Below are positions 1-64,000 of a stretch of DNA of 64,000 nt, piece after piece. Under the pieces are notes generated by a model. The model saw only the letters and a list, made by a program, of their open reading frames with translations. It was not told the origin of the DNA and made no database searches. Each line of letters starts with the position of its first letter. Positions within the stretch are counted from its first letter, which is position 1. A program made the position numbers and the translations under genes. The stretch is taken from NCBI GenBank assembly GCA_016795245.1, contig JAEUIA010000003.1:1-64000 (forward strand), in the 5' to 3' direction. Origin of the DNA: Planctomycetota bacterium (GTDB lineage Bacteria; Planctomycetota; UBA1135; GCA-002686595).

Positions 1-2
1 GA

Positions 3-283
3 GTACGGAGCCAGAGCCATTCTTCCCCGATTCGTCGGTGTAGGACGGTACGGAGTCAGGCTCCACTCCGCCGTTTTCGCTGTTTCGGTTGCGGTGGCTG
101 GCTGAGTTTGACCGTACGGAGCCAGGCTCCTGTGGTGCAAACTCGCCGGCGTTGGACCGCGCGCAACCGGCAAACCGCGCGCCGGCGAGTTTGCACCACA
201 GGAGCCTGGCTCCGTACGGTCAAACTCAGCCAGCCACCGCAACCGAAACAGCGAAAACGGCGGAGGGGAGCCTGACTCCGTAC
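3..283. repeat. Five copies of a short palindromic motif (GTACGGAGCCAGGCTCC type)
   Basis: The 17-bp motif GTACGGAGCCAGGCTCC occurs at 114-130 and in reverse complement at 201-217. One-base variants lie at 48-64 and 267-283, and a more diverged copy at 3-18. Its core GGAGCC(A/T)GGCTCC is itself palindromic, as in REP-like elements. Copies sit at the outer end and in the middle of each arm of the long inverted repeat, and one lies outside it. Confidence 0.8.
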
Positions 284-285
284 CG
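46..285. repeat. Near-perfect long inverted repeat, 106-bp arms
   Basis: The left arm, 46-151, is the reverse complement of the right arm, 180-285, over 106 bp. The only mismatch I find is base 65 (A, where the partner predicts C). The central loop is 152-179, 28 nt. Transcribed from either strand, this would form an exceptionally long hairpin. Apparent open frames within it are products of the symmetry and carry no protein signature. It could be a MITE-like non-autonomous element, a structured RNA or a protein-binding palindrome; I cannot distinguish these. No transposase lies next to it. Confidence 0.93.
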
Positions 286-366
286 TTGCGGACAATCAGG
301 CCGGCTACGTACGAGCTGCGTAATCGCGAGCACGGGGGAGCGTGCCGAGTTCCTCGTTCACGTGCA

Positions 367-513
367 TCACCCGCCGCCGACCTTCCACAGGATCACGAAC
401 AGCGCGACCCACAAGAGTGCGCCGAGCAGGCGTTGTGGCAGCTCGCGATCGCGGACCCGGAAGGTGGCCGGGGGCAGCTTCTTGAGCTGAACGGGGGTGT
501 CTTGAGTTCTCAT
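367..513 (-). CDS. Small single-span membrane protein, hypothetical
   Basis: A 48-aa frame with an ATG at 513 and a TGA at 367-369. The first 28 residues are polar and rich in charged residues. A hydrophobic stretch, about residues 29-43 (LLGALLWVALFVILW), is followed by KVGGG. AAGG lies about 9 nt upstream of the ATG. The gene is divergent from the zinc-ribbon-like gene at 662. I do not recognise a family. The case for a real gene is the charged-then-hydrophobic pattern with a plausible ribosome site; a chance frame in GC-rich DNA remains possible. Confidence 0.45.
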   Translation of the reverse strand: MRTQDTPVQLKKLPPATFRVRDRELPQRLLGALLWVALFVILWKVGGG

Positions 514-661
514 GCGAGCGACCTTGGGTTCGAACTAGACTTCGGTCCGCGGGGAGTTACGGAGCCGAATGCTGTTGAAGTAAGAACGTGCGTCGGACGT
601 ACAATGTGCGCGCAAAGTTCCGAAAACCAGCTTCAAGCCCGTGGTTTTGTGGGGTGTAGAC

Positions 662-934
662 ATGAGTGCCAAACAGATCGACGTGACCTGTCCGTGTTGT
701 TCTTCGCGGTTGACGGTCGATGTCCTTACAGCTCGTGTCATGAAAACCGAACAGTCCACAACCGCCGGGGCGACGGACAAGTGGGCTTCGGCCCAATCCA
801 AAGTGCTCGGACGCACACAATCGGGAGCGGAAAAGCTCGAAAATGCGCTCGACGAGGAACGCAGCAAGAAGTCGCGACTGGACGACCTGTTCAAGTCGGC
901 CCAGGACAAGCTGCGCCGCGAGGACGACGAGTGA
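662..934 (+). CDS. Small CPCC-motif protein, hypothetical
   Basis: A 90-aa protein. The N-terminus (MSAKQIDVTCPCC) carries a CxCC cluster resembling half of a zinc ribbon. The rest is polar and probably helical or coiled (ENALDEERSKKSRLDDLFKS), ending in acidic residues. I chose the ATG at 662 rather than an in-frame start 21 nt upstream, because the cysteine motif then sits near the N-terminus. The function is unknown; metal binding or a scaffold role is only an inference. It stands alone, 187 bp before the LOG-family gene. Confidence 0.7.
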   Translation: MSAKQIDVTCPCCSSRLTVDVLTARVMKTEQSTTAGATDKWASAQSKVLGRTQSGAEKLENALDEERSKKSRLDDLFKSAQDKLRREDDE

Positions 935-1120
935 GGTTCGAAACGCGCGCCGATCGGCCCTATCGGCGCAGAGCGGCAGGAACTCGCAGTGCGCCGGAGT
1001 TCTTGACCGCAGTCGGAGCTCAGAACACTAGGATCTGCGCCCCACGAGCCGGGTGAAGCAAGCGCGCGCGCCAGCCGAACAGCACCCGTCCACGATCCTC
1101 ACGCGAGAAGCAGCCACCCC

Positions 1121-1951
1121 ATGACCGAGAGCCGATACCGCGCCGTCAAGGCGTACAAGAACGAGAGTTTCCTGGCGAGCCCCGAGGCGCGGATCATGCG
1201 CATCATGGCGGAGTACTTGGAGCCGCAGACGCGCTTCGAGGAGTTGCGGGTCAAGGACACGATCGTGTTCTTCGGTTCGGCGCGCATCCCGTCGCGCGAG
1301 GTCGCGGTCCGCGAACTCGAGGCCGCCCAGCAGGCCGGCGGCGACCTCACGCGCGCCGAGATGCGCGTGAAGATGTCGCGCTACTACGAGGACACGCGCG
1401 AACTGGCGCGGCGGCTGACACAGTGGTCCAAAGGCCTCGCGGGGACGGATCGACGCTTCGTCGTGTGCTCAGGCGGCGGCCCGGGGATCATGGAGGCCGC
1501 CAACCGCGGCGCGTCCGAGGCCAAGGGCGAGAACATCGGCCTCAACATCTCGCTGCCCTTCGAGCAGCAGGACAACCCCTACATCACTCGGCGGCTGGCG
1601 TTCGAGTTCCACTACTTCTTCATGCGGAAGTTCTGGTTCAGCTACCTCGCCAAGGCGATGGTCGTGATGCCCGGAGGCTTCGGCACCTTCGACGAGTTCA
1701 TGGAAGTCGTGACGCTCGTCCAGACGCTCAAGATCAAGAAGCACATGCCGATCGTCCTGTTCGGCACCGAGTACTGGGACGAGATCCTGAACTTCGAGCC
1801 GATGGTGAAGTACGGGACGATCTCGCCTGAAGACGTGAACCTGTTCTTCCGCACAGATTCGGTCGACGATGCGTACAACTACCTCGTCGAGGACCTGACC
1901 CAGCATGCGCTGAAGAAGCCGACCACCGGCTTTCTGGCCGACCAAAAGTAG
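1121..1951 (+). CDS. LOG-family (TIGR00730-like) protein
   Basis: A 276-aa Rossmann-fold protein of the LOG family, sometimes mis-annotated as lysine decarboxylase. CSGGGPGIMEAANRG (roughly residues 117-131) and PGGFGTFDEF (about 184-193) match the nucleotide-binding and PGGxGTxxE catalytic motifs. Family members release free cytokinin-type bases from nucleoside 5'-monophosphates or cleave other nucleotides. The N-terminal 100 or so residues are an extension over the shortest LOG proteins, which fits the larger bacterial subgroup. The protein is probably cytosolic. The true substrate cannot be read from sequence. Confidence 0.88.
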   Translation: MTESRYRAVKAYKNESFLASPEARIMRIMAEYLEPQTRFEELRVKDTIVFFGSARIPSREVAVRELEAAQQAGGDLTRAEMRVKMSRYYEDTRELARRLTQWSKGLAGTDRRFVVCSGGGPGIMEAANRGASEAKGENIGLNISLPFEQQDNPYITRRLAFEFHYFFMRKFWFSYLAKAMVVMPGGFGTFDEFMEVVTLVQTLKIKKHMPIVLFGTEYWDEILNFEPMVKYGTISPEDVNLFFRTDSVDDAYNYLVEDLTQHALKKPTTGFLADQK

Positions 1952-1957
1952 CCGCGC

Positions 1958-2401
1958 TCAATCGTCGACGCTGGTGTGGTCGTGCACGATGCGCCAGCCG
2001 GCTTGCGTGCGGCGCAGGATCAGGCTGAACAGTCCGCCGACGTCCTGTTGGTTCTCGAAGTCGAGGTCCCAGCGGCCGCGCACGAGTGCCACGTCCTCCG
2101 TCAGGGTCAGGACTTCGAGATCGGCGAACGTGAGCCGTCCCATCTCCTTGCCGTCCGACTTGTAGCGCTGCGAGTAACGCGCCAGCACCGGGTCGTAACC
2201 GCGCGTGACCGAGCCGCCCGAGAAGAACGTCAGTTCGGGCGAGCGCAGGTAGCCCTCCGACATGTAGCCCTCGACGTCGCCGCGGTTCCAGGCTGCCTCT
2301 TGCGCGCGGACGACACCCTCGATCGTGCGCGCGTCTTCGACGTGAGAGATCGTGCGGCATGAGGCGCACACGGCCAGCAATAGGAGCGGGATGAGCTTCA
2401 T
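1958..2401 (-). CDS. NTF2-like (SnoaL/DUF4440-type) exported protein
   Basis: A 147-aa protein starting at the ATG at 2401, which places a hydrophobic signal (LIPLLLLAVCASC) at the N-terminus. The cysteines at the end of the signal suggest a lipoprotein, although the lipobox is not ideal. The mature part has the NTF2-like pattern: an N-terminal helix (VVRAQEAAWNRGDVEGYM), then strands ending in GGLFSLILRRTQAGWRIVHDH. Such cone-shaped folds serve as enzymes or binding domains; no catalytic residue set is clear. It is convergent with the LOG gene and divergent from the hydrolase at 2493. Confidence 0.8.
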   Translation of the reverse strand: MKLIPLLLLAVCASCRTISHVEDARTIEGVVRAQEAAWNRGDVEGYMSEGYLRSPELTFFSGGSVTRGYDPVLARYSQRYKSDGKEMGRLTFADLEVLTLTEDVALVRGRWDLDFENQQDVGGLFSLILRRTQAGWRIVHDHTSVDD

Positions 2402-2492
2402 TCGCGGAATCGTCGAGCAGAGAGCAGGCTGCGTCAACGCTTGGACATGAATGCGTCGGAGGTGGATACTGCGCCCCCCACGAGGACCGCTC

Positions 2493-3746
2493 ATGCTGAC
2501 AGCACTTCTCATCGCAGGCTTCGCTCTCGCGACGGATCAGGCGGTCCAGAGGCCGACTGTGAAAGAGACCGTCGCGACGCTCGAGGCGCTGTTCGAGGCC
2601 GACAGATTCGGCGCGGATCTCTCGGGATTCGACGCGCGCCTCGCTGAGCTCGAAGCGGTCGAGATCGCGACACCCGCCGAGCAGAAGGACTGGACGCAGC
2701 GCCTCGCGAAAATCGCGGGCAAGGAACGCAAGCTCGAAAAAAAGCGCGGCACCTACCACTGGTTCGAAGCCGAGAAGCGCGGGCTGTTCATCGTCGGCGG
2801 TGAGACGTCGCGGCCGAAGGGCCTCTTGATCGCGTTCCACGGCGGAGGTGCGGGCTCGGGCGACGCGACGACGGCGCAGTCAGCGTTCAGCTCCGCCGCA
2901 TCCAAGCTCGATTGGCTGATGATCTGTCCCGAAGTGCTCGAGAAGACGGCGCGTGGGTGGACCGATTCAGGTACGGAGGAGTTCGTCGTGCAACTGGTCG
3001 AGGCGGCGATGCGCACGTGGAAGATCGACTTCGATCGCGTGTACTTCTCCGGGCATTCGATGGGCGGCTACGGGACGTGGACGCTAGGCGCGCATCACGC
3101 CGATCGCGTCGCCGCGCTCGCGCCGTCGGCCGGCGCCCCGACGCCGCTGACGGGCCCGACGGGGATCGACGACATCGTGCCCGGTGTCGTTCCGAACTTG
3201 CGCAACGTCAAGATCGCCATCTACCAAAGCGACGACGATCCGCGCGTGCCGCCGATCGCCAATCGCGTCGCCGCGCAGAAGCTCGACGAGGCGCAGAAGC
3301 GTTGGGGCGGCTTCGAGCATGAGTACTGGGAAGTGCCCAACCGTCAACACGAGCTTCCGCCCGGCGGGATGGAGGCTTTGCTCGAGAAGATCAAGTCCGC
3401 GAAGCGCGATGCGCGGCCGACGCGGATCGTGTGGCAGCCGAGCCTCGCTTGGAAACGGCAATTCTACTGGCTCTGGTGGAGCAAACCCGTCGCGGGGACG
3501 ACGCTCGTCGCCGATGTCGACCGGAAGACCAACGTGATCGTGATCACTGCCGGAGCAGATCCAAAGGGCCTCGAAGTCCTGCTCGACGAGCGACTCGTCG
3601 ACATGCAGCGCGAAGTCGTCGTCAAGCTCGGCCAGAGAGAGGTCTACCGCGGGATTCCGCGCGCGGATCTGGGGACGCTGGCCAAGACCTCGCTCAGCGG
3701 AGATCCGGACTTGACGTTCGCAGTGCGTGTGAAAGTGTCGCCGTGA
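2493..3746 (+). CDS. Exported alpha/beta-hydrolase, esterase-like
   Basis: A 417-aa protein. The ATG at 2493 is preceded by GAGGA about 8 nt upstream and gives a short signal peptide (MLTALLIAGFALA). FHGGG (the oxyanion region) and GHSMGGYG with nucleophile Ser189 identify a serine hydrolase of the PHB-depolymerase/carboxylesterase type. The later RQHELPPGGMEALL should hold the catalytic His. About 100 C-terminal residues form an additional beta-rich domain (KTNVIVITAGADPKGLEVLL). It probably acts in the periplasm or outside the cell. The substrate is unknown. Confidence 0.85.
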   Translation: MLTALLIAGFALATDQAVQRPTVKETVATLEALFEADRFGADLSGFDARLAELEAVEIATPAEQKDWTQRLAKIAGKERKLEKKRGTYHWFEAEKRGLFIVGGETSRPKGLLIAFHGGGAGSGDATTAQSAFSSAASKLDWLMICPEVLEKTARGWTDSGTEEFVVQLVEAAMRTWKIDFDRVYFSGHSMGGYGTWTLGAHHADRVAALAPSAGAPTPLTGPTGIDDIVPGVVPNLRNVKIAIYQSDDDPRVPPIANRVAAQKLDEAQKRWGGFEHEYWEVPNRQHELPPGGMEALLEKIKSAKRDARPTRIVWQPSLAWKRQFYWLWWSKPVAGTTLVADVDRKTNVIVITAGADPKGLEVLLDERLVDMQREVVVKLGQREVYRGIPRADLGTLAKTSLSGDPDLTFAVRVKVSP

Positions 3747-3756
3747 CGGGCGCGCT

Positions 3757-4251
3757 TCAGTCCGTCGAGCCGACGTAGCCCAGGCTCTTCAGTCTGGCGG
3801 ACGCCTTGGTGTCGCCCGCCTTGCGCGACGCGGTCGCGACGCTCTCGCCCAGCTCCTTCAGCTTCTGCGAGTCGGGGAACATGGCCTGCGCCGACTCCAT
3901 GAGGTCGGCGGCGAGCAAGAATTCCTTCTTGACCACGAACTCGCTGACGACGAGATGCACGTCGCCGACGGCGATCTTGTCCTTGTTCGCGGCCGCGAGT
4001 TTCAGGAAGGCCGCCTTGCCCTCGGCCGGCTCCAGCCGCGCGAGCGCCTGGCAGCGCCCGACCGAAGCGCGCATGTACTGCGGATTCGACGGGTCCATGT
4101 GGGCCAGCGCGTTCTCGAACTCGGCCTTCGCCGTCATCCACTCGCCCTTGCCGACGGCTGCGCTGCCGCGGTTGGTCAATTCGATCGGGTCGGTTTCCCC
4201 GCAGGCCGTGAGCAACAAGGGAAGAGCGAGGAGGAAGTGGATCGTGCGCAT
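3757..4251 (-). CDS. Lipoprotein with TPR-like helices and LKSLGYVG tail
   Basis: A 164-aa protein. The signal MRTIHFLLALPLLLTAC ends in a good lipobox (LTAC), so lipidation at Cys17 is likely. The mature part is helical and TPR-like (GSAAVGKGEWMTAKAEFENA), suggesting protein-protein contact. It ends in LKSLGYVGSTD, a tail that resembles the end of the catalytic region in many sulfatase-type proteins. It is divergent from the alkaline-phosphatase-fold gene at 4412, with a 160-bp shared promoter region. No enzyme motif is seen. Confidence 0.8.
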   Translation of the reverse strand: MRTIHFLLALPLLLTACGETDPIELTNRGSAAVGKGEWMTAKAEFENALAHMDPSNPQYMRASVGRCQALARLEPAEGKAAFLKLAAANKDKIAVGDVHLVVSEFVVKKEFLLAADLMESAQAMFPDSQKLKELGESVATASRKAGDTKASARLKSLGYVGSTD

Positions 4252-4411
4252 GATTGTCTGGTCTCGTCGGAACGCGTGATCCTCGAAGTGTAGCGCAAGA
4301 GACGCGTCGTGTGCCGTTCCGCTACCCCGCTGCGTGAAAAGCGGTTACCTTCTGCGCCCGGCGCGCCCGAAGCGCCGCCCGCTTCATGAACGCCGAACCC
4401 GAAAAAGCGCG

Positions 4412-5359
4412 ATGGGCCTCTTCGATTTCCTGAAAAAGCCCGCACCGCCGACGACCTCCAATCGACCGCTCGCGCGCCCGTTCGGCGTCACGCCGCGGCC
4501 TGATCCGCGCGCCGAAAACAACTTCATCGTCATCACGCTCGACTCGTGTCGCTTCGACACGTTCATGCAGGCTGAGCCGCGCACGATCTTGAAGCTCGGG
4601 AAGCCGGAGAAGCGTTGGAGCTACGCCAGTTGGACGGGGCCTTCGCACTACAACCTCTTGACCGGGCTCCTGCCGCACACGAACCCGCCCAACGTGTACG
4701 CGTCCGAGTACTACAAGCAGGACTTCTACAACTACAACAAGCGCCTCGGCGCGAAGGACGTCGAGTTCGCCAAGATGGTGCCCGGCCTGTGGTTGCCGGG
4801 GTTCTTGCGCAATTCGCTCGGTTACACGACGCACGCGCGCGTCAGCCTGCCCGTCCTGAATCCGAAGACCGGCGTCAACCGTGACTTCGACAGTTTTCAG
4901 CTCATGGACAAGCACAACGACATGCGCGCGATGTTGCCGACGCTGAAATTCGATTCGGCGCGCCCGTCGTTCTACTTGTTGAACGTCGGTGAGACGCACT
5001 ATCCGTACGCGCGTCCCGACGAAGACACGTCGACTCTGCCGCGCATCAGCGGCGTGAACGGAGTCTTCAAATCGCTCGACGGCCAGATCGACGAACAGGG
5101 CAACCTGATCGCGACCAAGGATGCGCCGCTGTTCTTCGACCAACAGAAGCTCGACGAACTGAAGGAGCGACAGGTCGACACCGTGCGCTACCTCGACGGC
5201 GTGTTCGCCGAGCTGTGGGACCTGGTCCCGAAGAACACGCACGTCGTCGTGACTTCGGACCACGGGGAACTGTTCGGCGAGGCCGGATATTTCGGCCACG
5301 GGCCGATCATGCACGAAAAGTGCTTCGAGGTGCCCTTCCTCGAAGGCAAGATTCGCTGA
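4412..5359 (+). CDS. Alkaline-phosphatase-superfamily (sulfatase-like) protein
   Basis: A 315-aa protein starting at [25 protein letters not shown] supplies the first metal-binding Asp. [13 protein letters not shown] occupies the nucleophile position, and [12 protein letters not shown] is the second metal site. The formylglycine motif CxPxR is absent, so it is not a classical type I sulfatase and more resembles phosphoethanolamine/phosphoglycerol transferases or phosphodiesterases. There is no signal peptide or membrane span, so it is predicted cytosolic, which is unusual for the superfamily. It is short and ends right after the C-terminal His region. It lies 5 bp upstream of cysC, evidently co-transcribed. 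Confidence 0.8.
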
Positions 5360-5364
5360 GCATC

Positions 5365-5901
5365 ATGAGTTCACAAGGGTTCGTTCTGTGGTTCACGGGG
5401 CTGTCCGGGTCCGGCAAGAGCACGCTCGCATCGCGCGTGGCGGAAGCGCTGCGCACGAAGGGCGTTCCGGTCGAGATCCTCGACGGCGATGAAGTGCGCG
5501 AGAACCTGTCGAAAGGCCTGGGTTTTTCGCGCGAAGACCGCGACACGAACGTGCGCCGCATCGGCTTCGTCGCGAACTTGCTGGCGAAGCACGGCGTATG
5601 CGTGATCACCGCCGCGATCTCGCCCTACCGCGCGATCCGTGACGAAGTCCGTCGCCAGGCCAAGGCGCCGTTCATCGAGGTGTACGCCGACGCACCGCTG
5701 GCCGTCGTCGAAGCGCGCGACACCAAAGGTCTCTACAAGCAGGCGCGCGCTCGGCTCATCCCCAACATGACCGGCATCGACGATCCGTACGAAGCGCCGT
5801 TGAACCCCGAGATCGTCGCGCACACGGGCGCCGAAAGCGTCGAAGTGTCGACCGCGCGCATCCTCGAGCACCTGCAGGTCGCCGGGCTCGTCCGGCCCTG
5901 A
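5365..5901 (+). CDS. cysC: Adenylylsulfate kinase
   Basis: A 178-aa APS kinase that phosphorylates adenosine 5'-phosphosulfate to PAPS. The P-loop GLSGSGKST is at residues 12-20. [20 protein letters not shown] and NVRRIGFVA match the APS-binding region, and [11 protein letters not shown] is the lid. Length is normal for the stand-alone enzyme. It follows the alkaline-phosphatase-fold gene by 5 bp, so the two are probably one transcript. No sulfurylase subunit (cysN/cysD) is in the window, so PAPS supply must depend on genes elsewhere. The partner PAP phosphatase cysQ is at 13617. Confidence 0.95.
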
Positions 5902-5913
5902 GCGTCCGGCGCG

Positions 5914-7056
5914 TCAGCTCTGCTGTTTGAGTTCGGGGAAGCGCCCGGTGCGACGCCACGCAGCCTGCACCGCGCGCAGGTCGGGTTCGAACGGTGTGCC
6001 GCTGAAACGCGCCGCCGCTTCTTCGAAGTTCGACAGCGCCGAGTCGGAGGACTTTTTGGCACTCACGCGTGCTTCTTCGACGATGCGCGCCGCCGCCGCC
6101 GCCATGCGCGCCAGTCCGTTGCGGCCCGCGGCAGCGAAGTTGGGCAGATCCTCGTGCGCGGCCAACTCCGTGAGCGCGGGTGAAGCAGCGGTCCAGCGCT
6201 CCTTCGACTCCGCGTCGCGCGCGAGCAGGAACAGCGCGGTCAACCGCCGGACGACGCCCCAATCCGGGTCCTTGGCGCCGGCGAGTGCGCGATCCAATTC
6301 GTCGCGCATGTCGACGTCGGCGAAAGTCCCCGGGAACGTGCGCAAGATCGTGCCGCGCTCGTCCTGCATCTCGAGCAGCGGATAGCGGCGCGACCAGAGC
6401 TCTTGCATCTCGGATTCTTCCAGCGCGAGCAGATCGATCTTCAGCGGCACCGATTTCTCGACCAGTGCGAGGATCGCGGGATCCTGGAATTGGTCGCGCT
6501 GAAAGCCGCGGCAGATCGGGCATTGTTCGACGTACCCGTAGACAAAGATCGGTCGCGCGACGGCTGCGCTCACGGCTTGCGCGGCGGCGGGAGAATCCAG
6601 CCACTGGATGCCGCCGTCGCGCACGGGCGACCAATCCGCGAGCAACGCAGGCAGCGCGGGGGCTTCGTCCGCGCGTGGATCGGAGGCGTTCAGTGGAACC
6701 GATCGCAGCTCGACGACGGGTGGCCCGGCGTGTGTGCCCAAGCGCTCCCAGGCCAGCCACGCGGCGAGAGCCAGGAACACGCACGCCGCCGCGGCCGCGA
6801 CGCGACGCCGATGCAGCGGTCGGAGGTCGAGTTCGGTGCGCGCCACGATCTGGTCGAAGGTCGTCTTGCTCGGGTGTGCGAAAGCAGCGCCGATCTCCGT
6901 CGCCTTCCACACGGCCTGGAAATCGGCCGCGAGCCGCGCCTTCTCCGGGTCGAGCGCCAATTCATGCTCGAAACGCGCGCGTTCGTCCTCCGAGAGCGTA
7001 CCCGCGCTCCACGCGCGCAAGTCGTCGAAGACCGTCCTCTCGTCGGGCGCCTTCAC
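5914..7056 (-). CDS. Membrane anti-sigma-like protein with thioredoxin-like domain
   Basis: A 380-aa protein with a GTG start at 7056 that overlaps the sigma-factor stop (GTGA), indicating translational coupling. Residues 1-80 are a cytosolic helical domain (SAGTLSEDERARFEHELA) of the type seen in anti-sigma factors. A membrane span lies about 86-103. The outer part contains FVYGYVEQCPICRGFQ with a CxxC at Cys179/Cys182, and a thioredoxin-like fold is likely. The C-terminal helices may be TPR-like. The classical HxxxCxxC zinc motif of ZAS anti-sigma factors is absent. A redox-responsive control of the sigma factor is an inference. Confidence 0.75.
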   Translation of the reverse strand: MKAPDERTVFDDLRAWSAGTLSEDERARFEHELALDPEKARLAADFQAVWKATEIGAAFAHPSKTTFDQIVARTELDLRPLHRRRVAAAAACVFLALAAWLAWERLGTHAGPPVVELRSVPLNASDPRADEAPALPALLADWSPVRDGGIQWLDSPAAAQAVSAAVARPIFVYGYVEQCPICRGFQRDQFQDPAILALVEKSVPLKIDLLALEESEMQELWSRRYPLLEMQDERGTILRTFPGTFADVDMRDELDRALAGAKDPDWGVVRRLTALFLLARDAESKERWTAASPALTELAAHEDLPNFAAAGRNGLARMAAAAARIVEEARVSAKKSSDSALSNFEEAAARFSGTPFEPDLRAVQAAWRRTGRFPELKQQS

Positions 7057-7568
7057 TCGAGCGCTTCCTCCGGAGCATGCGGTTTCAGTCGCTCGTTCAA
7101 GATCGCCAGCGCGCGCGCCAGCCGCGACTCGACCGTCTTCTTCGGCGCGCCTGTGATCTCCGCGATCTGCGCACAGGAGTGCCCCTCGAACCTGAACAGG
7201 ATGAAGGCCTCGCGCGGGCCCTCCGGCAGTTCATCGACGGCCGCCCGCACGCGCGCGACGAGCACCGCGCGCGCCTCGCGCTCGTCCATATCGGCGACGG
7301 GCGTGCACGACGGCTCTTCGTAGGAGCGCGGCGCAAGCGCATCACGGCGTGTCTGTTTCTGGCGTGCGTTCAAGAAGAGATGAAAAGCGGTGCGGCGTAT
7401 GTACCCGGCGGCGCTTCCGCGTCCCTCGTACTGATCGCGCTTCCGCCACACGGCAAGAAACGTCTCCTGCAGGAGGTCCTCGGCATCGCTCGCATTGCCC
7501 GTGAGATGGCACAAAAAGCGCATCAGGCGGTCCCGCTCCGCTTCGAACAAAGCGCGGAACTCCTGCAT
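7053..7568 (-). CDS. ECF RNA polymerase sigma factor
   Basis: A 171-aa sigma-70-family protein. Region 2 contains NASDAEDLLQETFLAVW, and region 4 contains LPEGPREAFILFRFEGHSC followed by the helix-turn-helix GAPKKTVESRLARALA. The ATG at 7568 gives normal ECF length; the frame stays open to 7820 but the extension lacks sigma features and enters the divergent gene at 7819. It recruits RNA polymerase to its own regulon, probably including its own promoter in the 7569-7818 gap. It is followed by its probable regulator with a 4-nt overlap. Confidence 0.92.
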   Translation of the reverse strand: MQEFRALFEAERDRLMRFLCHLTGNASDAEDLLQETFLAVWRKRDQYEGRGSAAGYIRRTAFHLFLNARQKQTRRDALAPRSYEEPSCTPVADMDEREARAVLVARVRAAVDELPEGPREAFILFRFEGHSCAQIAEITGAPKKTVESRLARALAILNERLKPHAPEEALE

Positions 7569-7818
7569 CCCAAGATCGGTCACGCGGGGTGTGCGGCCCG
7601 CGCCTGCTTGGGCGCGGCCTCTCTCCTGGACAGTGCCTACCCCGCGCGCACCGCAAGAGAACCGCGAATTAGGGGCCGAAATCGCAGCACCGACGCGAGC
7701 GCGCTCAGGGCTCGCAGCGGCCTGGACGATAGAATCCCTGCCCAGAAGTGCTGGGGAGGGGATTCCAGGTGCCGCGGAGCGCGCGCTCGTCCTAGGTTTG
7801 TCCTCCAGCGCGAGCCCC

Positions 7819-9957
7819 ATGGTTTTTCCTCGTCGATTCCTGCGCCTTACGATCGCGTCGTTCCTCGTCGCGGTCGTCGGGGCCGCGCCCGCATCCGCCT
7901 ACATCGGTCCGGGGGCGGGCATCTCGGTGGTCGGCGCAGGCCTGGTCCTGGTCGGCACGTTCTTCCTGGCGATCGCGATCGTGATCACCTGGCCGATCAA
8001 GGCCCTCGGACGCGCGCTCACGCCGGTGCGGCGCGGGGCCAGCAGGGCGCGGCGCGTGATCGTGATCGGGCTCGACGGACTCGATCCGGGTCTGGCCCGA
8101 GAATTCACGCGTGCAGGGCGCATGCCGCACCTGAAGAAGCTCGCCGAGGAAGGTTGTTTCAGCGAATTGCGCACCGCGTGCCCGTCGATCTCACCCGTTG
8201 CGTGGTCGACGTACGCGACCGGTGTCGATGCATCGCGCCACAACATCTACGACTTCCTCACGCGCGATCCGTGCTCGTATGCGCCGATGTTGAGTTCGTC
8301 CGACATCCGCACCGTCGAGCGCACTCTGAACCTGGGCTTCGCGCGCATCCCGTTCGGCACGCGCGCTTCGTTCCGCACGCTGCAGAAGAGCCAGCCGTTC
8401 TGGAAGCTGCTCGGCGCGTCGCGCGTGTGGTCTTCGATCATCCGCGTACCGATCACGTTCCCGCCGCAGCCGTTCGACAACGGCACGTTGTTGTCAGGGA
8501 TGTGCGTACCCGACCTGCAAGGGACACAGGGTTCGTTCTCGTTCTACTCGACGCGCGCGCGACCGTCCGGTACTCACGTCGGCGGCCAGCAATTCCAGAT
8601 CGTCGTGCGCAAGGGCGTCGTCGAATCCAATCTCACCGGACCGCGCGGCAAGGACGGGCATCCGCTGAAATCCCCGTTCAGAGTCGAACTCGACGAGAGG
8701 CTCGAACGTGCGCGCATCACGGTCGGCGGCCAGACGGTCGAAGTCGGTCGTAAGGAATACACGCCCTGGCTGGTCGTGCCTTTCGACGGCGTTCAAGGCA
8801 TCGTGCGCTTCTACGTTCAGCACTGGAAAGACGGTGAGTTCGAGCTGTACGCCACCCCGATCAACATCGATCCCGACAAACCGGCGATGCCGATCAGCCA
8901 TCCGTTCGTGTACTCGATCTACCTGGCGAAGACGCTCGGGCCGTTCGCGACGCTGGGTCTGGCGGAGGACACGTGGGCGCTCAACGAGCGCGTCATCGAC
9001 GAAGATGCGTTCTTGAAGCAGGCCTGGTTGTATTTCGAAGAACGCAAGCTGCATCTGTGGGATGCGCTCGACAAAACGCGCAAGGGCTTCGTCACCGTTG
9101 TGTTCGACACGAGCGACCGCATCAGCCACATGTTCTATCGCACGCTGGACGCGTCTCATCCGGCGAACGCGGGCAAGGAGCTCGAGCGCTACAAGGACGT
9201 GATCCCGGACATGTACGCCAAAATGGACGCGTTGATCGGCGAGGTGCGCGCGAAGATCGCCGACGATCCCGACACGCTGTTGATGGTCATCAGCGACCAC
9301 GGCTTCACGGATTTCCGGCGCTGTGTGAATCTCAACACGTGGCTGAAGGACAACGGATACCTGGTTCTGAAGGACGGGCACGCGACTTCGGGCGACTGGT
9401 TCCAGCACGTCGACTGGTCGAAGACCAAGGCTTTCACGTTGGGTCTCACCGGACTCTTCGTGAACCGCAAAGGTCGTGAGAAGCACGGCATCGTCGCGCC
9501 GGACGAAGTGCCCGCGCTGTGTCGCGAACTCAAACAGAAACTCGAACGCCTCGTGGATCCCGTGAACGACGAACGCGTCGTGCGCGAAGCGTTTTTGACG
9601 CACGAAATGCACGACGGACCGTACGCCGACGCGGCGCCGGAGATCTTGATCGGGTATTCGAAGGGCTACCGCCATTCGTGGGAGTGCGCGACCGGTTCGG
9701 TGACGGAAGTCGTGTTCACCGACAACACGAAGAGCTGGTCCGGTGATCACTGCGTCGATCCGCGCCTCGTCCCCGGTGTGTTCTGGAGCAATCGCAAGAT
9801 CGCCGCCGAGGACCCGTCCTTGATGGACATAGCGCCGACCGTGCTCGACGTGTTCGGCATCGACATTCCCCGCTACATGCAAGGCCGTCCGCTGTTCAGG
9901 CCCGCCGCCGAACGGCGCGCGCGGTCGGCGTCGACGGCTGGTGAGGTGAACGCATGA
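7819..9957 (+). CDS. Membrane-linked alkaline-phosphatase-superfamily protein (type I phosphodiesterase-like) 1
   Basis: A 712-aa protein. A signal-like segment (LTIASFLVAVVGAAPASA) is followed by YIGPGAG and a transmembrane helix at about 36-58. RRVIVIGLDGLDPG gives the first metal site (Asp86). PSISPVAWSTYATG supplies the nucleophile region around Ser125, and VISDHGF (Asp493, His494) the second metal site. This matches the type I phosphodiesterase/nucleotide pyrophosphatase family, which cleaves phosphodiesters or pyrophosphates. The catalytic domain faces outward or inward depending on topology, which I cannot settle. Its 3' end overlaps the next gene by 4 nt (ATGA). Confidence 0.85.
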   Translation: MVFPRRFLRLTIASFLVAVVGAAPASAYIGPGAGISVVGAGLVLVGTFFLAIAIVITWPIKALGRALTPVRRGASRARRVIVIGLDGLDPGLAREFTRAGRMPHLKKLAEEGCFSELRTACPSISPVAWSTYATGVDASRHNIYDFLTRDPCSYAPMLSSSDIRTVERTLNLGFARIPFGTRASFRTLQKSQPFWKLLGASRVWSSIIRVPITFPPQPFDNGTLLSGMCVPDLQGTQGSFSFYSTRARPSGTHVGGQQFQIVVRKGVVESNLTGPRGKDGHPLKSPFRVELDERLERARITVGGQTVEVGRKEYTPWLVVPFDGVQGIVRFYVQHWKDGEFELYATPINIDPDKPAMPISHPFVYSIYLAKTLGPFATLGLAEDTWALNERVIDEDAFLKQAWLYFEERKLHLWDALDKTRKGFVTVVFDTSDRISHMFYRTLDASHPANAGKELERYKDVIPDMYAKMDALIGEVRAKIADDPDTLLMVISDHGFTDFRRCVNLNTWLKDNGYLVLKDGHATSGDWFQHVDWSKTKAFTLGLTGLFVNRKGREKHGIVAPDEVPALCRELKQKLERLVDPVNDERVVREAFLTHEMHDGPYADAAPEILIGYSKGYRHSWECATGSVTEVVFTDNTKSWSGDHCVDPRLVPGVFWSNRKIAAEDPSLMDIAPTVLDVFGIDIPRYMQGRPLFRPAAERRARSASTAGEVNA

Positions 9958-12059
9958 GAATTCCGCGTTGGGCCGTCTATCCGGCGCTCGCCGTGCTGGC
10001 GGTATTCTTGATTCCAGCGATCCCGGCGCGCAAGCGCACCGTGACGATCGAAGCGCCGGTCACAGGCGCGACGAAATTCCCGCGCGTCGTCGTGCTCGGC
10101 ATCGACGGCATGGATCCCGATGTGCTGCGTGAGGTGATCGCGCAACATCCCGAGCGCATGACGAACTTTCGCCGCCTCATCGACGAAGGCGGCTTGCACG
10201 AACTCGGGACGTCGACTCCGCCGCAGTCGCCTGTCGCGTGGTCCAATTTCATCACCGGCATGAATCCGGGCGGACACGGGATCTACGATTTCATCCACCG
10301 CGATCCGATGACGCGCGAGCCGTTCGTGGCGACGACGAAGCTCACCGCGGGTAGCGCGATCCCGTTCGTGATGGGCTACCAGTTCCCGATCGGCGGCGGC
10401 AGCGAATCGAATCGCACCGGCAAGCCGTTCTGGCAAATCCTGGCCGACCACGGCGTGCCGGCGTACGTGTGGCGCATGCCGGCGAACTTCCCCGTGGAAC
10501 CGGCCAAGGGCCTGTCGTTTTCGGGGATGATGACGCCCGCGATCGATTCGGCGTACGGTCAATGCACGCTGTGGACGACCGATCCACCCGCGGACAGCTT
10601 GGGGCGCGAGAGCAAGATCATCGCCGTGCGCGAATACAACGGGCGCATCGACAGCGCTCTCCCTGGGCCCGCCAATCCGTTCAAACAGGACGGATCGAAG
10701 GAGACGCTACCGCTGTCGATCTTCGTCGACCACGAGGCCGGTGCGGCGACGGTCGAGATCGCCGGGCGTGCGCTGGTGCTGACGCCTGGACAATGGAGCG
10801 ATTTCGTGCGCGTGTCGTTCAGCTTCCTCGGAGGCGGCGTCACGAAAGTTTCGGGGACCGTGCGCTTTCACCTGCGTTCGATCACCCCCGCAGTCGAACT
10901 GTACGCGTCAGCCATCAACATCGACCCGCTCGATCCGATCGAGCCGGTGTCGGCGCCGAAGTCGGCCAGCGCCGAAGTCGCGCGCGCGATCGGCATCTAC
11001 TACACGCAAGGCATGCCCGAGGATGTGAATGCGCTGAAGGAGCGCATCATCACCGACGAAGAGTTCATGCAGCAATCCGATCTCGTGCACGACGAGGGCG
11101 TGCGCATGCTCGCGAACGCCACCGCGCGCTTCACGGCCGAGAAGGACGGCGGCTTCCTGTTCTTCTACTTCTCCGGCGTCGACCTGTGCGGACACATGAT
11201 GTGGCGTCACGCCGACCCCGAACACCCGGCGCACGACACGGCTTTCGCTGCCGCTGATTCGTCGAGTTGGAGCGGACGCCCAGCGAGCACCTGGCGCGAC
11301 GTGATCGCCGATCTGTACATGCGCATGGATCCTGTCGTGGGGGAGCTGCGTGCGAAGTTGCCCGCTGACACGACGTTCGTCGTGATGAGCGATCACGGGT
11401 TCGCGTCGTACCGGCGCAAGTTCTCGCTCAACACCTGGCTCGTCGAGCGCGGGTACCTGGTGTTGAAGCCCGGCGTGACGAAGGAGTTGCCTGCGGAATC
11501 TCCCGAGTTCAAGCCGGTCCACATCTACACCGGCGACGTGGATTGGACGAAGACGGTCGCGTACGGGATGGGCTTCAACGGCCTCTACTTGAATCGCTCG
11601 GACCGCGAGCGCGACGACCCTGAGACGCCCGACAATGAGGCCGGAATCGTGCAGCCCGGACGCGAGGCCGATGCGCTGCTGGCGCGGATCGCGGGTGAGT
11701 TGGAGGCCTTGCGCGACGGCGACCTGCGGGTGGTCGTGCGCTGTGACCGCGCGTCGACGGTTTACAACGGTTCGCGCACGGCGGAAGCCCCAGACCTGAT
11801 CGTCGGTTACGATGTGAACTTCGGGAATTCGGAGGAGAGTTCGATCGGACGCATTCCGAATGCAGTGCTCTCGGACAATCTGGGCGGGACGTTCAACGGC
11901 AGCCATCTGATGGCGCCCGACGTCGTTCCGGGATTGTTGCTCTCCAATCGCAAGGTGCGGAGCGGCAGCCACTCCCTCGAAGACCTCACGGTCGAAATCC
12001 TCAAACAATACGGCATCGCACCGGCGCCCGGCCTGAACGGGAAACCGGTGCTCGAATAG
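9954..12059 (+). CDS. Membrane-linked alkaline-phosphatase-superfamily protein 2
   Basis: A 701-aa homolog of the upstream protein, starting in its stop codon. One N-terminal membrane anchor (YPALAVLAVFLIPAIP) precedes the catalytic domain. VVVLGIDGMDPD (Asp51), STPPQSPVAWSNFITG and MSDHGFASYRRKFSLNTWL (Asp480, His481) are the metal and nucleophile motifs. LNTWL and the gap between metal sites align with the upstream protein, so the pair arose by tandem duplication followed by divergence. The product probably acts on phosphate or sulfate esters at the envelope; the substrate is unknown. Confidence 0.85.
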   Translation: MRIPRWAVYPALAVLAVFLIPAIPARKRTVTIEAPVTGATKFPRVVVLGIDGMDPDVLREVIAQHPERMTNFRRLIDEGGLHELGTSTPPQSPVAWSNFITGMNPGGHGIYDFIHRDPMTREPFVATTKLTAGSAIPFVMGYQFPIGGGSESNRTGKPFWQILADHGVPAYVWRMPANFPVEPAKGLSFSGMMTPAIDSAYGQCTLWTTDPPADSLGRESKIIAVREYNGRIDSALPGPANPFKQDGSKETLPLSIFVDHEAGAATVEIAGRALVLTPGQWSDFVRVSFSFLGGGVTKVSGTVRFHLRSITPAVELYASAINIDPLDPIEPVSAPKSASAEVARAIGIYYTQGMPEDVNALKERIITDEEFMQQSDLVHDEGVRMLANATARFTAEKDGGFLFFYFSGVDLCGHMMWRHADPEHPAHDTAFAAADSSSWSGRPASTWRDVIADLYMRMDPVVGELRAKLPADTTFVVMSDHGFASYRRKFSLNTWLVERGYLVLKPGVTKELPAESPEFKPVHIYTGDVDWTKTVAYGMGFNGLYLNRSDRERDDPETPDNEAGIVQPGREADALLARIAGELEALRDGDLRVVVRCDRASTVYNGSRTAEAPDLIVGYDVNFGNSEESSIGRIPNAVLSDNLGGTFNGSHLMAPDVVPGLLLSNRKVRSGSHSLEDLTVEILKQYGIAPAPGLNGKPVLE

Positions 12060-12067
12060 GAAACTTC

Positions 12068-12262
12068 ATGTTCGGCGGCAACAAGATCAAGATCGACAAG
12101 GACCTCCTGGAGCGCATCAAGAAGATCGCGGCGGTCGCGGGCTACGCGAGTCACGAGGAATTCATCGTGCACGTCCTCGAGAAGGAACTCGCCCAGTTCG
12201 AGAGCGCCCAGAGCGACGCGGAGATCACCGAGAAGCTCAAAGGCCTGGGCTACATTTCGTAA
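12068..12262 (+). CDS. 64-aa small protein with LKGLGYIS tail
   Basis: A 64-aa protein starting 8 bp after the second phosphodiesterase-like gene. It reads as basic N-terminus, helix (KDLLERIKKIAAVAGY), helix (HEEFIVHVLEKELAQFE) and a terminal EITEKLKGLGYIS. The N-terminal half resembles ribbon-helix-helix proteins, but no strand-helix-helix signature is certain. The tail is of the LKxLGY type found at 3757-4251 and in sulfatase-like proteins. A partner or regulator of the phosphodiesterase pair is an inference from the operon position. Confidence 0.75.
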   Translation: MFGGNKIKIDKDLLERIKKIAAVAGYASHEEFIVHVLEKELAQFESAQSDAEITEKLKGLGYIS

Positions 12263-12328
12263 CCCGCAGCCGCCGCCCGCGCGCGCTGGAACGCGGCGTA
12301 GTGGCGTGCGAAACTCCGCCGCACGCGC

Positions 12329-13186
12329 ATGAACGCCTTGAACCACGTGGTCACCGCCGTCTTCGACGTGCTGCTCTGGCCCTTGGAGAAGCTGGGTCCT
12401 GCGTACGCGCTCGTCATCGCGAGCGGACTGTTCGGTGTGTTGGCGCTGATCGCGTTCAAGTACATCTCGCGCCAGCAAGCGATCGCGCGCGTCAAGAACA
12501 AGATCAAGGCGCACCTGATCGAGATCCGCATCTACGCCGACGATCCACGGCTGGTGTCGCGTGCGATCGGCAAGACACTGATGCGCAACGTGCAGTACTT
12601 GACGCTCAACCTGCTGCCGTTCGTTCCGCTGTCGATCCCGTTCACGTTCGTGGTGGCGCAGTGCGTCGTGCGCTACGCGTTTGCGCCCGTTCCGCTGCAT
12701 GCGAGCGCAACCGGGCTGCTGGCGGGTCAAGGGACCACATTGAACGTCGCGCTGAGCCGAGAGTTCGCGGACCAGATCAAAGGCCTGACCATCCACTTCC
12801 CCGATGGGCTGCGCGCTGTTTCGCCGCTCGTGCGCAACACGAGTGAAGGACGCGCGTGGCAGGAGTTCATCGCCCTGACTGCCGGCGTACATACGATCGA
12901 GTTCTCGCTCGCCGACGGCACGCGCGCCGGCAAGCTGCTCGCGGCAGGCGCCGTTACGCCACGGCAGATGCAGCCCGTGCGCGGGCGCGGATTCTGGTCG
13001 GCGCTGCTGTGGCCGGCGGAAGATGCCTTCGAAGCGCCATCTCCGTTCGCACAGATCGAGTTCGTCTATCCTGATGCCGACCTGGGGTGGCTGCCGAGCG
13101 GTGCGGGCGGCGTCCTCCTGGTCTTCGTGCTGAGCTCGATGCTCTTCGGCTTGTTGGCGCTCAAGCCGTTCAAGATCCAGATCTAG
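12329..13186 (+). CDS. Integral membrane protein, possibly EMC3/TMCO1-like
   Basis: A 285-aa protein with an N-terminal span (about 24-46), a positively charged cytosolic stretch (SRQQAIARVKNKIKAHLIEI), a second span (about 93-115) and a third at the C-terminus (GVLLVFVLSSMLFGLLAL). About 140 residues between spans two and three form a beta-rich external domain. TM, basic coiled stretch, then two TMs recalls the EMC3/TMCO1 (DUF106) relatives of YidC, but the inserted domain is not usual and no diagnostic motif settles it. Operon position suggests work with the two phosphodiesterase-like proteins. Confidence 0.6.
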   Translation: MNALNHVVTAVFDVLLWPLEKLGPAYALVIASGLFGVLALIAFKYISRQQAIARVKNKIKAHLIEIRIYADDPRLVSRAIGKTLMRNVQYLTLNLLPFVPLSIPFTFVVAQCVVRYAFAPVPLHASATGLLAGQGTTLNVALSREFADQIKGLTIHFPDGLRAVSPLVRNTSEGRAWQEFIALTAGVHTIEFSLADGTRAGKLLAAGAVTPRQMQPVRGRGFWSALLWPAEDAFEAPSPFAQIEFVYPDADLGWLPSGAGGVLLVFVLSSMLFGLLALKPFKIQI

Positions 13187-13216
13187 GATCCGGATTCAAT
13201 CGGCTCGCGGCGTATC

Positions 13217-13615
13217 ATGCGGCGCATGAGACGAACCCTCGTGATTCTGGCGTTGCTTGCCTGTGCTTGTTCGCCCGCCAAGGACACCGTCGTGCCGAGG
13301 AGTTTCGTGACGGCGATGTCGATCGAGAATGCAGCTGAGAGCAAGGTCACCTGCGAGACCGGCGTGTGGCGCGGGACCATCACGATCGACCGCGGGGTCA
13401 AGATCGACTACGCGAACGTCACTACGACGACGAATCAAGCCACCGAGTCGAAGACGCTCCTGAAGCTGAACGACGTGCAACTCGCGATCGAACGCGAGGG
13501 GCTGCGTTTCGGCGAAAAGAACTTCGTGAAACTCGCGGGCGACGTGACCGTGGCCATCCGCCCCGACGGCGTGTACGTCGGCGGCGCCAAGGTGGCCGAA
13601 CTCAGCGCCAAATAG
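13217..13615 (+). CDS. Small lipoprotein, hypothetical
   Basis: A 132-aa protein with a basic N-terminus (MRRMRRTLVILALLACAC) and a lipobox-like end, so it is probably exported and lipid-anchored. An alternative in-frame ATG lies at 13226. The mature part is rich in beta strand and Lys/Asp/Thr and shows no motif I recognise. It begins 30 bp after the membrane protein and may be the last gene of that operon. It is convergent with cysQ, with one base between them. Confidence 0.65.
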   Translation: MRRMRRTLVILALLACACSPAKDTVVPRSFVTAMSIENAAESKVTCETGVWRGTITIDRGVKIDYANVTTTTNQATESKTLLKLNDVQLAIEREGLRFGEKNFVKLAGDVTVAIRPDGVYVGGAKVAELSAK

Positions 13616-13616
13616 G

Positions 13617-14468
13617 TCAGTCCTTGACCGCGCCGGCTTCGATCAGCGCCGCCAGGACGCGCTCACGCCAGGCCGGTTTGCACATCAGGAATTCGTCGAT
13701 GCGCGGGTTCGGCTGGTTGTAGCTCATCTCCGTGCCGCGCAGCGTCGACACGCTCCAGCCCAGCGCGCGCGCCACGCATTCCGGCGCGCAAGTGTCCCAC
13801 TCGTTCAAGCCCTTGCGGTGTGCGTAGATGTCGGCTTCGTCGAGCAACAGCATCCCGACTTTGTTGCCGACGCTGCCCGAGTACACCATCTCAGCGCCCA
13901 GGAGGTCGGCGAAGCGTGCCATCCACGACGGCGTGTGGGAGCGGCTGACGGCGATGCGCGGGCGCTCGGGCAGCGGGGATGATCCGGTGTTGAGGCGGCC
14001 TTCGCCGCGCAGACCGTACGCGTTCGCGCCGTCCGCGCACACGCCCCACACGAGCTTGTTGCGCGCCGGGAGCCCGACGACGCCGAGCGCGCACTTGCCG
14101 TTCACGATCAAGCCGATGTGCACCGCCCAGTCCTCGCGCAGTTGGCTGTACTCGCGCGTGCCGTCGAGCGGGTCCACGATCCACACGCGCTGCTTGCTCA
14201 AGCGCCGCGCGGAATCCGCCGTCTCCTCGCTCAGGATGCCGTCGTCCGGGTAGCGGCCGCGGATGAAGCCCTGCAACAAGCCGTCGGCCGCCTGGTCGCC
14301 GATGTCGGCGAGGACCCCGGTCTCCTTCCAGCGACCGCTCGCGCGCAAGGCCAGAACGCGCTCGCCGGCCCACTCGGCGGCTTCGACCGCAAAAGCGATG
14401 TCGCGCTCGAATTCCTTCGACTGAATCGCGGTGTGCACGCGGCGTTCATCGTCAACAACGAGCCTCAT
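13617..14468 (-). CDS. cysQ: 3'(2'),5'-bisphosphate nucleotidase / inositol monophosphatase family
   Basis: A protein of 283 aa from the ATG at 14468; a GTG at 14483 is the alternative and has AAGGA only 2 nt upstream. SEET and WIVDPLDGTREY are the conserved metal-binding motifs, and NEWDTCAPECV is the C-terminal WDxxA motif of the IMPase fold. CysQ hydrolyses PAP, the product of sulfotransferases, to AMP. The nearby cysC supports this assignment over generic inositol phosphatase, although other FIG-superfamily specificities cannot be excluded. It is cytosolic and magnesium-dependent. Confidence 0.88.
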   Translation of the reverse strand: MRLVVDDERRVHTAIQSKEFERDIAFAVEAAEWAGERVLALRASGRWKETGVLADIGDQAADGLLQGFIRGRYPDDGILSEETADSARRLSKQRVWIVDPLDGTREYSQLREDWAVHIGLIVNGKCALGVVGLPARNKLVWGVCADGANAYGLRGEGRLNTGSSPLPERPRIAVSRSHTPSWMARFADLLGAEMVYSGSVGNKVGMLLLDEADIYAHRKGLNEWDTCAPECVARALGWSVSTLRGTEMSYNQPNPRIDEFLMCKPAWRERVLAALIEAGAVKD

Positions 14469-14556
14469 GTCAAGGTTGCGCACGTTCCTTCGGCAACGGC
14501 GGCGACCTCGTTACACTGGAGCGATCACCAGTAATCCCCAACGCAGAGGACTGAAC

Positions 14557-15009
14557 ATGCCTATCGACATTGGAACGACCGCTCCCGATTTCACGCTCAA
14601 GACCCAGGACGAAAAGGACTGGAAGCTCTCCGATCACAAGGGCAAGAAGGTGGTGCTCATGTGGTACCCGCTCGACTGGAGCCCGACCTGTGAGAAGGAG
14701 AACTGCAAGATCAGCCACGACGCCGCGATGCTGAAAGGCGCCGACGTCGTCGTCGGCATCAGCCGCGACTCGACCTGGTCGCACAAGGCCTGGAAGGACG
14801 CCAAGAAGATCACGCACGACCTGCTCGCGGATCCGATGCTCGAGGTGACGGCCAAGTTCGGCCTCGTGCACCCGGCCAGGTTCATCAGCCACCGCGCGAC
14901 GGTCATCGTCGACAAGCAGGGCAAGGTCGCCTTCGTGGGCGTTCAGGAAAAGACCGGCGACGAGCGCAGTTGGCCCGAAGTTCAAGCGGCGCTGAAGAAG
15001 CTCGGCTGA
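14557..15009 (+). CDS. bcp: Peroxiredoxin, Bcp/PrxQ type
   Basis: A 150-aa thiol peroxidase with AGAGGA 7 nt before the ATG. APDFTLK is the N-terminal signature. DWSPTCEKENC carries the peroxidatic Cys45 and a second Cys50 five residues later, the arrangement of the Bcp/PrxQ atypical two-Cys subgroup. It reduces H2O2 or organic peroxides using thioredoxin. Length is typical. It is divergent from cysQ and is followed by a likely terminator at 15035-15054. Confidence 0.92.
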   Translation: MPIDIGTTAPDFTLKTQDEKDWKLSDHKGKKVVLMWYPLDWSPTCEKENCKISHDAAMLKGADVVVGISRDSTWSHKAWKDAKKITHDLLADPMLEVTAKFGLVHPARFISHRATVIVDKQGKVAFVGVQEKTGDERSWPEVQAALKKLG

Positions 15010-15034
15010 TCCTCCTTGCGAGCGGACGTGGCGG

Positions 15035-15054
15035 GGGTGGCCGCAGGGCCACCC
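15035..15054 (+). terminator. Likely rho-independent terminator after the peroxiredoxin gene
   Basis: A perfect 8-bp stem, GGGTGGCC (15035-15042) with GGCCACCC (15047-15054), has a 4-nt loop and is followed by TTT at 15055-15057. It lies 26 bp past the peroxiredoxin stop. The T run is short. Confidence 0.55.
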
Positions 15055-15144
15055 TTTAAAGGCGCCTTGGAGAGCCCGACAAGTGGCGTCGGATTCACAC
15101 GCAGTCGGGGGAGTTGGGTTACCCTTGAAACGGGACTCTCTCTG

Positions 15145-18100
15145 ATGATTTCACGCACCCTCTCCATCCTCGCTGCGGTCATTGCTTTGGTCGGCACCGC
15201 GCTCTCGCAGTCCGCTTTCGTCAACTGGGAGAACCCGCACGTTCACCCGCTGGAACTCACGCCGGACGGCACGCGCCTGCTCGCTGTCAACACTCCCGAC
15301 GCGCGGCTCGAGGTGTTCGACACCACCGGCCCGAAGCTCGTGCGGCTGTTCTCGGTCGCTGTCGGCCTAGACCCGGTTTCGGTGCGCGCGCGGACGAACG
15401 ACGAGGTCTGGGTCGTGAATCACATTTCCGATTCGGTCAGCATCGTCAAGCTCTCCACCGGCGTCGTGATCGACACGATCAAGACGGATGACGAGCCTAC
15501 TGACCTCGCGTTCGCCGGTACGCCGCAGCGCGCCTTCGTTTCGTGCTCGCAGGCCAACACGGTGCAGGTCTTCGACCCCGCGAACACGCAAGCCGCACCG
15601 ATCAACGTGCCGATCGTCGGCGAAGAGCCGCGCGCGATGGCGGTCAGTGCCGACGGCACCAAGGTCTATGTCGCGATCTTCGAATCCGGCAATGCGACGA
15701 CGATCCTGGGCGGCGGCCATATCTCGAACAACGCGTTTCCGAAGAACGTCGTCAGCCTCTTCGGTGGCCCCTATAACGGTCAGAATCCGCCTCCCAACTC
15801 CGGCTCGACGTTCTCGCCTCCGATCAATCCGGCGTTGCCGACTCCGCCGAAAGTGGGCCTGATCGTGCGCAAGAACGCGGCCGGCCAGTGGATGGACGAC
15901 AACGCGCGCAATTGGACGAGCAAGGTGAGCGGCGCGAATGCGGCGGACTCGAGTCGCATCGTCGGCTGGGACATGCCCGACAACGACGTAGCGATCCTCG
16001 ACGCCTCCAATCCTACGAACGTCACTTACGCGCGCCGTCTCATGACATTGTGCATGTCGCTGGCGGTGAACCCGGTGAACGGAGAGGTCGCCGTCGTCGG
16101 CACCGAAGCCACGAATGAGATCCGATTCGAGCCCAACGTGCGCGGCACGTTCGTGCGTGTGATGCTCGCGCGCGTGAACGCAGCGGGCACCGTCACTGCC
16201 GGCGTGTACGACCTCAATCCTCACCTCGATTACTTGAGCTCCACGATCCCGCAGTCCGAGCGCGACCGTTCGATCGGAGATCCGCGCGCGGTGGCTTGGG
16301 AGCCGAGCGGGACGCGCCTTTGGATCGCGGGTATGGGTTCGGACAACGTCATCGTGGCGAACGTCAGCGGCGCACGCGCCGGGTTGAACGAGACGATTCC
16401 CGTGCCCGAGGGGCCGACCGGCATCGTGCTCGACCCCGCGACCAATCGCGCCTTCGTGTTGTCGAAGTTCGCCTCCGTCGTCACGACGATTTCGACCTCG
16501 ACCGAGTCCGTCATTGACACGACGCCGTTCCACGACGCTTCGCCGCCGGCGATCAAGTCCGGACGCCGGCATATGTACGCCACGCACGCCACATCCGGCT
16601 TGGGGCAGGCCTCGTGTGCAAGTTGCCACGTCGATACGCGCATGGACGGCCTGGCCTGGGACCTGGGCGATCCCAGCGGTGCGATGCGGCCCTTTGCCGG
16701 GAACAATCTCGGCGCCGGCATGACGCAGCTCTCGCCGTTCTTCGAAGCGTTTCATCCGATGAAGGGCCCGATGACGACGCAGACTCTCCAAGACATCATC
16801 GGGCTCGAGCCGTTCCATTGGCGTGGTGACCGAACCGGCATCGAGGAATTCAACCCGGCCTTTCAAAATCTGCAAGGTGACGATGCGCAGCTCTCGCCGG
16901 CCGAAATGGCGGAGATGAAGGCCTTCCTCGCGACGATTTATTACCCGCCGAATCCGTACCGGAATTTCGACAACACGTTGCCGACGAGTCTGCCGTTGCC
17001 GGGTCACTTCACGACCGGCGCATTCGGTCCGGCGGGCCTTCCGCTGCCGAACGGCAACGCACAAACGGGGTTGTCGAATCACCGCACGCTGCTGCTCGAC
17101 AACGGTGCGATTCGTTGCGTCACGTGTCACACGCTCCCGACCGGGGCGGGCACGGATCACCGCGCGATCAGCGGAGTGTTCCAGCCGATCGCGCCCGGGC
17201 CCGACGGTGAGCGGCACACGATGCTGGTCGCCAACGACCCGTCCACGAACGTGACGTTGAAGGTCTCGCAACTGCGCAATCAGTACGAGAAGACCGGCCT
17301 GAATCTCTCGCAGTTGGTGAGCACGCGCGGCTTCGGATACCTGCACGACGGCTCGTTCGACTCGCTCGAACGCTTCCTCGGGGACCAACGCTTCGCCACC
17401 ACGAGCAATCAGCAGGTCGCCAACCTGACGGCATTCATGCTGGCGTTCTCGGGCTCGGACCTGCCTGCCGGCTCGACAACCGTCTCCGCCGCCGAGCCAC
17501 CGGGCCCGCCCAGCCACGATTCGCATGCGGCTGTCGGGCGCCAGCTCACCTTGCGCGCCGCGCCGACTGCGCCGGAGACGACGCTGATCAATTCGATGAT
17601 CGCGCTCGCCGATGCGAACAAAGTCGGACTGATCGCGAACGGCATTCGTGCCGGACTCGTGCGCGGCGCGCGCTACGCCGGCTCGTCGACGTGGCAGAGT
17701 GATCGCGTGGGCGAAACATTCACGACCAGCCAGCTCACGAGCGGCGCCTCGGCCGGCGCGGAGATGACTTTCACCGTCGTGCCGAAGGGCACGGAGACAC
17801 GCCTCGGCAACGACCGCGATCTCGACGGCTGGCGCGATCGCGACGAGATCGACCTGGGCTCCGATCCCGGTGACGCCGCGCTGTTCCCGGGGGCGAGCGG
17901 GATCGCGTTCTGTTTCGGCGACGGATCCGGGACGGCGTGTCCGTGCGGCAACGAATCGAGCATCGGCGCCAACGCGGGTTGCCTCAATTCGCTCGCGAGC
18001 GCAGGCAAGCTCGTCGCCGCGGGAACGGCCAGCATCACGGCGGACACACTGGTCTTGTCTGGTTCCGGGATGCCGAACGGCGGTGTGCTGTACTTCCAAG

Positions 18101-18369
18101 GCACGACCTCGAATGCGTCCGGCTGCGGCATCGCTTTCGGCGACGGATTGTTGTGCGCGAGCGGTTCGATCGTGCGCCTCGGCATTCACTTCAACATGGC
18201 CGGCGCGTCGCAGTTCCCCGCAGCCGGCGATGCTTCGATTTCGAGTGCTGGTCTGGTCGCTGCGCCGGGATTGCGCAGCTACCAGGCGTGGTACCGCGAC
18301 GCGACGGCCTTCTGCTCCAGCGCCACCTACAACCTCACGAACGGTTGGTGGGCCGTTTGGGCCCCTTGA
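15145..18369 (+). CDS. Secreted beta-propeller / di-haem cytochrome c protein, paralog 1
   Basis: A 1074-aa protein with a signal peptide (ISRTLSILAAVIALVGTALS). Residues about 30-470 form YVTN-type beta-propeller repeats (LTPDGTRLLAVNT, VSADGTKVYVAIFESG). Two haem-c sites follow: CASCH at 491-495 and CVTCH at 658-662, within a domain like the di-haem cytochrome c/cytochrome c peroxidase group. A C-terminal domain from about 918 carries CPCG, FGDG and WYRDA. It is a periplasmic or surface redox protein of unknown substrate. The paralog directly downstream is similar along its whole length. Confidence 0.85.
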   Translation: MISRTLSILAAVIALVGTALSQSAFVNWENPHVHPLELTPDGTRLLAVNTPDARLEVFDTTGPKLVRLFSVAVGLDPVSVRARTNDEVWVVNHISDSVSIVKLSTGVVIDTIKTDDEPTDLAFAGTPQRAFVSCSQANTVQVFDPANTQAAPINVPIVGEEPRAMAVSADGTKVYVAIFESGNATTILGGGHISNNAFPKNVVSLFGGPYNGQNPPPNSGSTFSPPINPALPTPPKVGLIVRKNAAGQWMDDNARNWTSKVSGANAADSSRIVGWDMPDNDVAILDASNPTNVTYARRLMTLCMSLAVNPVNGEVAVVGTEATNEIRFEPNVRGTFVRVMLARVNAAGTVTAGVYDLNPHLDYLSSTIPQSERDRSIGDPRAVAWEPSGTRLWIAGMGSDNVIVANVSGARAGLNETIPVPEGPTGIVLDPATNRAFVLSKFASVVTTISTSTESVIDTTPFHDASPPAIKSGRRHMYATHATSGLGQASCASCHVDTRMDGLAWDLGDPSGAMRPFAGNNLGAGMTQLSPFFEAFHPMKGPMTTQTLQDIIGLEPFHWRGDRTGIEEFNPAFQNLQGDDAQLSPAEMAEMKAFLATIYYPPNPYRNFDNTLPTSLPLPGHFTTGAFGPAGLPLPNGNAQTGLSNHRTLLLDNGAIRCVTCHTLPTGAGTDHRAISGVFQPIAPGPDGERHTMLVANDPSTNVTLKVSQLRNQYEKTGLNLSQLVSTRGFGYLHDGSFDSLERFLGDQRFATTSNQQVANLTAFMLAFSGSDLPAGSTTVSAAEPPGPPSHDSHAAVGRQLTLRAAPTAPETTLINSMIALADANKVGLIANGIRAGLVRGARYAGSSTWQSDRVGETFTTSQLTSGASAGAEMTFTVVPKGTETRLGNDRDLDGWRDRDEIDLGSDPGDAALFPGASGIAFCFGDGSGTACPCGNESSIGANAGCLNSLASAGKLVAAGTASITADTLVLSGSGMPNGGVLYFQGTTSNASGCGIAFGDGLLCASGSIVRLGIHFNMAGASQFPAAGDASISSAGLVAAPGLRSYQAWYRDATAFCSSATYNLTNGWWAVWAP

Positions 18370-18402
18370 GCGCCGCAAACCGGGTTTCAGGGTACGCTCA
18401 TG

Positions 18403-18435
18403 GGGGCGCGCAGGTGGGTTTCCACGGCGCGCCCC
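18403..18435 (+). terminator. Nested hairpin between the two cytochrome paralogs
   Basis: A 9-bp perfect stem, GGGGCGCGC (18403-18411) with GCGCGCCCC (18427-18435), encloses an inner GTGG/CCAC pair at 18414-18417/18422-18425. It lies 34 bp after the first paralog's stop and 49 bp before the second's start. There is no T run, so termination is unproven; it may stabilise mRNA or bind a factor. Confidence 0.35.
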
Positions 18436-18484
18436 GACCGCATTCCAGGCTCGATTCTCCTCTCTCCAGCCGAGGTTTCTCCGC

Positions 18485-21400
18485 GTGAATATCCAGCGCC
18501 TCTCTCTGTCACTCGTGTGCATGGGCGTGCTTGTCGCTCAGCGTGATGCCTCCGCGCAGAGCTTCGTGAACTGGGAGAACGCGCACGTTCACCCGCTCGA
18601 GATGACGCCCGATGGGTCACGGCTCTTGGCAGTCAATACGGCCGATGATCGACTCGAAGTGTTCAGCACGAGCGGCGCACAGCTCGTGCGGCTCGCGAGC
18701 ATCCCCGTCGGGATCGATCCCGTTTCCGTGCGAGCGCGCACGAACGACGAAGTCTGGGTCGTGAATCACATCTCGGACTCGGTGAGCATCGTCAGCTTGT
18801 CGGCCGGCAACGTCGTCGCCACGATCAAGACCGACGACGAACCCGACGACGTCGTGTTCGCAGGTTCGCCGCAGCGCGCGTTCGTGTCGTGTTCACAAGC
18901 GAACAAAGTCCAGGTCTTCGATCCCGCGGCACTCGCGACGGCGCCGGTGTCTGTTCCGCTGCTCGGCGAGGACCCGCGTGCGCTCGCGGTTAGCGCGGAC
19001 GGCACGCGCGTGTACGTCGCGATCTTCGAATCGGGCAACGGATCGACGATCCTCGGCGGCGGCTTGACCATGAGCGGCGGCTTCCCGAAGAACGTCGTCA
19101 GCGACACGACCGGCCCCTACGGCGGCCAGAACCCTCCGCCCAACGCGGGCACGGCCTTCAATCCGCCGATCAACGGCGCCTTGCCGCCCGCGCCACGCGT
19201 CGGGCTCATCGTGCGGAAGAACTCAGCCGGCCAGTGGATGGACGACAACGCGCACAACTGGACGGCGATGGTGAGTGGTCCGGACGCGGCGAAATCCGAT
19301 CGCCCGGTGGGTTGGGATCTGTACGACAACGACCTTGCGGTGATCGACGTCGCCACGTTGAGCGTCACCTACACGAAGCATCTCATGAACATCTGCATGG
19401 CCGTGGGCGTGAACCCGGTGAGCGGGGAGGTGTGTGTCGTCGGCACCGACGGGACGAACGAAGTTCGATTCGAGCCGATCGTCAACGGCAAGTTCGTGCG
19501 CGTAAAGGCCGCGCGTGTGTCTGCAAACGGACTGACGACACTCGGCAACGTGGACCTGAACCCGCACCTCACCTACGCGACACCGACGATCCCGCAAGTC
19601 GACCGCGACAAGTCGATCGGTGATCCGCGCGGCATCGCCTGGAACGCGGCCGGGAACAAGGCCTACATCGCCGGCATGGGCTCGAACAACGTGATCGTGA
19701 TCGACAGCGTCGGAGCACGGGCCGGGATCGCCGATGCGATTCCCGTAGGCGAAGGTCCGACGGGCATCGTCGTCGACGACGCGAATGCGCGCGTCTTCGT
19801 CCTCGAAAAGTTCGCGGCGCGCGTGTCTACGATCTCGACCGCGACGGAAACCGTCGTGGGTTCGGTCTCGTTCTACGATCCGACGCCCGTCGCGATCAAG
19901 GTCGGCCGCAAGCACTTGTACGACACGCACAAGAACTCGGGTCTGGGTCAAGCCGCGTGCGGCAGTTGTCACGTCGACTCGCGCACGGACGGGTTGGCGT
20001 GGGACCTCGGCGATCCGAGCGGAACGATGGCGCCCGTCGCCGGCAACAACCTCGCGGCCGGGATCCCCGGCCTCACGGGCGGGTTCCAGGATTTTCACCC
20101 GATGAAAGGTCCGATGACGACGCAGACCTTGCAGGACATCATCGGCAAGGAGCCGCTGCATTGGCGCGGTGACCGCAAGGGCATCGAGGATTTCAATCCG
20201 GCGTTCCAGGGTTTGCAGGGTGACGATGCGCAGTTGACCGCGACCGAAATGCAGGAGTTCGAGAACTTCCTGGCGACGATCACGTTTCCGCCGAACCCGT
20301 ACCGCAACTTCGACAACACGTTGCCGACGAACCTGGCTCTGCCGGGGCACTTCACGAGCAGTCTCTTTGGCCCTGCCGGTCAACCGTTGCCGAACGGCAA
20401 CGCACAAACGGGGCTGAGCGACTACCGCACGGTCGGCTTGGACGGTGGTGCGATTCGTTGCGTGACTTGCCACACGCTGCCGACCGGTGCAGGCACCGAT
20501 TACACGCTGGTCGGCGCGACCTTCGTGCCCATCGCGCCCGGTCCGAACGGCGAGCGCCACCTCGCGCTCGTGTCGCAGGACGGATCGACGAACGTCTCGA
20601 TCAAGATTCCACAGGTGCGCAACGCGTACGAGAAGGTCGGCTTCGATCTGACCCAGATGAACAACACACGCGGTTTCGGCTTCTTGCACGACGGCAGTGT
20701 CGATTCGATGGCGCGCTTTCTCTCGGAACCGGCGTTCACGTTTACGAGCAATCAGCAGATCGCGAACATGACGGCGTTCATGATGGCCTTCGCAGGACCG
20801 GAATTACCTTTGGGGTCGACGAGCCTCGCTGCCCAAGCACCTCCAGGTCCGTCGAGCCGCGACACACACGCCGCCGTCGGGCGACAGCTGACGCTGAGTG
20901 CCGCGCCGACGGCCAGCGAAAGCACCCTGTTGAGTTCGATGACGACGCTCGCGTCGGCGAACAAGGTCGGCCTCGTCATGAAGGGCGTCCGCGGGGGACT
21001 CGCGCGCGGCGCGCGGTTCCTCGGCGGGACGTCGTGGCAGACCGATCGTGCGAGCGAGACGCTCACGACGGCGCAGCTCACGAGCGGTGCAGCAATCGGC
21101 GGCGAAATCACGTTCACCGTCGTGCCCAAGGGCACCGAGGTGCGCATCGGGACCGATCGCGATCTGGACGGTTGGCTAGATCGTGACGAACTCGACCTGG
21201 GCTCCGATCCAGCCGATCCGACGAGCTTCCCGGGCGCGGCGGGTGCGGCTTTCTGTCTGGGTGACGGGACCGGCGCACCTTGCGGTTGTGCGAACAACTC
21301 GAACACCAGCGACGCTGCCGGTTGCCTCAACGTCGGCGCCACGGGCGGCAAGCTCGTCGCGGCGGGCATGGCGAAGATCTCGGCCGACACACTCGTGCTC

Positions 21401-21712
21401 TCGGGTTCAGGTATGCCGAACGGCGGCGCGCTCTACTTCCAAGGCACCACGCAGATGGCGGGCGGCACGGGCATCACGTTCGGCGACGGCAAGCTGTGCG
21501 TGACCGGATCGATCATTCGCCTCGCCATCAAGTTCAACGTCGCGAGTGCGTCACAGTATCCGACGGCAGGTGACCCGTCGCTCTCCACTGCCGGTCTGGT
21601 GACGGTCGCCGGCACGCGCAACTACCAGATCTGGTATCGCGACGCGGCGGTGTTCTGCACGGGTGACACCTACAACTTGTCGAACGGCTGGAAGACGGTC
21701 TGGGCGCCGTAG
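18485..21712 (+). CDS. Secreted beta-propeller / di-haem cytochrome c protein, paralog 2
   Basis: A 1075-aa protein. The GTG at 18485 is chosen because CGAGGT lies about 9 nt upstream and a signal peptide follows (NIQRLSLSLVCMGVLVA). The beta-propeller repeats, haem sites and C-terminal domain match paralog 1 position for position: CGSCH at 492-496, CVTCH at 659-663 and the C-terminal domain from about 920. The CPCG motif of paralog 1 is GAPCGC here. Most residues match by eye along the full length, so this is a tandem duplication. The haem motifs are intact in both, so both are probably functional. Confidence 0.85.
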   Translation: MNIQRLSLSLVCMGVLVAQRDASAQSFVNWENAHVHPLEMTPDGSRLLAVNTADDRLEVFSTSGAQLVRLASIPVGIDPVSVRARTNDEVWVVNHISDSVSIVSLSAGNVVATIKTDDEPDDVVFAGSPQRAFVSCSQANKVQVFDPAALATAPVSVPLLGEDPRALAVSADGTRVYVAIFESGNGSTILGGGLTMSGGFPKNVVSDTTGPYGGQNPPPNAGTAFNPPINGALPPAPRVGLIVRKNSAGQWMDDNAHNWTAMVSGPDAAKSDRPVGWDLYDNDLAVIDVATLSVTYTKHLMNICMAVGVNPVSGEVCVVGTDGTNEVRFEPIVNGKFVRVKAARVSANGLTTLGNVDLNPHLTYATPTIPQVDRDKSIGDPRGIAWNAAGNKAYIAGMGSNNVIVIDSVGARAGIADAIPVGEGPTGIVVDDANARVFVLEKFAARVSTISTATETVVGSVSFYDPTPVAIKVGRKHLYDTHKNSGLGQAACGSCHVDSRTDGLAWDLGDPSGTMAPVAGNNLAAGIPGLTGGFQDFHPMKGPMTTQTLQDIIGKEPLHWRGDRKGIEDFNPAFQGLQGDDAQLTATEMQEFENFLATITFPPNPYRNFDNTLPTNLALPGHFTSSLFGPAGQPLPNGNAQTGLSDYRTVGLDGGAIRCVTCHTLPTGAGTDYTLVGATFVPIAPGPNGERHLALVSQDGSTNVSIKIPQVRNAYEKVGFDLTQMNNTRGFGFLHDGSVDSMARFLSEPAFTFTSNQQIANMTAFMMAFAGPELPLGSTSLAAQAPPGPSSRDTHAAVGRQLTLSAAPTASESTLLSSMTTLASANKVGLVMKGVRGGLARGARFLGGTSWQTDRASETLTTAQLTSGAAIGGEITFTVVPKGTEVRIGTDRDLDGWLDRDELDLGSDPADPTSFPGAAGAAFCLGDGTGAPCGCANNSNTSDAAGCLNVGATGGKLVAAGMAKISADTLVLSGSGMPNGGALYFQGTTQMAGGTGITFGDGKLCVTGSIIRLAIKFNVASASQYPTAGDPSLSTAGLVTVAGTRNYQIWYRDAAVFCTGDTYNLSNGWKTVWAP

Positions 21713-21720
21713 TTGACCGC

Positions 21721-22353
21721 TCACTTGCGCGGCGGCGGCAGCAGTCCCTTGGCTTCGGCTGCCCGCAGGCGCGCGACATCGAGTGTCGTTTCCGCGTCGG
21801 CGCGCCACGCCACACCCGGTGGCGCGATCTGAAGTGCGCTTTGAAGCGTGGCGACGGCGGCTTCGAAGTCGCCGGACTCGAGCAGCATCGCACCCAGACT
21901 GAACTGTGCATCGGCAAAGTTCGGATCGTTCTCGGTCGCGCGCCGGTACGCCTCCAGCGCGTTGCGCGTGTCGTGGAATTCGCTGCGCAGGAGATTGCCG
22001 AAGTTGAACCAGATCGCGGAGTTGTGCGGATCCAAAGTGAGCGCGCGCTTGTACTCGCGCGACGCATCCGCGGCTCGGCCGGCGGCTTTCAGTGCGTTCG
22101 CGAGCTGGAAGCGCGTCTCCGCGTCATCGGTGACCGTCAACGCGCGCTCGAAGCACGGGACGGCTTCGGACGGGCGGCCTTCGAGCAGATGACGCGTGCC
22201 GGCCTGCTTCTCGAGCTGCGGATCGACCGCCGTGGCCTGACGCCAGAACAGAATCCCGGCGAGCGTCAACGCGATCGCGACGACGAACCACTTGCGCGTG
22301 TCCGCCGGCGCGGCGGTAGCGTTCGAGGCCTGCGCGGACCGCTTCGCCTTCAC
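21721..22353 (-). CDS. Membrane-anchored TPR protein
   Basis: A 210-aa protein. The GTG at 22353 overlaps the stop of the rhodanese gene (GTGA), so the two are coupled. A single span (WFVVAIALTLAGILFW, about 20-35) leaves about 170 residues of TPR helices outside or inside the membrane. Repeats such as FQLANALKAAGRAADASREY and FADAQFSLGAMLLESGDFEA are canonical TPRs. A protein-contact scaffold is the usual role. The C-terminus ends in a proline-rich PPPRK. Confidence 0.8.
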   Translation of the reverse strand: MKAKRSAQASNATAAPADTRKWFVVAIALTLAGILFWRQATAVDPQLEKQAGTRHLLEGRPSEAVPCFERALTVTDDAETRFQLANALKAAGRAADASREYKRALTLDPHNSAIWFNFGNLLRSEFHDTRNALEAYRRATENDPNFADAQFSLGAMLLESGDFEAAVATLQSALQIAPPGVAWRADAETTLDVARLRAAEAKGLLPPPRK

Positions 22354-22898
22354 CGCACCCCCGGCATCGTGCTCGGCCCGTTCCAGCCGGAGAAGCCGCT
22401 CTCGAGGTTGACGAGGTTCTCGAAACCTTCGCGGCTCAAGTACTCGCACGCCGAGGCCGAACGTCCGCCGGAAGCGCAGTAGACGATCGTCGTCCGTCCG
22501 TTCCGCGGAATCTCCTTGGCGCGCGCTTCGAGTTCATCGAGCGGAATCAACAGTGCCCCGGGGATGATGCCCGCGGCCATCTCCTGGCGCGTGCGCACGT
22601 CGACAACGTTGGCGCGGCCGCTCGTCACGAGCGCGATGCCGTCCTGCGTGTTCACGTCGCGCCACAGGCGGCCCTCGAGGATCATCTCGTCGCTGACCTG
22701 CTCGTTGCGCGCGACCATGACGAGCGTCTTGCGCAAGACGTCGAGTTCGCGCTCCCGCTCCGCATTCGCGTTCTCGATCCGGCGACGTGCGTCGGCGGTG
22801 GCGTCTTCGATCGCCTTGGACGATCCGCCCGCCTTCGCGCGCGCGGACAAGGCCACGATCAACGCGAGGAGGGCGACGGCGAGTGCGGCGTATTCCAT
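22350..22898 (-). CDS. Membrane-anchored rhodanese-domain protein
   Basis: A 182-aa protein. The N-terminus (YAALAVALLALIVALSA) is a membrane span, followed by a coiled coil (DATADARRRIENANAERERE), then a rhodanese domain. VDVRTRQEMAAGIIPGA and VYCASGGRSASACEYL give the active-site loop with its catalytic Cys. Rhodanese domains carry persulfide sulfur, but many are regulatory. The coiled coil suggests oligomers. It is coupled to the TPR protein downstream. Confidence 0.85.
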   Translation of the reverse strand: MEYAALAVALLALIVALSARAKAGGSSKAIEDATADARRRIENANAERERELDVLRKTLVMVARNEQVSDEMILEGRLWRDVNTQDGIALVTSGRANVVDVRTRQEMAAGIIPGALLIPLDELEARAKEIPRNGRTTIVYCASGGRSASACEYLSREGFENLVNLESGFSGWNGPSTMPGVR

Positions 22899-22932
22899 GC
22901 ACCGTGCACTCTAACCGCACCGGCGGGCGCGG

Positions 22933-24132
22933 TCAGGGGTCGAGAGGCTTGACGCTCACGGCTCCGCTGCTGCTCTTGAGCTCGACCAGCGCTCCGCCGC
23001 CGTTCACCTTGCCCTGGATGGCCGGACCCTTCTTGGTCGTCGAGCCTGCCGGCAATTCGATCGCGTAGCCTACGTCGACGTCCCCGTAGTCGGTGCGCGC
23101 GTCGAGGTCGAAGCTCAGGTCCTTCGGCGCCTGCAGGGCGACGCGCCCGTAGCTGGAATCGATCTTCCAAGCCGAGGCGACCGTGCTCCCCGATCCGGCC
23201 CGCACGCGGACGTCCCCCGAGCTGCTGTGCGCCGTGAGCGCGTCGAAGATCCCATCGATGTCGACGCGGCCGTAATCCGTGCTCACGGACAACGCGCCCT
23301 GGACGCCTTCGAGCTTGATGTTGCCGCTGGATGTGCGCGTCGACAGTTTGCCTGTCGCGTTCGTCACGTTGATGTTGCCGTAGTCGCTGTCGAGCGCGAT
23401 CGTCGCCGCGCGCAGATCCTGGCCACGAACGTTGCCGGAACTGGTCCGCGCGCGAACGGCGGTACCGTCGACTGCGCTGATCTTCACGTTTCCGTAGTCG
23501 GTCTGCGCGTCCGCCGCCCCGCCGGACAAACGAGCGATGGACACGTTGCCGGAACTCGACTTGAGGACCGCGTCGCCCTGGACGTTCTCGATCCGCAGGT
23601 TGCCGTAGCTCGAAACGAGGCGCGACTCGCCAAAGGGGCCGGTTTCGGCCACCAGATCGCCCGAGTCCGAACCCAGGTCGAGCTTGACCCCGGCCGGGAC
23701 CGAGATTTCGAAATCGACGGACGGCGTCGGTTCCGCGCCCTTCAAGTCAGCGTCACGCTCGAATTCGATCGACAGCGTGGTGCCGGCAGCACTTTCGGAC
23801 ACGTTGATCCGCGCGCGCCCCAGGCGTGCCTGGGCGTCGGCCACGGTCTTGCCTTGGGTGCGCACCACGGCGTGGGCTGATCCGGTTCCGTCATCGGAGG
23901 CGCGCACGCGGATCACGCCGTAGGGCGTGTGCGCCCTCAAGGTCGATCCGCTCGCGAGGTGCAACTCGTGGACCTCCGTGCGCTCGGCTTTCTCCGGGAA
24001 ATTGCCCGACCAACTGCCCGTCGAGATGCCGAAGTGTGAGTACGAGCAGGCGGTGAAGCACAGTCCGGCGAACGTGACGGACACGAACAGGACAGCGCCC
24101 AAGACGAGGGTCGCGCGCAGGATGGGGTTCAT
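22933..24132 (-). CDS. DUF4097-type beta-helix protein with alternating repeats
   Basis: A 399-aa protein from the ATG at 24132; an upstream frame gives an unlikely extension. An N-terminal hydrophobic segment (LRATLVLGAVLFVSVTFAG) ends near Cys residues, so it is exported or anchored. The rest is a DUF4097 putative-adhesin fold made of alternating motifs SSGNV/SSGDV and DYGNV/DYGRV (more than ten by eye), each about 20 residues apart. Such repeats build a right-handed beta-helix or stack. Its role could be surface adhesion or envelope sensing; no ligand site is evident. Confidence 0.8.
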   Translation of the reverse strand: MNPILRATLVLGAVLFVSVTFAGLCFTACSYSHFGISTGSWSGNFPEKAERTEVHELHLASGSTLRAHTPYGVIRVRASDDGTGSAHAVVRTQGKTVADAQARLGRARINVSESAAGTTLSIEFERDADLKGAEPTPSVDFEISVPAGVKLDLGSDSGDLVAETGPFGESRLVSSYGNLRIENVQGDAVLKSSSGNVSIARLSGGAADAQTDYGNVKISAVDGTAVRARTSSGNVRGQDLRAATIALDSDYGNINVTNATGKLSTRTSSGNIKLEGVQGALSVSTDYGRVDIDGIFDALTAHSSSGDVRVRAGSGSTVASAWKIDSSYGRVALQAPKDLSFDLDARTDYGDVDVGYAIELPAGSTTKKGPAIQGKVNGGGALVELKSSSGAVSVKPLDP

Positions 24133-24203
24133 GATCCAGGGTCTCCGTGGGGGTGGCTCGCACTGGTACGCCAACTGAGCCCCGGCATTTTACGCCGCGA
24201 GAA

Positions 24204-25394
24204 CTAATTCCGGCGTCGGAACAGCGCGATGCTGGCCGTGAAGCCGTGCAGGAAGTTGCGCTGACCCACGGGGCCGATCTCACCCATCGCGAAAAATCCT
24301 GCTGCCGGGATCTCGGCTTCGACACCGGCGCGCAGGCACTCGATGTCGTGGTCGGGGCGCTTGAACATGCGCGTGCCGCGGCCGTTGCAGCAGAAAAGCA
24401 GTGCGCCGGTCGACGTCGGAGCCGAAACGCGGCCGACGTGATCGCGCACCAGGTGCGTGAGGTCCTCGCCGGCCGAGGCCGCGTCGCGCACGAGGAATTG
24501 GACGCTCATGCCGCTGCGGATGCTGTCGTCGGCGACCGCGAGCGCGTTGGATTCCTTCTCGATGCCGATGATGCCGCGCACGAGGAAATCCCCGCGCTCG
24601 AAGGTGCTCTTTTGCGGGTCGAGCGCGAGGCCCAGGAAGGGGCCGCGCTGCATCAGTTTCTGATCGTCGTTCGGCAGTCCCTGAATCGTCTCCATCAGCG
24701 CAGTCAACGCCGGTTTCCCCGACAGTTTCAGCACGAAGTTGTCCTTGCAGGACGTGATCACGAACGGCTTCCCGACCGGTCGGCAACCCTGGCTGACGAC
24801 CGCGCGCACTTCGACGTCGCCTTCGACGACTACGCCGATCGCACCGCCGTCGACGAGGTCGTTCTCGGTGAACAAGAGGTTCTGTCCAGGACCCTGGCCG
24901 CCGCTCGCCATGCCGCCGATCGCAGGTACACCGGGCAACTCCGTGTTCAGCGCATCGAGGTACGCGTGCGCCGGAAAGCTGAACGGGTCTGCGAGCAACA
25001 ACATGCTCGCGCGTGCTTTGTCCTGCACGTCGGGCATGGCCGTGAAGCGCAACGTGTCGTCGGATATCGGCTCAGCCTGCACGGCGAACGGGCGAATGTC
25101 CGTGTTCGGCAGCACGCCGGCCCACACGGACAGGCACGCTCCGCGCTCGACTTCGCGCGCGCTGCCGACGATGCCTTCGCCCGTGCACCCGATCAGAGCG
25201 CCGCCGCCGAGTGCGCCCGAGAGACGCGAGCCCAGCGTTTCGATCGCGGGTCCGTGGTGGTGCGATACGAACACCGCCAGCAGGTCAGGTTTGGCGCCGG
25301 CCAGAGCGGTCCGCAACTCGGTCACGACTTCTTCGAAGGCGACGGCGGAGTCGGTGTGCGTGGAGAGCGCGCTCGCAAATCGGGGGTCAGTCAT
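24204..25394 (-). CDS. FIST-domain sensory protein
   Basis: A 396-aa protein with FIST N and FIST C domains. GALIGCTGEGIVGSAREVE and PAIGGMASGGQGPGQNLLF are typical FIST-N sequence, and the C-terminal half (GALLFCCNGRGTRMF, AAGFFAMGEIGPV) is typical FIST-C. FIST proteins are small-molecule sensors, thought to bind amino-acid-like ligands. No fused output domain (kinase, chemotaxis or diguanylate cyclase) is present, so it probably signals through a partner. Length is typical. It is cytosolic. Confidence 0.88.
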   Translation of the reverse strand: MTDPRFASALSTHTDSAVAFEEVVTELRTALAGAKPDLLAVFVSHHHGPAIETLGSRLSGALGGGALIGCTGEGIVGSAREVERGACLSVWAGVLPNTDIRPFAVQAEPISDDTLRFTAMPDVQDKARASMLLLADPFSFPAHAYLDALNTELPGVPAIGGMASGGQGPGQNLLFTENDLVDGGAIGVVVEGDVEVRAVVSQGCRPVGKPFVITSCKDNFVLKLSGKPALTALMETIQGLPNDDQKLMQRGPFLGLALDPQKSTFERGDFLVRGIIGIEKESNALAVADDSIRSGMSVQFLVRDAASAGEDLTHLVRDHVGRVSAPTSTGALLFCCNGRGTRMFKRPDHDIECLRAGVEAEIPAAGFFAMGEIGPVGQRNFLHGFTASIALFRRRN

Positions 25395-25496
25395 GGGTGG
25401 GAGTCAGATCCTCACGTTTCATAGGGCCTGTTTCGAGAGTTCGTGCGCTTTTCGGCCTGCGTTACGATGTCGGCCATCCAAGAGGAGGTCCGAATC

Positions 25497-26276
25497 ATGC
25501 CTGCCGTAATCACTATGCTTTTCGCACTCGTCGCTCTCATTCAGGCGCCAGGTCTCGTGGGTCAATCGTCCCAAGACATCCAGGACGATCGCGCGGATGT
25601 TCGTCGCCGCGTCGAGTCCTTCGAAAAGCTCGTCAAGGACGCCGAGAAGGACGCCGAGGCCGTCGCGATGCTCGACGGCATGATCGCGATGTTCAAGGAG
25701 AGCGGCCCCCGCGACCGCGGGCGCGTACTCAAGACGATCATCGCCAGTGTGAAGGTCTCCGACACACCTAAGGACAAGACCAAGCCCCGCAATCTGCCGA
25801 TCGAGGCGGCCGAGCGCATGTCGCAGATGGGCGTCGAAGCGTTCAAGCCGCTCGTCGATCTCCTGAACGACCGCAAGATCGGCCTGGATCTCGCGCGCGT
25901 GACGCCGCTCGCCGCGGGGCTCGTGAAGCTCGGTATCGGCACGGCCGATGCGCTCGACACGAGCCTGAAGATGCTCGACGACTCCAATCCGCGCCTGTAC
26001 GCCGGACTCGTGCCCGCGTTCGCGTCGCTGGAGCTCGAGACTCAAGCCAAGCGCAAGCGCATCGTCGGCGAGATCCTGTCCGCGCACGAAACGATTCAAG
26101 CCCGCATCGACAAGGACAAACCGATCTCTGCGGACGAGAAGCCCAAGTTCGCCGAGAGCATGAACATCGCGACGATCACGACGCTGAATGCGCTGGCCGG
26201 TCAGAAGCAGCCGGATGTGGCTGCTTTCAGGGCGTGGTACGCCGAGAACAAGGCCAAGGACTGGCCCGACAAGTGA
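25497..26276 (+). CDS. Exported helical-repeat protein, hypothetical
   Basis: A 259-aa protein with AGAGGAGG upstream of the ATG at 25497 and a signal peptide (PAVITMLFALVALIQAPGLV). The mature part is helical with HEAT-like segments (ERMSQMGVEAFKPLVDLLND) and is rich in Lys/Asp pairs. It matches no enzyme family I recognise. Other helical-repeat exported proteins occur in this window (42451). It is divergent from the FIST gene and 101 bp upstream of the SLC13-like gene. Confidence 0.75.
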   Translation: MPAVITMLFALVALIQAPGLVGQSSQDIQDDRADVRRRVESFEKLVKDAEKDAEAVAMLDGMIAMFKESGPRDRGRVLKTIIASVKVSDTPKDKTKPRNLPIEAAERMSQMGVEAFKPLVDLLNDRKIGLDLARVTPLAAGLVKLGIGTADALDTSLKMLDDSNPRLYAGLVPAFASLELETQAKRKRIVGEILSAHETIQARIDKDKPISADEKPKFAESMNIATITTLNALAGQKQPDVAAFRAWYAENKAKDWPDK

Positions 26277-26377
26277 CCGAGTGTCCGCAACCGCCTTCGC
26301 GGTCCGTTTCCTGAAGTTCTCCGCCAAGAACGAAATGGCGCGGAGGATCCAGCGACAGCCAAAGTTACGATCCCCAT

Positions 26378-28153
26378 ATGCAGATGTGGATCTTGCTGGC
26401 TCTCCTGGTGGCGGCCATCAGTCTGTACGTAACCCAGGTCGTCTCGATCGAAGTCACGTCGCTGCTCTTGATCGTTGCGCTCGCGGTCTTCGGCATCTTG
26501 GAGCCGGCCGAGGCGCTGTCGGGGTTTTCGAGCCCGGCCACGATCACGGTCGTCGCCATGCTCGTCTTGAGCGCCGGCGTCGAACGCGTGGGCATCGTCG
26601 ATTTCGTCGTAGGGAAGCTCACGCGCTGGGCGACGGGCGGCCCCATCCGCGTCCTGACGGTGATCGGCATTCCGACCATCGCGTTCAGCGCATTCCTGAA
26701 CAACACGCCGGTGGTGGCGATGATGATCCCCGTGACGCTGGCGTTGGCCAAGCGCACGAAGATCGCTCCGTCCAAATTGCTGATCCCGCTGAGCTTCTTC
26801 TCGATGCTGGGCGGCACCACGACGCTGATCGGCACGTCGACGAACCTGCTGGTAGACGGCCTCTACCGCGAATCAGGCGGCCCCGGGCTCGGGATGTTCG
26901 CGTTCACGGGCGTAGGCTTGATCTTCGTCGTCGTCGGCCTGATCTACATGTTCACGATCGGCGTGCGGCTCCTGCCTGATCGCGACGGTTTCAGCGAGTT
27001 GATGCCTGCGACAGCGCCTGGACACTTCGTGACCGAACTCGTCCTCCCGCGCAGCAGTCGCTATGCGGGCAAGCCGATCACCGAAGCCTTTCCGGCCAAG
27101 GGCGAGTTTCGCGTGCTCGAAGTCGTGCGCGACGAAGAGGCGCAGGTCAATCCGAAGGGCGAGTTCGTGCTGCGCGCCGGCGATGTGCTCCTCTTGGAGT
27201 CCACGGCGCGCTCGATCAAGAACCTGCTCGGTGATGAAGGCCTCGAGTACGGCACCGATATCGCCGACGACGAGCGCGTGCGCGTCAGCCGCGTCGATCT
27301 GCGCATCGCCGAGGCCGTGATCACACCGAATTCGCGCTACATCGGACGCAAGGTCCGATCGTTGGGTTTGAGCAAGCGCTATGGAGTGCAAGTCCTGGCC
27401 ATTCGGCGGCTGGGACGCATGCACCGCTACGAGCTGCGCGAGTTTCGCTTGCGCGCGGGCGACGTGCTGCTCGTCCAGGGTGAGACGCAGCCGCTGCGGT
27501 ACCTGCAGGATCAAGGCAACCTCCTGCTCGTCGAAGGCGTCCAGCGAGACATCACCTTCCCGGACCGTGCTCCGCTCGCGGGCGGCATCCTGGGCGGCGT
27601 CGTCGTGCTCGCGGCGCTGGGTGTCGCACCGATCGTATTCCTCGCGATCGGCGGAATCGCGTTGATGATGCTCACACGCTGCCTCGAAGCGCGCGACGCT
27701 CTGCGCGCGGTCGACCTGAGCGTGGTGCTCTTGTTGGCCGCCACCATTCCGTTGGGGCTCGCGATCGAAAAGCTTGGACTGGCTGCGGAAGCCGCGACCT
27801 GGATCGTCCAGGGACTGGGACAGCAGAACCCGGCAGTGCTCGTCGGCGGGCTCTACGTACTGACGAGTCTCTTGACCTCGATTCTGTCCAACAACGCGAC
27901 GGCGGTATTGCTCACGCCCATCGCGCTCAGCCTGGCCGCACAGACCGGAGCAAGTCCGGAGCCGCTGTTGATGGCGATCGCGTTCGGTGCCAGTGCGAGT
28001 TTCGCCACGCCGATCGGCTACCAGACGAACCTGATGGTCATGGGCCCGGGTGGTTACATGTTCCGGGACTACGTGCGCATCGGGTTGCCGCTCAATCTGC
28101 TGCTGGCGGTCGTGGCGAGCTTCGTCATTCCGATGTTCTGGGGCTTGAGCTGA
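26378..28153 (+). CDS. SLC13-family transporter with two TrkA-C domains
   Basis: A 591-aa permease. The N-terminal membrane half (about 1-200) carries FLNNTPVVAMMIPV and GTSTNLLVDG, matching the SLC13/DASS (CitT) substrate-site motifs. Two soluble TrkA-C (RCK-C) domains lie at about 215-290 and 305-380. The second membrane half contains LSNNATAVLLTPI, the mirror SNN motif. This layout is typical of bacterial DASS proteins with regulatory domains, which move sulfate or dicarboxylates. Its 3' end overlaps the convergent MFS gene by 29 bp. Confidence 0.88.
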   Translation: MQMWILLALLVAAISLYVTQVVSIEVTSLLLIVALAVFGILEPAEALSGFSSPATITVVAMLVLSAGVERVGIVDFVVGKLTRWATGGPIRVLTVIGIPTIAFSAFLNNTPVVAMMIPVTLALAKRTKIAPSKLLIPLSFFSMLGGTTTLIGTSTNLLVDGLYRESGGPGLGMFAFTGVGLIFVVVGLIYMFTIGVRLLPDRDGFSELMPATAPGHFVTELVLPRSSRYAGKPITEAFPAKGEFRVLEVVRDEEAQVNPKGEFVLRAGDVLLLESTARSIKNLLGDEGLEYGTDIADDERVRVSRVDLRIAEAVITPNSRYIGRKVRSLGLSKRYGVQVLAIRRLGRMHRYELREFRLRAGDVLLVQGETQPLRYLQDQGNLLLVEGVQRDITFPDRAPLAGGILGGVVVLAALGVAPIVFLAIGGIALMMLTRCLEARDALRAVDLSVVLLLAATIPLGLAIEKLGLAAEAATWIVQGLGQQNPAVLVGGLYVLTSLLTSILSNNATAVLLTPIALSLAAQTGASPEPLLMAIAFGASASFATPIGYQTNLMVMGPGGYMFRDYVRIGLPLNLLLAVVASFVIPMFWGLS

Positions 28154-29372
28154 CGCCGTCCGTGCGCGCAGCGGAGGCGCGCGGGCGGAGAACGAAGAGC
28201 AGTACCAGCGCGGCGATTCCGACCCAGCCCTGGAATGCGAACGTGTCGGGATAGCCGCGACGCTCGACCATGATCCCGCCGGCTTTCGCGCTCCACGACT
28301 CGCACAGGTTCGTCGCGCCCATGTACGCACTGAACTGCGTCGCGCCGAGCGCGGGATCGGTGAGCGACATGAAGAGCGTGTAGGTCGAGGCCGTGAAGAG
28401 GCCGATTCCGAGGTAGATCGCAGTCAGCGCAGCGAGCAATTCCTCCGGCGCCGCGTTCGCCCGCGCGAGAGCCGCCAGACCGAGCACGCACGCGCCCATG
28501 AACAGTCCCGCGGCGAACACCACACGGCGAATGCCGAAGCGATCGCACGCAAAGCCGCCGATGAGCGCTCCCACGGCCATCGCTGCGACCGCAGGCAGGC
28601 TGAAGAACCAACCGACAGCGCTTGACTGCATGCCGTGGTCGACGAGCAACGGCCCCGCGAACAGCCCGACGGTTTCGAAGCCCGCACCCGAGATCGACGC
28701 GAACAGGATCGCGAGGAGTGTCGACGGGCGTTTCAGCGCGGCGATCAGGCTGGATCCGAAGGGCGACGCCTGCGCGACGGGTTCCGCCGCGACGAGGAAG
28801 CGCCCGTGCGCGCCGATGAAAAGGGCCGACAACAGCAGACCGCCTGAGAGCGCGAGCACGAGACCGGTGTCTCCAAGCCACGGGCGCACGAGCAGCGCGC
28901 CGCCGCCGAAGAGCGATCGACCCGTGAGCATGCCGAGTTGCATCCAGCCGTTGAGTCCGCCGCGCTCGTCAGCAGGCGTCGTGCGGATCGCCAGCGAATC
29001 GATCGCTGCGTCCTGGCTCGCCGCGGCCAGTGCGTGCAGGGCCAACGCGACTGCGATCCAGCCGAAGCCTTCCGCCGGGTCGAACCACAAGAGCGGCAGC
29101 AGTGCGGCCGCCATCACGACCTGTGCTCCGACGATCCACGCGCGCAGTCCATGTCCGCGTCCGAGGTCGATCAACGGCGCCCACAAGAACTTGAATGCCC
29201 AGGCCAGCACGAGCCAGGCGGAGAGCGATCCGATCTCCGATGCCGGTGCGCCGCGCTCGCGCAAGATCGTGGGCAGCGCCCACCAGAGGAATCCGATGGG
29301 CGCGCCTTCGCACAGGTACAAGCCGGCGAAGGCCAGCCGACGCCGCGTGCGTTCTCGCGAAAAATCGATCAC
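28125..29372 (-). CDS. Major facilitator superfamily transporter (AmpG-like)
   Basis: A 415-aa permease with a GTG start at 29372 and about 12 hydrophobic segments. The N-terminus (GLYLCEGAPIGFLWWALPT) and the mid loop resemble AmpG/acetyl-CoA transporter-type MFS proteins, which import muropeptides or related compounds. This is a family-level match only. No periplasmic binding domain is present. It is convergent with the SLC13-like gene and 51 bp upstream of the end of the SLC12-like gene. Confidence 0.8.
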   Translation of the reverse strand: MIDFSRERTRRRLAFAGLYLCEGAPIGFLWWALPTILRERGAPASEIGSLSAWLVLAWAFKFLWAPLIDLGRGHGLRAWIVGAQVVMAAALLPLLWFDPAEGFGWIAVALALHALAAASQDAAIDSLAIRTTPADERGGLNGWMQLGMLTGRSLFGGGALLVRPWLGDTGLVLALSGGLLLSALFIGAHGRFLVAAEPVAQASPFGSSLIAALKRPSTLLAILFASISGAGFETVGLFAGPLLVDHGMQSSAVGWFFSLPAVAAMAVGALIGGFACDRFGIRRVVFAAGLFMGACVLGLAALARANAAPEELLAALTAIYLGIGLFTASTYTLFMSLTDPALGATQFSAYMGATNLCESWSAKAGGIMVERRGYPDTFAFQGWVGIAALVLLFVLRPRASAARTDGVSSSPRTSE

Positions 29373-29422
29373 CTGGAGCGACTTCTAACCGACCCGCGCT
29401 TCCAGCGACCAACCTTCTCGAA

Positions 29423-31993
29423 TCAGTCTTCGGACTCTTCGCGCACGGCCTCCGCCTCGCGTCCGGCTTGATCGGCCTTGGCTTTGGCCTTCGCGGCGCG
29501 ACGGACAGCCCGTTCGTGGGCCTCGGCCGCGTTCTCGTGCGCGAGCTCCAGTGCAGCGATCGACTCGACGTCGGCGTTCTTCACACGCGCGCGCTCCAGC
29601 TCCTTGACAGCCTTCGCCAACGCCTCCGAAGCCTCGACAGCTTCCTTCGCCGTCTTCGCCGCGACGACCGAGTACGAGTCAGCGGCGTCCATCGCCTCGG
29701 CGATGTCTCCGTGCGGGCCCTCCTCGGGGCGCGCATCGAGATCGATGTCCTGGGCCGCGAGGACGAGCGCGCTCATCGGCAGCACTTCGAGCAGCGACGA
29801 GAGCGTCACCCCAAACCCGCCGACCAGCGAATCGCCGCGTAGACGGAACGGCAGGAACACGATCGATGCTTGTGCGGAGCGCGTCGAGATCATGCGTTCG
29901 TTCACGTTGTCGACGACCTCGGGATAGGCTTCGATGCGCACATCGATCAGCATCGCGGTCAAACGTGCAAGGGTCTGCTCATGTGTCTCGTCAGGTTTGG
30001 GGGCCGCGAAGAGCCGGATTCTGGCTCGTTTCCAATCTTCGTCCCGCGTCATCAAGTAGGCGAAGAGCAGCATCAACGGGCCGCTGGCGTCCTCCTCGAA
30101 CCAGACGTCGATCGTGCGCTTCTTCCCAGGCATCTGCGTCAATGCAGAGAGGTCTTCGTCCGTGGCTTCGAGCAGGACGATGTTGCAGTCGCGTCGTCGC
30201 GCGTGCTGCAGGTAGGTGCCGAACGACTCCAGCCCGGGCGGACTGTCCGACCGTGGGTGCCGATCGAACCAATTCATGAGCACGGTGTTGGGATGGATCG
30301 GTCCGAGGCCTTGGGACTGCAACAGCACGGACAATCCCGAAGAGAGATCCGGCGTGGCTACAACTAGAGGGAAGGCCTCGATTTCAGCGCGTTCGATGTC
30401 CGCCTTGAGTTCGTCTTCAGCCGCTTCGCGCTCCCTTTCCATGCGCGCGCCTTGTCCGGGCAAGAGTTTCACGACCGTGGTGAAGCCTGCGCCTCCTTCG
30501 ATCCACGACGCGAAGCGCATCAGTCGTTCTCGTCGCGCAACATCGTTGGTGAACACCAACAGCACGGGACGCCAGTCGCGCGGGTGCCACATCTCGTCGG
30601 CGATCCCGTGTAATTCTTGACGGATGCGCTGGAAACGGCTGGAGCGCCTCCCGTCCGCCCAGCGCGAGATGTCACTGCGACGGTCCACGTATTGGAAGAT
30701 CGCGTACAGGATCGCGGCCGAGATCGCTGCCGCGGTCGGGTCGAGAGCGACCATCGCGATGAGGCATCCCACCGCGCCCAGCAACGAGAGGCGCGGGTGG
30801 AACCAGCGAAAACGCGGCCGGAAGTACGGGCTGTTCGACCTGGCCTCGACGTACGTGGCGTAGTTCAGCAGCCCGTACGAGATCAGGAAGAACATCGAGA
30901 CGACCGGCGCGACGATGTTCAGGTCGCCGGCCCAGATCGTGGCCAGTGCGATCGCGAGGGAGAGCAAGACTCCGCGGCGCGGGTTGTTCGTCGCTCCGCT
31001 GCCCTTTGCAAAGATGGAAAGCAGCGGAAAAATGCGGTCGGATGCGAGCGATTGCAGGATCCGCGGAGCGCCCATGAACGACGCCAGGGCCGATGAAAGC
31101 GTGGCCGCGATCACGCCCGCGTCCGCCAACCAGCTGACCTTGGACACCTTCCACATCGCGTCCGTCTCGGTCGCGAGGCTCGCACCCGGCAGGGTCGCGG
31201 CGAACACGACGGCCACGGCGAAATAGACCACGGCCGAGATTCCGACGGCGAGGAACGTGCCGCGTGGAATGCTCTTGCCCGCGTCGGCCAGGTCGCCGGA
31301 CATGCTCACGCCTTGCGTGAACCCCGTGACCGCCGGGAAAAAGATGGCGAAGATGGCCCAAAACGGCAGGTCGCCGGCCGGCGCCCAACTGTCGGCCAGC
31401 AACGCGGAGTCCCAATGCTCAGTCGCGCCGATGAAGAACGAGACGAGGCCCGCGCAAAGCGCGATCATCACGCCGTACTGGAAGCGCGTGGCCCAATCGG
31501 ATCCTAGCCAGGCAAACACGAAGAGCACGACGACAGCGCCCGCCGCGACCATCTGTGGATGCGCGAAGTCATAGTTGGCCAGGATTGCGGATGTGGCCTC
31601 GCCGAAACCGATGGCATAGAACGCGATCGAAACGGCCTGTGCCAGGAATAGCACGATGCCGATCGACGCTCCGAACCCGGGGCCGAGCGTGCGCGAGATC
31701 AGGTAGTAATCGCCGCCCGCTCCGACGCGCAGATTCGTTGCCACGGCGGAGAGCGAGATGCTCGTCAAGATCGAGATGCCGTTGGCGATCGCGATGATGA
31801 TTAGCGCGCGGCCGAGTCCGGCCTGGCCCACGACATACCCGAGTCGCAGGAAGAGGATGATTCCCAGGATCGTGAGGACGCTGGGCGTGAAGACGCCGGC
31901 GAACGTGCCGAGGCGGCCTCCCTGCTGCGGCGCTTCGGTGGTGGACAGTTGCCTGGCGGCCGGCGCCTCTTCGGGTTTGGGTGCTGCGCTCAA
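29423..31993 (-). CDS. SLC12-like cation-chloride cotransporter / APC permease
   Basis: An 856-aa protein with a TTG start at 31993. The membrane domain (about 27-430) contains GTFAGVFTPSVLTILGIILFLRLGYVVG and MSGDLADAGKSIPRGT, characteristic of the SLC12 cation-chloride cotransporter branch of the APC superfamily. A large cytosolic C-terminal domain follows, ending in a long coiled coil (residues about 790-850, rich in EALAKAVKELERARV and AAKAKAKADQAGREAEA). Likely role is electroneutral K/Na-Cl movement and volume control. It is followed 100 bp downstream by the antiporter, on the same strand. Confidence 0.85.
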   Translation of the reverse strand: MSAAPKPEEAPAARQLSTTEAPQQGGRLGTFAGVFTPSVLTILGIILFLRLGYVVGQAGLGRALIIIAIANGISILTSISLSAVATNLRVGAGGDYYLISRTLGPGFGASIGIVLFLAQAVSIAFYAIGFGEATSAILANYDFAHPQMVAAGAVVVLFVFAWLGSDWATRFQYGVMIALCAGLVSFFIGATEHWDSALLADSWAPAGDLPFWAIFAIFFPAVTGFTQGVSMSGDLADAGKSIPRGTFLAVGISAVVYFAVAVVFAATLPGASLATETDAMWKVSKVSWLADAGVIAATLSSALASFMGAPRILQSLASDRIFPLLSIFAKGSGATNNPRRGVLLSLAIALATIWAGDLNIVAPVVSMFFLISYGLLNYATYVEARSNSPYFRPRFRWFHPRLSLLGAVGCLIAMVALDPTAAAISAAILYAIFQYVDRRSDISRWADGRRSSRFQRIRQELHGIADEMWHPRDWRPVLLVFTNDVARRERLMRFASWIEGGAGFTTVVKLLPGQGARMEREREAAEDELKADIERAEIEAFPLVVATPDLSSGLSVLLQSQGLGPIHPNTVLMNWFDRHPRSDSPPGLESFGTYLQHARRRDCNIVLLEATDEDLSALTQMPGKKRTIDVWFEEDASGPLMLLFAYLMTRDEDWKRARIRLFAAPKPDETHEQTLARLTAMLIDVRIEAYPEVVDNVNERMISTRSAQASIVFLPFRLRGDSLVGGFGVTLSSLLEVLPMSALVLAAQDIDLDARPEEGPHGDIAEAMDAADSYSVVAAKTAKEAVEASEALAKAVKELERARVKNADVESIAALELAHENAAEAHERAVRRAAKAKAKADQAGREAEAVREESED

Positions 31994-32093
31994 TGCAAAT
32001 TGGCTCCGCGAGTGTGTTGCCCTGCCGGATCGGGGAAGGCGGGCGCAGGCATTCTAGTGGCCGAGCAGGCTCACCGCGTCATGCAACGCACGA

Positions 32094-33269
32094 TCACGTC
32101 GGGTTGTGCGGGGATTCCTCGACCAGGAGTGCGTCCTCCTCTTCGGGAACCCGCGTACGGAAGACGAGCCCAGGGATGAGCGAATTCAGGATCGCGTACA
32201 CGACCAGACCGCCGAAGAGCGTGGAGCCGATTTGGAATTTCTCGCGCAGAATCCCGGCGATGACGAGCGTGAAGACCAAGGTCGGCAACATCGGCATCCC
32301 GACGAGCATGCTTTCGCGCAAGCCCTCGCCGAACACGACTCGACGATGGAGCCAGATGGGGATCAGTCTGAACGAGATCCCGCAAACGGCGAAACTCAGA
32401 CCCACACCGAGCGCAGCCAGGCTGAAATCTGCCTGGCGCAGGTTCAATCCGGCGTTGAAGAAGTAGAAGGGCACGAAGAGAGACGAGAAAGCTTCGACTG
32501 AACTCAGCATCTTCTCCGACGCCATCGCCGGCAGATGCAGGCGCAGTCGCTGCGCCGCCATGCCGACTACGAACGCGCCGACCAGGTAGTAGACGCCGAG
32601 TTCGTACGTGATCACGCCGCAGGCCACCGCGACCATCATCAAGAACGCGAACTCGGACTTGGGCGCGTAGGGGAGGATCAGCTTGGCGAAGAGCCGGAAC
32701 AGGAACGGCAGGAAGCCGATCATGCCGACCAGGATCAGCGACGAGAGGCCCAGGCCTTGCGCAGAACTCGACTGCAGCGCAACGAACAGCACGGCCAGCG
32801 CCACGAGTTCGGTGGCGATCGCTTTCGATTTGATCCAGAAACGCGCCTTTTCAGGCAGATTGAAGCCGTCGAGCGCATCCAGGATGAATCCGGTGGACGG
32901 GGTCAGGAGCGCAAGGGCGATCAGTGTCGAAGGGCGAATCGAGAGATCCAACCACCACACGAGGGCTGCCGCCAACAGTGCGAGGCTGACCACCTGGATG
33001 GCCAGATGTTGCAGCAAGATCGTCGAGTTGTGGCGCAGCTCACGAAACTCGACGTCCAGTCCGGCGAACAAGAACAGCGAGACGATGCCAAGCGTCGCGA
33101 GGAACTTGATCGTGACGTCGCCCTGGAAATCGTTCGGCAGGTAGCCCAGTTGGAGCGCGCAGATCGCGCCCATGGCGAAGCTCGTGATCGCTGTCGGGAT
33201 ACGAAAGCGCTGCAGTACGCGCGGCGCCACGAACAAGGCGAACAACAGGATCAGGAACGAATAATGCAT
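32094..33269 (-). CDS. CPA2-type cation:proton antiporter
   Basis: A 391-aa membrane protein with 10-12 spans and no C-terminal TrkA-N domain. LIALALLTPSTGFILDALDG and KAIATELVALAVLF match the CPA2/KefB-type ion-exchange core. Proteins of this family exchange Na or K for protons. It is 11 bp downstream of the porin gene and on the same strand, so the two are probably co-transcribed. Ion specificity is not decidable here. Confidence 0.85.
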   Translation of the reverse strand: MHYSFLILLFALFVAPRVLQRFRIPTAITSFAMGAICALQLGYLPNDFQGDVTIKFLATLGIVSLFLFAGLDVEFRELRHNSTILLQHLAIQVVSLALLAAALVWWLDLSIRPSTLIALALLTPSTGFILDALDGFNLPEKARFWIKSKAIATELVALAVLFVALQSSSAQGLGLSSLILVGMIGFLPFLFRLFAKLILPYAPKSEFAFLMMVAVACGVITYELGVYYLVGAFVVGMAAQRLRLHLPAMASEKMLSSVEAFSSLFVPFYFFNAGLNLRQADFSLAALGVGLSFAVCGISFRLIPIWLHRRVVFGEGLRESMLVGMPMLPTLVFTLVIAGILREKFQIGSTLFGGLVVYAILNSLIPGLVFRTRVPEEEDALLVEESPHNPT

Positions 33270-33280
33270 GCTCTGTCAGC

Positions 33281-34606
33281 TCAGAGCGAGACGGTCATGC
33301 GCAGCGTGAGAACCCAGGCATCATCCAGCGAACTGTCACCGCCCGGATTCCTGATGTACTGAATGTCCGGCTTGATGCGCACTCCAGGCACGAGTTGTGC
33401 ACCGTAGAACAGCTCGATCGCCGTCTCCGAACTCGCAGTGAATCCGGCTCCGCTCGCTGAAGACGTCTCGCCCCAGCTGACGCCGAGGCCCAGCGTGTCG
33501 TGATACTGGGGCAGGAACAGGTCCGATGTGGTCAATCCGAGGCCGACATGATTCTTGATCGGCGCGACATCCCCGTCGGCAGTTCCAAGCTGCATGAACG
33601 TGTTGAGCGCGCGTCCGTCGACGTCGATGCGCTGCTCGATCACCGAGTAAAATCCGCTCGTGCCGTCATCGGTTCCACCGTCGAAACGAGCGAAATTTCC
33701 GGTGTGTTTCCACGCGCCGATCGAGACGTTGCCCACAGGAGTCTCGGCGTCCTGCCAGGCGTACGTGCCCTGCGCGATCATGAATGCGTCGCCGGGTCGT
33801 TCGAATGTGCTGCCCAGCCCGTGCAGTCCGGTCTTCACTCCGGCGCGCCCTGCGCCGTCGAAGAGTCCGGCGCTGACACTCAATGCTGAAGTGAGCTTGT
33901 GCTCGACAGCGGCGCCGAACGCCGGGTCCGGATACGTCGGCAGGCCCAGGATCGTCGGACTGTAGCCCATCGAGGAATGAATGAAGTGTGAAGCGTTGAC
34001 CGATCCCGCGAACATCGAGTTCGCATCGATCTTGCCGATGCGAACGAGTGTTTCACCTTCGTGCCAGGAGTGCTGGTACCACAGGCGATTGATCTGCAAG
34101 CGGTCCTCGACGGCATCGATGTTCGAGTAGTTCTGAAGCACACCGACTTCGCCTGATCCGTTGTCGCCCGTGATGCCCTGAACACCGACGACCCACTTTC
34201 CGCCTTCGTATCCCATCGCGCGCGCCGAGTCGATCGAGAGGACGACGTCGAGCAACGCGCGCATCGCAGTTGAGCCGGCATCTGCGCCTCCCGAAGGATG
34301 TGCGGACGAATCGACCGTGAGGTAGGCCTCGAGCGTGTAACCGGCATCGTGCCATTGACGGCGCAAGTCCCCGACTTCGGGCACGAGCCACGACGTCCAC
34401 TCGGCCGGGACATCGATCGTCGGGTCCGTGCGATCATGACGCCGAAACTCTTCGGTATCGTCCGTCGTGTGAACCGGTTGACGTGCCTTGTCAGTGGCCG
34501 GCTGTTGAGCCGCCGCGGGCAAAGTGCAGAGGGGCCCGAGAAGAATCGCAGCAGGAATCGCCCCGAGGCGAAACCTGAACCTCGAGGACGGAAGCGTGGA
34601 GTTCAT
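33281..34606 (-). CDS. OprB-family carbohydrate-type porin
   Basis: A 441-aa protein with a signal peptide (RFRLGAIPAAILLGPLCTLPAAA). A beta-barrel with repeated aromatic/hydrophobic strands follows (LEAYLTVDSSA, KWVVGVQGITG), with terminal V-x-L-x-M-x-V-S-L-type residues. DRLQINRLWYQHSWH and the pattern match OprB-type porins, which pass sugars and other small solutes across an outer membrane. It implies a diderm envelope. It precedes the antiporter in the same transcript. Confidence 0.85.
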   Translation of the reverse strand: MNSTLPSSRFRFRLGAIPAAILLGPLCTLPAAAQQPATDKARQPVHTTDDTEEFRRHDRTDPTIDVPAEWTSWLVPEVGDLRRQWHDAGYTLEAYLTVDSSAHPSGGADAGSTAMRALLDVVLSIDSARAMGYEGGKWVVGVQGITGDNGSGEVGVLQNYSNIDAVEDRLQINRLWYQHSWHEGETLVRIGKIDANSMFAGSVNASHFIHSSMGYSPTILGLPTYPDPAFGAAVEHKLTSALSVSAGLFDGAGRAGVKTGLHGLGSTFERPGDAFMIAQGTYAWQDAETPVGNVSIGAWKHTGNFARFDGGTDDGTSGFYSVIEQRIDVDGRALNTFMQLGTADGDVAPIKNHVGLGLTTSDLFLPQYHDTLGLGVSWGETSSASGAGFTASSETAIELFYGAQLVPGVRIKPDIQYIRNPGGDSSLDDAWVLTLRMTVSL

Positions 34607-34703
34607 GGCGGGAGACCATGACGACGCCCGGGCTCCCGGTCAAGCACGGCCGACGATCAGCCCGCGCGTGCATCGGCGCGACGGATGCGGCAAACTGTGG
34701 CTC

Positions 34704-34934
34704 ATGACCGGACGCCGAATTGCAGCCGTAGTTGCCCTTGCGTTGTTGCTGACATTCGTGGTCATGAACCGCGAAACGTCGCGGGTGTGGTTCTTCGGGA
34801 TTCGTGCCGAAATGCCGTTGGCGTTCGTGTCCATCGTCTCGGCTCTCCTGGGTGCGGCGGCGGGCTGGCTCTTCGCGTTCGTTCGCCCGCCCAAGTTGCG
34901 CTCTGAGGGGCGCGTCGGAGACCAGAAACAGTAG
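34704..34934 (+). CDS. LapA-domain (DUF1049-type) small membrane protein
   Basis: A 76-aa protein with two membrane spans (about 6-20 and 37-60) separated by FFGIRAEMPLAFV, as in the LapA/DUF1049 family. C-terminal KLRSEGRVGDQKQ is cytosolic. The family in E. coli (LapA) works with the tetratricopeptide protein LapB in lipopolysaccharide assembly, but no lapB lies beside it here. It is 35 bp upstream of the MscS-like gene and divergent from the porin. Confidence 0.8.
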   Translation: MTGRRIAAVVALALLLTFVVMNRETSRVWFFGIRAEMPLAFVSIVSALLGAAAGWLFAFVRPPKLRSEGRVGDQKQ

Positions 34935-34968
34935 TCACTCCGGAGTGTGCTACTCCTGCACCTCCGTC

Positions 34969-35862
34969 ATGGAATTGAATCAGATGGCCCTCATCGAGTG
35001 GAAAGACCTGGTCGAGTACGCGCAGAAGACGCTGTTCACGCTGGGCACCACGCCCGTGTCGATGATGACACTGGTCCAGGTCCTCATCGTCATCATCGTC
35101 GCCGTCGTGCTGGGGCGCGCGGCGCGCATGGCGTTGCGCATGCGCATCCTCGCGCGGACGAGCATGGACGAAGGCATGCGGTACGCCCTGGCGCGCATCG
35201 TGGGCTACATCGTGCTCTCGATCGCACTGATGGTCGGGCTGTCGTCGGTCGGTATCGACCTGAGTTCATTGACGGTGCTCGTCGGTGCGCTTGGTATCGG
35301 CATCGGATTCGGTCTGCAGGGGATCATCAACAACTTCGTCAGCGGACTGGTGATCCTGTTCGAGCGCCCGTTTCAAGTCGGACATCGCGTGGAGGTCGGC
35401 GACACGGCCGGGCGCGTCGTGCGCATCGCCGCGCGCAGCACGACGATCGTCACGAACGACAACATCGCGCTGATCATCCCGAACGCCGACTTCATCACCG
35501 GCAAGGTCGTCAATTGGAGTTTCGGCGGCGACCGGCGCGTGCGCTTTTCGTTCCCTGTGGGAGTGTCGTACTCCAGCGACCCGCGCCTCATCGAACGTCT
35601 GCTGCTCGAGTGTGCCGCAGCCAATCCCGACGTACTCGCGAATCCGCCGCCCGACGTCCTATTCACGCGCTACGGCGACAGCTCCATCGATTTCGACTTG
35701 AGGGTGTGGACCGAAACCGAATACGAGCGCCCGCCGGTCTTGGCTAGTTCGCTGTACTTCCAGATCTGGGAAGCGTTCAAGAAGCACGACATCGAGATCC
35801 CGTTCCCGCAGCGCGATCTCCACATCAAGGAACCGGTGCGGGTCGAGATGACCGCCAAGTAG
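34969..35862 (+). CDS. Small-conductance mechanosensitive channel (MscS family)
   Basis: A 297-aa protein. Two or three spans precede the pore helix region GALGIGIGFGLQGIINNFVSG and the cytosolic beta domain RPFQVGHRVEVGDTAGRV, which is the MscS signature. It opens on membrane tension to release solutes on osmotic downshift. The length is near E. coli MscS. A second in-frame ATG lies at 34984. The adjacent porin, antiporter and SLC12-like genes suit an osmotic role for this stretch. Confidence 0.92.
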   Translation: MELNQMALIEWKDLVEYAQKTLFTLGTTPVSMMTLVQVLIVIIVAVVLGRAARMALRMRILARTSMDEGMRYALARIVGYIVLSIALMVGLSSVGIDLSSLTVLVGALGIGIGFGLQGIINNFVSGLVILFERPFQVGHRVEVGDTAGRVVRIAARSTTIVTNDNIALIIPNADFITGKVVNWSFGGDRRVRFSFPVGVSYSSDPRLIERLLLECAAANPDVLANPPPDVLFTRYGDSSIDFDLRVWTETEYERPPVLASSLYFQIWEAFKKHDIEIPFPQRDLHIKEPVRVEMTAK

Positions 35863-35935
35863 ATCCATTCGTAGACGCCGTGCGGGGGGCCAAAACGCCC
35901 CAGTTGCGGCGCACGTTTTCACACTGAAGCCGCGT

Positions 35936-36463
35936 ATGAAATCCAAAGATCCCATCCTCGACTCGAATCAGCGCTATGCGAAAGAAGGCTTCGTTGGCCC
36001 GCTGCCTCTGGCTCCGGCACGCCACATGGCTGTCGTCGCGTGCATGGACTCGCGCATGCCGATTTTCGCGATCCTCGGACTCAGGTCGGGCGAAGCCCAC
36101 ATCATCCGCAATGCCGGCGGCGTCGTGACGGATGACGTGATTCGTTCGCTGATCCTGTCGCAGCGACTCATGGGCACTCGCGAAATCGTGCTCGTGCACC
36201 ACACCGACTGCGGTTTGACGAAGATCAGTGAGGACACGCTGCGTGCAGAATTGGAGCGCGACACAGGCACCAGTCCGCGCTTCGCATTCGAGTCCTTCCA
36301 GGATCCCTACGCCAACGTGCGGCAGTCAATTCGCCGACTGCAGCAGTCACCCTTCCTCGTCGATCACGACCACATCCGCGGCTTCGTATTCGACGTGGAC
36401 ACCGGACTGCTGCACGAAGTCCGCATGACGGACTCGGCCTCCGCGTCGGATTCGCGCGACTGA
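35936..36463 (+). CDS. Beta-class carbonic anhydrase
   Basis: A 175-aa protein. VVACMDSRM holds the zinc ligand Cys36 and the Asp38-Arg40 dyad. VHHTDCG supplies zinc ligands His89 and Cys92. These are the four hallmark features of beta-carbonic anhydrases, which interconvert CO2 and bicarbonate. GEAHIIRNAGG is also canonical. The length fits the short (type II-like) group. It is the first gene of a run leading into the SET and Pls/PosA genes. Confidence 0.93.
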   Translation: MKSKDPILDSNQRYAKEGFVGPLPLAPARHMAVVACMDSRMPIFAILGLRSGEAHIIRNAGGVVTDDVIRSLILSQRLMGTREIVLVHHTDCGLTKISEDTLRAELERDTGTSPRFAFESFQDPYANVRQSIRRLQQSPFLVDHDHIRGFVFDVDTGLLHEVRMTDSASASDSRD

Positions 36464-36513
36464 ATCGCTGCCGGAAACGGAACCTTCCCCGGAGCGCGCG
36501 GTTTCGGACTGCC

Positions 36514-37029
36514 ATGGAAACCGACAATGCGATGACGAACCTGGACGCACCCTTTGCCGTGCTGCGCGCCGGCCGGGAATCCAGCCTCGTGGCCCGGCGT
36601 CCCATCGCTCGCGACGCGTCGATCCTCGTGCTCGAAGGCGCCGTTACCGATCGCCCGTCCCTGGGCTCGGTCCAGATCGACGATGACCGGCACGTCGAGG
36701 TCCCTGTGGGCTGGGATTACCAGCGCATGCTCGACGAATGTCCCTGGCGGTTCCTGAATCATTCCTGCGAACCCAATGCCGCTTTTCGCGGACTCGAGCT
36801 GGTCGCCATCCGCTCCATCGCGCCCGGCGAGTCCATCACGTTCGACTACGACACGACCGAGTGGGAGATCGCAGCGCCGTTTCGTTGTCATTGCGGCGGC
36901 CGAGATTGTCATCGCAGCCTGGTGCGGGGGTTCAAGCACCTGACCCCGGCCGAGCGTCTGCGCCGCCTTCCCAACCTGGCGGATCACTTGCGTCGTCGCG
37001 TCGACGCGACGACGGGCGAACTGCATTAG
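36514..37029 (+). CDS. SET-domain protein
   Basis: A 171-aa protein. FLNHSCEPNAAF is the catalytic NHSCxPN motif, FDYDTTEW matches the following GEELxxDY region, and RCHCGGRDCH is the post-SET zinc cluster (CxCxxxxC). SET enzymes methylate lysines in proteins. Bacterial SET proteins are mainly described in chlamydiae and scattered others; the target here is unknown. It ends 11 bp before the synthetase gene, so it may modify a product or regulator of that locus, but this is only positional. Confidence 0.88.
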   Translation: METDNAMTNLDAPFAVLRAGRESSLVARRPIARDASILVLEGAVTDRPSLGSVQIDDDRHVEVPVGWDYQRMLDECPWRFLNHSCEPNAAFRGLELVAIRSIAPGESITFDYDTTEWEIAAPFRCHCGGRDCHRSLVRGFKHLTPAERLRRLPNLADHLRRRVDATTGELH

Positions 37030-37040
37030 GCTCTGGGGCG

Positions 37041-40000
37041 ATGTCCCAACCTTCCGGCGGCGAGTCGGGCGCGATCCATGCGCCACAGTTGCTGCACGAG
37101 TTCTTCGAGCGCGCACTCGCACGATTCCCGGACCGAGTCGCCGTCGAGATTCCGCCCGGCCACGAACGCGTCTCGCGATCGATCACGACCTACGCCGAAC
37201 TGGACCGATCTGCGCGCAGCATCGCGGCGGCAATCTCCGTCGCCGTTGCAGGAGAGTGCGTCGTCGCCATCCTGCTGCCGCGGACCTCTCCCGCGCTGTT
37301 CGCGGCGCAACTCGCCGTGTTGCGCACAGGAGCGGCCTACGCGTGCATCGATCCGGCCTTTCCCGATGCGCACGCGGCCTCGATCCTGGCTGATGCGCGA
37401 CCGGTTGCACTGATCACGGATGCCGCAGGGGTCGCACGCAGCGCGCGCATCGCAACGCCGAGTCTCTGCGTCCTGGACGTTGCGCAGTGCACAGCCGCGC
37501 CACCAACGACCTCGGACGCCGCGCGGCCGGCGTGGCTTCGAGCTTCGTCACTGGCCTACGTGATCTACACGTCGGGCACGACCGGACGCCCGAAGGGTGT
37601 GATGATCGAGCACGGTGCGATCGCGAACTTGATCGCGTCGGATGTCGAGCAATTTGCACTGCAGCCGACGGAGCGCGTAGCACAAGGCTCGTCCTCGGCG
37701 TACGACTCGTCCGTCGAGGAAATCTGGCTCGCCTGGTCCGCGGGCGCGACTGTGGTCGTGATGGACGACGACACCGCGCGCGCCGGACCGGACCTGGTTG
37801 CGTGGTTGCGCACTGAGCGCATCAGCGTGTTGTGTCCGACGCCGACATTGCTGCGCTCGACCGGCTGCGCCGAGCCACATGCGGAGCTCCCGCAGCTGAA
37901 GCTCGTCTACGCCGGCGGTGAGGCGTTGCCGCGCGACATCGCCGATCGCTGGTCGAGCGGCATTCGCTTCGAGAACGGCTACGGGCCGACGGAGTGCACC
38001 GTCACCGTGATGCGTGCGCCTGTACGAGTCGGTGAGGAGATCACGATCGGCAAGGCCGTGCGCGGCAGTCGCGCGCACGTGCTCGACGAGGATGCGCACG
38101 AAGTCGTGGGCGGACAAGCGGGCGAGTTGTGCATCAGCGGGCTCAGCCTGGCGCGCGGATACCTGGGCAAGCCCGAACTGACGGAGCAACGCTTTCCCAC
38201 GCACCCCGTGTTCGGACGAATCTATCGAACCGGTGATCTCGTGCGACGTGACGAGCACGGCGATCATCACTACCTGGGACGTATCGACGCGCAAGTGAAG
38301 CTGCGCGGCTACCGCGTCGAGTTGGGTGCGATCGAAGCCGTGATCGCCGCGCAAGCGGGCGTGCGCGCCGCGGTGTGCCGCGTGCAGTCCGCGGGCACGG
38401 CGCAGATCCTGGTCGCGCACGTCGTGCCTACGAGCCCCGAACACGTCCCCGATTTTGCACTGCTGCGCGACGCAGTGCGCGCGGAACTCCCGGAGTACAT
38501 GGTCCCGGCGCGCTTCGCCGTCGCGCAGCAGATCCCGGTGCTCGCGAGCGGCAAGCTCGACCGCGAGGCTCTCCCCGATGTCCAGGGCAGCGCGAGCCGC
38601 GACGCCGCGTTCGAGCCGCGCGATGAACTGGAGGCGCGCATCGTCGCGGCGTTCCAAAGTGTGCTCGGTGCACACGAGCGTCCCGCGCCGGATGCCGACT
38701 TCTTCCTCGACCTGGGCGGCGATTCCCTGCGTGCAGCCGAGGCGATTTCGGTGCTGCGCGCCGAGCCTTCGACGGCAGGGCTGACCGTTCGCGATCTGTA
38801 CGAATTGCGCACGGGTGCGGGCCTCGCGGGCCGCGTGCGGAACACACCTGCGTTCGATTACGAGCCGAACCGAAAGGAACGCCTCGGGCGCCGCAACCCA
38901 GCGCTGGCCACGCTCGTGCACTGCGCGTGGCTCAGCGCGGCGTTGATCCTGTCCTCGACGGCGTTCTATTTGATCGGATTCGAAGTCCTGGCGGCCCTCG
39001 TCCGCCGACTGGATCTGGTCCTGTTCGCGCTCGTCTCGCCGCTCTTGGCCCTCATCGCGACGGCCGGCTATACGCTGCTCGCGGTGCTGGCTACGCTGGC
39101 TGCGAAACGGATCCTGATCGGACGCTACAGTGCGACGCGCGCGCCGATCTGGAGCAGTTTGCACGTGCGCAACTGGATCGTGCAACAGGTCGCGGCGAGC
39201 GTGCCGTGGACATTGTTGCAGGACACGGTGTTCCTGAACTCGGTGCTGCGAGTGCTGGGCGCGCGCGTCGGCCGAAGGGTGCACATTCACCGCGGCGTAG
39301 ACCTGCGCCAAGGCGGATGGGACCTGCTCGAGATCGGCGACGACGCGACTTTGGCGCAGGAATCGGCGGTGCGCCTGGTGCAGGTCGAGCACAACGAGGT
39401 CGTGTTCGGCGCGGTCAAGCTCGGCGCGCGCAGCTTGCTCGATGTCCGCGCGAGCGTCGGGCCCGACGGCGCGCTGGGCGACGATGCGATCTTGGAACCG
39501 CTCGCGTGGTTGCCGCCGACCAGCCGTGTGCCGCACGGTGAATCATGGAGCGGTGTGCCGGCGAGCCGGGCGAGCGTGACGCCGCCGCTCCCGAAGGTCA
39601 GCGACGGTGCCGAGCTATCAACGTTTGCGCACGGCCTGGCCACGTTCGGCGCGCGCAGCTTGCGCATTTCGGCTGCGGTGTGGATTCCTTTGATCGCGCT
39701 GGCAGTGCTTTCGGTCGTCGTCGCGGATCTCGACGCCGATGCAGTATTGGCCTTCCTGTTCGAGTCCGATGCGTCCTTGCGCGGCCTGGCTCTGGCGCTG
39801 TTGCTCACGGTCGCGTCCGCACCCCTCGCAGTTCTCGCGGGCGCGCTCGTGTGCCGAGCTCTCGGGCGCGTGAAGCCGGGCGTGATCTCGCGCTGGAGCT
39901 TCGGCTACCTGCGCGTGCTGGCGAAGACCGACATGGTGCAAGCTGCGGGCAATCTCCTGTCGGGCACCTTGTTCTGGCCGCTGTGGTTGCGTCTGGCCGG

Positions 40001-41048
40001 GATGCGCGTCGGCCAAGGCTGCGAGATCAGCACGATCATCGACGTGGTGCCCGAGTTGATCGAGGTCGGCGACGAGAGTTTCTTCGCCGACGGCATCTAC
40101 CTCGGCAGTCCACGCGTGCGCGCCGGCACCGTGACGCTGGCAGAAACGCGTCTTGCGACCAATACTTTCCTCGGCAATCACTGCGTCGTGCCCGCGGGCA
40201 CACATCTGCCGGCGGACGTTTTGATCGGCGTGTCGACCGTCGCTGACACTGCGCAAGCGCGTCCAGGCACGTCGTGGTTCGGCCTGCCGCCGATCGAGCT
40301 TCCGCGTCGACCACCGGACGACGTCGATCGGCGGCTGACGCACGAGCCTGGTTTCGTGCGCTACACCAATCGACTCGTGTGGGAAAGCGCGCGCATTCTG
40401 CTGCCGATCGTTCCGCTCGTGGTGGCGCTGGCCTGGCTGCGCGTCACAGCCGTGGCGGAGGCGGAGTACACGAGCGCGGCCTTTCACTTCCTGGTGTTGC
40501 CGTCGATCACGTTCCTCGCAGGCTGTGCACTGATCCTCGCCGTGTTGGCGTTGAAGTGGTCGCTCTTGGGTCGCGTCCGACCCGGCGAACACGGACTGTG
40601 GTCGTGCTGGTGCAGCCGCTGGGATTTCCTGTTCATGGCGTGGGGCCAATGGGCGCGCCCTGTTCTCGCGCGCTTCGAAGGCACGCAGATTCTGGCGTGG
40701 TATCTGCGCGCGATGGGTGCGCGCATCGGCCGGCGCGTGCTGCTCGAAGCCGGCTTCGCGCACGTCGTCGATCCGGACATGCTGCGCTTCGAGGACGACG
40801 CGACCGTCAGCTGTCTCTTCCAGGCGCACAGTTTCGAAGACCGCGTCCTGAAGATCGATCACGTCGACATCCGGCGTGGCGCGTGGGTCGGGCAGGGAAC
40901 CGTGGTCTTCTACGGTGCTGACATCGGCGCCGAGTCGCGCGTGGCGCCGCACGGCGTCGTCATGAAGCACGAACACCTGCCGGCGGGCGGCGCGTACGTC
41001 GGTTCACCGCTCGCGCGCGGCGACGGATCCGTTCAGGCGAGCTTCTGA
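37041..41048 (+). CDS. Pls/PosA-type non-ribosomal peptide synthetase
   Basis: A 1335-aa single-module NRPS. The adenylation domain (about 1-510) has the A3 core YVIYTSGTTGRPKG (about 172-186), A5 NGYGPTE, A7 YRTGDLV, A8 GRIDAQVKLRGYRVE and A10 ASGKLDREAL. The carrier domain has LGGDSL with phosphopantetheine Ser562. From about 607 a membrane region with roughly six spans alternates with three hexapeptide-repeat beta-helix domains, closing at WSGVPA, WFGLPP and VGSPLA motifs. This is the TIGR02353 Pls/PosA architecture, as in epsilon-poly-lysine synthetase. The amino-acid chosen is unknown. Adenylation residues, read by hand against PheA, suggest Asp235 and Glu239 positions. Confidence 0.92.
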   Translation: MSQPSGGESGAIHAPQLLHEFFERALARFPDRVAVEIPPGHERVSRSITTYAELDRSARSIAAAISVAVAGECVVAILLPRTSPALFAAQLAVLRTGAAYACIDPAFPDAHAASILADARPVALITDAAGVARSARIATPSLCVLDVAQCTAAPPTTSDAARPAWLRASSLAYVIYTSGTTGRPKGVMIEHGAIANLIASDVEQFALQPTERVAQGSSSAYDSSVEEIWLAWSAGATVVVMDDDTARAGPDLVAWLRTERISVLCPTPTLLRSTGCAEPHAELPQLKLVYAGGEALPRDIADRWSSGIRFENGYGPTECTVTVMRAPVRVGEEITIGKAVRGSRAHVLDEDAHEVVGGQAGELCISGLSLARGYLGKPELTEQRFPTHPVFGRIYRTGDLVRRDEHGDHHYLGRIDAQVKLRGYRVELGAIEAVIAAQAGVRAAVCRVQSAGTAQILVAHVVPTSPEHVPDFALLRDAVRAELPEYMVPARFAVAQQIPVLASGKLDREALPDVQGSASRDAAFEPRDELEARIVAAFQSVLGAHERPAPDADFFLDLGGDSLRAAEAISVLRAEPSTAGLTVRDLYELRTGAGLAGRVRNTPAFDYEPNRKERLGRRNPALATLVHCAWLSAALILSSTAFYLIGFEVLAALVRRLDLVLFALVSPLLALIATAGYTLLAVLATLAAKRILIGRYSATRAPIWSSLHVRNWIVQQVAASVPWTLLQDTVFLNSVLRVLGARVGRRVHIHRGVDLRQGGWDLLEIGDDATLAQESAVRLVQVEHNEVVFGAVKLGARSLLDVRASVGPDGALGDDAILEPLAWLPPTSRVPHGESWSGVPASRASVTPPLPKVSDGAELSTFAHGLATFGARSLRISAAVWIPLIALAVLSVVVADLDADAVLAFLFESDASLRGLALALLLTVASAPLAVLAGALVCRALGRVKPGVISRWSFGYLRVLAKTDMVQAAGNLLSGTLFWPLWLRLAGMRVGQGCEISTIIDVVPELIEVGDESFFADGIYLGSPRVRAGTVTLAETRLATNTFLGNHCVVPAGTHLPADVLIGVSTVADTAQARPGTSWFGLPPIELPRRPPDDVDRRLTHEPGFVRYTNRLVWESARILLPIVPLVVALAWLRVTAVAEAEYTSAAFHFLVLPSITFLAGCALILAVLALKWSLLGRVRPGEHGLWSCWCSRWDFLFMAWGQWARPVLARFEGTQILAWYLRAMGARIGRRVLLEAGFAHVVDPDMLRFEDDATVSCLFQAHSFEDRVLKIDHVDIRRGAWVGQGTVVFYGADIGAESRVAPHGVVMKHEHLPAGGAYVGSPLARGDGSVQASF

Positions 41049-41305
41049 ATCTCGCCCAGCTTGCGCCACTTCGCGACCTGACTGGCGTCGAACGCGAAGT
41101 CCTTCTGTTTGACGTCGACGCCGTAGGTCGCGGTTTCGCGGATGTAGGCCTCGGGATCGGCGCCCGGCGCGGGGTCGTAGACGTCGACGTCGTGCATGAA
41201 GACCTGGAAGCCGTTCGTGCTGTCGAAGCGGCCGATGACCACGCGGCCTGACTTCGTTTCGATGACCAGATTGATGCCGTGAGGGGCGGTGTTGATGTTC
41301 GTCAT
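41033..41305 (-). CDS. Small conserved-looking hypothetical protein
   Basis: A 90-aa protein starting at the ATG at 41305. GINLVIETKSGRVVIGRFDSTNGFQVFMHD is a beta-rich core followed by Asp/Pro-rich PAPGADPEAYIRETATYG and a helical C-terminus. There is no recognisable motif or signal. It overlaps the 3' end of the Pls/PosA gene by 16 bp in the convergent direction and is divergent from ilvE, with 58 bp between starts. The function is unknown. Confidence 0.65.
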   Translation of the reverse strand: MTNINTAPHGINLVIETKSGRVVIGRFDSTNGFQVFMHDVDVYDPAPGADPEAYIRETATYGVDVKQKDFAFDASQVAKWRKLGEIQKLA

Positions 41306-41363
41306 GGGCGGGGAGCATGGTAACGCGAACTCGGCCGGTCCGGGCCGTAGACTCTCGTTCCGC

Positions 41364-42284
41364 ATGAAGCTGAATCCCGCCGCCTCGATCTGGTTCAACG
41401 GTGAACTCGTGCCTTGGGACAAGGCGCAAGTCCACGTGCTCACACACGCGCTGCACTACGCTTCGAGCGTGTTCGAGGGGCTGCGCGCCTACGCGACGGC
41501 CAAGGGCCCGGCGGTCCTGGGTCTGGACGCGCACGTCGCGCGGCTCTTCGAGTCGTGCAAGATCGTGCACTTGCCGATTCCGTTCGCAAGGGACCGCATC
41601 CGTTCCGCGATCCTCGAGACCGTGCGCGCGAACAAGCACGAGGCGTGCTACGTGCGGCCGCTGGTGTACCGCGGGTACGGCGCGCTGGGTGTGTGGCCGG
41701 CCGACAATCCCGTCGAGGTCGCGATCGCGACCTTTCCGTGGATCAAGCCCAACGAACGCGATCTGTACGAGAAGGGGATCTCTGTCGGCGTGTCGTCGTG
41801 GCGACGCATGGCGCCCGACACGCTGCCGGCGATGGCGAAGTGCGCTGGCAATTACGTCAACTCGGCGCTCGTCATCACCGAAGCGAAACGACACGGCTAC
41901 GCCGAAGGCCTGGTGCTCGACATCGACGGCTACGTCAGCGAAGGCAGCGGGCAGAACGTGTTCCTCGTGTCGCGCGGCAAGCTGTGGACGCCGCCGGTCG
42001 GTTCGTCGATCCTGGCCGGCGTGACGCGCGCGTGCGTGCTGCAAGTGGCGCGCGAGCTGGGCGTGGAGACGGTCGAGCAACGCATTCCGCGCGAGATGCT
42101 CTACACCGCCGACGAAGCGTTCTTTACCGGCACCGTCGCCGAAGTCACGCCGATCACGAGCGTCGACGGCCTGCCGGTGGGATCCGGTGGGCGCGGCCCG
42201 GTCACGCAGCGCATCCAGGAACGTTTTTTCGCCCTCGCGCGCGGGCAGGCGCCCGATGTCCACCAGTGGATGACGCTCGTCTGA
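41364..42284 (+). CDS. ilvE: Branched-chain amino-acid aminotransferase (class IV)
   Basis: A 306-aa PLP enzyme. ALHYASSVFEGLRAY and AKCAGNYVNS with catalytic Lys159 are typical, and EGSGQNVFLV is the phosphate-binding loop. It transfers amino groups between 2-oxoglutarate and Leu/Ile/Val, the last step of their synthesis. D-amino-acid transaminase and ADC lyase share the fold, but the FEGLRAY motif favours IlvE. No other branched-chain gene is nearby. Confidence 0.92.
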   Translation: MKLNPAASIWFNGELVPWDKAQVHVLTHALHYASSVFEGLRAYATAKGPAVLGLDAHVARLFESCKIVHLPIPFARDRIRSAILETVRANKHEACYVRPLVYRGYGALGVWPADNPVEVAIATFPWIKPNERDLYEKGISVGVSSWRRMAPDTLPAMAKCAGNYVNSALVITEAKRHGYAEGLVLDIDGYVSEGSGQNVFLVSRGKLWTPPVGSSILAGVTRACVLQVARELGVETVEQRIPREMLYTADEAFFTGTVAEVTPITSVDGLPVGSGGRGPVTQRIQERFFALARGQAPDVHQWMTLV

Positions 42285-42450
42285 ATCAGCGTGCAATCGC
42301 GTTTCGAATCGGGAACGCATATGTAACGCGGCTCGGACGGCGCACGTAGATCTGCGGTAGGGGGCTTGAATCCGCGGCGCTCAGGCTGCGCTTGGACCGC
42401 CCTGGTCCGACAATTGCTTTACAGGCGGACCCCGCAACGAGGAACCGATC

Positions 42451-44733
42451 ATGCCGCCGCTTCACACCGCTCTCACGCTCCCGCTTCTCTTCGCCTTCGC
42501 CGCATCCGGCCCGGCTCAGTCGCCGCCGGATGTCTGCGTTCCCACGGAAGCGCAACAGATCGCGCGCTTGCAGTCGCACTACCAGGCCGTCGTCGAGGAG
42601 CTGTCCGCGGCCGACGTGAGCATGCTCGCTGCGCCCGCGCGGGTCGAACGCGCGCGCTTGATCGGCGTGTTGCGTGAATTCGGCGAGCGCGGTGAGTTCG
42701 GTCGCAACGTCGACTTCCCTGCCGCGCGCGTGCCGTACTTCCGCACGGCGAATGGCCGACGTTGCGCGGTGGCTGAATTGATGCACGCGTCCGGCGAAGA
42801 CGCATTCGTCGAGAGTGTGCGCGCGAACCGCAACCACGTTTGGATCTCCGGACTCGTTGGGGACGCCACGTTCGAGAGCTGGCTCGCGCGCTCGGGCCTT
42901 TCGATCGAAGACGCGGGGCGCATTCACGGGCCGCCGATCATCGATCCAGGAAGCTCGAGCTCGGCCCCGAGCGGTCCGGCCGGCGGCAGCTACCAAGGGC
43001 CGGGCGACACCGTCTCCGGCGGAGGCGGCGCGGGATCGACGCCCAATTCGCCGCGCGCCGGCGGAGGAGCGGCGCCGAGCGGTTCACGCCCGGAGAACAG
43101 CGGCCCCGGAGTAGGAGCGCGCGGCCCGGTGAACACGGGTGGCGGAATGCCCGGCGTGCCTAGACCGATGGCGCTCGTCACGACCAGCGACGACACCTGG
43201 TGGTTGTGGTGGGAATACAACAAGAATCAGTACCTGCGGCCGAATCGCCTGACGCTCGCCAATGCGCCGATGACCGGCGACGACGCCGAGCTCGCGTTGC
43301 GCACGGCCATCGCACAGGCACGGCGATCCGCGGTGCCGCTCTTCGAGAGAGCGCTTTCCGACTCCGACGCCAACGTGCGCTCGACGGCGGCGATCGCGCT
43401 GGGGCGCGTCGGCGGGGGACCGGCAGTCGAGAAGCTGCTGAAGTTGCTCGAGGACCCGAATGTCGATGTGCGGCACAAGGCCATCCTGGCGCTGGGCGCG
43501 ACGGCCACGGCGGAAGCGGTGTTGCCGCTGCTCTCGATCGCGCGCCATGGATCGCTAGACGAGAATTCGCGCTCGCGCATCTCGCCGGTGGCGCGCCCGT
43601 TCGCGATCGTGGCGCTCGGGTTGGGGCGGCGCCATGACTTCGATGATCGCATCGACGTGGAGATCGCGAAGATCATCCAGGATCGTACGCGCTCTGACCG
43701 CGAACCGATCGGTGTCGCGGCGCTGATGTATCAAACGCTTGCGCCGAGCAAGGAACTCGCGCGCTACGCCTTGGCGATGGCGAAGGACGACGACGAGTCG
43801 CCCAGCGTGCGCTGCCGCGCGGTCGAATCTCTGCGCACGAGCAACGACGATGCGACTCTCTCCGAGATGCAGCACTTCCTGTCGGGATCGCGCCTCGATC
43901 TGCGCCGGTCCGCGGCGCTTGCGCTCGGAGAATTCCAGAACTCGCTCGCCTTGCCGGCGTTGATGACGGCCTTCGAACTCGAAGCCGAGCCGCTGACGCG
44001 CGGGTTCATCTTGATTTCGATCGGCAAACAAGGCGGCCCGAAGGCCCAGGAGTACTTGACCAAGGTGCTCGAGAAGGGCGAGTCCGGCATGCGTCGGTGG
44101 GCGGCGCTAGGTCTAGGCATCGAAGCCCGCGACATGGCCGACTTCGATGTCGCGGGGCGTCTCGCGCGGACGATCCGCGAGGCTCAGTCACGCGAGAAGA
44201 ACCAGGACGGCATGGGTGCATACTGGCTCGCGTCCGGTCTCGCGCGCGACGAAAACGCTCGCCTGTCGATCCGCAATGCGCTCGAAACCGCGTCGGACGC
44301 GCGCCAGCGGCTGTACGCGGCGAGCGCCTTGGCTCTGCTAGGCGGAGAGGCTTCGCTCGAAGTGCTGCGCACGCGGCTCAAGCTCGAAGCGCAAGACATG
44401 GTGCGCGTCGGTATCGCTGATGCGCTCGGTGTGATGGGTGCAGCGCAAGACGCCAAGGCCATCCTGGACATGCTGATGAACCTCAACCAATCCAGGTTGC
44501 AGGGCCAGGCTGCGTCGGCGATGGCGGCCAACGGTTCTGCGGACGCGCTCATGGCGCTCACCGAGCTCGCGCGCATCGAGACCGGTTCGAGTGTGCGTCG
44601 TGCGGCGGCGATCGAAGGTCTGGGCATGATCCTCGCGCCGCACGCGCCGCTGACTTTTGCAGATGGTTCGCGCGCGGCGAACTACACGGTCTTCAACGAT
44701 TGGATCGCGTCGGTCTTTCAGACCACGCTCTGA
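42451..44733 (+). CDS. Exported HEAT-repeat protein with Gly/Ser/Pro-rich linker
   Basis: A 760-aa protein with GAGGA before the ATG and a signal peptide (PLHTALTLPLLFAFAASGPA). After about 150 residues comes a flexible linker (about 165-235) rich in Gly, Ser and Pro, then about 500 residues of HEAT/PBS-lyase-type repeats such as AAIALGRVGGGPAVEKLLKL and KAILALGATATAEAVLPLLS. HEAT solenoids bind proteins. It is probably periplasmic. No catalytic motif is visible. It sits alone between ilvE and the convergent kinase. Confidence 0.82.
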   Translation: MPPLHTALTLPLLFAFAASGPAQSPPDVCVPTEAQQIARLQSHYQAVVEELSAADVSMLAAPARVERARLIGVLREFGERGEFGRNVDFPAARVPYFRTANGRRCAVAELMHASGEDAFVESVRANRNHVWISGLVGDATFESWLARSGLSIEDAGRIHGPPIIDPGSSSSAPSGPAGGSYQGPGDTVSGGGGAGSTPNSPRAGGGAAPSGSRPENSGPGVGARGPVNTGGGMPGVPRPMALVTTSDDTWWLWWEYNKNQYLRPNRLTLANAPMTGDDAELALRTAIAQARRSAVPLFERALSDSDANVRSTAAIALGRVGGGPAVEKLLKLLEDPNVDVRHKAILALGATATAEAVLPLLSIARHGSLDENSRSRISPVARPFAIVALGLGRRHDFDDRIDVEIAKIIQDRTRSDREPIGVAALMYQTLAPSKELARYALAMAKDDDESPSVRCRAVESLRTSNDDATLSEMQHFLSGSRLDLRRSAALALGEFQNSLALPALMTAFELEAEPLTRGFILISIGKQGGPKAQEYLTKVLEKGESGMRRWAALGLGIEARDMADFDVAGRLARTIREAQSREKNQDGMGAYWLASGLARDENARLSIRNALETASDARQRLYAASALALLGGEASLEVLRTRLKLEAQDMVRVGIADALGVMGAAQDAKAILDMLMNLNQSRLQGQAASAMAANGSADALMALTELARIETGSSVRRAAAIEGLGMILAPHAPLTFADGSRAANYTVFNDWIASVFQTTL

Positions 44734-44745
44734 CGTCGTGTCCGA

Positions 44746-47589
44746 TCAGCGCGGCACGAGCCGCGTTCCCAGCACGCGATCGACGATCGACTGAGCCGGG
44801 TTGAGAATCGCGTGGATCAGCGCGGCGATCCAGAGCGCGAGGGTGATCACTGCCAAGGCCGTCGCCCAGGCGGCATGCTCGCTCATCACGAGCGCGAACA
44901 CTCCACCAGACGCCAGCGCGATGGGGAGCCACGCCAGGAAACAGCGCACGCAACTGCGCCACCTGGATGCGCGACGGCCTCGTCGGTCGCGGATGCGAAT
45001 GCCGAAGATCGCATTCGAGATGCCACCGCGCGTGATCAGGATCGAAAGCAGCGCAAAGAAGCCCCAGGTCGGCGCGGCGCCCATCGCCATCGTCGCGCCG
45101 ATCTCGTATGGCCGCGCAAGCGGGTTGTAGTCTTCGGGAATTCCGCCCTCGGACCGCTCACGGGCGACGAGTTCGTCTGCGCGCGCAATGTCCGCGGCAC
45201 TCGGCGCGGGGTAATTGGCTCGAGCGCGCGCGATCATCGACTTGTCGGTCTCCGGCAGGCGCGCCTCAGTCGCGGCCTGGAGTTGGCTGTTGGATGCCGC
45301 CGAAATCAACAGCTCCCGCGCGGCGAGCTGCTCATCGCTCAGCACACCCTCGATGCTCTTCTCCTCACGCGCCCTTGCGTCGGCGCGCACGTCGCGCATG
45401 AGCGAACTCATCTTCGAGATATCGTCGATCATCGGACTGATCCAAAACAGCATGGCGATCGAGATCAGGACGGACCCGGCAGGAATGATGGTGCCGACGG
45501 CGAGCTGGGCGGAGCGGGTGCGCCGCAGGAGTTCCGATGGACCGGCGTCCACAAGCTCGAGACCACGCGCGATCTCCTCGAGGTCCTTGAACGAGTTGCT
45601 GCTGTGCAAGAGTCGGGTGACGATGGGCTCGGCGTGCGCGGGTAGGTCGCGCGGGAGATCGACGACGTGGTCGCCATCACCGCGGAACAGCAGCCGTGCC
45701 GCTTCACACACCAATTCGCGCGGCTCATAACGCTTCGCTTCTGCATTCCCGATCGGGTGATCGAGCAATCGCAGGTTCCAATTGCGATCGATCCACACCT
45801 GCGCGAGCGCATAGGACTGCGGGTTGTCCGCAGCAGCCCGCATCTCGCGCACGAGGGTCGCGATCATCTGGCGCGCACGCCACCACTCCAGCGGCGGGTG
45901 GTGCGCCGCGAAGGTGAGCAGGCTGACTCCACCTGGCGACTCGAAGACGTCACCTTCCCCTCCGGCAGTGCGCACGACGCCCAGCCAGCGCAGCCGGGTA
46001 GGCCGCGACAAGGACCGTCGGGCTTCATCAGCCATGTCCTCGCTGCGCGTGGGGATGTGCAACCAGACGCTGCGTTCGAGCGTCGCGTCGCGAGCTTTGA
46101 GCACGCTGCCCAACGGGGTCGCACCGACGAATCCTTCGATCGCGTAGTCGCCCACCTGTTCGGGCGTTGTCCCGCGACCGGTCAGCTCGAGTTCAGGCGG
46201 CGCGGTCTTTGGACGGAACGCTCGGAACGGTGAGTTGACCGGCATGACGAGCGTGCCGCTCAACAGATCGTGCACGCCGCGCCAGCCGTTGGAGCGGCGG
46301 GCGGTGACGAAGAGGAGCGCCAGGATGACGAGCGGTCCGATCGAGGCAAATAGGGCGACCCAGACATCGAGCGACACGAAGGCGAACACACCGAGGCGCC
46401 AAAGGGCTGTCGGGGCTTGGAATACGAACCCCCGCTTGAGTGCGCCGACAAGGCTCGGTTCGCGTGAGGCACCCGAGACCACCCGCAAGCCTAGGAGCCA
46501 CTTGCCCGGGGTCGTGCCGAACACGCCTTCACCCACGAAGAAATAGGCGAACGAGAAGAACTGAATGACGAACTCGCTGATGACCGACGCCGGGTCGCCT
46601 GGATGTTGGGCGATCCGCAGCAGGCCCAGATGCAGCGCTTCGTCGAGCATCAAGATGCTCGCGCTCACGACCGACAAGACGGCGGAATCCAGGATGTACG
46701 CCACGATGCGGCGCCAAGGCGGCGCGACGGCTGTCGAGGTCGTTGCGAACGGTGCGAGGGCTTCGCGCAGCGCAGCCAGGTCGCGGAAGCGCTTCTCGGG
46801 ATCGCGTTCCATCGCGCGCAAGACGACGCGCTCCAAGGCGCGCGGGATGTCCGGGCGGACCGAACGCGGCGCTTCGGGCGCTTCGGTCAGGATGCGCGCC
46901 AGCACTTCGCCGACGTTCGACCCCGAATACGGCGCGCGCCCGGTCAGGATCGCGTACAGGGTCGCACCGCACGAGTACATGTCGCTGCGGCCGTCGAGCG
47001 GACGACCGCGTACTTGTTCAGGACTGGCGTACAACGGCGAGCCAAGGAATTGACCCGTGCGCGTGAGGTTCACGTCGCGCTCGAGCGTGCGCGACAGGCC
47101 GAAGTCGCCGACCTTCACCTGGCCGTCCTCGGCGACGAAGCAATTCGAAGGCTTGACGTCGCGGTGCAGGATGCCGGCGCTGTGCGCAGCTTCGAGTCCG
47201 TCGATCAAGTCGATGGTCCAACGCACTGCCGTCTGGATCGGAATCACGTCCCCGCGCGCGATCTTGTCCTCGAGCGTTTCGCCGTCGACGATCTCCATCG
47301 CGATCGCGGGTGAGCCTTCGATCTGATGCGCGCCGTAGACGAAGACGCAGTTCGAATGGCTGATCGCCGCGGCGAGGCGCGCTTCGCGTTGGAATCGTTC
47401 GTAGGCCTCCTTCGAGACGGCCAGATCGGCGAGCAACACCTTCAGCGCGAGCCGTCGTCCCGAGGACATCTCCTCGGCCTCGTAGACGATGCCCATGCCG
47501 CCGCGCCCGAGCTCACGCCGCAGCCTGAACCCGGCCGCGTCGCGCGGGAGGGAGGGCTGCGAGGGGAGCGGAGGGGCGGACTGCGTCAC
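44746..47589 (-). CDS. Ser/Thr kinase - RDD - pseudokinase - RDD membrane protein
   Basis: A 947-aa protein from the GTG at 47589; a TTG at 47643 would add 18 residues. The first kinase domain (about 20-290) is intact: GRGGMG, Lys50 in ALKVLL, HRDVKPSN with Asp144, and DFG at Asp162. Then an RDD membrane domain (about 305-470) contains TTPGKWLLGLRVVSG. A second kinase-like domain (about 485-740) keeps GATPLGSVLKARD but has VWLHI for the Lys motif, IDRNWNL for HRD and DHP for DFG, so it is a pseudokinase. A membrane span, linker and second RDD domain (RGGISNAIFGIRIRD) follow. It probably senses something in the membrane. Confidence 0.87.
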   Translation of the reverse strand: MTQSAPPLPSQPSLPRDAAGFRLRRELGRGGMGIVYEAEEMSSGRRLALKVLLADLAVSKEAYERFQREARLAAAISHSNCVFVYGAHQIEGSPAIAMEIVDGETLEDKIARGDVIPIQTAVRWTIDLIDGLEAAHSAGILHRDVKPSNCFVAEDGQVKVGDFGLSRTLERDVNLTRTGQFLGSPLYASPEQVRGRPLDGRSDMYSCGATLYAILTGRAPYSGSNVGEVLARILTEAPEAPRSVRPDIPRALERVVLRAMERDPEKRFRDLAALREALAPFATTSTAVAPPWRRIVAYILDSAVLSVVSASILMLDEALHLGLLRIAQHPGDPASVISEFVIQFFSFAYFFVGEGVFGTTPGKWLLGLRVVSGASREPSLVGALKRGFVFQAPTALWRLGVFAFVSLDVWVALFASIGPLVILALLFVTARRSNGWRGVHDLLSGTLVMPVNSPFRAFRPKTAPPELELTGRGTTPEQVGDYAIEGFVGATPLGSVLKARDATLERSVWLHIPTRSEDMADEARRSLSRPTRLRWLGVVRTAGGEGDVFESPGGVSLLTFAAHHPPLEWWRARQMIATLVREMRAAADNPQSYALAQVWIDRNWNLRLLDHPIGNAEAKRYEPRELVCEAARLLFRGDGDHVVDLPRDLPAHAEPIVTRLLHSSNSFKDLEEIARGLELVDAGPSELLRRTRSAQLAVGTIIPAGSVLISIAMLFWISPMIDDISKMSSLMRDVRADARAREEKSIEGVLSDEQLAARELLISAASNSQLQAATEARLPETDKSMIARARANYPAPSAADIARADELVARERSEGGIPEDYNPLARPYEIGATMAMGAAPTWGFFALLSILITRGGISNAIFGIRIRDRRGRRASRWRSCVRCFLAWLPIALASGGVFALVMSEHAAWATALAVITLALWIAALIHAILNPAQSIVDRVLGTRLVPR

Positions 47590-47719
47590 GCGGCGAATTC
47601 TAGGGGTCCGGAGCGCGGGGAGCGAGCGCGAAAACAGGCGCAAGTCTTTGTCTCATCCAGGTTAGCGACACTCCTGCGGGCCTTGGCTGAATGGGAACTG
47701 GGATTCGGAGTAGTATCGC

Positions 47720-47738
47720 TATGATATCAAACCGATAT
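47720..47738 (+). promoter_or_regulatory. AT-rich dyad upstream of the SPFH gene, possible promoter/operator
   Basis: TATGAT (47720-47725) resembles a -10 box but has no good -35 at the expected spacing. It overlaps an inverted repeat, ATATC (47724-47728) with GATAT (47734-47738), and GATATC at 47723-47728 is self-complementary. The region is much more AT-rich than its surroundings and lies 37 bp before the start codon. Confidence 0.3.
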
Positions 47739-47774
47739 GAACCCAGCACGGGCCGTCCAGGCCCGGAGGAATCC

Positions 47775-48665
47775 ATGCAAGCCCGCAACGTTTCCAAAGA
47801 AGTCGTCTTCGAACCCATCTCCGGCTACCCGGTCCTGGCCCTGACCATCCTGCTGTTCGCCACCAGCGTCTTCGGATTCATCCGCGGCGGGCAACTACAC
47901 GAGCCGTCGTTCATGGTTCTCGCGTTGGGCGCGCTGCTCTTGTTCGTGCTCATCTTGCCCGGGTTCTTCATCATCGAACCCAACATGGGCCGCGTGCTCG
48001 TCTTGTTCGGGCGCTACCGCGGCACGGCGCGCAAGCCGGGCTTCTGGTACACGAACCCGTTCACGTCGAAGAAGAAGATCTCTCTGCGCGTGCACAACTT
48101 GAACGGCAAGACGCTCAAGGTGAACGACCTCCTCGGCAACCCGATCGAGATCGGTGCGATCACCGTGTGGCAAGTCAGTGACAGTGCACAGGCGCTTTTC
48201 GACGTCGTCGAGTTCGAAAAGTTCGTCGAAGTGCAGGCCGAATCGGCGGTGCGCTTCGTCGCGAGCAAGCACCCCTACGATGACGACCACACAGCCGTCG
48301 TGGCCTCCAACTTGCGCGGCAGCGCCGACATCGTGGCGCAAGAGCTGCAACAGGAACTGCAGCAACGCCTCGACATCGCCGGCATCCACATTCTCGAAGC
48401 GCGCCTGAGTCACCTGGCCTACGCGCCTGAAATCGCCTCGGCGATGCTGCAACGTCAGCAGGCCGGCGCGATCATCGCAGCGCGCAAACTCATCGTCGAC
48501 GGGGCGGTCGGCATGGTCGAGCACGCGCTCCAGGAGCTGTCCAAGAACTCGGTCGTGCACCTCGACGACGAGCGCAAGGCGACTTTGACCGGCAACCTGC
48601 TCGTCGTCTTGTGCGGACACCAAAACCCGGTTCCAGTCGTGAACACCGGCAGTCTCTACACCTGA
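47775..48665 (+). CDS. SPFH/band-7 (stomatin-like) protein
   Basis: A 296-aa protein starting at [10 protein letters not shown], with GGAGGA 4 nt upstream. Two N-terminal hydrophobic segments ([16 protein letters not shown] and [16 protein letters not shown]) are followed by the SPFH core ([44 protein letters not shown]). It ends in an alanine/glutamine-rich helix. SPFH proteins organise membrane microdomains. The gene ends 6 bp before a small RHH-like gene, so they are co-transcribed. Confidence 0.9.
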
Positions 48666-48671
48666 TGCGCG

Positions 48672-48857
48672 ATGGCGAACCCTGAGGGAACGCAGGATGC
48701 CGACGAGCCCAAGGAACGCAAACCGTTCCTGCTCAGGCTGCAGCCTGAATTGCTCGAGGAACTGCGCGCGTGGGCCGCGCAGGACCTGCGTTCCCTCAAT
48801 GCGCACATCGAATTCCTGTTGCGCGAAGCGGTGAAGAAGCGGCGCGGCGGGAAGTGA
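48672..48857 (+). CDS. Small Arc/RHH-like protein, partner of SPFH gene
   Basis: A 61-aa protein. KPFLLRLQPELLEELRAWAAQ followed by SLNAHIEFLLREAVKKR fits a ribbon-helix-helix (Arc/MetJ-type) DNA-binding fold: a short strand, then two helices. SPFH genes followed directly by a small Arc-like gene occur elsewhere by general knowledge. It could be a repressor of its own operon, possibly at the dyad at 47720, but that is unproven. An antitoxin role is unlikely since no toxin is present. Confidence 0.78.
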   Translation: MANPEGTQDADEPKERKPFLLRLQPELLEELRAWAAQDLRSLNAHIEFLLREAVKKRRGGK

Positions 48858-48861
48858 GGCG

Positions 48862-49677
48862 TCACCAGTAGCGCTCGAAATGCACGTTCCCCGGGTGCTT
48901 GGGCGTGTCGGTCGTGAAACCCGAACTTGCGAGCTCCGTGCGCATCTCGTCGATCATCGCCGGGTTGCCGCACAGGAACACGCTGGCCGAGCTCGGGTTC
49001 AGAGCGAATCCGGTGCGCGAGAGAAAGCACGCCGGTTGCAGCGCGGTCTGCACGCGCCCGCGCAAGCCAATCCAGCCGCTGCCCGCAGGTTCGCGTGAGA
49101 GGATCGGTATGTAGCTCACACGGCGGTCGGCGCGCGCCGCGGCAGTCAGCTCTTCGTGGTAGGCGAGATCGCTGCGCTTGCGCGCGCCGTGCACGACGAC
49201 GAAGTGACGGAAGCGCAACGGATTGCCGCCGTAGGCGCGCAGCATCGAGACGAACGGAGCGATGCCGGTACCTGTAGCGACGAACACGAGATCGCGGCCG
49301 TAGGGCACGCGCTCCATCGTGAAGATGCCTTTCGGTATGGGATCGTGCCACAGACGATCGCCGACTGTCAGCTCTCGAAGTTTGGGCGTGAGCTGGCCCT
49401 GCTCCACGAAGGCGAGGCACAGCTCGTAGGCTTCACGCTCGTGCGGCGCGCCGGCGATCGAGTACGAACGCTTCACGAGCTTCGTGCGCACCGATCCGTC
49501 CGCTGCGATGCGTCGCGCGTCCGGTCCGGCGGGCAGGCCGAGTTGAATGAACTGTCCTGGGACGAAGGGTGCCACGGAGCCGGTGTCGGGCCGGATGTGC
49601 ACGATCGCCACCGTGTCGTTGAGGTCACGGCGTGCGCTGATCGTGGCGTTGGCGGCGTGCGGGTCGGGCGTGATCAA
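48862..49677 (-). CDS. fpr: Ferredoxin/flavodoxin-NADP reductase
   Basis: A 271-aa FAD-dependent reductase. RSYSIAGAP is the FAD-binding motif RxYSxxS-like, and FVATGTGIAPFVSML is the NADP-binding GxGxxP-type motif. LCGNPAMIDEMR and the terminal aromatic FERYW agree with the Fpr family, which passes electrons between NADPH and ferredoxin or flavodoxin. It starts with TTG at 49677 inside the stop codon of the glycosyltransferase (TTGA), so the two are coupled, although their functions do not obviously match. Confidence 0.9.
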   Translation of the reverse strand: MITPDPHAANATISARRDLNDTVAIVHIRPDTGSVAPFVPGQFIQLGLPAGPDARRIAADGSVRTKLVKRSYSIAGAPHEREAYELCLAFVEQGQLTPKLRELTVGDRLWHDPIPKGIFTMERVPYGRDLVFVATGTGIAPFVSMLRAYGGNPLRFRHFVVVHGARKRSDLAYHEELTAAARADRRVSYIPILSREPAGSGWIGLRGRVQTALQPACFLSRTGFALNPSSASVFLCGNPAMIDEMRTELASSGFTTDTPKHPGNVHFERYW

Positions 49678-51800
49678 GGTAGTCCTTCGATGCAGGGTTT
49701 GTCCTGCGCGTAGAGTTCTGCGCGCGCGCGGATCTCCGCGGCCTGATCATTCTGACCATTGCGCTCGGCGATACGCACGGCTTCCAATGCCTGCGCGTGC
49801 GCATCTTTGAAGCGGCCGGCGCGCGCGAGAGCCGCAGCCAGGGCGTTGATCGGATCGGCGTAGGCGCCGCCTGTTGCTCGCACGCACTCCGTGGCGATCC
49901 GCACAGCCTCGTCGGGTGCGCTCAAGCGCTCGTCCGGGCATGTGGCGAGCAACCAGGCGAGGGCCAGATTCAATCCCAGGTCCTGCGGATTGGCCGCGAC
50001 GCCGCGGCGCGCGACGTCGACCGCGCGCGACCAATCGCGGCGTTGAACGTGGATGAAGCGCAGGTTGTTCCAGGCTTCCGGGTCCTGCGGGAACAACTCG
50101 GTCGAGCGCGCGAGCTCTATGACAGCGCGATCGGTCTGTCCGGACATGTGCAGTGCCGTGCCGAGGCGCATACGGAAACGCGGATCGTCCGCGCGCAGCT
50201 CGACGGCTCGCGTGAAACACGCGACGGCTTCTTGCATGCGTCCGGTCCGGCCGTAGACCACACCCAGATTCGACCACCCTTCGGGCATGTCGGGGTCGAG
50301 CGCGAGTGCCGCCTTGTACTGCGCGATCGCCTCGTCGATGCGGTCTACCGAAGCCAGCGCCGCGCCCGCGTTCACGTGCGACATCGCGAACTGTGAATCG
50401 CGTCCGTAGATCGGCCAGTTCGAGACGATGCCCATCGCGACGAGTGCAATCCCCGCCGGGAGCAGGGCTTTCCAAGCGCCGACTTTCATCAACGCCCAGC
50501 CCTGCACGAGCGCGAGTGCAGCGAACACGATCGCGATCGGAACGATCGGATAGCGATAGCGTCCCATGACGTAGAAAAGCACCACACCTGCGCACAGCAC
50601 CGCGAGCAGCAGGGCCAATACGCCGAGTTCGCGTCGTCGCGACGCGCTCAGCACCAGGCCCGCGGCGCACAGAGGCAGCACGATTCCGAGGTGCATGAAA
50701 CGCGAGAGGAGGCCCATGACCGGTTCATGCTTCTCGTAGAAGTACTGATCCTCGGCGTCAGGGACTTCGTAGGCGTTCACGAGCAGCGCGGTCTTTCGCG
50801 CCAAGAGCTCGAGCCACGCCAGCGGTTCGTCGCTGATCCACGCCAAGGCCTGTCCACGCCAGAACTCCGAGACCTCGCCCGACGTCAGCTTGCGCTGCAT
50901 CTCGATCTCGGCCAGTTCGACCGCGTCCTTGCGCTCGAACGAAGTGTCGCTGCGTCCCGGTCGCAACGGTGCGTAACGGCCGTCCGCTCCTGGGCGATTG
51001 CCGATCCAGAAGTTCGTGCCGGCTTGTGAAGTCGTGATCAGGAACTCACCGCCGACCTTGTAGTTGCGAAAACCGATCGGCAACAACACCAGCGCGAGTC
51101 CGCCGACGAACGCGCCCGCAGCCAGGCCACGCATCGACCAGGATCGGTTCCAGAAGTACACGACGATCCACGCGAGGAGTGCCGGCACGAGCAGGATCGT
51201 CTCCTCGCGCGTCAACATGAGCAGCCCCAGCGCTACGCCCAATGCCGCGAAGCGCGACGTGTTGGGCGCCTTCTGTGCACGTGACAACAACCACAGGACG
51301 ACGACGACGATGAATCCGCCGACAGAAGCCTTCTGCACGATCCCGTCGAAGAAGATCGCCGGCGGATAGACCGCGAGCAGTGCGCCCGCGACGACGCCGA
51401 CCTGGTGCGAGACGAAGTTGCGGCCGGCGAGGAACAGCAGTGCGCACGAAGCCGCGCCGAGCAGCGCCTGCACGATGCGGACCGGCCACAGCCCGTCGCC
51501 GAAGCAGACCTTCAAGAGCGCCAGGAAGTAGGGATACAGCGGCGCTTGATAAAACGTCTCTTGACCCAGCCAATCACCGGCGGCGATGCGGCGCGCCCAG
51601 GCTTCGTACTGACGCCCATCGACGATCAAGATGTCGAAGAGCGGCACCTCGCGTGCCTGCAAGAGGTGAATCAAGCGTAGCGCCAGCGCGACGGCGAAGA
51701 TCCAGGCGCAGGCGCTGAACACGCGACGCCGGTCGATGCGCTGCAACTCGGCCGCGATCTGCTCCGGCGGCGGAGCTTGAGCTTTGGCCTTGGCGCTCAC
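49674..51800 (-). CDS. GT39-like glycosyltransferase with C-terminal TPRs
   Basis: A 708-aa membrane protein with a GTG start. About ten N-terminal spans (residues 28-460) include FDILIVDGRQYEAWARRIAAGD near the first loop, typical of dolichyl-phosphate-mannose-like (GT39/PMT) glycosyltransferases. About 240 C-terminal residues are TPRs such as HVNAGAALASVDRIDEAIAQ and PEGWSNLGVVYGRTGRMQEAV. It probably transfers a sugar from a lipid carrier on the outer face of the membrane. The TPR part may bind the acceptor. Confidence 0.82.
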   Translation of the reverse strand: MSAKAKAQAPPPEQIAAELQRIDRRRVFSACAWIFAVALALRLIHLLQAREVPLFDILIVDGRQYEAWARRIAAGDWLGQETFYQAPLYPYFLALLKVCFGDGLWPVRIVQALLGAASCALLFLAGRNFVSHQVGVVAGALLAVYPPAIFFDGIVQKASVGGFIVVVVLWLLSRAQKAPNTSRFAALGVALGLLMLTREETILLVPALLAWIVVYFWNRSWSMRGLAAGAFVGGLALVLLPIGFRNYKVGGEFLITTSQAGTNFWIGNRPGADGRYAPLRPGRSDTSFERKDAVELAEIEMQRKLTSGEVSEFWRGQALAWISDEPLAWLELLARKTALLVNAYEVPDAEDQYFYEKHEPVMGLLSRFMHLGIVLPLCAAGLVLSASRRRELGVLALLLAVLCAGVVLFYVMGRYRYPIVPIAIVFAALALVQGWALMKVGAWKALLPAGIALVAMGIVSNWPIYGRDSQFAMSHVNAGAALASVDRIDEAIAQYKAALALDPDMPEGWSNLGVVYGRTGRMQEAVACFTRAVELRADDPRFRMRLGTALHMSGQTDRAVIELARSTELFPQDPEAWNNLRFIHVQRRDWSRAVDVARRGVAANPQDLGLNLALAWLLATCPDERLSAPDEAVRIATECVRATGGAYADPINALAAALARAGRFKDAHAQALEAVRIAERNGQNDQAAEIRARAELYAQDKPCIEGLP

Positions 51801-51903
51801 GCTGCCCTTGCGCGCGCACGCGGCGAGAGGTTGTCACTGTAGAGGGGCGCGAACGCGAGCATGAGCGCGCTACCATACCGCACTCGCCGATCGTTCCCAG
51901 CTC

Positions 51904-54444
51904 TTGAAGAAGCCCGTCGCAACCCTGCCGATCGACGCCGTAATGCCCGACCTGCTCGCGGCGCTGCGTGCGCATCCGTGCGCCGTCTTGCGTGCGCCGA
52001 CCGGCGCCGGGAAGACGACGCGCGTGCCTCCGGCTCTGCTCGACGCAGGTCTGGCCGGGGAGGGCCTCATTTTGATGCTGGAGCCGCGTCGCGTCGCTGC
52101 ACGAGCGGCTGCACGGCGCATGGCGGAGGAGCGCGGGGGCACCGTCGGCGGCGAGATCGGATACCACGTGCGCTTCGAGCGTCAGGCTTCGCGTGCGACG
52201 CGCATCCTGGTCGTCACCGAAGGCATCGTCGTGCGCATGCTGCAAGACGATCCGTTCCTCGCGCACGTCGGTGTGATCGTGTTCGACGAGTTTCACGAAC
52301 GCAGTCTGGATACGGATCTGGCGCTGGCGATGGCGCGGCGCGTGCAGCGCGATGCGCGCCCGGACCTCAAAATCCTGGCGATGTCGGCCACCGTCGCGGC
52401 GCCGGCGCTCGCGCGTTGGCTGGGCGATGCGCCGATCATCGAGAGCGAAGGACGCTTGTTCCCGGTCGACATCACCTACGCCGGCCGCGAGGACGATCGT
52501 CACGTCAGCGTGCAAGTTGCCGAAGCCGTGTCGCGCTCGCTCGACAAACAAAGCGGCGACGTGCTCGCATTCCTGCCCGGTGTCGGTGAGATCAGGCGCG
52601 CTCAGGAAGATCTGGGCAATCTATGTCGCAAGCGCGACATCGCGCTGTTCGGCCTGTACGGCGATCTGCCGGCCGAGGAACAGGATCAGGTCCTGCCCAA
52701 GTCCGAGCGACGCAAAGTCGTGCTGGCGACCAACGTAGCCGAGACTTCGATCACGATCGACGGCGTGACGGCCGTCGTCGACTCGGGGCTGGCGCGCGTG
52801 ATGCGTTTCGATCCCGGGGTGGGACTGGACCGGTTGGAGCTGGAGCGCATCTCGCGTTCGTCGGCGGAGCAACGCGCCGGTCGCGCCGGTCGCACGGCTC
52901 CGGGCACCTGCGAGCGCTTGTGGACCGAACGCGTACAACGCTCGCTGGACGAGGCGATGGAGCCCGAAATCCGGCGCGTGGACCTCGCGGGCGCGGCGCT
53001 GCAGCTCTTGTGTTTCGGCGAGAGTGACGTGGCCGAATTCCCGTGGTTCGAGCCGCCGTCCGAATCCGCGCTGAACGCAGCGCTTTCCGTGCTGCGCAAG
53101 CTCGGAGCGCTCGATGCACGCGGCGCAACGGACGTCGGCCGCGCGATGGTGCGCTTGCCGGTGCATCCGCGTCTCGCGCGACTGCTCGTCGAGGGTCACG
53201 CGCGCGGCGTGGCGTCGAGCGCCTGTCTGGCGGCGGCGATGTTGCAGGAGCGCGACCCGTTCGTTCGCACGCAGCACAAGCGTGCACGCGTGACGGATTC
53301 CGACGTGGTCGATCGCGTGATCGCGTTGGAACGCTTCGAGAGTCACGGTTCGTCCGCGTCGGACGTCGGTCAGATCAACGCGGGTGCAGCGCGCTTCGTG
53401 ACGCGCGCGGCCGATGCCTTGCACCGCGATCTGGAGCGCATCCTCGGCCAGGCGGCGCCGCGCAAGACGGTTCCGGAGGAAGCGCTGATGCGCGCGCTGT
53501 TCGCTGCCTACGCCGATCGGCTCGCCGTGCGCCGTGGAGAGACGGATCGACGCGCCGTGATGACGGGCGGCCGCGGCATTCGGCTCGGGGACGAGTCGGG
53601 AGTCCTGGATCACGAGCTGTTCGTGTGCGTCGACATGGACGCCGGTCGTCGCGGCGAACGCGCCGAAGCGATCGTCCGCCAGGCTTCGGCGGTCGAGCGC
53701 GAATGGCTGGACCCGAACGAAGTGCGCACCGAGGTCCACGTCACGTTCGACCGCGAAAAAGAGCGTGTTGCGGCTTCGAAACGCACGCTGTACGGCGATC
53801 TGATCCTCGAAGAAGTACAGGGCGGCACGCCGGACGAAGACCAGACCGCCGAGGTCCTCGCCGCCGCCGCCGCGAACGATCTCGAGCGCGCGCTCGGGCT
53901 GGCCGAGGCCTCCACGACTACGTTCCTCGCGCGTGCCGCGTGCTTGCGCGAGTGGATGCCTGAACTCGAATTGCCGGCGTTCGACTCCGCGTTCATCACC
54001 GAACACCTGGTCGAGTTCTGCCGCGGCAGCCGCTCCTTCGCCGACTTGAAGAAGCGCGACCTGCCCGCACTGTTGCGTTCGAAGTTGACGTGGGCTCAAC
54101 AGTCCGCACTCGACCGCGAAGCTCCCGAGCGTCTACAGGTCCCGAGCGGCTCGTGGATTCAATTGCAATACGAGCCCGGCCGCGCGCCGGTGTTGGCCGC
54201 GCGCATCCAAGAACTGTTCGGCCTGGCCGAAACACCGCTCGTCGCACACGGTCGTGTGCGCGTGCTGATGCACCTCTTGGCGCCGAACTATCGCCCGCAA
54301 CAAGTCACCGACGACTTGAAGAGCTTCTGGAGCAACGCCTACTTCGAAGTGCGCAAGGACTTGAAGCGCCGCTACCCGAAACACTCGTGGCCCGAAGATC
54401 CCTGGAACGCGACGCCGCAACGCCGCCCGGGACGCCGTTCCTGA
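51904..54444 (+). CDS. hrpB: ATP-dependent RNA helicase HrpB
   Basis: An 846-aa DEAH-type helicase. The TTG at 51904 places LPIDAVMPDLL near the N-terminus as in other HrpB proteins; an ATG at 51943 is the alternative. APTGAGKTT is motif I, VFDEFHERS the DEAH-type motif II (here DEFH), MSATV motif III, and QRAGRAGRTAPGTC motif VI. The HrpB-specific C-terminal domain follows. The RNA target in bacteria is unclear. It is divergent from the glycosyltransferase with 103 bp between starts. Confidence 0.93.
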   Translation: MKKPVATLPIDAVMPDLLAALRAHPCAVLRAPTGAGKTTRVPPALLDAGLAGEGLILMLEPRRVAARAAARRMAEERGGTVGGEIGYHVRFERQASRATRILVVTEGIVVRMLQDDPFLAHVGVIVFDEFHERSLDTDLALAMARRVQRDARPDLKILAMSATVAAPALARWLGDAPIIESEGRLFPVDITYAGREDDRHVSVQVAEAVSRSLDKQSGDVLAFLPGVGEIRRAQEDLGNLCRKRDIALFGLYGDLPAEEQDQVLPKSERRKVVLATNVAETSITIDGVTAVVDSGLARVMRFDPGVGLDRLELERISRSSAEQRAGRAGRTAPGTCERLWTERVQRSLDEAMEPEIRRVDLAGAALQLLCFGESDVAEFPWFEPPSESALNAALSVLRKLGALDARGATDVGRAMVRLPVHPRLARLLVEGHARGVASSACLAAAMLQERDPFVRTQHKRARVTDSDVVDRVIALERFESHGSSASDVGQINAGAARFVTRAADALHRDLERILGQAAPRKTVPEEALMRALFAAYADRLAVRRGETDRRAVMTGGRGIRLGDESGVLDHELFVCVDMDAGRRGERAEAIVRQASAVEREWLDPNEVRTEVHVTFDREKERVAASKRTLYGDLILEEVQGGTPDEDQTAEVLAAAAANDLERALGLAEASTTTFLARAACLREWMPELELPAFDSAFITEHLVEFCRGSRSFADLKKRDLPALLRSKLTWAQQSALDREAPERLQVPSGSWIQLQYEPGRAPVLAARIQELFGLAETPLVAHGRVRVLMHLLAPNYRPQQVTDDLKSFWSNAYFEVRKDLKRRYPKHSWPEDPWNATPQRRPGRRS

Positions 54445-54651
54445 AGCATTCGAATCGCGCTCTTGACCATGATTTGCGCTGCGCGATCTCCCCCAAGCAC
54501 ACTCCGGCCTACGGCTGAATGCGTTCGCGGGAGGACCTCAGGTTCAGCGACCCGGCGTCATGTCGGATCCAATCGCCCGCGGAAGATCTCCCGTGGACGA
54601 CTATTGACGATCCACGCCGGCTGGTGCCGACGAGGGACCGACTCGGTGGTG

Positions 54652-55932
54652 TCAAGGACGCCAGACCACAGTCCAGCCGTTCGTCAAGTTGAAGAACTCG
54701 GGTGCACAGAAAGCTGCCGCGTCGCGGTACCAGCCCTGGTGGTGGCGCACGGAGCCGCAGATCGCGAAGCAGCGGACGGAGATCTCCGTGTCACCGGTCT
54801 CGGGATAGGAAGCCGTGTCGCCGGTGGCGAACTTGACGCCGATGCGGCACAGATTGCCGGTGACGCAGCGCAGACCGTCGCCGAACACGACCCCCGCGCC
54901 GCCGGCCTCGCGCAGCGTGCCTTCAAAGAAGAGGATCGGTGCGCCCGTCGGCAGACGGTCGGCTGTGACCACCAGGCTGTCGGACCCGATGCTCGCGATG
55001 CCGCTCGCCGCGAGCCGAGCGCCGCCGGTGAAGCTCGAGTTGTCACACCCGCCCAGGCCGTCGGTGCCGGCCTGGACCGTGCCGCCGCACGGACACCCGG
55101 CCACGGTGCCCTGGCAGAACGGACCCTCGACGACGACGCTGTCCGGATCGCACGCGTTGGCGATGCCGTCGAAGTCGAAGTCCGGCAGCTCCTGGCGGCA
55201 ACCATAGTGAGGTTCGGGCGGACAGATGCCGTGCGACATGAACCCGAAGATCTGCGTGCCGTTCCAGGTGTACGGACCGCCCGGGTTGGGACCGCTGACC
55301 GTCCCGCCGTTCCAGTTGCAAGGCGCTCCGCTGGCGTCGTAGATCCGGTAGAGCGCGCTCGGCGTGTAACCGTCGTAAGGTACGTCGAAGCCGCCGAGGG
55401 CAGCGCCGTACATCAGGTCGCCGGCGTCGCCGTCGGTCACCGCGACTGCGTCCGCCGGGACGAAGGTCCCGAGTGCACCCGCGTCGATGACGCCGTCATC
55501 GTCGGTGTCGAGATCGGTGCCGACCGCCGGCGGCGTGCCCGATCCGAGCACGAATGTATTGGTGCCGTTCTCGAGGTCCGGTGAGAAATCGTAGACGACC
55601 CATGTGTACGGCGGAGGAATGCAAGGCAGTGGCAAGATGGCGGAGGCATCCGCGCGGATCGTGAGGACGCCGACGGCGTCCATCGTGAACGGCGAGAGGT
55701 CGACCGCCTGATCGAGCGTCCCCGAGGCGGTGCTGTCGCCTTCGATGCTGAGGAACCACCACCCGGTCATCGGGCCGGCGGGGAGGCCTTGGATCTCGAG
55801 CGTCTCCTGGGTGTTGTCCGCGCCGGGCGGGTTGATGAGCAATTCGCTGATCGTGTACTGCGCTTGGGAGCTACCGGCGAGACACAAGCAAGCGGCCGCG
55901 GCGAACAGGAAAGAGCTGCAGATGGGTTGCAT
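54652..55932 (-). CDS. Secreted protein with the shared Cys-rich C-terminal domain
   Basis: A 426-aa protein with AGGAGA about 8 nt before the ATG at 55932 and a signal peptide (CSSFLFAAAACLCLAGSSQAQ). The N-terminal part (ISELLINPPGADNTQETLEI) resembles lamin-tail-like domains found on secreted proteins. The C-terminal 150 or so residues carry CPCGG, FGDGLRC, WYRDAAAFC and NLTNGWTVVWRP and match the tails of both cytochrome paralogs. Asp/Gly runs (DLDTDDDGVIDAG) suggest calcium-binding, thrombospondin-type-3-like repeats. No enzyme motif is present. Confidence 0.82.
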   Translation of the reverse strand: MQPICSSFLFAAAACLCLAGSSQAQYTISELLINPPGADNTQETLEIQGLPAGPMTGWWFLSIEGDSTASGTLDQAVDLSPFTMDAVGVLTIRADASAILPLPCIPPPYTWVVYDFSPDLENGTNTFVLGSGTPPAVGTDLDTDDDGVIDAGALGTFVPADAVAVTDGDAGDLMYGAALGGFDVPYDGYTPSALYRIYDASGAPCNWNGGTVSGPNPGGPYTWNGTQIFGFMSHGICPPEPHYGCRQELPDFDFDGIANACDPDSVVVEGPFCQGTVAGCPCGGTVQAGTDGLGGCDNSSFTGGARLAASGIASIGSDSLVVTADRLPTGAPILFFEGTLREAGGAGVVFGDGLRCVTGNLCRIGVKFATGDTASYPETGDTEISVRCFAICGSVRHHQGWYRDAAAFCAPEFFNLTNGWTVVWRP

Positions 55933-56200
55933 GCTGATTCTCCTGGGAAAAGAAGTTGTCAGGGAACGGCCGCAGAAACGGGATGAACGACCGGCGAGCC
56001 CACACCGTAGCAGGCTCACGGAGCGAGGGGCGCAGTTCTTCGCGATGGTTTGCGCGAGGTGCCATCGCTACGTGATTTTTGCCGCTGGAGGGCAACTTGC
56101 GGCTCACCGTCCCACTGAGCGACTCGCGGATCGCCGCACTCACCGGCCGCGGATCGCTGGAAAATCAACCTTCAGCGCCGTCCGCGCAGGCGTCCCTGAA
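55933..56200. other. Non-coding gap between the secreted-protein gene and the esterase gene
   Basis: This 268-bp gap lies upstream of the secreted-protein gene, so it probably holds that gene's promoter. No tRNA, long repeat or convincing hairpin with T run was found by reading. AGGAGA at its left edge is the ribosome site of the secreted-protein gene. Confidence 0.5.
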
Positions 56201-56878
56201 TTACTCGAAGCGCGCGCGCAGCCACGCGCCCCAGTGGGCGATCTCTTCCAGGCAGACTTCGTGCGCCATCGGATATTCGTGCCACTCGACGTCGCAGCCG
56301 ATCTTCTTCAAGCGCTCCATCAGGTTGCGGCCGTAGGCGATGCCGACGACGCCGTCGCGTGTGCCGTGCGCGGCGAAAGTCGCGATCGAACGGTTGGCGG
56401 TCGTCGTGTCGGCTTCGAGGGGCGCGTTCTTTGCCAGAAAGGTCGAGAGCGCGATCAGGCCCGCGAGCGGCTTCGGATAGCGCAGTGCGATCCACGCCGC
56501 GAGCGCGCCGCCCTGGCTGAAGCCGCCGATCACGATGTGCTGCGAGTCGATGCCGCGCGCGATCTCGCGTTCGATCAGCGCGTGAATCTGCTTCTCAGCG
56601 GCCTTGATGCCGGGCAGGTCGGTCGATTCACCGCGCATCAAGTCATCACCGCCGATGTCGAACCAGGCCGGCATCACGAAGCCTCCGTTGAGCGTGACCG
56701 GGCGCTTCGGCGCGTGTGGGAACACGAAACGCACGCCGAGTTCGGGCGGCAGTTCCAGGTGCGGCACGATCGGCTCGAAGTCGTGGCCGTCGGCGCCCAG
56801 ACCGTGCAGGAATATGACGGTCGCGCGCGCCTTGACGCGCGGTTCGACTTCGACGCAGGGCAGAAGGGCGGTGCTCAT
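56201..56878 (-). CDS. Carboxylesterase / phospholipase (EstB-type)
   Basis: A 225-aa serine hydrolase. HGLGADGHDFEPIVP is the oxyanion region, GGFSQGGALA the nucleophile elbow, and AHGTRDGVV plus PMAHEVCLEE the acid and His regions. This is the acyl-protein-thioesterase/EstB family, acting on short acyl esters or lysophospholipids. The length is normal. It is divergent from the helicase at 56998, with a 119-bp shared promoter region. It is cytosolic by the absence of a signal peptide. Confidence 0.9.
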   Translation of the reverse strand: MSTALLPCVEVEPRVKARATVIFLHGLGADGHDFEPIVPHLELPPELGVRFVFPHAPKRPVTLNGGFVMPAWFDIGGDDLMRGESTDLPGIKAAEKQIHALIEREIARGIDSQHIVIGGFSQGGALAAWIALRYPKPLAGLIALSTFLAKNAPLEADTTTANRSIATFAAHGTRDGVVGIAYGRNLMERLKKIGCDVEWHEYPMAHEVCLEEIAHWGAWLRARFE

Positions 56879-56997
56879 GTGCGCAGATCCTAAGCCGCAA
56901 ATCGTTGCGTGCACGCGTTTCGTCGCGATGTCGTCGAATCGTTCCGTCTTGACGCTGGATGCGAACGTGATGTGCGACTACCGTTCGCCGCCCGCGC

Positions 56998-59046
56998 ATG
57001 CAGAAACACATCCAAGGACTCAACGCCGAGCAGCGCCTCGCGGTCATGACGACCCAAGGGCCTGTGCTCGTTCTCGCCGGAGCCGGATCGGGCAAGACCA
57101 AGGTCATCACCGTCCGCATCGGGTGGCTACTGCACAAGGGCGCGCGGCCCGACAGCATCCTGGCGATGACCTTCACCAACAAGGCCGCGGGCGAGATGCG
57201 CGCACGCGTCGCCGGGATCATCGGCAATGATCGCGCGGCCGAGTTGACGGTCGGCACGTTCCACAGTTTCTGCGTCAAGCTGTTGCGCGCGCACGCGGCT
57301 CAAGCCGGGCTGGCGCAGAACTTCTCGATCTGCGATCACTCGGATCAGGTCAGCGCGATGAAGGGCGCCTTGCGCGAGCTGCGCATCCCCGAGGCCTCGA
57401 TTCAGCCGGGCGCGCTGCAGTCGAAAATCTCGTTGTTGAAGAACAAGGGGATGTCGAGCGAACAATTCCTCGAAAAGGCCGCCGACGACCGCGACGAACT
57501 CGTCGGGCGCGCGTGGAAGAAGTACGAAGAGCACCTGATGCGCTCGCGCTCGGTCGACTTCGACGATCTCCTGTCGCGCTCCGTCAAGCTCTTGCGCGAC
57601 CACGAGCACGTGCGTAACGAACTCGCGCAACGCTTCAAGTTCGTCATGGTCGACGAATACCAGGACACCAACGGTCCGCAGTACGACATCGTGCGCGCGA
57701 TCGCGGGCGGACATCGCAATCTGTGCGTCGTCGGTGACGACGACCAGTCGATCTACGGCTGGCGCGGCGCGGACGTGGCCAAGATCCTGTCGTTCGACAA
57801 GGACTTTCCCGGCGCCAAGACCATTCGTCTCGAGACCAACTACCGCTCGACGCGCGAAATCCTGGATGCAGCCAACAAGGTCATCGAAAACAACCCCAAG
57901 CGTCACGACAAGAAGTTGAAGAGCGCGCTCGGGTCCGGCGAGCCGGTGGCGATGCTGCGCATGGAGGATGAAGAAGGCGAAGCCGATCACGTGGCGCGCG
58001 AGGTGTCGGACCTGGTGCTGAAAAAACGCGCACGCTACTCCGATTTCGCCGTCCTGTTCCGCACGGCGACCCAGCCGCGCGTGTTCGAGCAGCAATTTCG
58101 CGCTCGCTCCATTCCGTACACCCTGGTCGGCGGCATGTCGTTCTTCGACCGCAAGGAAGTCCGCGACGTGCTGGCCTACGTGCGGCTCGCGCACAATCCG
58201 CTCGACGAGGTCTCGCTCCTGCGCGTGATCAATTGCCCGCCGCGCGGTGTCGGCAAGACGACGATCGAACGCGCCGTCGAATGGGCGACGGAACACGGCG
58301 TGTCCGTCAGCAAGGCCTTCGAGGACGGAACGACCGTCGACGGCCTGGCCGACGCGGCCGTCTACGCCGTGCGCACGTTCCGCGACAAGCTCAAGGAACT
58401 CGGCGCGCGCAAGCCCGGCCAGAACCTGGTGCCGTGGTTGCACGAGTTGCTGACGGCGACCGCCTACCGCGAAGAGGTCGATCATTGTTATCCCGACGAC
58501 CGCACGCGCGAGGATCGGTGGGCGTCGGTGCAGGAAATCCTCGACATGGCCGAGAATCACGTGCGCCGCGCCAAGAAGCCTTCGCTCGAATCGTTCCTCG
58601 AAGCGCTGGCGCTGTCGAGCGAGGACGATACGAAGGACGAAAAGGAATCGAAGCGCGACGCCGTGATGTTGATGACCTTGCACGCCGCCAAAGGGCTCGA
58701 ATTCCAGCGCGTGTTCCTGGTCGGCGTCGAAGAAGGCCTGTTGCCGCACGCGCGCAGCATCGACGAAGACACGGTCGAAGAAGAGCGGCGCCTGATGTAC
58801 GTCGGCATCACACGCGCGCAACGCCACCTGACGATCAGTTGCACGAAGACGCGCTCGAAATTCGGTACGCGCATCGAATCGATGCCGTCGCGCTTTCTCT
58901 ACGAGCTGCGCGGCGAAGCTCCGCCGAAGGGTTGGCGCGCGGCGGGCACGAAGGCCGGGCCAGAGATCAAGCCCGTGAAGCCGCCGAAGACCGCCAAGAA
59001 GAGCACGCGCCGGAAATCGACGCGCAAACAGGCGCGCAAGGCCTGA
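56998..59046 (+). CDS. UvrD/Rep/PcrA-type DNA helicase
   Basis: A 682-aa superfamily 1A helicase. LAGAGSGKT is the Walker A motif, TFTNKAAGEMR motif Ia, MVDEYQDTN the DExx box and VGDDDQSIYGWRGA motif III. ETNYRSTREILDAAN and TLHAAKGLEFQRVFLVG are motifs IV and V, and YVGITRAQRHLTI motif VI. It unwinds DNA in repair and replication restart; Rep-like length and order fit best. The basic C-terminal tail (KKSTRRKSTRKQARK) is common in this family. It is convergent with rlmN, 4 bp away. Confidence 0.94.
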   Translation: MQKHIQGLNAEQRLAVMTTQGPVLVLAGAGSGKTKVITVRIGWLLHKGARPDSILAMTFTNKAAGEMRARVAGIIGNDRAAELTVGTFHSFCVKLLRAHAAQAGLAQNFSICDHSDQVSAMKGALRELRIPEASIQPGALQSKISLLKNKGMSSEQFLEKAADDRDELVGRAWKKYEEHLMRSRSVDFDDLLSRSVKLLRDHEHVRNELAQRFKFVMVDEYQDTNGPQYDIVRAIAGGHRNLCVVGDDDQSIYGWRGADVAKILSFDKDFPGAKTIRLETNYRSTREILDAANKVIENNPKRHDKKLKSALGSGEPVAMLRMEDEEGEADHVAREVSDLVLKKRARYSDFAVLFRTATQPRVFEQQFRARSIPYTLVGGMSFFDRKEVRDVLAYVRLAHNPLDEVSLLRVINCPPRGVGKTTIERAVEWATEHGVSVSKAFEDGTTVDGLADAAVYAVRTFRDKLKELGARKPGQNLVPWLHELLTATAYREEVDHCYPDDRTREDRWASVQEILDMAENHVRRAKKPSLESFLEALALSSEDDTKDEKESKRDAVMLMTLHAAKGLEFQRVFLVGVEEGLLPHARSIDEDTVEEERRLMYVGITRAQRHLTISCTKTRSKFGTRIESMPSRFLYELRGEAPPKGWRAAGTKAGPEIKPVKPPKTAKKSTRRKSTRKQARKA

Positions 59047-59050
59047 ACTC

Positions 59051-60070
59051 TCAGGCGTCCGTGGCGATCGCCGCGCGCTCGGGCAGCGAGCGCGCGCGCA
59101 GTTGACCGCACGCGCCTTCGACGTCCTGTCCGGCCGAACGACGCAGCTTGCACAACACGCCGTGCTGGTGCAGGTGCTGAGACATCTTGCGCGCGCGCTC
59201 CGTCGGCGGTCGCTTGTAGGGGAGATCCTCGACCGTGTTGTAGGGGATCAAGTTCACGATGCCGTAGCGCCCTTGCATGAGCTCGGTCAGGCGCTCGAGC
59301 TCCGCATCGGTGTCGTTGACGCCCTCGATCAGCGTCCATTGGTACATGACCGGATACCCGACGGCGTTACCGTAGTCGTCCGCGAGCGCGATCAACTCCG
59401 CCGGCTCGAAACGCGGGCCGCGCGGAACGAGTTGCGCGCGCAACGCGACATCCGTCGTGTGCAACGAGATCGCCAACGCCGGTTTGACGGGGTTCGCGAG
59501 CAAGCGCTCGAACAGCCGCGGATCGCCGACCGTCGAGAACACGAGGTTCTTGTGGCCGATGTCGCCGTGCGTGCCGAGCACGGTGATGGCCTCGAGCACG
59601 TTGGTCAGATTGTGCGAAGGCTCGCCCATGCCCATGAAGACGACGCGACGCACAGGACGATGCCTGCGGCCGGCTGCGACCTGCGCGACCATCTCGGCGC
59701 TCGTCAGCTGCCGTAGCAATCCTGCACGGCCGGTCATGCAGAAGACGCAGCCCACCGCGCAGCCGACCTGTGACGAGATGCACAGGCCGTCGCGCGGAAG
59801 CAAGACACTCTCGACGGTCTTCTGGTCGTGCAGCGCCAGCAAGAATCGCAGCGAGCCGTCCGAGCCCGGGTGTTCGGATTCGATGCGCACGTGTGCATTC
59901 AAGTGCGACTCGATGGCGGGCAAGGCTTCGAGCAGCGTGCGCGGGAACTGCAAATCGCGCGCGGTCGTCGCCGACCTGAGTGCGCGGCCCGCGAGCCACG
60001 CGCGCAACAGGCGCTTTTCGTGCGCTGGTCGCGCGCCCGCCTCGCGCATGAGGTTCAACACTCGCTGCAT
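59051..60070 (-). CDS. rlmN: RlmN-like 23S rRNA (adenine-C2) methyltransferase
   Basis: A 339-aa radical-SAM enzyme. CAVGCVFC (Cys104, Cys108, Cys111) binds the [4Fe-4S] cluster. GMGEPSHNL, FSTVGDP and the terminal SAGQDVEGACGQL, with the second catalytic Cys, match RlmN rather than other radical SAM enzymes. It methylates C2 of A2503 in 23S rRNA and some tRNAs. The upstream frame to 60346 lacks RlmN features, so the ATG at 60070 is used. It follows fluC by 13 bp. Confidence 0.93.
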   Translation of the reverse strand: MQRVLNLMREAGARPAHEKRLLRAWLAGRALRSATTARDLQFPRTLLEALPAIESHLNAHVRIESEHPGSDGSLRFLLALHDQKTVESVLLPRDGLCISSQVGCAVGCVFCMTGRAGLLRQLTSAEMVAQVAAGRRHRPVRRVVFMGMGEPSHNLTNVLEAITVLGTHGDIGHKNLVFSTVGDPRLFERLLANPVKPALAISLHTTDVALRAQLVPRGPRFEPAELIALADDYGNAVGYPVMYQWTLIEGVNDTDAELERLTELMQGRYGIVNLIPYNTVEDLPYKRPPTERARKMSQHLHQHGVLCKLRRSAGQDVEGACGQLRARSLPERAAIATDA

Positions 60071-60083
60071 GAGTCGAATCGTA

Positions 60084-60467
60084 TCAGTTCGCGGCGAACA
60101 TCCGGGCCAACGCCATCCCGGCCACACCGCAGGCCAGACACGCCGTCGTGGTGACGACGGCGTAGAGCACAGCCTGGCCGAGCGCTCCGGCCTGGACCAG
60201 GTCGATCGTCTCCTGGTTGAAGCTCGAGTAGGTCGTGAAACCGCCCAGTACACCTGCCGCGACGAAGGCGCGTGTGTCCGGTGAGAACGCGGCGTTCTGC
60301 ATCGCGATCTGCGCGACCATGCCCAGCGCAAACGATCCGAGCACATTGACGCACAACGTGCCGAAGGGAAAGGTGCCCGGCAGTTTCGCGGCCGCTCCCA
60401 GCCCGATCAGGTAGCGCGCGCCGGATCCGAGTGCTCCGCCGAGCATCACGAGCATGAGTCTTTCCAC
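60084..60467 (-). CDS. crcB: Fluoride channel Fluc/CrcB
   Basis: A 127-aa protein with a GTG start and GAGGAC about 7 nt upstream. Four hydrophobic segments include GGALGSGARYLIG, FGTLCVNVLGSF and GGFTTYSSFNQET, all conserved in the CrcB/Fluc family, which exports fluoride as a dual-topology dimer. It sits between the thioredoxin-fold gene (14 bp upstream) and rlmN. No fluoride riboswitch can lie directly upstream because another gene occupies that space. Confidence 0.93.
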   Translation of the reverse strand: MERLMLVMLGGALGSGARYLIGLGAAAKLPGTFPFGTLCVNVLGSFALGMVAQIAMQNAAFSPDTRAFVAAGVLGGFTTYSSFNQETIDLVQAGALGQAVLYAVVTTTACLACGVAGMALARMFAAN

Positions 60468-60481
60468 TGTGGTGTCCTCGT

Positions 60482-61735
60482 CTACTTCGGCTGGAGGATA
60501 CCGGCGGCGATCTGCTTGACGTCCTCTTTCTCGGACGCCGTCAATTTCGGATCCCTCAAGGCGCGATTCGCGATCGATTTGGCGGGTCCATGCGCTTGTG
60601 CCCTCAGGGCCCCGCGCATCAGCGCACAGTACGTCGCGCCCTTGGCGTCGAAGGCCAGGACTTGCTTGGAGAAGGCTTCGGCGTCGTCGAACAGTTCGGT
60701 TCCGAGGAAGGTCTCGTAGAGTCGTGCCGAATCGATGCGCAGGAGGCGCCGGGCGTTCTCGATGAGCACGAACGCTTCAGCGGGCGGGTACTCCTTTTCG
60801 AGTCGTGCGCATTCGGCACGAAACTTCGTGACCATTCCGTTGAAGCGTGCGCGCACGTCGCCGATTAGTGCGGCGGCGTCCGCATACCTGCGGGAGTCGA
60901 TCATCGGGTTCACGACCAACGGGCCGAGGCGCGTGCGCAAGGCCGCGCACGGCTCGTTGCCGACGTCGAGTGCGTCGTAGGCCGCCAATGTGTGCTCGTC
61001 GCGCTGCATCTCGTGGTTCAGCAACAGAAAATCAGCCAGTTCAGCTTCCGTCACCGTGCAGCTGACCACGCGCTGGAATCCAGCCCGTGTCCGCGCGAGG
61101 AGCGCATCACCGGCCGGCGGATACAGGCGCATGAGCCGCAGCAGTTCGCGCAGCAAGAACGTGCGCCGGCACTCGGCAAAACTCGTATCGACCACAGCGC
61201 CGTGGTCCCAACACCACAGGAACTCCTTCAAGGACTCCGCCAGCTGGCCGTTGTCCGCGAGCAACATGGCGACGTCGAGGTGTCGGTGCGGATCGTCGTC
61301 GTCTTCCGCCAGTCGTGTCTGTGCGCGTTCCAGCGGCGAGGCTCCGCCGAAGATGGCCTTCGTCTCGGCCAGAAACGTGCGCCCGTCGACATAGCCCGTG
61401 ATGCGATCGAGTTCGCGACCGCTCTCATCCAGGAACATGATCGTCGGCGCCACGTGCACGCGCAGACGCGCGAGCAGCTCCGAGCTCTTGTCGAAGTCGA
61501 GCTTGATCGGGACGGACTTCAGGACGACCCACTCCCGCACGCGCGATTCGGACCAGGTCGTCGTCGCCAGCTTCTTCGTGTCAGCCGCGCCGGGGCTCGC
61601 GAACTCGGCGAGCACGCACCGGCCCTCAGCCTTGGCCGCCGCTTGGGCCGCTTCCAGACTGATCTGGCGAAACACCTCGCCCGTGCCTCGACCAGGAAGC
61701 AGCAAGGCGAACAGCAGCAGGTTTGCGAGTATCAT
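60482..61735 (-). CDS. Exported thioredoxin-fold protein lacking the CxxC motif
   Basis: A 417-aa protein with a short signal (ILANLLLFALLLPG). Residues about 25-130 have thioredoxin-like order (LAEFASPGAADTKKLATTTW, then KLDFDKSSELLARLRVHVAPTIMFLDESG with the cis-Pro APT). The expected CxxC is replaced by SPGAADTKK, so redox catalysis by the usual thiols is not possible. The C-terminal 280 residues are helical, TPR-like. A chaperone or binding role is more likely than disulfide exchange. It heads the run with crcB and rlmN. Confidence 0.75.
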   Translation of the reverse strand: MILANLLLFALLLPGRGTGEVFRQISLEAAQAAAKAEGRCVLAEFASPGAADTKKLATTTWSESRVREWVVLKSVPIKLDFDKSSELLARLRVHVAPTIMFLDESGRELDRITGYVDGRTFLAETKAIFGGASPLERAQTRLAEDDDDPHRHLDVAMLLADNGQLAESLKEFLWCWDHGAVVDTSFAECRRTFLLRELLRLMRLYPPAGDALLARTRAGFQRVVSCTVTEAELADFLLLNHEMQRDEHTLAAYDALDVGNEPCAALRTRLGPLVVNPMIDSRRYADAAALIGDVRARFNGMVTKFRAECARLEKEYPPAEAFVLIENARRLLRIDSARLYETFLGTELFDDAEAFSKQVLAFDAKGATYCALMRGALRAQAHGPAKSIANRALRDPKLTASEKEDVKQIAAGILQPK

Positions 61736-61866
61736 CCGGAATCGCCGCCGAATCAGGCTTGTCCTGACTACGGCACGCGGACGAGAAGGTAACGGATCGG
61801 CGCCAACGAAACGGCACCTTCCGTGCGTAGAGTTCTGTTCGAAGCTGACCCCCGGAGATCCCAGAA

Positions 61867-62925
61867 ATGCTTTCCCTGTTCCTCGCGCTGACTCTCACTG
61901 TTCCCGCCGATACGGCCTCAACGGCCACGGTCCTGCACATGCCGACGACCGGCGCGGCGGTGAGAATCGAGCTTCCCGAGCTGGTCGTCGACAGCACCGT
62001 CATCGGCGCGCTGAAGCGCCGTCACGCCGAGCGCGCGATTCTGCAGGGCCAGATGAAGGGCGAGACCACGATCATGATCCTCTCGGCCTACGGCTTGATG
62101 CGGACCAGCCAGGAGTGGCGCGCGGAGTTGATGAAGGGCAAGCTGGCGGGGCACGGTCAATTCGACATCGGTACGACCGCTTGCACCGAGACGTCGCACG
62201 ACCTCGAGCCGCCCTATTCGAACATCTCGCGCCGCGCGTTCATCACGATGGGGGACACGTGTTTCGACATCAGCATGGGGACGCTCGCCAAGTCCGGCGT
62301 GGCCGGAATCACGCGCGAGGAGTTCGAGGCGATCATCGGCAGCGCTCGCTATGCGATCTTGCGACTGGGTGTGTGGGATGACATGCCCGACGCCGTTCTG
62401 AACTACATGCACACGGGCCTCGCGCGTGTCACCAACGACGGCGCGACGCACCTCGCGGAGCAATCGAAGACGGCGACCGACGGATGGGCCTGCGCTCTGG
62501 CCGCGGCCGAAATCGGCGGGCCGCTGCAGATGAAGGCCGGGGAACGCCGCGCGTTGTACGAGCGCGTCATGACGGACCTCGGCAAGCTCGAGCATCCCGG
62601 CGCCAAGGAAGCGTTCGCGCTGATGACCGCGATGTCCGGTCGCGCGTTGACGCTGTGTGACGACGCCATGATTCCCGATGCACTGGCCGAGATCACCAAG
62701 ACCCTGGCGCTGCCTGCAGCTCAAGTGCCGGCGGCACAGACGGCGCTCGAGTACATCGCCGCGACCATCCACGCGCAGAACAAGGATGCGGCTGCGGCCG
62801 TCGCGAGCCTCACGAAGTCGATCGCGGGCGATTCGGACCGGCGCTCCATCGCCCGGCACGACTTGATGTTCCAACCGATCGGGAATGACCCCGCGCTGCT
62901 CAAGCTGTTGCGCGACCCGAAGTGA
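61867..62925 (+). CDS. Exported protein, hypothetical
   Basis: A 352-aa protein with a short N-terminal hydrophobic segment (LSLFLALTLTVPADTAS) that acts as a weak signal peptide. The mid part (HAERAILQGQMKGETTIMIL, NISRRAFITMGDTCFDIS) and the helical C-terminal half (ITKTLALPAAQVPAAQTALE) match no family I recognise. It is divergent from the thioredoxin-fold gene and convergent with the L,D-transpeptidase, 3 bp away. Confidence 0.7.
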   Translation: MLSLFLALTLTVPADTASTATVLHMPTTGAAVRIELPELVVDSTVIGALKRRHAERAILQGQMKGETTIMILSAYGLMRTSQEWRAELMKGKLAGHGQFDIGTTACTETSHDLEPPYSNISRRAFITMGDTCFDISMGTLAKSGVAGITREEFEAIIGSARYAILRLGVWDDMPDAVLNYMHTGLARVTNDGATHLAEQSKTATDGWACALAAAEIGGPLQMKAGERRALYERVMTDLGKLEHPGAKEAFALMTAMSGRALTLCDDAMIPDALAEITKTLALPAAQVPAAQTALEYIAATIHAQNKDAAAAVASLTKSIAGDSDRRSIARHDLMFQPIGNDPALLKLLRDPK

Positions 62926-62928
62926 GCT

Positions 62929-63765
62929 TCAGTCGACGATCGTGACGCTCGTCCCCTCGATGGCGAGGTGGAAGACGCGATCGACATCCGGCTGCAGCAT
63001 GCGCACACATCCGTGCGAGGCGTTCTTCGAGATCCAGTCCTCGACCGGTGCACCGGTGTAGCCGTGGAAGCCGATGCCTGAGCGCCCCAGGCCGGCAGCG
63101 TCCAGTGCGATCCAGTAGCCTCCGAGCACATTGCCGGGGTCGTCCGGCGCGTACACGATGTTGGTCGTCGGGTCCGTCCAAGCCGGCTTGAGCACCCGCT
63201 TCGTGATCGTCGTGCGCCCGACCGGAGTCGGTGATTCCGCGGCTCCGAGGCCGACGGCGCAGAAGCGCACCAGGGTGTGACGGCCATCAGCCGTCGAGCG
63301 CCAGGCGATCAGCCGATGCTGTCCCTTCGCGACCGTCAGCGAAAGCGTCGCCGTGGAGAGATCGAGCACCTTCAGCTCCTGTCCGATGCGCAGCTTCTTC
63401 TCGTCGTAGCCTTCGTTGAGGTACGCGAGCATTCCCGCGCCGATGCGGTAGCGCTGCGCGATCTTCGTCGGGTTCTCGCCTTTCGCGACCTTGTGCAACA
63501 CCAGACCGAGTCGCTCCATCCCCGGCAGGCGTTCGGGCGAGAAGAACGCGCGGTCGCAGAATGGCTCGAGCGTGTCGCCCAGGACGCGCGCGGCCTCCGG
63601 CGACAGCGTGGTCATCGCCGTCCCGGCTTCCAAGATCAGCGGGACGACTGCCGCCGGGTCGCGCGTGGCGGACGCGACGAGTTCGGCCATGGTCGGCTTG
63701 GGGGCCGGTGCGTCGTCGAGGTTCGGGAGCAGAGCGGAAAGCGAGAGGATGAAGGCTGCGATCAT
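62929..63765 (-). CDS. L,D-transpeptidase with LysM domain
   Basis: A 278-aa exported protein with a short hydrophobic N-terminus (MIAAFILSLSALL). LVLHKVAKGENPTKIAQRYR is a LysM domain (about 85-135) for peptidoglycan binding. The catalytic YkuD domain contains GIGFHGYTG and SHGCVRM with the active Cys. It forms 3-3 cross-links or attaches proteins to peptidoglycan. This supports a peptidoglycan wall in the organism. Confidence 0.92.
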   Translation of the reverse strand: MIAAFILSLSALLPNLDDAPAPKPTMAELVASATRDPAAVVPLILEAGTAMTTLSPEAARVLGDTLEPFCDRAFFSPERLPGMERLGLVLHKVAKGENPTKIAQRYRIGAGMLAYLNEGYDEKKLRIGQELKVLDLSTATLSLTVAKGQHRLIAWRSTADGRHTLVRFCAVGLGAAESPTPVGRTTITKRVLKPAWTDPTTNIVYAPDDPGNVLGGYWIALDAAGLGRSGIGFHGYTGAPVEDWISKNASHGCVRMLQPDVDRVFHLAIEGTSVTIVD

Positions 63766-63825
63766 GCCCGGACACTAGGAAAAACTCCTACGCAATCGAA
63801 GCACCTACACGCGGGTTTCGGTGTG

Positions 63826-63850
63826 TGTCAATGATTTTGAGACAGCCTGG
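63826..63850. repeat. Candidate IS element end
   Basis: TGTCAATGATTTTGAGACAG at 63827-63846 sits just past the integrase stop at 63859-63861, and TG...CAG-type ends of this composition (TGTCTCAAAATCATTGACA on the other strand) fit IS3-family inverted repeats. Only one end is in the window, so the assignment is tentative. Confidence 0.4.
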
Positions 63851-63858
63851 ACTTGAGA

Positions 63859-64000
63859 TCAGAGAGCGCTTGCCGCGGACTTGGTCGGAGGGTTGATCCA
63901 TACGGCCGTGGGCAGGGCCGGAGGAGTCGGCTTGCCGCGGACGAATCGTTCGGGATGCTGCTGGTACGCGCGGCGGAGTGTGTTCGCGCGGGCTGCGGAC
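63859..64000 (-). mobile_element. C-terminal end of an IS3-type integrase (rve) transposase, partial
   Basis: On the minus strand the last 46 codons before a TGA at 63859-63861 read LRRAYQQHPERFVRGKPTPP then ALPTAVWINPPTKS and a short tail. The HPERFVRGKPxPPxLPxxVWINPP pattern is the conserved end of the rve integrase ORF of IS3-family elements. The reading frame continues past the window edge, so the element's 5' part and partner orfA lie to the right. The fragment may come from a complete element. Confidence 0.8.

Follow-up and report, generated by a model that had tools for sequence, protein, structure and literature searches.

What a synthetase of the Pls/PosA kind builds in a planctomycete, and what the SET-domain protein encoded next to it methylates, are the questions raised by this locus, which we analysed in a window of 64,000 nucleotides (the whole stretch of DNA under study) and by comparison with related loci and genomes. 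The synthetase probably builds a chain of one cationic amino acid, and the pairing with SET across many bacteria suggests that either the building block or the chain is methylated. Bdello_A, a published soluble A domain with the identical substrate code, is without a good known substrate; the SET partner suggests candidates, namely S-methylmethionine and N-methylated basic amino acids. If the proposal is true, the short list of natural homopoly-amino acids would be extended by methylated or sulfonium polycations, and a function could be assigned to one bacterial SET subfamily.

Locus anatomy and placement of the synthetase

The planctomycete origin suspected in a preliminary description of this DNA is borne out by a match (2.3e-84) to PSCyt2, a family typical of planctomycetes, and by locus L025, whose DNA over the 6 kb compared is the same as that of G368, a genome of the window's own phylum. 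The features of the locus are as follows.

35936-36463, + strand: short beta-carbonic anhydrase, 175 aa (ORF; Pfam Pro_CA, 9.8e-14)
36514-37029, + strand: predicted SET-domain methyltransferase, 171 aa (ORF; Pfam SET, 3.5e-9)
37041-41048, + strand: A-T-membrane synthetase of the Pls/PosA (TIGR02353-like) kind, 1335 aa (ATG at 37041, open to the stop)
37104-38576, + strand: adenylation domain, about residues 22-512 (AMP-binding, 22-375, 1.7e-68; AMP-binding_C, 431-505)
38637-38834, + strand: carrier (thiolation) domain, residues 533-598 (PP-binding, 3.2e-8; Ser562 in GGDSLRA)
38982-41009, + strand: predicted polymerisation domain, residues 648-1323 (TIGR02353, 1.6e-109; AlphaFold2 model; Foldseek)

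The synthetase frame runs open from its ATG to the stop ending at 41048, and the SET ORF on the same strand ends at 37029, which confirms the length of 1335 aa and the 11-bp gap given in the preliminary description. The carbonic anhydrase does lie just upstream, as stated there; a link between it and the synthetase found no support, and it recurs in no related locus compared. Not being conserved beside related synthetases, it was rejected as a partner and is probably a chance neighbour outside the module. Just upstream, at 29423-35862 of the window, are ion and solute genes: an SLC12-like transporter, an Na/H exchanger, an OprB porin and an MscS channel.

The synthetase has a single carrier domain with its phosphopantetheine serine, followed by membrane helices and beta-helix domains. 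It resembles Pls (epsilon-poly-lysine) and PosA (delta-poly-ornithine) in its A-T-membrane order, in the Asp235 and Glu239 of its code and, in the AlphaFold2 model, in its six membrane helices and three beta-helix domains; unlike them, it scores below the TIGR02353 cut-off, carries the code DSECYGGVTK and has a SET partner. Profile positions 23-694 of 695 align to residues 648-1323 with 367 bits, and because this is under the curated cut-off of 423.1, we file the protein, on sequence grounds, as a divergent relative in a clade of its own, spread over several phyla, and not as a TIGR02353 equivalog. The cut-off is reached in 0 of 61 related genomes; L029 from Seinonella, a typical protein of the Pls type, reaches 624 bits, and its polymerisation domain is 27% identical to that of the window synthetase. 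The earlier label of an epsilon-poly-lysine-type synthetase is therefore right as to the A-T-membrane Pls/PosA architecture and needs qualifying in view of the score, the separate clade and a substrate code not of the epsilon-poly-lysine kind, while the view that the product of such a synthetase is undescribed in planctomycetes was upheld.

An AlphaFold2 model of the membrane domain (25 sequences, mean pLDDT 90.9) has three repeats of a helix pair plus a left-handed beta-helix, as does the published PosA model. Most of the Foldseek matches to this model were beta-helix acyltransferases and carbonic anhydrases that individually aligned to a small portion of it, and among the matches there was no solved structure covering the polymerisation domain. 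Two homologous synthetases (L100 and L101) have about 360 extra residues fused at the C-terminus, a part that in L100 matches the DUF418, Acyl_transf_3 and HGSNAT membrane acyltransferases and perhaps serves chain-end acylation. One Gemmatimonadota genome (G551) carries two synthetases of the window's clade, L165 and L166, on separate contigs.

The genome encodes an AcpS (contig C84) and two Sfp-like phosphopantetheinyl transferases (contigs C55 and C13), so the absence of such an enzyme, which would have refuted the preliminary description, is not seen. The Sfp-like gene on C13 (L143) borders a PKS/NRPS-like megasynthase at its carrier-thioesterase end, in a biosynthetic cluster of its own. 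In L126, the closest homologue of the window locus, an Sfp-like (HetI-type) phosphopantetheinyl transferase lies directly 3' of the synthetase (L126:4835-5455).

Pairing of the SET gene with the synthetase

In an all-against-all comparison of gene neighbourhoods, SET emerged as the one widely recurring gene near these synthetases. At 16 loci, the window included, it lies just upstream of the synthetase on the same strand, with the nearest possible synthetase start -29 to +51 nt from the SET stop and several pairs overlapping by 4 nt. The association extends to whole genomes. Among 61 relatives, SET (called at E below 1e-49) is present in 9/9 genomes with a long synthetase match versus 0/52 others; across 392 genomes of the phylum it is present in 9 of the 15 with a synthetase versus 1 of the other 377, a count that takes in G226, whose synthetase runs off its contig and was recognised by reading, and omits a SET match in G106, placed by the tree outside the clade; and in 249 Gemmatimonadota it is present in 6/7 synthetase genomes versus 12/242 others, with the two genes on different contigs. 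The Fisher p values of 6e-11 (relatives), 9e-14 (phylum) and 4e-7 (Gemmatimonadota) ignore kinship, and the first two sets share members. The SET gene is a conserved partner of the synthetase, and it is the informative neighbour that the preliminary description missed. The pairing is new in the present analysis: no prior report of SET with a CHPA synthetase was found in the literature searched, a search outside which most subscription journals lie.

Each gene also occurs alone. Six synthetases with the exact code (L126, L128, L132, L134, L031 and L167), and one with a single code change (L028), come from genomes in which no SET of the subfamily was found; given the six code-identical cases, SET is therefore not obligatory. 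Among the genes adjacent to these SET-less loci, no other methyltransferase that might stand in for it was recognised by eye. The SET-less synthetases are scattered among SET-bearing ones on the tree, the sister L023 is without SET and has the code DAESYGAVTK, and SET and the DSECYGGVTK pocket appear together. On a quick tree this history reads as a single gain with later losses, to which incomplete assemblies contribute. In 12 sampled Gemmatimonadota (L170-L181) the SET subfamily is present with no synthetase detected, two of these genes lying on contigs over 3 Mb, so the SET substrate need not be the polymer. No DMSP genes were recognised among the recurring neighbours of these SET-only loci.

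The substrate pocket and the SET protein

The adenylation domain is of the amino-acid type, as the preliminary description held: it scores 365 bits against the amino-acid adenylation model TIGR01733 (cut-off 317) and about 172 or less against acyl-CoA ligase models, so that the other refuting outcome named there, a grouping with acyl-activating enzymes, is not seen either. With the alignment anchored on GGEAL, the ten-letter code reads D222 S223 E226 C265 Y290 G292 G313 V321 T322 K505, that is DSECYGGVTK, in which D222, S223 and E226 are the Asp235, Ser236 and Glu239 aligned by hand earlier and the Glu is the residue for a basic substrate. The code is exact in 27 of the 30 homologues in which all ten positions are readable, and the pocket positions are each 97-100% conserved in the homologue alignment, compared with a mean of 66% for the A-core, which makes a single fixed substrate likely.

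An identical ten-letter code is published for Bdello_A, a CHPA homologue from Bdellovibrionales (Patel and Gulick, PMC10522769). Its A domain favoured none of Dap, Dab, Orn and Lys and activated L-arginine modestly, and a larger analogue was suggested as the substrate (PMC10522769). In the PosA pocket an Asp binds the alpha-amine and a Glu the side-chain amine, with Thr304 supporting the terminal amine; in the window synthetase Thr304 is replaced by Gly and position 299 is a Tyr, leaving a roomier and more aromatic pocket, which may suit a methylated cation.

Of the proteins with solved structures, BurB lies closest to the SET family. It is the nearest solved chain to the window SET protein by phmmer (1e-10 versus 2e-6), the best PDB match to the family profile (2.8e-20, next 2e-14), and the best match to the AlphaFold2 model (pLDDT 93) both by Foldseek (3.2e-10 versus 1.5e-7) and by VIA Z (13.1 versus 11.7). 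The model comparison with BurB (Z 13.1) also supports a SET fold in the window protein. A SET protein of the clade from L104, searched alone, matched the histone methyltransferase MLL better than BurB, and the SET tree gives BurB no firm place: it is a long branch set beside another long branch and not with the window's clade. Among 20 SET sequences Y112, C85, C127 and C132 are invariant and C125 nearly so; Y112 is the catalytic-region Tyr, Tyr124 in BurB, and the post-SET cysteines are likewise present.

BurB (9L4T, 9L4V) and the window SET protein are both small, stand-alone proteins of the same length encoded with a thiotemplate enzyme, and they have in common the catalytic-region Tyr and the [ST]TE and Q...H motifs. 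They differ in sequence (about 28-30% identity) and at Trp78 of the window protein (Tyr in two members), where BurB has Ser88, and there are no DMSP genes near the window SET gene. BurB turns free methionine into S-methylmethionine (PMC12542666), and it shares its cluster with BurA, whose sulfonium-selective A domain lacks Asp235 and refuses S-methylmethionine (PMC7496086).

A proposed route and its alternatives

We tentatively favour, at somewhat less than even confidence, a two-gene module in which SET would methylate a free amino acid, the A domain would load the methylated cation and the membrane domain would polymerise it. SET, with SAM, would convert the free amino acid to a cationic methylated one, the leading candidate being S-methyl-L-methionine, as with BurB, and the next an N-methylated lysine- or arginine-like residue. 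Asp222 would grip the alpha-amine and Glu226 the cationic side chain, with Tyr290 and the room left at Gly313 assisting; the A domain would then activate this amino acid and load it onto Ser562, and the membrane/beta-helix domain would join successive units at the membrane to give a homo-oligomer. Beneath these steps lie the observed gene anatomy, intact motifs, near-invariant pocket, SET pairing and genome-level co-occurrence, and the finding that BurB is the closest solved protein to the SET family. Three observations favour precursor supply: SET persists in the 12 Gemmatimonadota with no synthetase detected, its nearest solved relative BurB uses a free amino acid as substrate, and SET and the pocket turn up together on the tree. 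The pairing of BurB with a sulfonium-selective A domain in one cluster is a precedent. Against it, SET was not found alongside the six code-identical synthetases and L028, the SET tree does not put BurB with the window's clade, the SET protein from L104 is closer to MLL, and BurA's A domain lacks Asp235 and does not accept S-methylmethionine. Known polymers of the Pls/PosA kind are, moreover, joined via a side-chain amine, and S-methylmethionine has none. Nor do genes for methionine or DMSP recur next to the SET-synthetase module, a methionine operon in one locus (L148) being a single case.

A more specific and distinctly less probable form of this route, which we regard as unlikely, is a poly-sulfonium peptide: SET would make S-methylmethionine, the A domain (Asp222, Glu226, Tyr290) would load it, and a permanently charged alpha-amide homopolymer would result. 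To our knowledge, a permanently charged homopolymer like poly-S-methylmethionine is of a kind known in no organism.

The main rival to precursor supply is that SET is a tailoring enzyme, because SET can be lost while the pocket stays unchanged: the synthetase would load a basic amino acid bearing no added methyl group, Arg-like or other, and SET would methylate it on the carrier or once the polymer is complete. An unaltered code in SET-less synthetases is what an optional SET would leave, the losses are scattered on the tree, SET in the planctomycete sample comes with the synthetase in 9/10 genomes, and Bdello_A does activate arginine. That activation is only modest, however, BurB takes a free amino acid, and SET occurs with no synthetase in the Gemmatimonadota, on the two long contigs among others; we consider tailoring somewhat unlikely. 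Methylation of a protein lysine, on the synthetase, its carrier or a regulator, for pathway control or producer protection, is a use familiar from most characterised SET proteins, which are protein-lysine methyltransferases, and many of these match the SET profile well. BurB matches it better, however, and members of the family consist of the SET core alone, about 170 aa with no further domains, which makes this reading improbable. Slightly more improbable again is a travelling gene pair with no shared pathway, which would accord with the patchy spread over phyla and with the SET-only and synthetase-only genomes; but co-occurrence holds where the genes are unlinked, as in G041, where both are present apart, and in the Gemmatimonadota, whose pairs lie on different contigs, and it is therefore not merely the result of joint transfer.

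Two further neighbours were considered as clues to the substrate of the favoured precursor route and set aside. ArgJ near the synthetase is confined to Gemmatimonadota and was not counted as evidence. The L148 operon was rejected as proof of a methionine substrate, being one case, about 380 nt from the SET-synthetase pair with a terminator-like hairpin between, and the link is further weakened by L149, of the same genus, which has sucCD-like genes in that place. The operon itself (L148:4414-8557), upstream of the pair, encodes cystathionine synthase/lyase-type enzymes and a fused aspartokinase-homoserine dehydrogenase into which the usual regulatory domain would not fit.

Follow-up and report, generated by a model that had tools for sequence, protein, structure and literature searches.

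The planctomycete protein described here joins an intact serine/threonine kinase and a degenerate kinase-like domain in one chain. Such tandem kinase/pseudokinase membrane proteins form a real family that is under constraint. We consider the chances about even that the protein is a polytopic, receptor-type Ser/Thr kinase whose regulatory partner, an ATP-free pseudokinase, is built into the same chain. The layout is conserved in relatives within the phylum, suggesting control of the live kinase by its dead copy. A literature search among open-access papers, which did not extend to the 307 kinase architectures in the supplements of PMC11032199, found no earlier description of a kinase-RDD-pseudokinase-RDD architecture.

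Domain architecture

The gene lies on a 64,000-nucleotide stretch of contig JAEUIA010000003.1 (the window, whose numbering is used throughout). It specifies 947 amino acids from a GTG codon at position 47589 to a stop codon at 44746, and an in-frame TTG at 47643 is a possible alternative start that would give 965 residues. The parts of the gene are as follows.

44746..47589, minus strand: whole gene, kinase, RDD1, pseudokinase and split RDD2 (open reading frame with translation, domain scans)
46747..47541, minus strand: KIN1, residues 17-281, intact PknB-like Ser/Thr kinase domain (Pfam Pkinase, kept motifs, PDB match)
46255..46728, minus strand: RDD1, residues 288-445, membrane domain (PF06271, 65.6 bits against a cut-off of 24.1)
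45553..46164, minus strand: PK2, residues 476-679, pseudokinase domain (profile matches with shuffled and reversed controls, motif losses)
45448..45504, minus strand: first transmembrane segment of RDD2, residues 696-714 (hydropathy)
45091..45447, minus strand: 119-residue loop inside RDD2, residues 715-833, net charge -6 (hydropathy, charge, alignment)
44749..45090, minus strand: C-terminal part of RDD2 (TM2-TM4), residues 834-947 (Pfam RDD, E 5e-4)

KIN1 has all the marks of an intact kinase. It matches Pfam Pkinase at residues 23-268 (E 1.2e-45), its best match in the PDB is PknB (E 7e-49), and K50, E69 and the HRD, DFG and APE motifs are present in the KIN1 domains of 23 of 23 family members. 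RDD1 is likewise readily recognized (Pfam RDD, E 6e-21 within the protein). RDD2 scores 20.8 bits against PF06271 when the second half of the protein is scanned alone and 24.9 bits with its neighbours in frame, on either side of the 24.1-bit cut-off, and the RDD1 and RDD2 profiles align with each other by hhalign at E 2.1e-11. The alternating kinase and RDD order that an earlier note on this DNA had read from the sequence is thus confirmed, in that both RDD domains are real, the second being degenerate and split by a loop of about 120 residues. We are highly confident of this four-part anatomy of kinase, RDD, pseudokinase and degenerate RDD.

Kinase ancestry of the second domain

The family libraries used do not recognise the second kinase-like domain. 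No kinase match to PK2, alone or within the second half, was obtained from Pfam or NCBIfam, and none of the ten family second halves scanned has a Pfam kinase match. The single PK2 sequence has no match in the PDB by phmmer, and an AlphaFold2 model of the second half alone, made from the single sequence, has a mean pLDDT of 43.5, too low for a bilobal fold to be read from it.

Profiles built from relatives give a different result. A 13-row PK2 profile aligns with the KIN1 profile over 195 columns (hhalign probability 95.6, E 1.3e-8). The score of 60.9 for this comparison stands well apart from those of the controls, which reach at most 18.8 for 30 column shuffles, 15.0 for the reversed profile and 11.9 for a comparison with RDD. 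When used with hmmsearch against the PDB, the PK2 profile matches PknA (E 1e-8), and protein kinases or WbdD make up the best 60 of its 114 PDB matches. Moreover, in a PK2-profile search of 392 genomes sampled evenly across the phylum, 294 have matches at E <1e-3, mostly ordinary kinases aligned over profile columns 1-145, as is expected if PK2 is kinase-like. The earlier note had proposed that its reading of PK2 as a kinase relative would fall if the domain could not be aligned to kinases by HMM. The single sequence indeed cannot be aligned, but the profile of 13 relatives can, both to KIN1 and to PDB kinases, and the kinase relationship stands. The domain boundaries and key columns given here rest on one MAFFT alignment, with which the HMMER and hhalign profile alignments agree.

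Catalytic losses and a probably plugged pocket

In the joint alignment, the β3 Lys is replaced by L, H, V, Q, R or S in PK2 of all 24 members, the catalytic-loop (HRD) Asp is gone from all 24, and the αC Glu is lost. The earlier claim that PK2 has lost Lys, HRD and DFG therefore holds in full for the first two and in part for the third, because an Asp survives at the DFG site in 15 of 24 members. One of these is the window protein, which lacks the F and G that should follow; the G is found in 0 of 24. PK2 is also shorter than its active counterpart. A median of 69 residues separates the DFG site from the end of the domain, compared to 120 in KIN1, and all 24 members are missing much of the activation segment. 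Likewise, 18-28 residues separate the Lys site from β4, compared to 33-34 in KIN1, indicating that the αC region of PK2 is shortened. A kinase core can nevertheless still be recognised in PK2.

Two Trp residues mark the site where the adenine ring would be expected.

46063..46065, minus strand: W509, at the VAIK Ala position of PK2 (catalytic spine, PKA A70; HMMER alignment to PknA)
45793..45795, minus strand: W599, at the β7 catalytic-spine position of PK2 (PKA L173; HMMER alignment to PknA)

The VAIK Ala position is occupied by Trp in 20 of 24 PK2 domains (L, F or I in the rest) and by Ala in 23 of 23 KIN1 domains. The β7 position carries Trp in 22 of 24 (F or A in the rest), compared to F, L or Y in 23 of 23 KIN1 domains. 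Of 41 other kinases, 39 have A at the first of these positions, one has E and one has M, and none has Trp at either position. HMMER places both spine Trp residues in the same register when it aligns the profile to PknA. In PKA, the corresponding residues A70 and L173 are described as adenine-contacting positions of the catalytic spine (PMC12721161); by our own reading of the motif N-x-L, F151 of KIN1 would be the equivalent of PKA L173. With two Trp residues at adenine-contacting positions, the pocket of PK2 looks plugged. By analogy with the engineered lock KSR1 A587F (PMC12721161) and with MviN, PK2 is likely to be closed without ATP.

Distribution and constraint

The family as collected has 24 members, comprising the window protein and 23 further open reading frames, apparently all from Planctomycetota. 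DUF1559, a hallmark of planctomycetes, has 90, 130 and 43 matches in three of six relatives searched and 3, 2 and 0 in the other three, which points to this phylum, but has no match in the window's own genome. All four parts are present in 19 of the 24, across several families of the phylum. Contig ends truncate three members (L025, L029 and L102), so that 3 of the 24 proteins, which come mostly from draft genomes, are incomplete. Two others (L032 and L033) lack RDD1, and L033 is also devoid of any transmembrane segment. Two further candidates, L001 and L002, were rejected as members, since their whole-protein match in the genome contigs covers the kinase domain only.

The second half alone matches 16 of 101 genomes at E 1e-3, the window's included, although four of these matches extend over short stretches only: three loci have no PK2 after the kinase (L035, L036 and L037) and one has no full PK2 (L034). 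A ten-row PK2 profile at E 1e-17 matches 17 of 154 genomes of the order, again including the window's (9 of 53 among those of good quality), and a class-level search gave an equal genome number (154) and tally (17). At the same threshold, 10 of the 392 genomes sampled evenly across the phylum match, by our own count.

Four close pairs of members, three of which share members, give dN/dS values for PK2 of 0.21, 0.26, 0.21 and 0.19, and a ratio near 0.2 indicates that the domain is under constraint. The values for KIN1 in the same pairs are 0.10, 0.18, 0.21 and 0.20. PK2 does evolve faster than KIN1, with a mean p-distance of 0.72 versus 0.52 and, in a more distant pair that is near saturation, a dN/dS of 0.42 versus 0.23. 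Such rapid change is what might be seen if PK2 and RDD2 were a functionless, decaying relic. However, we find this hardly credible, because in close pairs the PK2 range (0.19-0.26) is near that of KIN1 (0.10-0.21), the reading frames are intact and the motifs are shared across several families of the phylum. The distances of the two domains also correlate among 23 proteins (r 0.84), and none of 1000 permutations gave a value as high.

Origin of the second half

To the earlier note the architecture looked like an internal duplication; a sister relation between KIN1 and PK2 is neither favoured nor rejected by the trees. KIN1 and PK2 each form one clade with full bootstrap support. Constraining the two to be sisters is not rejected by the AU test (p 0.928 for a quick tree; 0.35 and 0.397 for careful trees), which together with the alternating domain order is compatible with duplication of a kinase-RDD unit. 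However, the free careful trees group PK2 with other kinases rather than with KIN1, and the 85-row careful tree joins the two in 0 of 200 bootstrap trees. Other kinases of the same genome also resemble PK2 more closely than its chain partner does. Scores against the PK2 profile are 41.0, 39.1, 35.7 and 33.8 bits for L050, L041, L040 and L048, placing KIN1 fifth at 32.1 bits. Furthermore, PK2 keeps an L-x-R motif whose Leu is absent from KIN1, and RDD1 is nearer to stand-alone RDD domains (23-60 bits) than to RDD2 (6-30 bits), although the stand-alone set consists of the best RDD matches and is hence biased, and RDD2 is degenerate. On balance, we regard an internal duplication as possible but doubtful.

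These trees differ in what they can support. The first tree took in 41 of 67 other kinase domains (18 from the window's genome and 23 others), leaving out short fragments, additional fragments from a locus already represented, and L001 and L002. The 88-row quick tree proved suboptimal and therefore supports the two clades only; the careful tree keeps 85 rows, three long ones having been left out. The tree whose other kinases come only from the window's own genome (AU p 0.397) has 61 rows, comprising 21 of the 24 PK2 domains, 23 KIN1 domains and 17 own-genome kinases. The kinases labeled OTH were mostly fetched for matching the second half and are therefore a biased sample. The placement of PK2 next to one of them, OTH_L097, should be viewed with suspicion, since L097 too is degenerate as a kinase.

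Membrane region and neighbouring genes

Topology was read from hydropathy and charge. In the window protein and most relatives, hydropathy suggests that RDD1 has three to four transmembrane segments and that RDD2 has four. The gap between TM1 and TM2 of RDD2 is 107-153 residues in 13 of 21 assessable members and is net negative in 11 of these 13, while in the remaining eight (seven members and L032) it is just 12-22 residues. The next RDD2 loop, of about 30 residues, carries positive charge in most members, as expected of a cytoplasmic loop, and the long loop is probably extracytoplasmic. This long loop is poorly conserved, with a mean column identity of 24% and weak motifs only in the alignment, and scans of the window protein's copy with Pfam and NCBIfam found no known domain. 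Such poor conservation is as an input domain might show. The existence of short-loop members makes the long loop dispensable for the architecture, and these eight members, along with the absence of transmembrane segments from L033, indicate that membrane sensing is not general in the family.

Two genes adjoin the kinase gene.

47691..48665, plus strand: Band 7/SPFH protein, divergent neighbour, 101 bp away
42451..44733, plus strand: HEAT-repeat protein, convergent neighbour

These are two of four neighbours scanned, the others being an aminotransferase and an oxidoreductase. SPFH homologues also lie beside the kinase in L022, L023, L024, L026 and L031, and HEAT homologues in L022, L023, L024, L025 and L026. 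Neither was found at the remaining loci searched, several of which are short contigs. The SPFH neighbour offers a lead, and nothing more, towards a tie to membrane microdomains.

A conserved face on the pseudokinase

The most conserved columns of PK2 lie between β2 and β3, at a site that corresponds to a dimer contact of PknB.

46066..46080, minus strand: L504-x-R506-x-V508, the PK2 columns of highest conservation, aligned with PknB L33, R35 and V37

R506 and V508 are invariant in 24 of 24 members and L504 is present in 23 of 24 (I in one). In the alignment, L504, R506 and V508 fall on PknB L33, R35 and V37. PknB is thought to dimerise (PMC6428115), the L33D/E and D76A mutants of PknB appear in structures that probe dimerisation and regulation (PMC8541300), and allostery through back-to-back dimers has been proposed (PMC6333020). 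The L33 site is Leu in 23 of 24 PK2 domains versus Ser or Thr in 23 of 23 KIN1 domains. The same Leu is present in 8 of 18 kinases of the window's genome, and the Leu motif in 22 of 23 of a sample of PK2-like kinases. Because the motif is common among ordinary kinases, its presence in PK2 is probably ancestral. PK2 has retained it despite the loss of catalysis, while the neighbouring KIN1 is without it.

The absence of an L33-type Leu from KIN1 means that a symmetric PknB-like contact in cis is not expected. Only one of the two partners carries the contact residue, with which a one-sided contact is still compatible. The description of the protein in the earlier note as a dimer-like sensor in one chain is thereby qualified: the conserved dimer-face residues of PK2 fit it, the Ser/Thr of KIN1 speaks against a symmetric version, and the idea as a whole is an interpretation.

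Proposed regulation and alternatives

That PK2 regulates KIN1 in cis seems to us to have slightly less than an even chance of being correct. According to this proposal, the pair of spine Trp residues would fill the adenine pocket, allowing PK2 to fold closed without ATP. The conserved back face of the PK2 N-lobe could then dock on the N-lobe of KIN1, akin to back-to-back dimers of the PknB type, and membrane signals or input through the RDD2 loop might alter this docking and so switch KIN1. Several observations sit uneasily with this regulatory reading. The αC region, often a route of allostery, is the part shortened in PK2; KIN1 lacks the dimer-face Leu of PknB; and the short loops of eight members and the missing transmembrane segments of L033 speak against membrane sensing as a general trait of the family.

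PK2 might instead serve as a docking or scaffold domain, recruiting a substrate or partner or being itself a substrate of KIN1, with no control of KIN1 catalysis. The best-studied bacterial pseudokinases, MviN and EssB/YukC, are described as acting in this manner, and Trp-plugged pockets are reported for MviN as well (PMC12599244). Like such proteins, PK2 has lost all the motifs, and its activation loop is shortened. However, its constant pairing in one chain with one kinase clade, and the correlated divergence of the two domains, suggest a cis partner, although a cis substrate would fit too. We judge this alternative to be rather unlikely.

If PK2 does control KIN1, it could act as a brake, keeping KIN1 switched off until a signal is sensed by the membrane part. 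JAK pseudokinases inhibit in cis, and the Ser/Thr found at the dimer-face Leu position in 23 of 23 KIN1 domains means that PK2 need not mimic an activating dimer. The sequence holds nothing that decides the sign of control, and a brake is in our view improbable; we lean towards activation in cis over inhibition. A bolder form of the activation model is that these proteins are obligate intramolecular kinase/pseudokinase heterodimers, in which PK2, locked in an ATP-bound-like shape by its two spine Trp residues, would supply the dimer face lost by KIN1, and activation would be tied to membrane input via the split RDD rather than to receptor pairing. We consider this improbable too.

Bacterial pseudokinases are described in a 2025 review as largely unexplored experimentally (PMC12599244). 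A live and a dead kinase in one chain permit a direct test of whether a pseudokinase with a plugged pocket switches its partner in bacteria. The family also lets one ask whether Hanks-type receptors work without receptor pairing, and it makes a part in signalling likely for the RDD membrane domain. If the heterodimer reading of PK2 is true, its spine lock would be nature's equivalent of the one engineered in KSR1 by A587F.

Comparison with known systems

Among Hanks kinases, PknB and PknA are the nearest reference points, PknB being the closest solved structure to KIN1 and PknA the closest to the PK2 profile, and they too are attached to the membrane on the C-terminal side of the kinase. Unlike PknB, which is a single-pass PASTA receptor (PMC6428115), the protein described here has an RDD region that is polytopic, and its chain includes a second kinase domain, which is dead.

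The pseudokinase MviN, which recruits FhaA once phosphorylated by PknB, and its relatives in the ActPs3 group share with PK2 the loss of three motifs, a deletion in the activation loop, proposed pocket-filling aromatics and membrane association (PMC12599244). In the account given there, however, MviN has no fused active kinase, has other residues at the VAIK, HRD and DFG sites and is actinobacterial, and the M. tuberculosis protein has a C-terminal carbohydrate-binding domain (PMC12599244). The ActPs3/MviN motifs VALT and Lsidhpsr are absent from PK2, which has VW(I/L)x and (L/V)W(I/V)D. EssB/YukC, a pseudokinase that scaffolds secretion, shares with PK2 the loss of all motifs, a degraded Gly-rich loop, a reduced activation loop and a C-terminal transmembrane segment, as described in the same review (PMC12599244). 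EssB has no active kinase in cis, and unlike the EssB locus, the four neighbours scanned here include no type VII secretion genes.

GLW pseudokinases resemble PK2 in having bulky residues near the VAIK Lys, Leu-Trp near the former catalytic loop and a C-terminal transmembrane segment. Their GLW motif replaces HRD, and they are proteobacterial, whereas the Leu/Val-Trp of PK2 is on β7, two residues after the site of the Asn in HRDxxxxN. In 23 of 24 members this Trp precedes the DFG site by 11 residues, and PK2 does not qualify as a GLW pseudokinase.

Active kinases and pseudokinases share one chain in JAK and GCN2, and reportedly also in Yr15, a plant TKP. These systems are eukaryotic, whereas in the planctomycete family the active kinase comes first and a membrane domain follows each kinase domain.

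Neighbouring gene and variant forms of the kinase/PK2 pair

The HEAT-repeat gene at window positions 42451-44733, whose product has a signal-peptide-like N-terminus, lies in a conserved convergent orientation to the kinase gene. At L022, one of the related loci, the HEAT-repeat gene is present in two consecutive copies.

A 549-aa protein of genome G049 (L033:9305-10951) carries a kinase and PK2 (the second kinase-like domain) in one chain, with no RDD and no transmembrane segment by hydropathy, and is apparently a soluble form of the pair. In the relative at L098:5914-9597 (G225), a TM-like segment at the N-terminus and a zinc ribbon are located upstream of the kinase. Several relatives have two RDD matches near each other on the same strand, as if stand-alone RDD genes occur there as adjacent pairs:

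G030:C9:38317-39229, paired RDD matches
G024:C272:1523-2385, paired RDD matches
G454:C343:1644-2506, paired RDD matches

Other kinases and pseudokinases

The Hanks-kinase set of the window's own genome (G000, 4.47 Mb) is rich; the 34 Pkinase matches include some that are two pieces of one domain. One match, L066 (G000:C51:53669-54415), reads FEVQVF at the beta3 region and is possibly another pseudokinase. One more degenerate kinase in the phylum, L097:1075-3450 (G371), is fused to an FGE-sulfatase domain. With VMIR at beta3, HLNLSPDQ as the catalytic loop and GFA in place of DFG, it is a pseudokinase type distinct from PK2.
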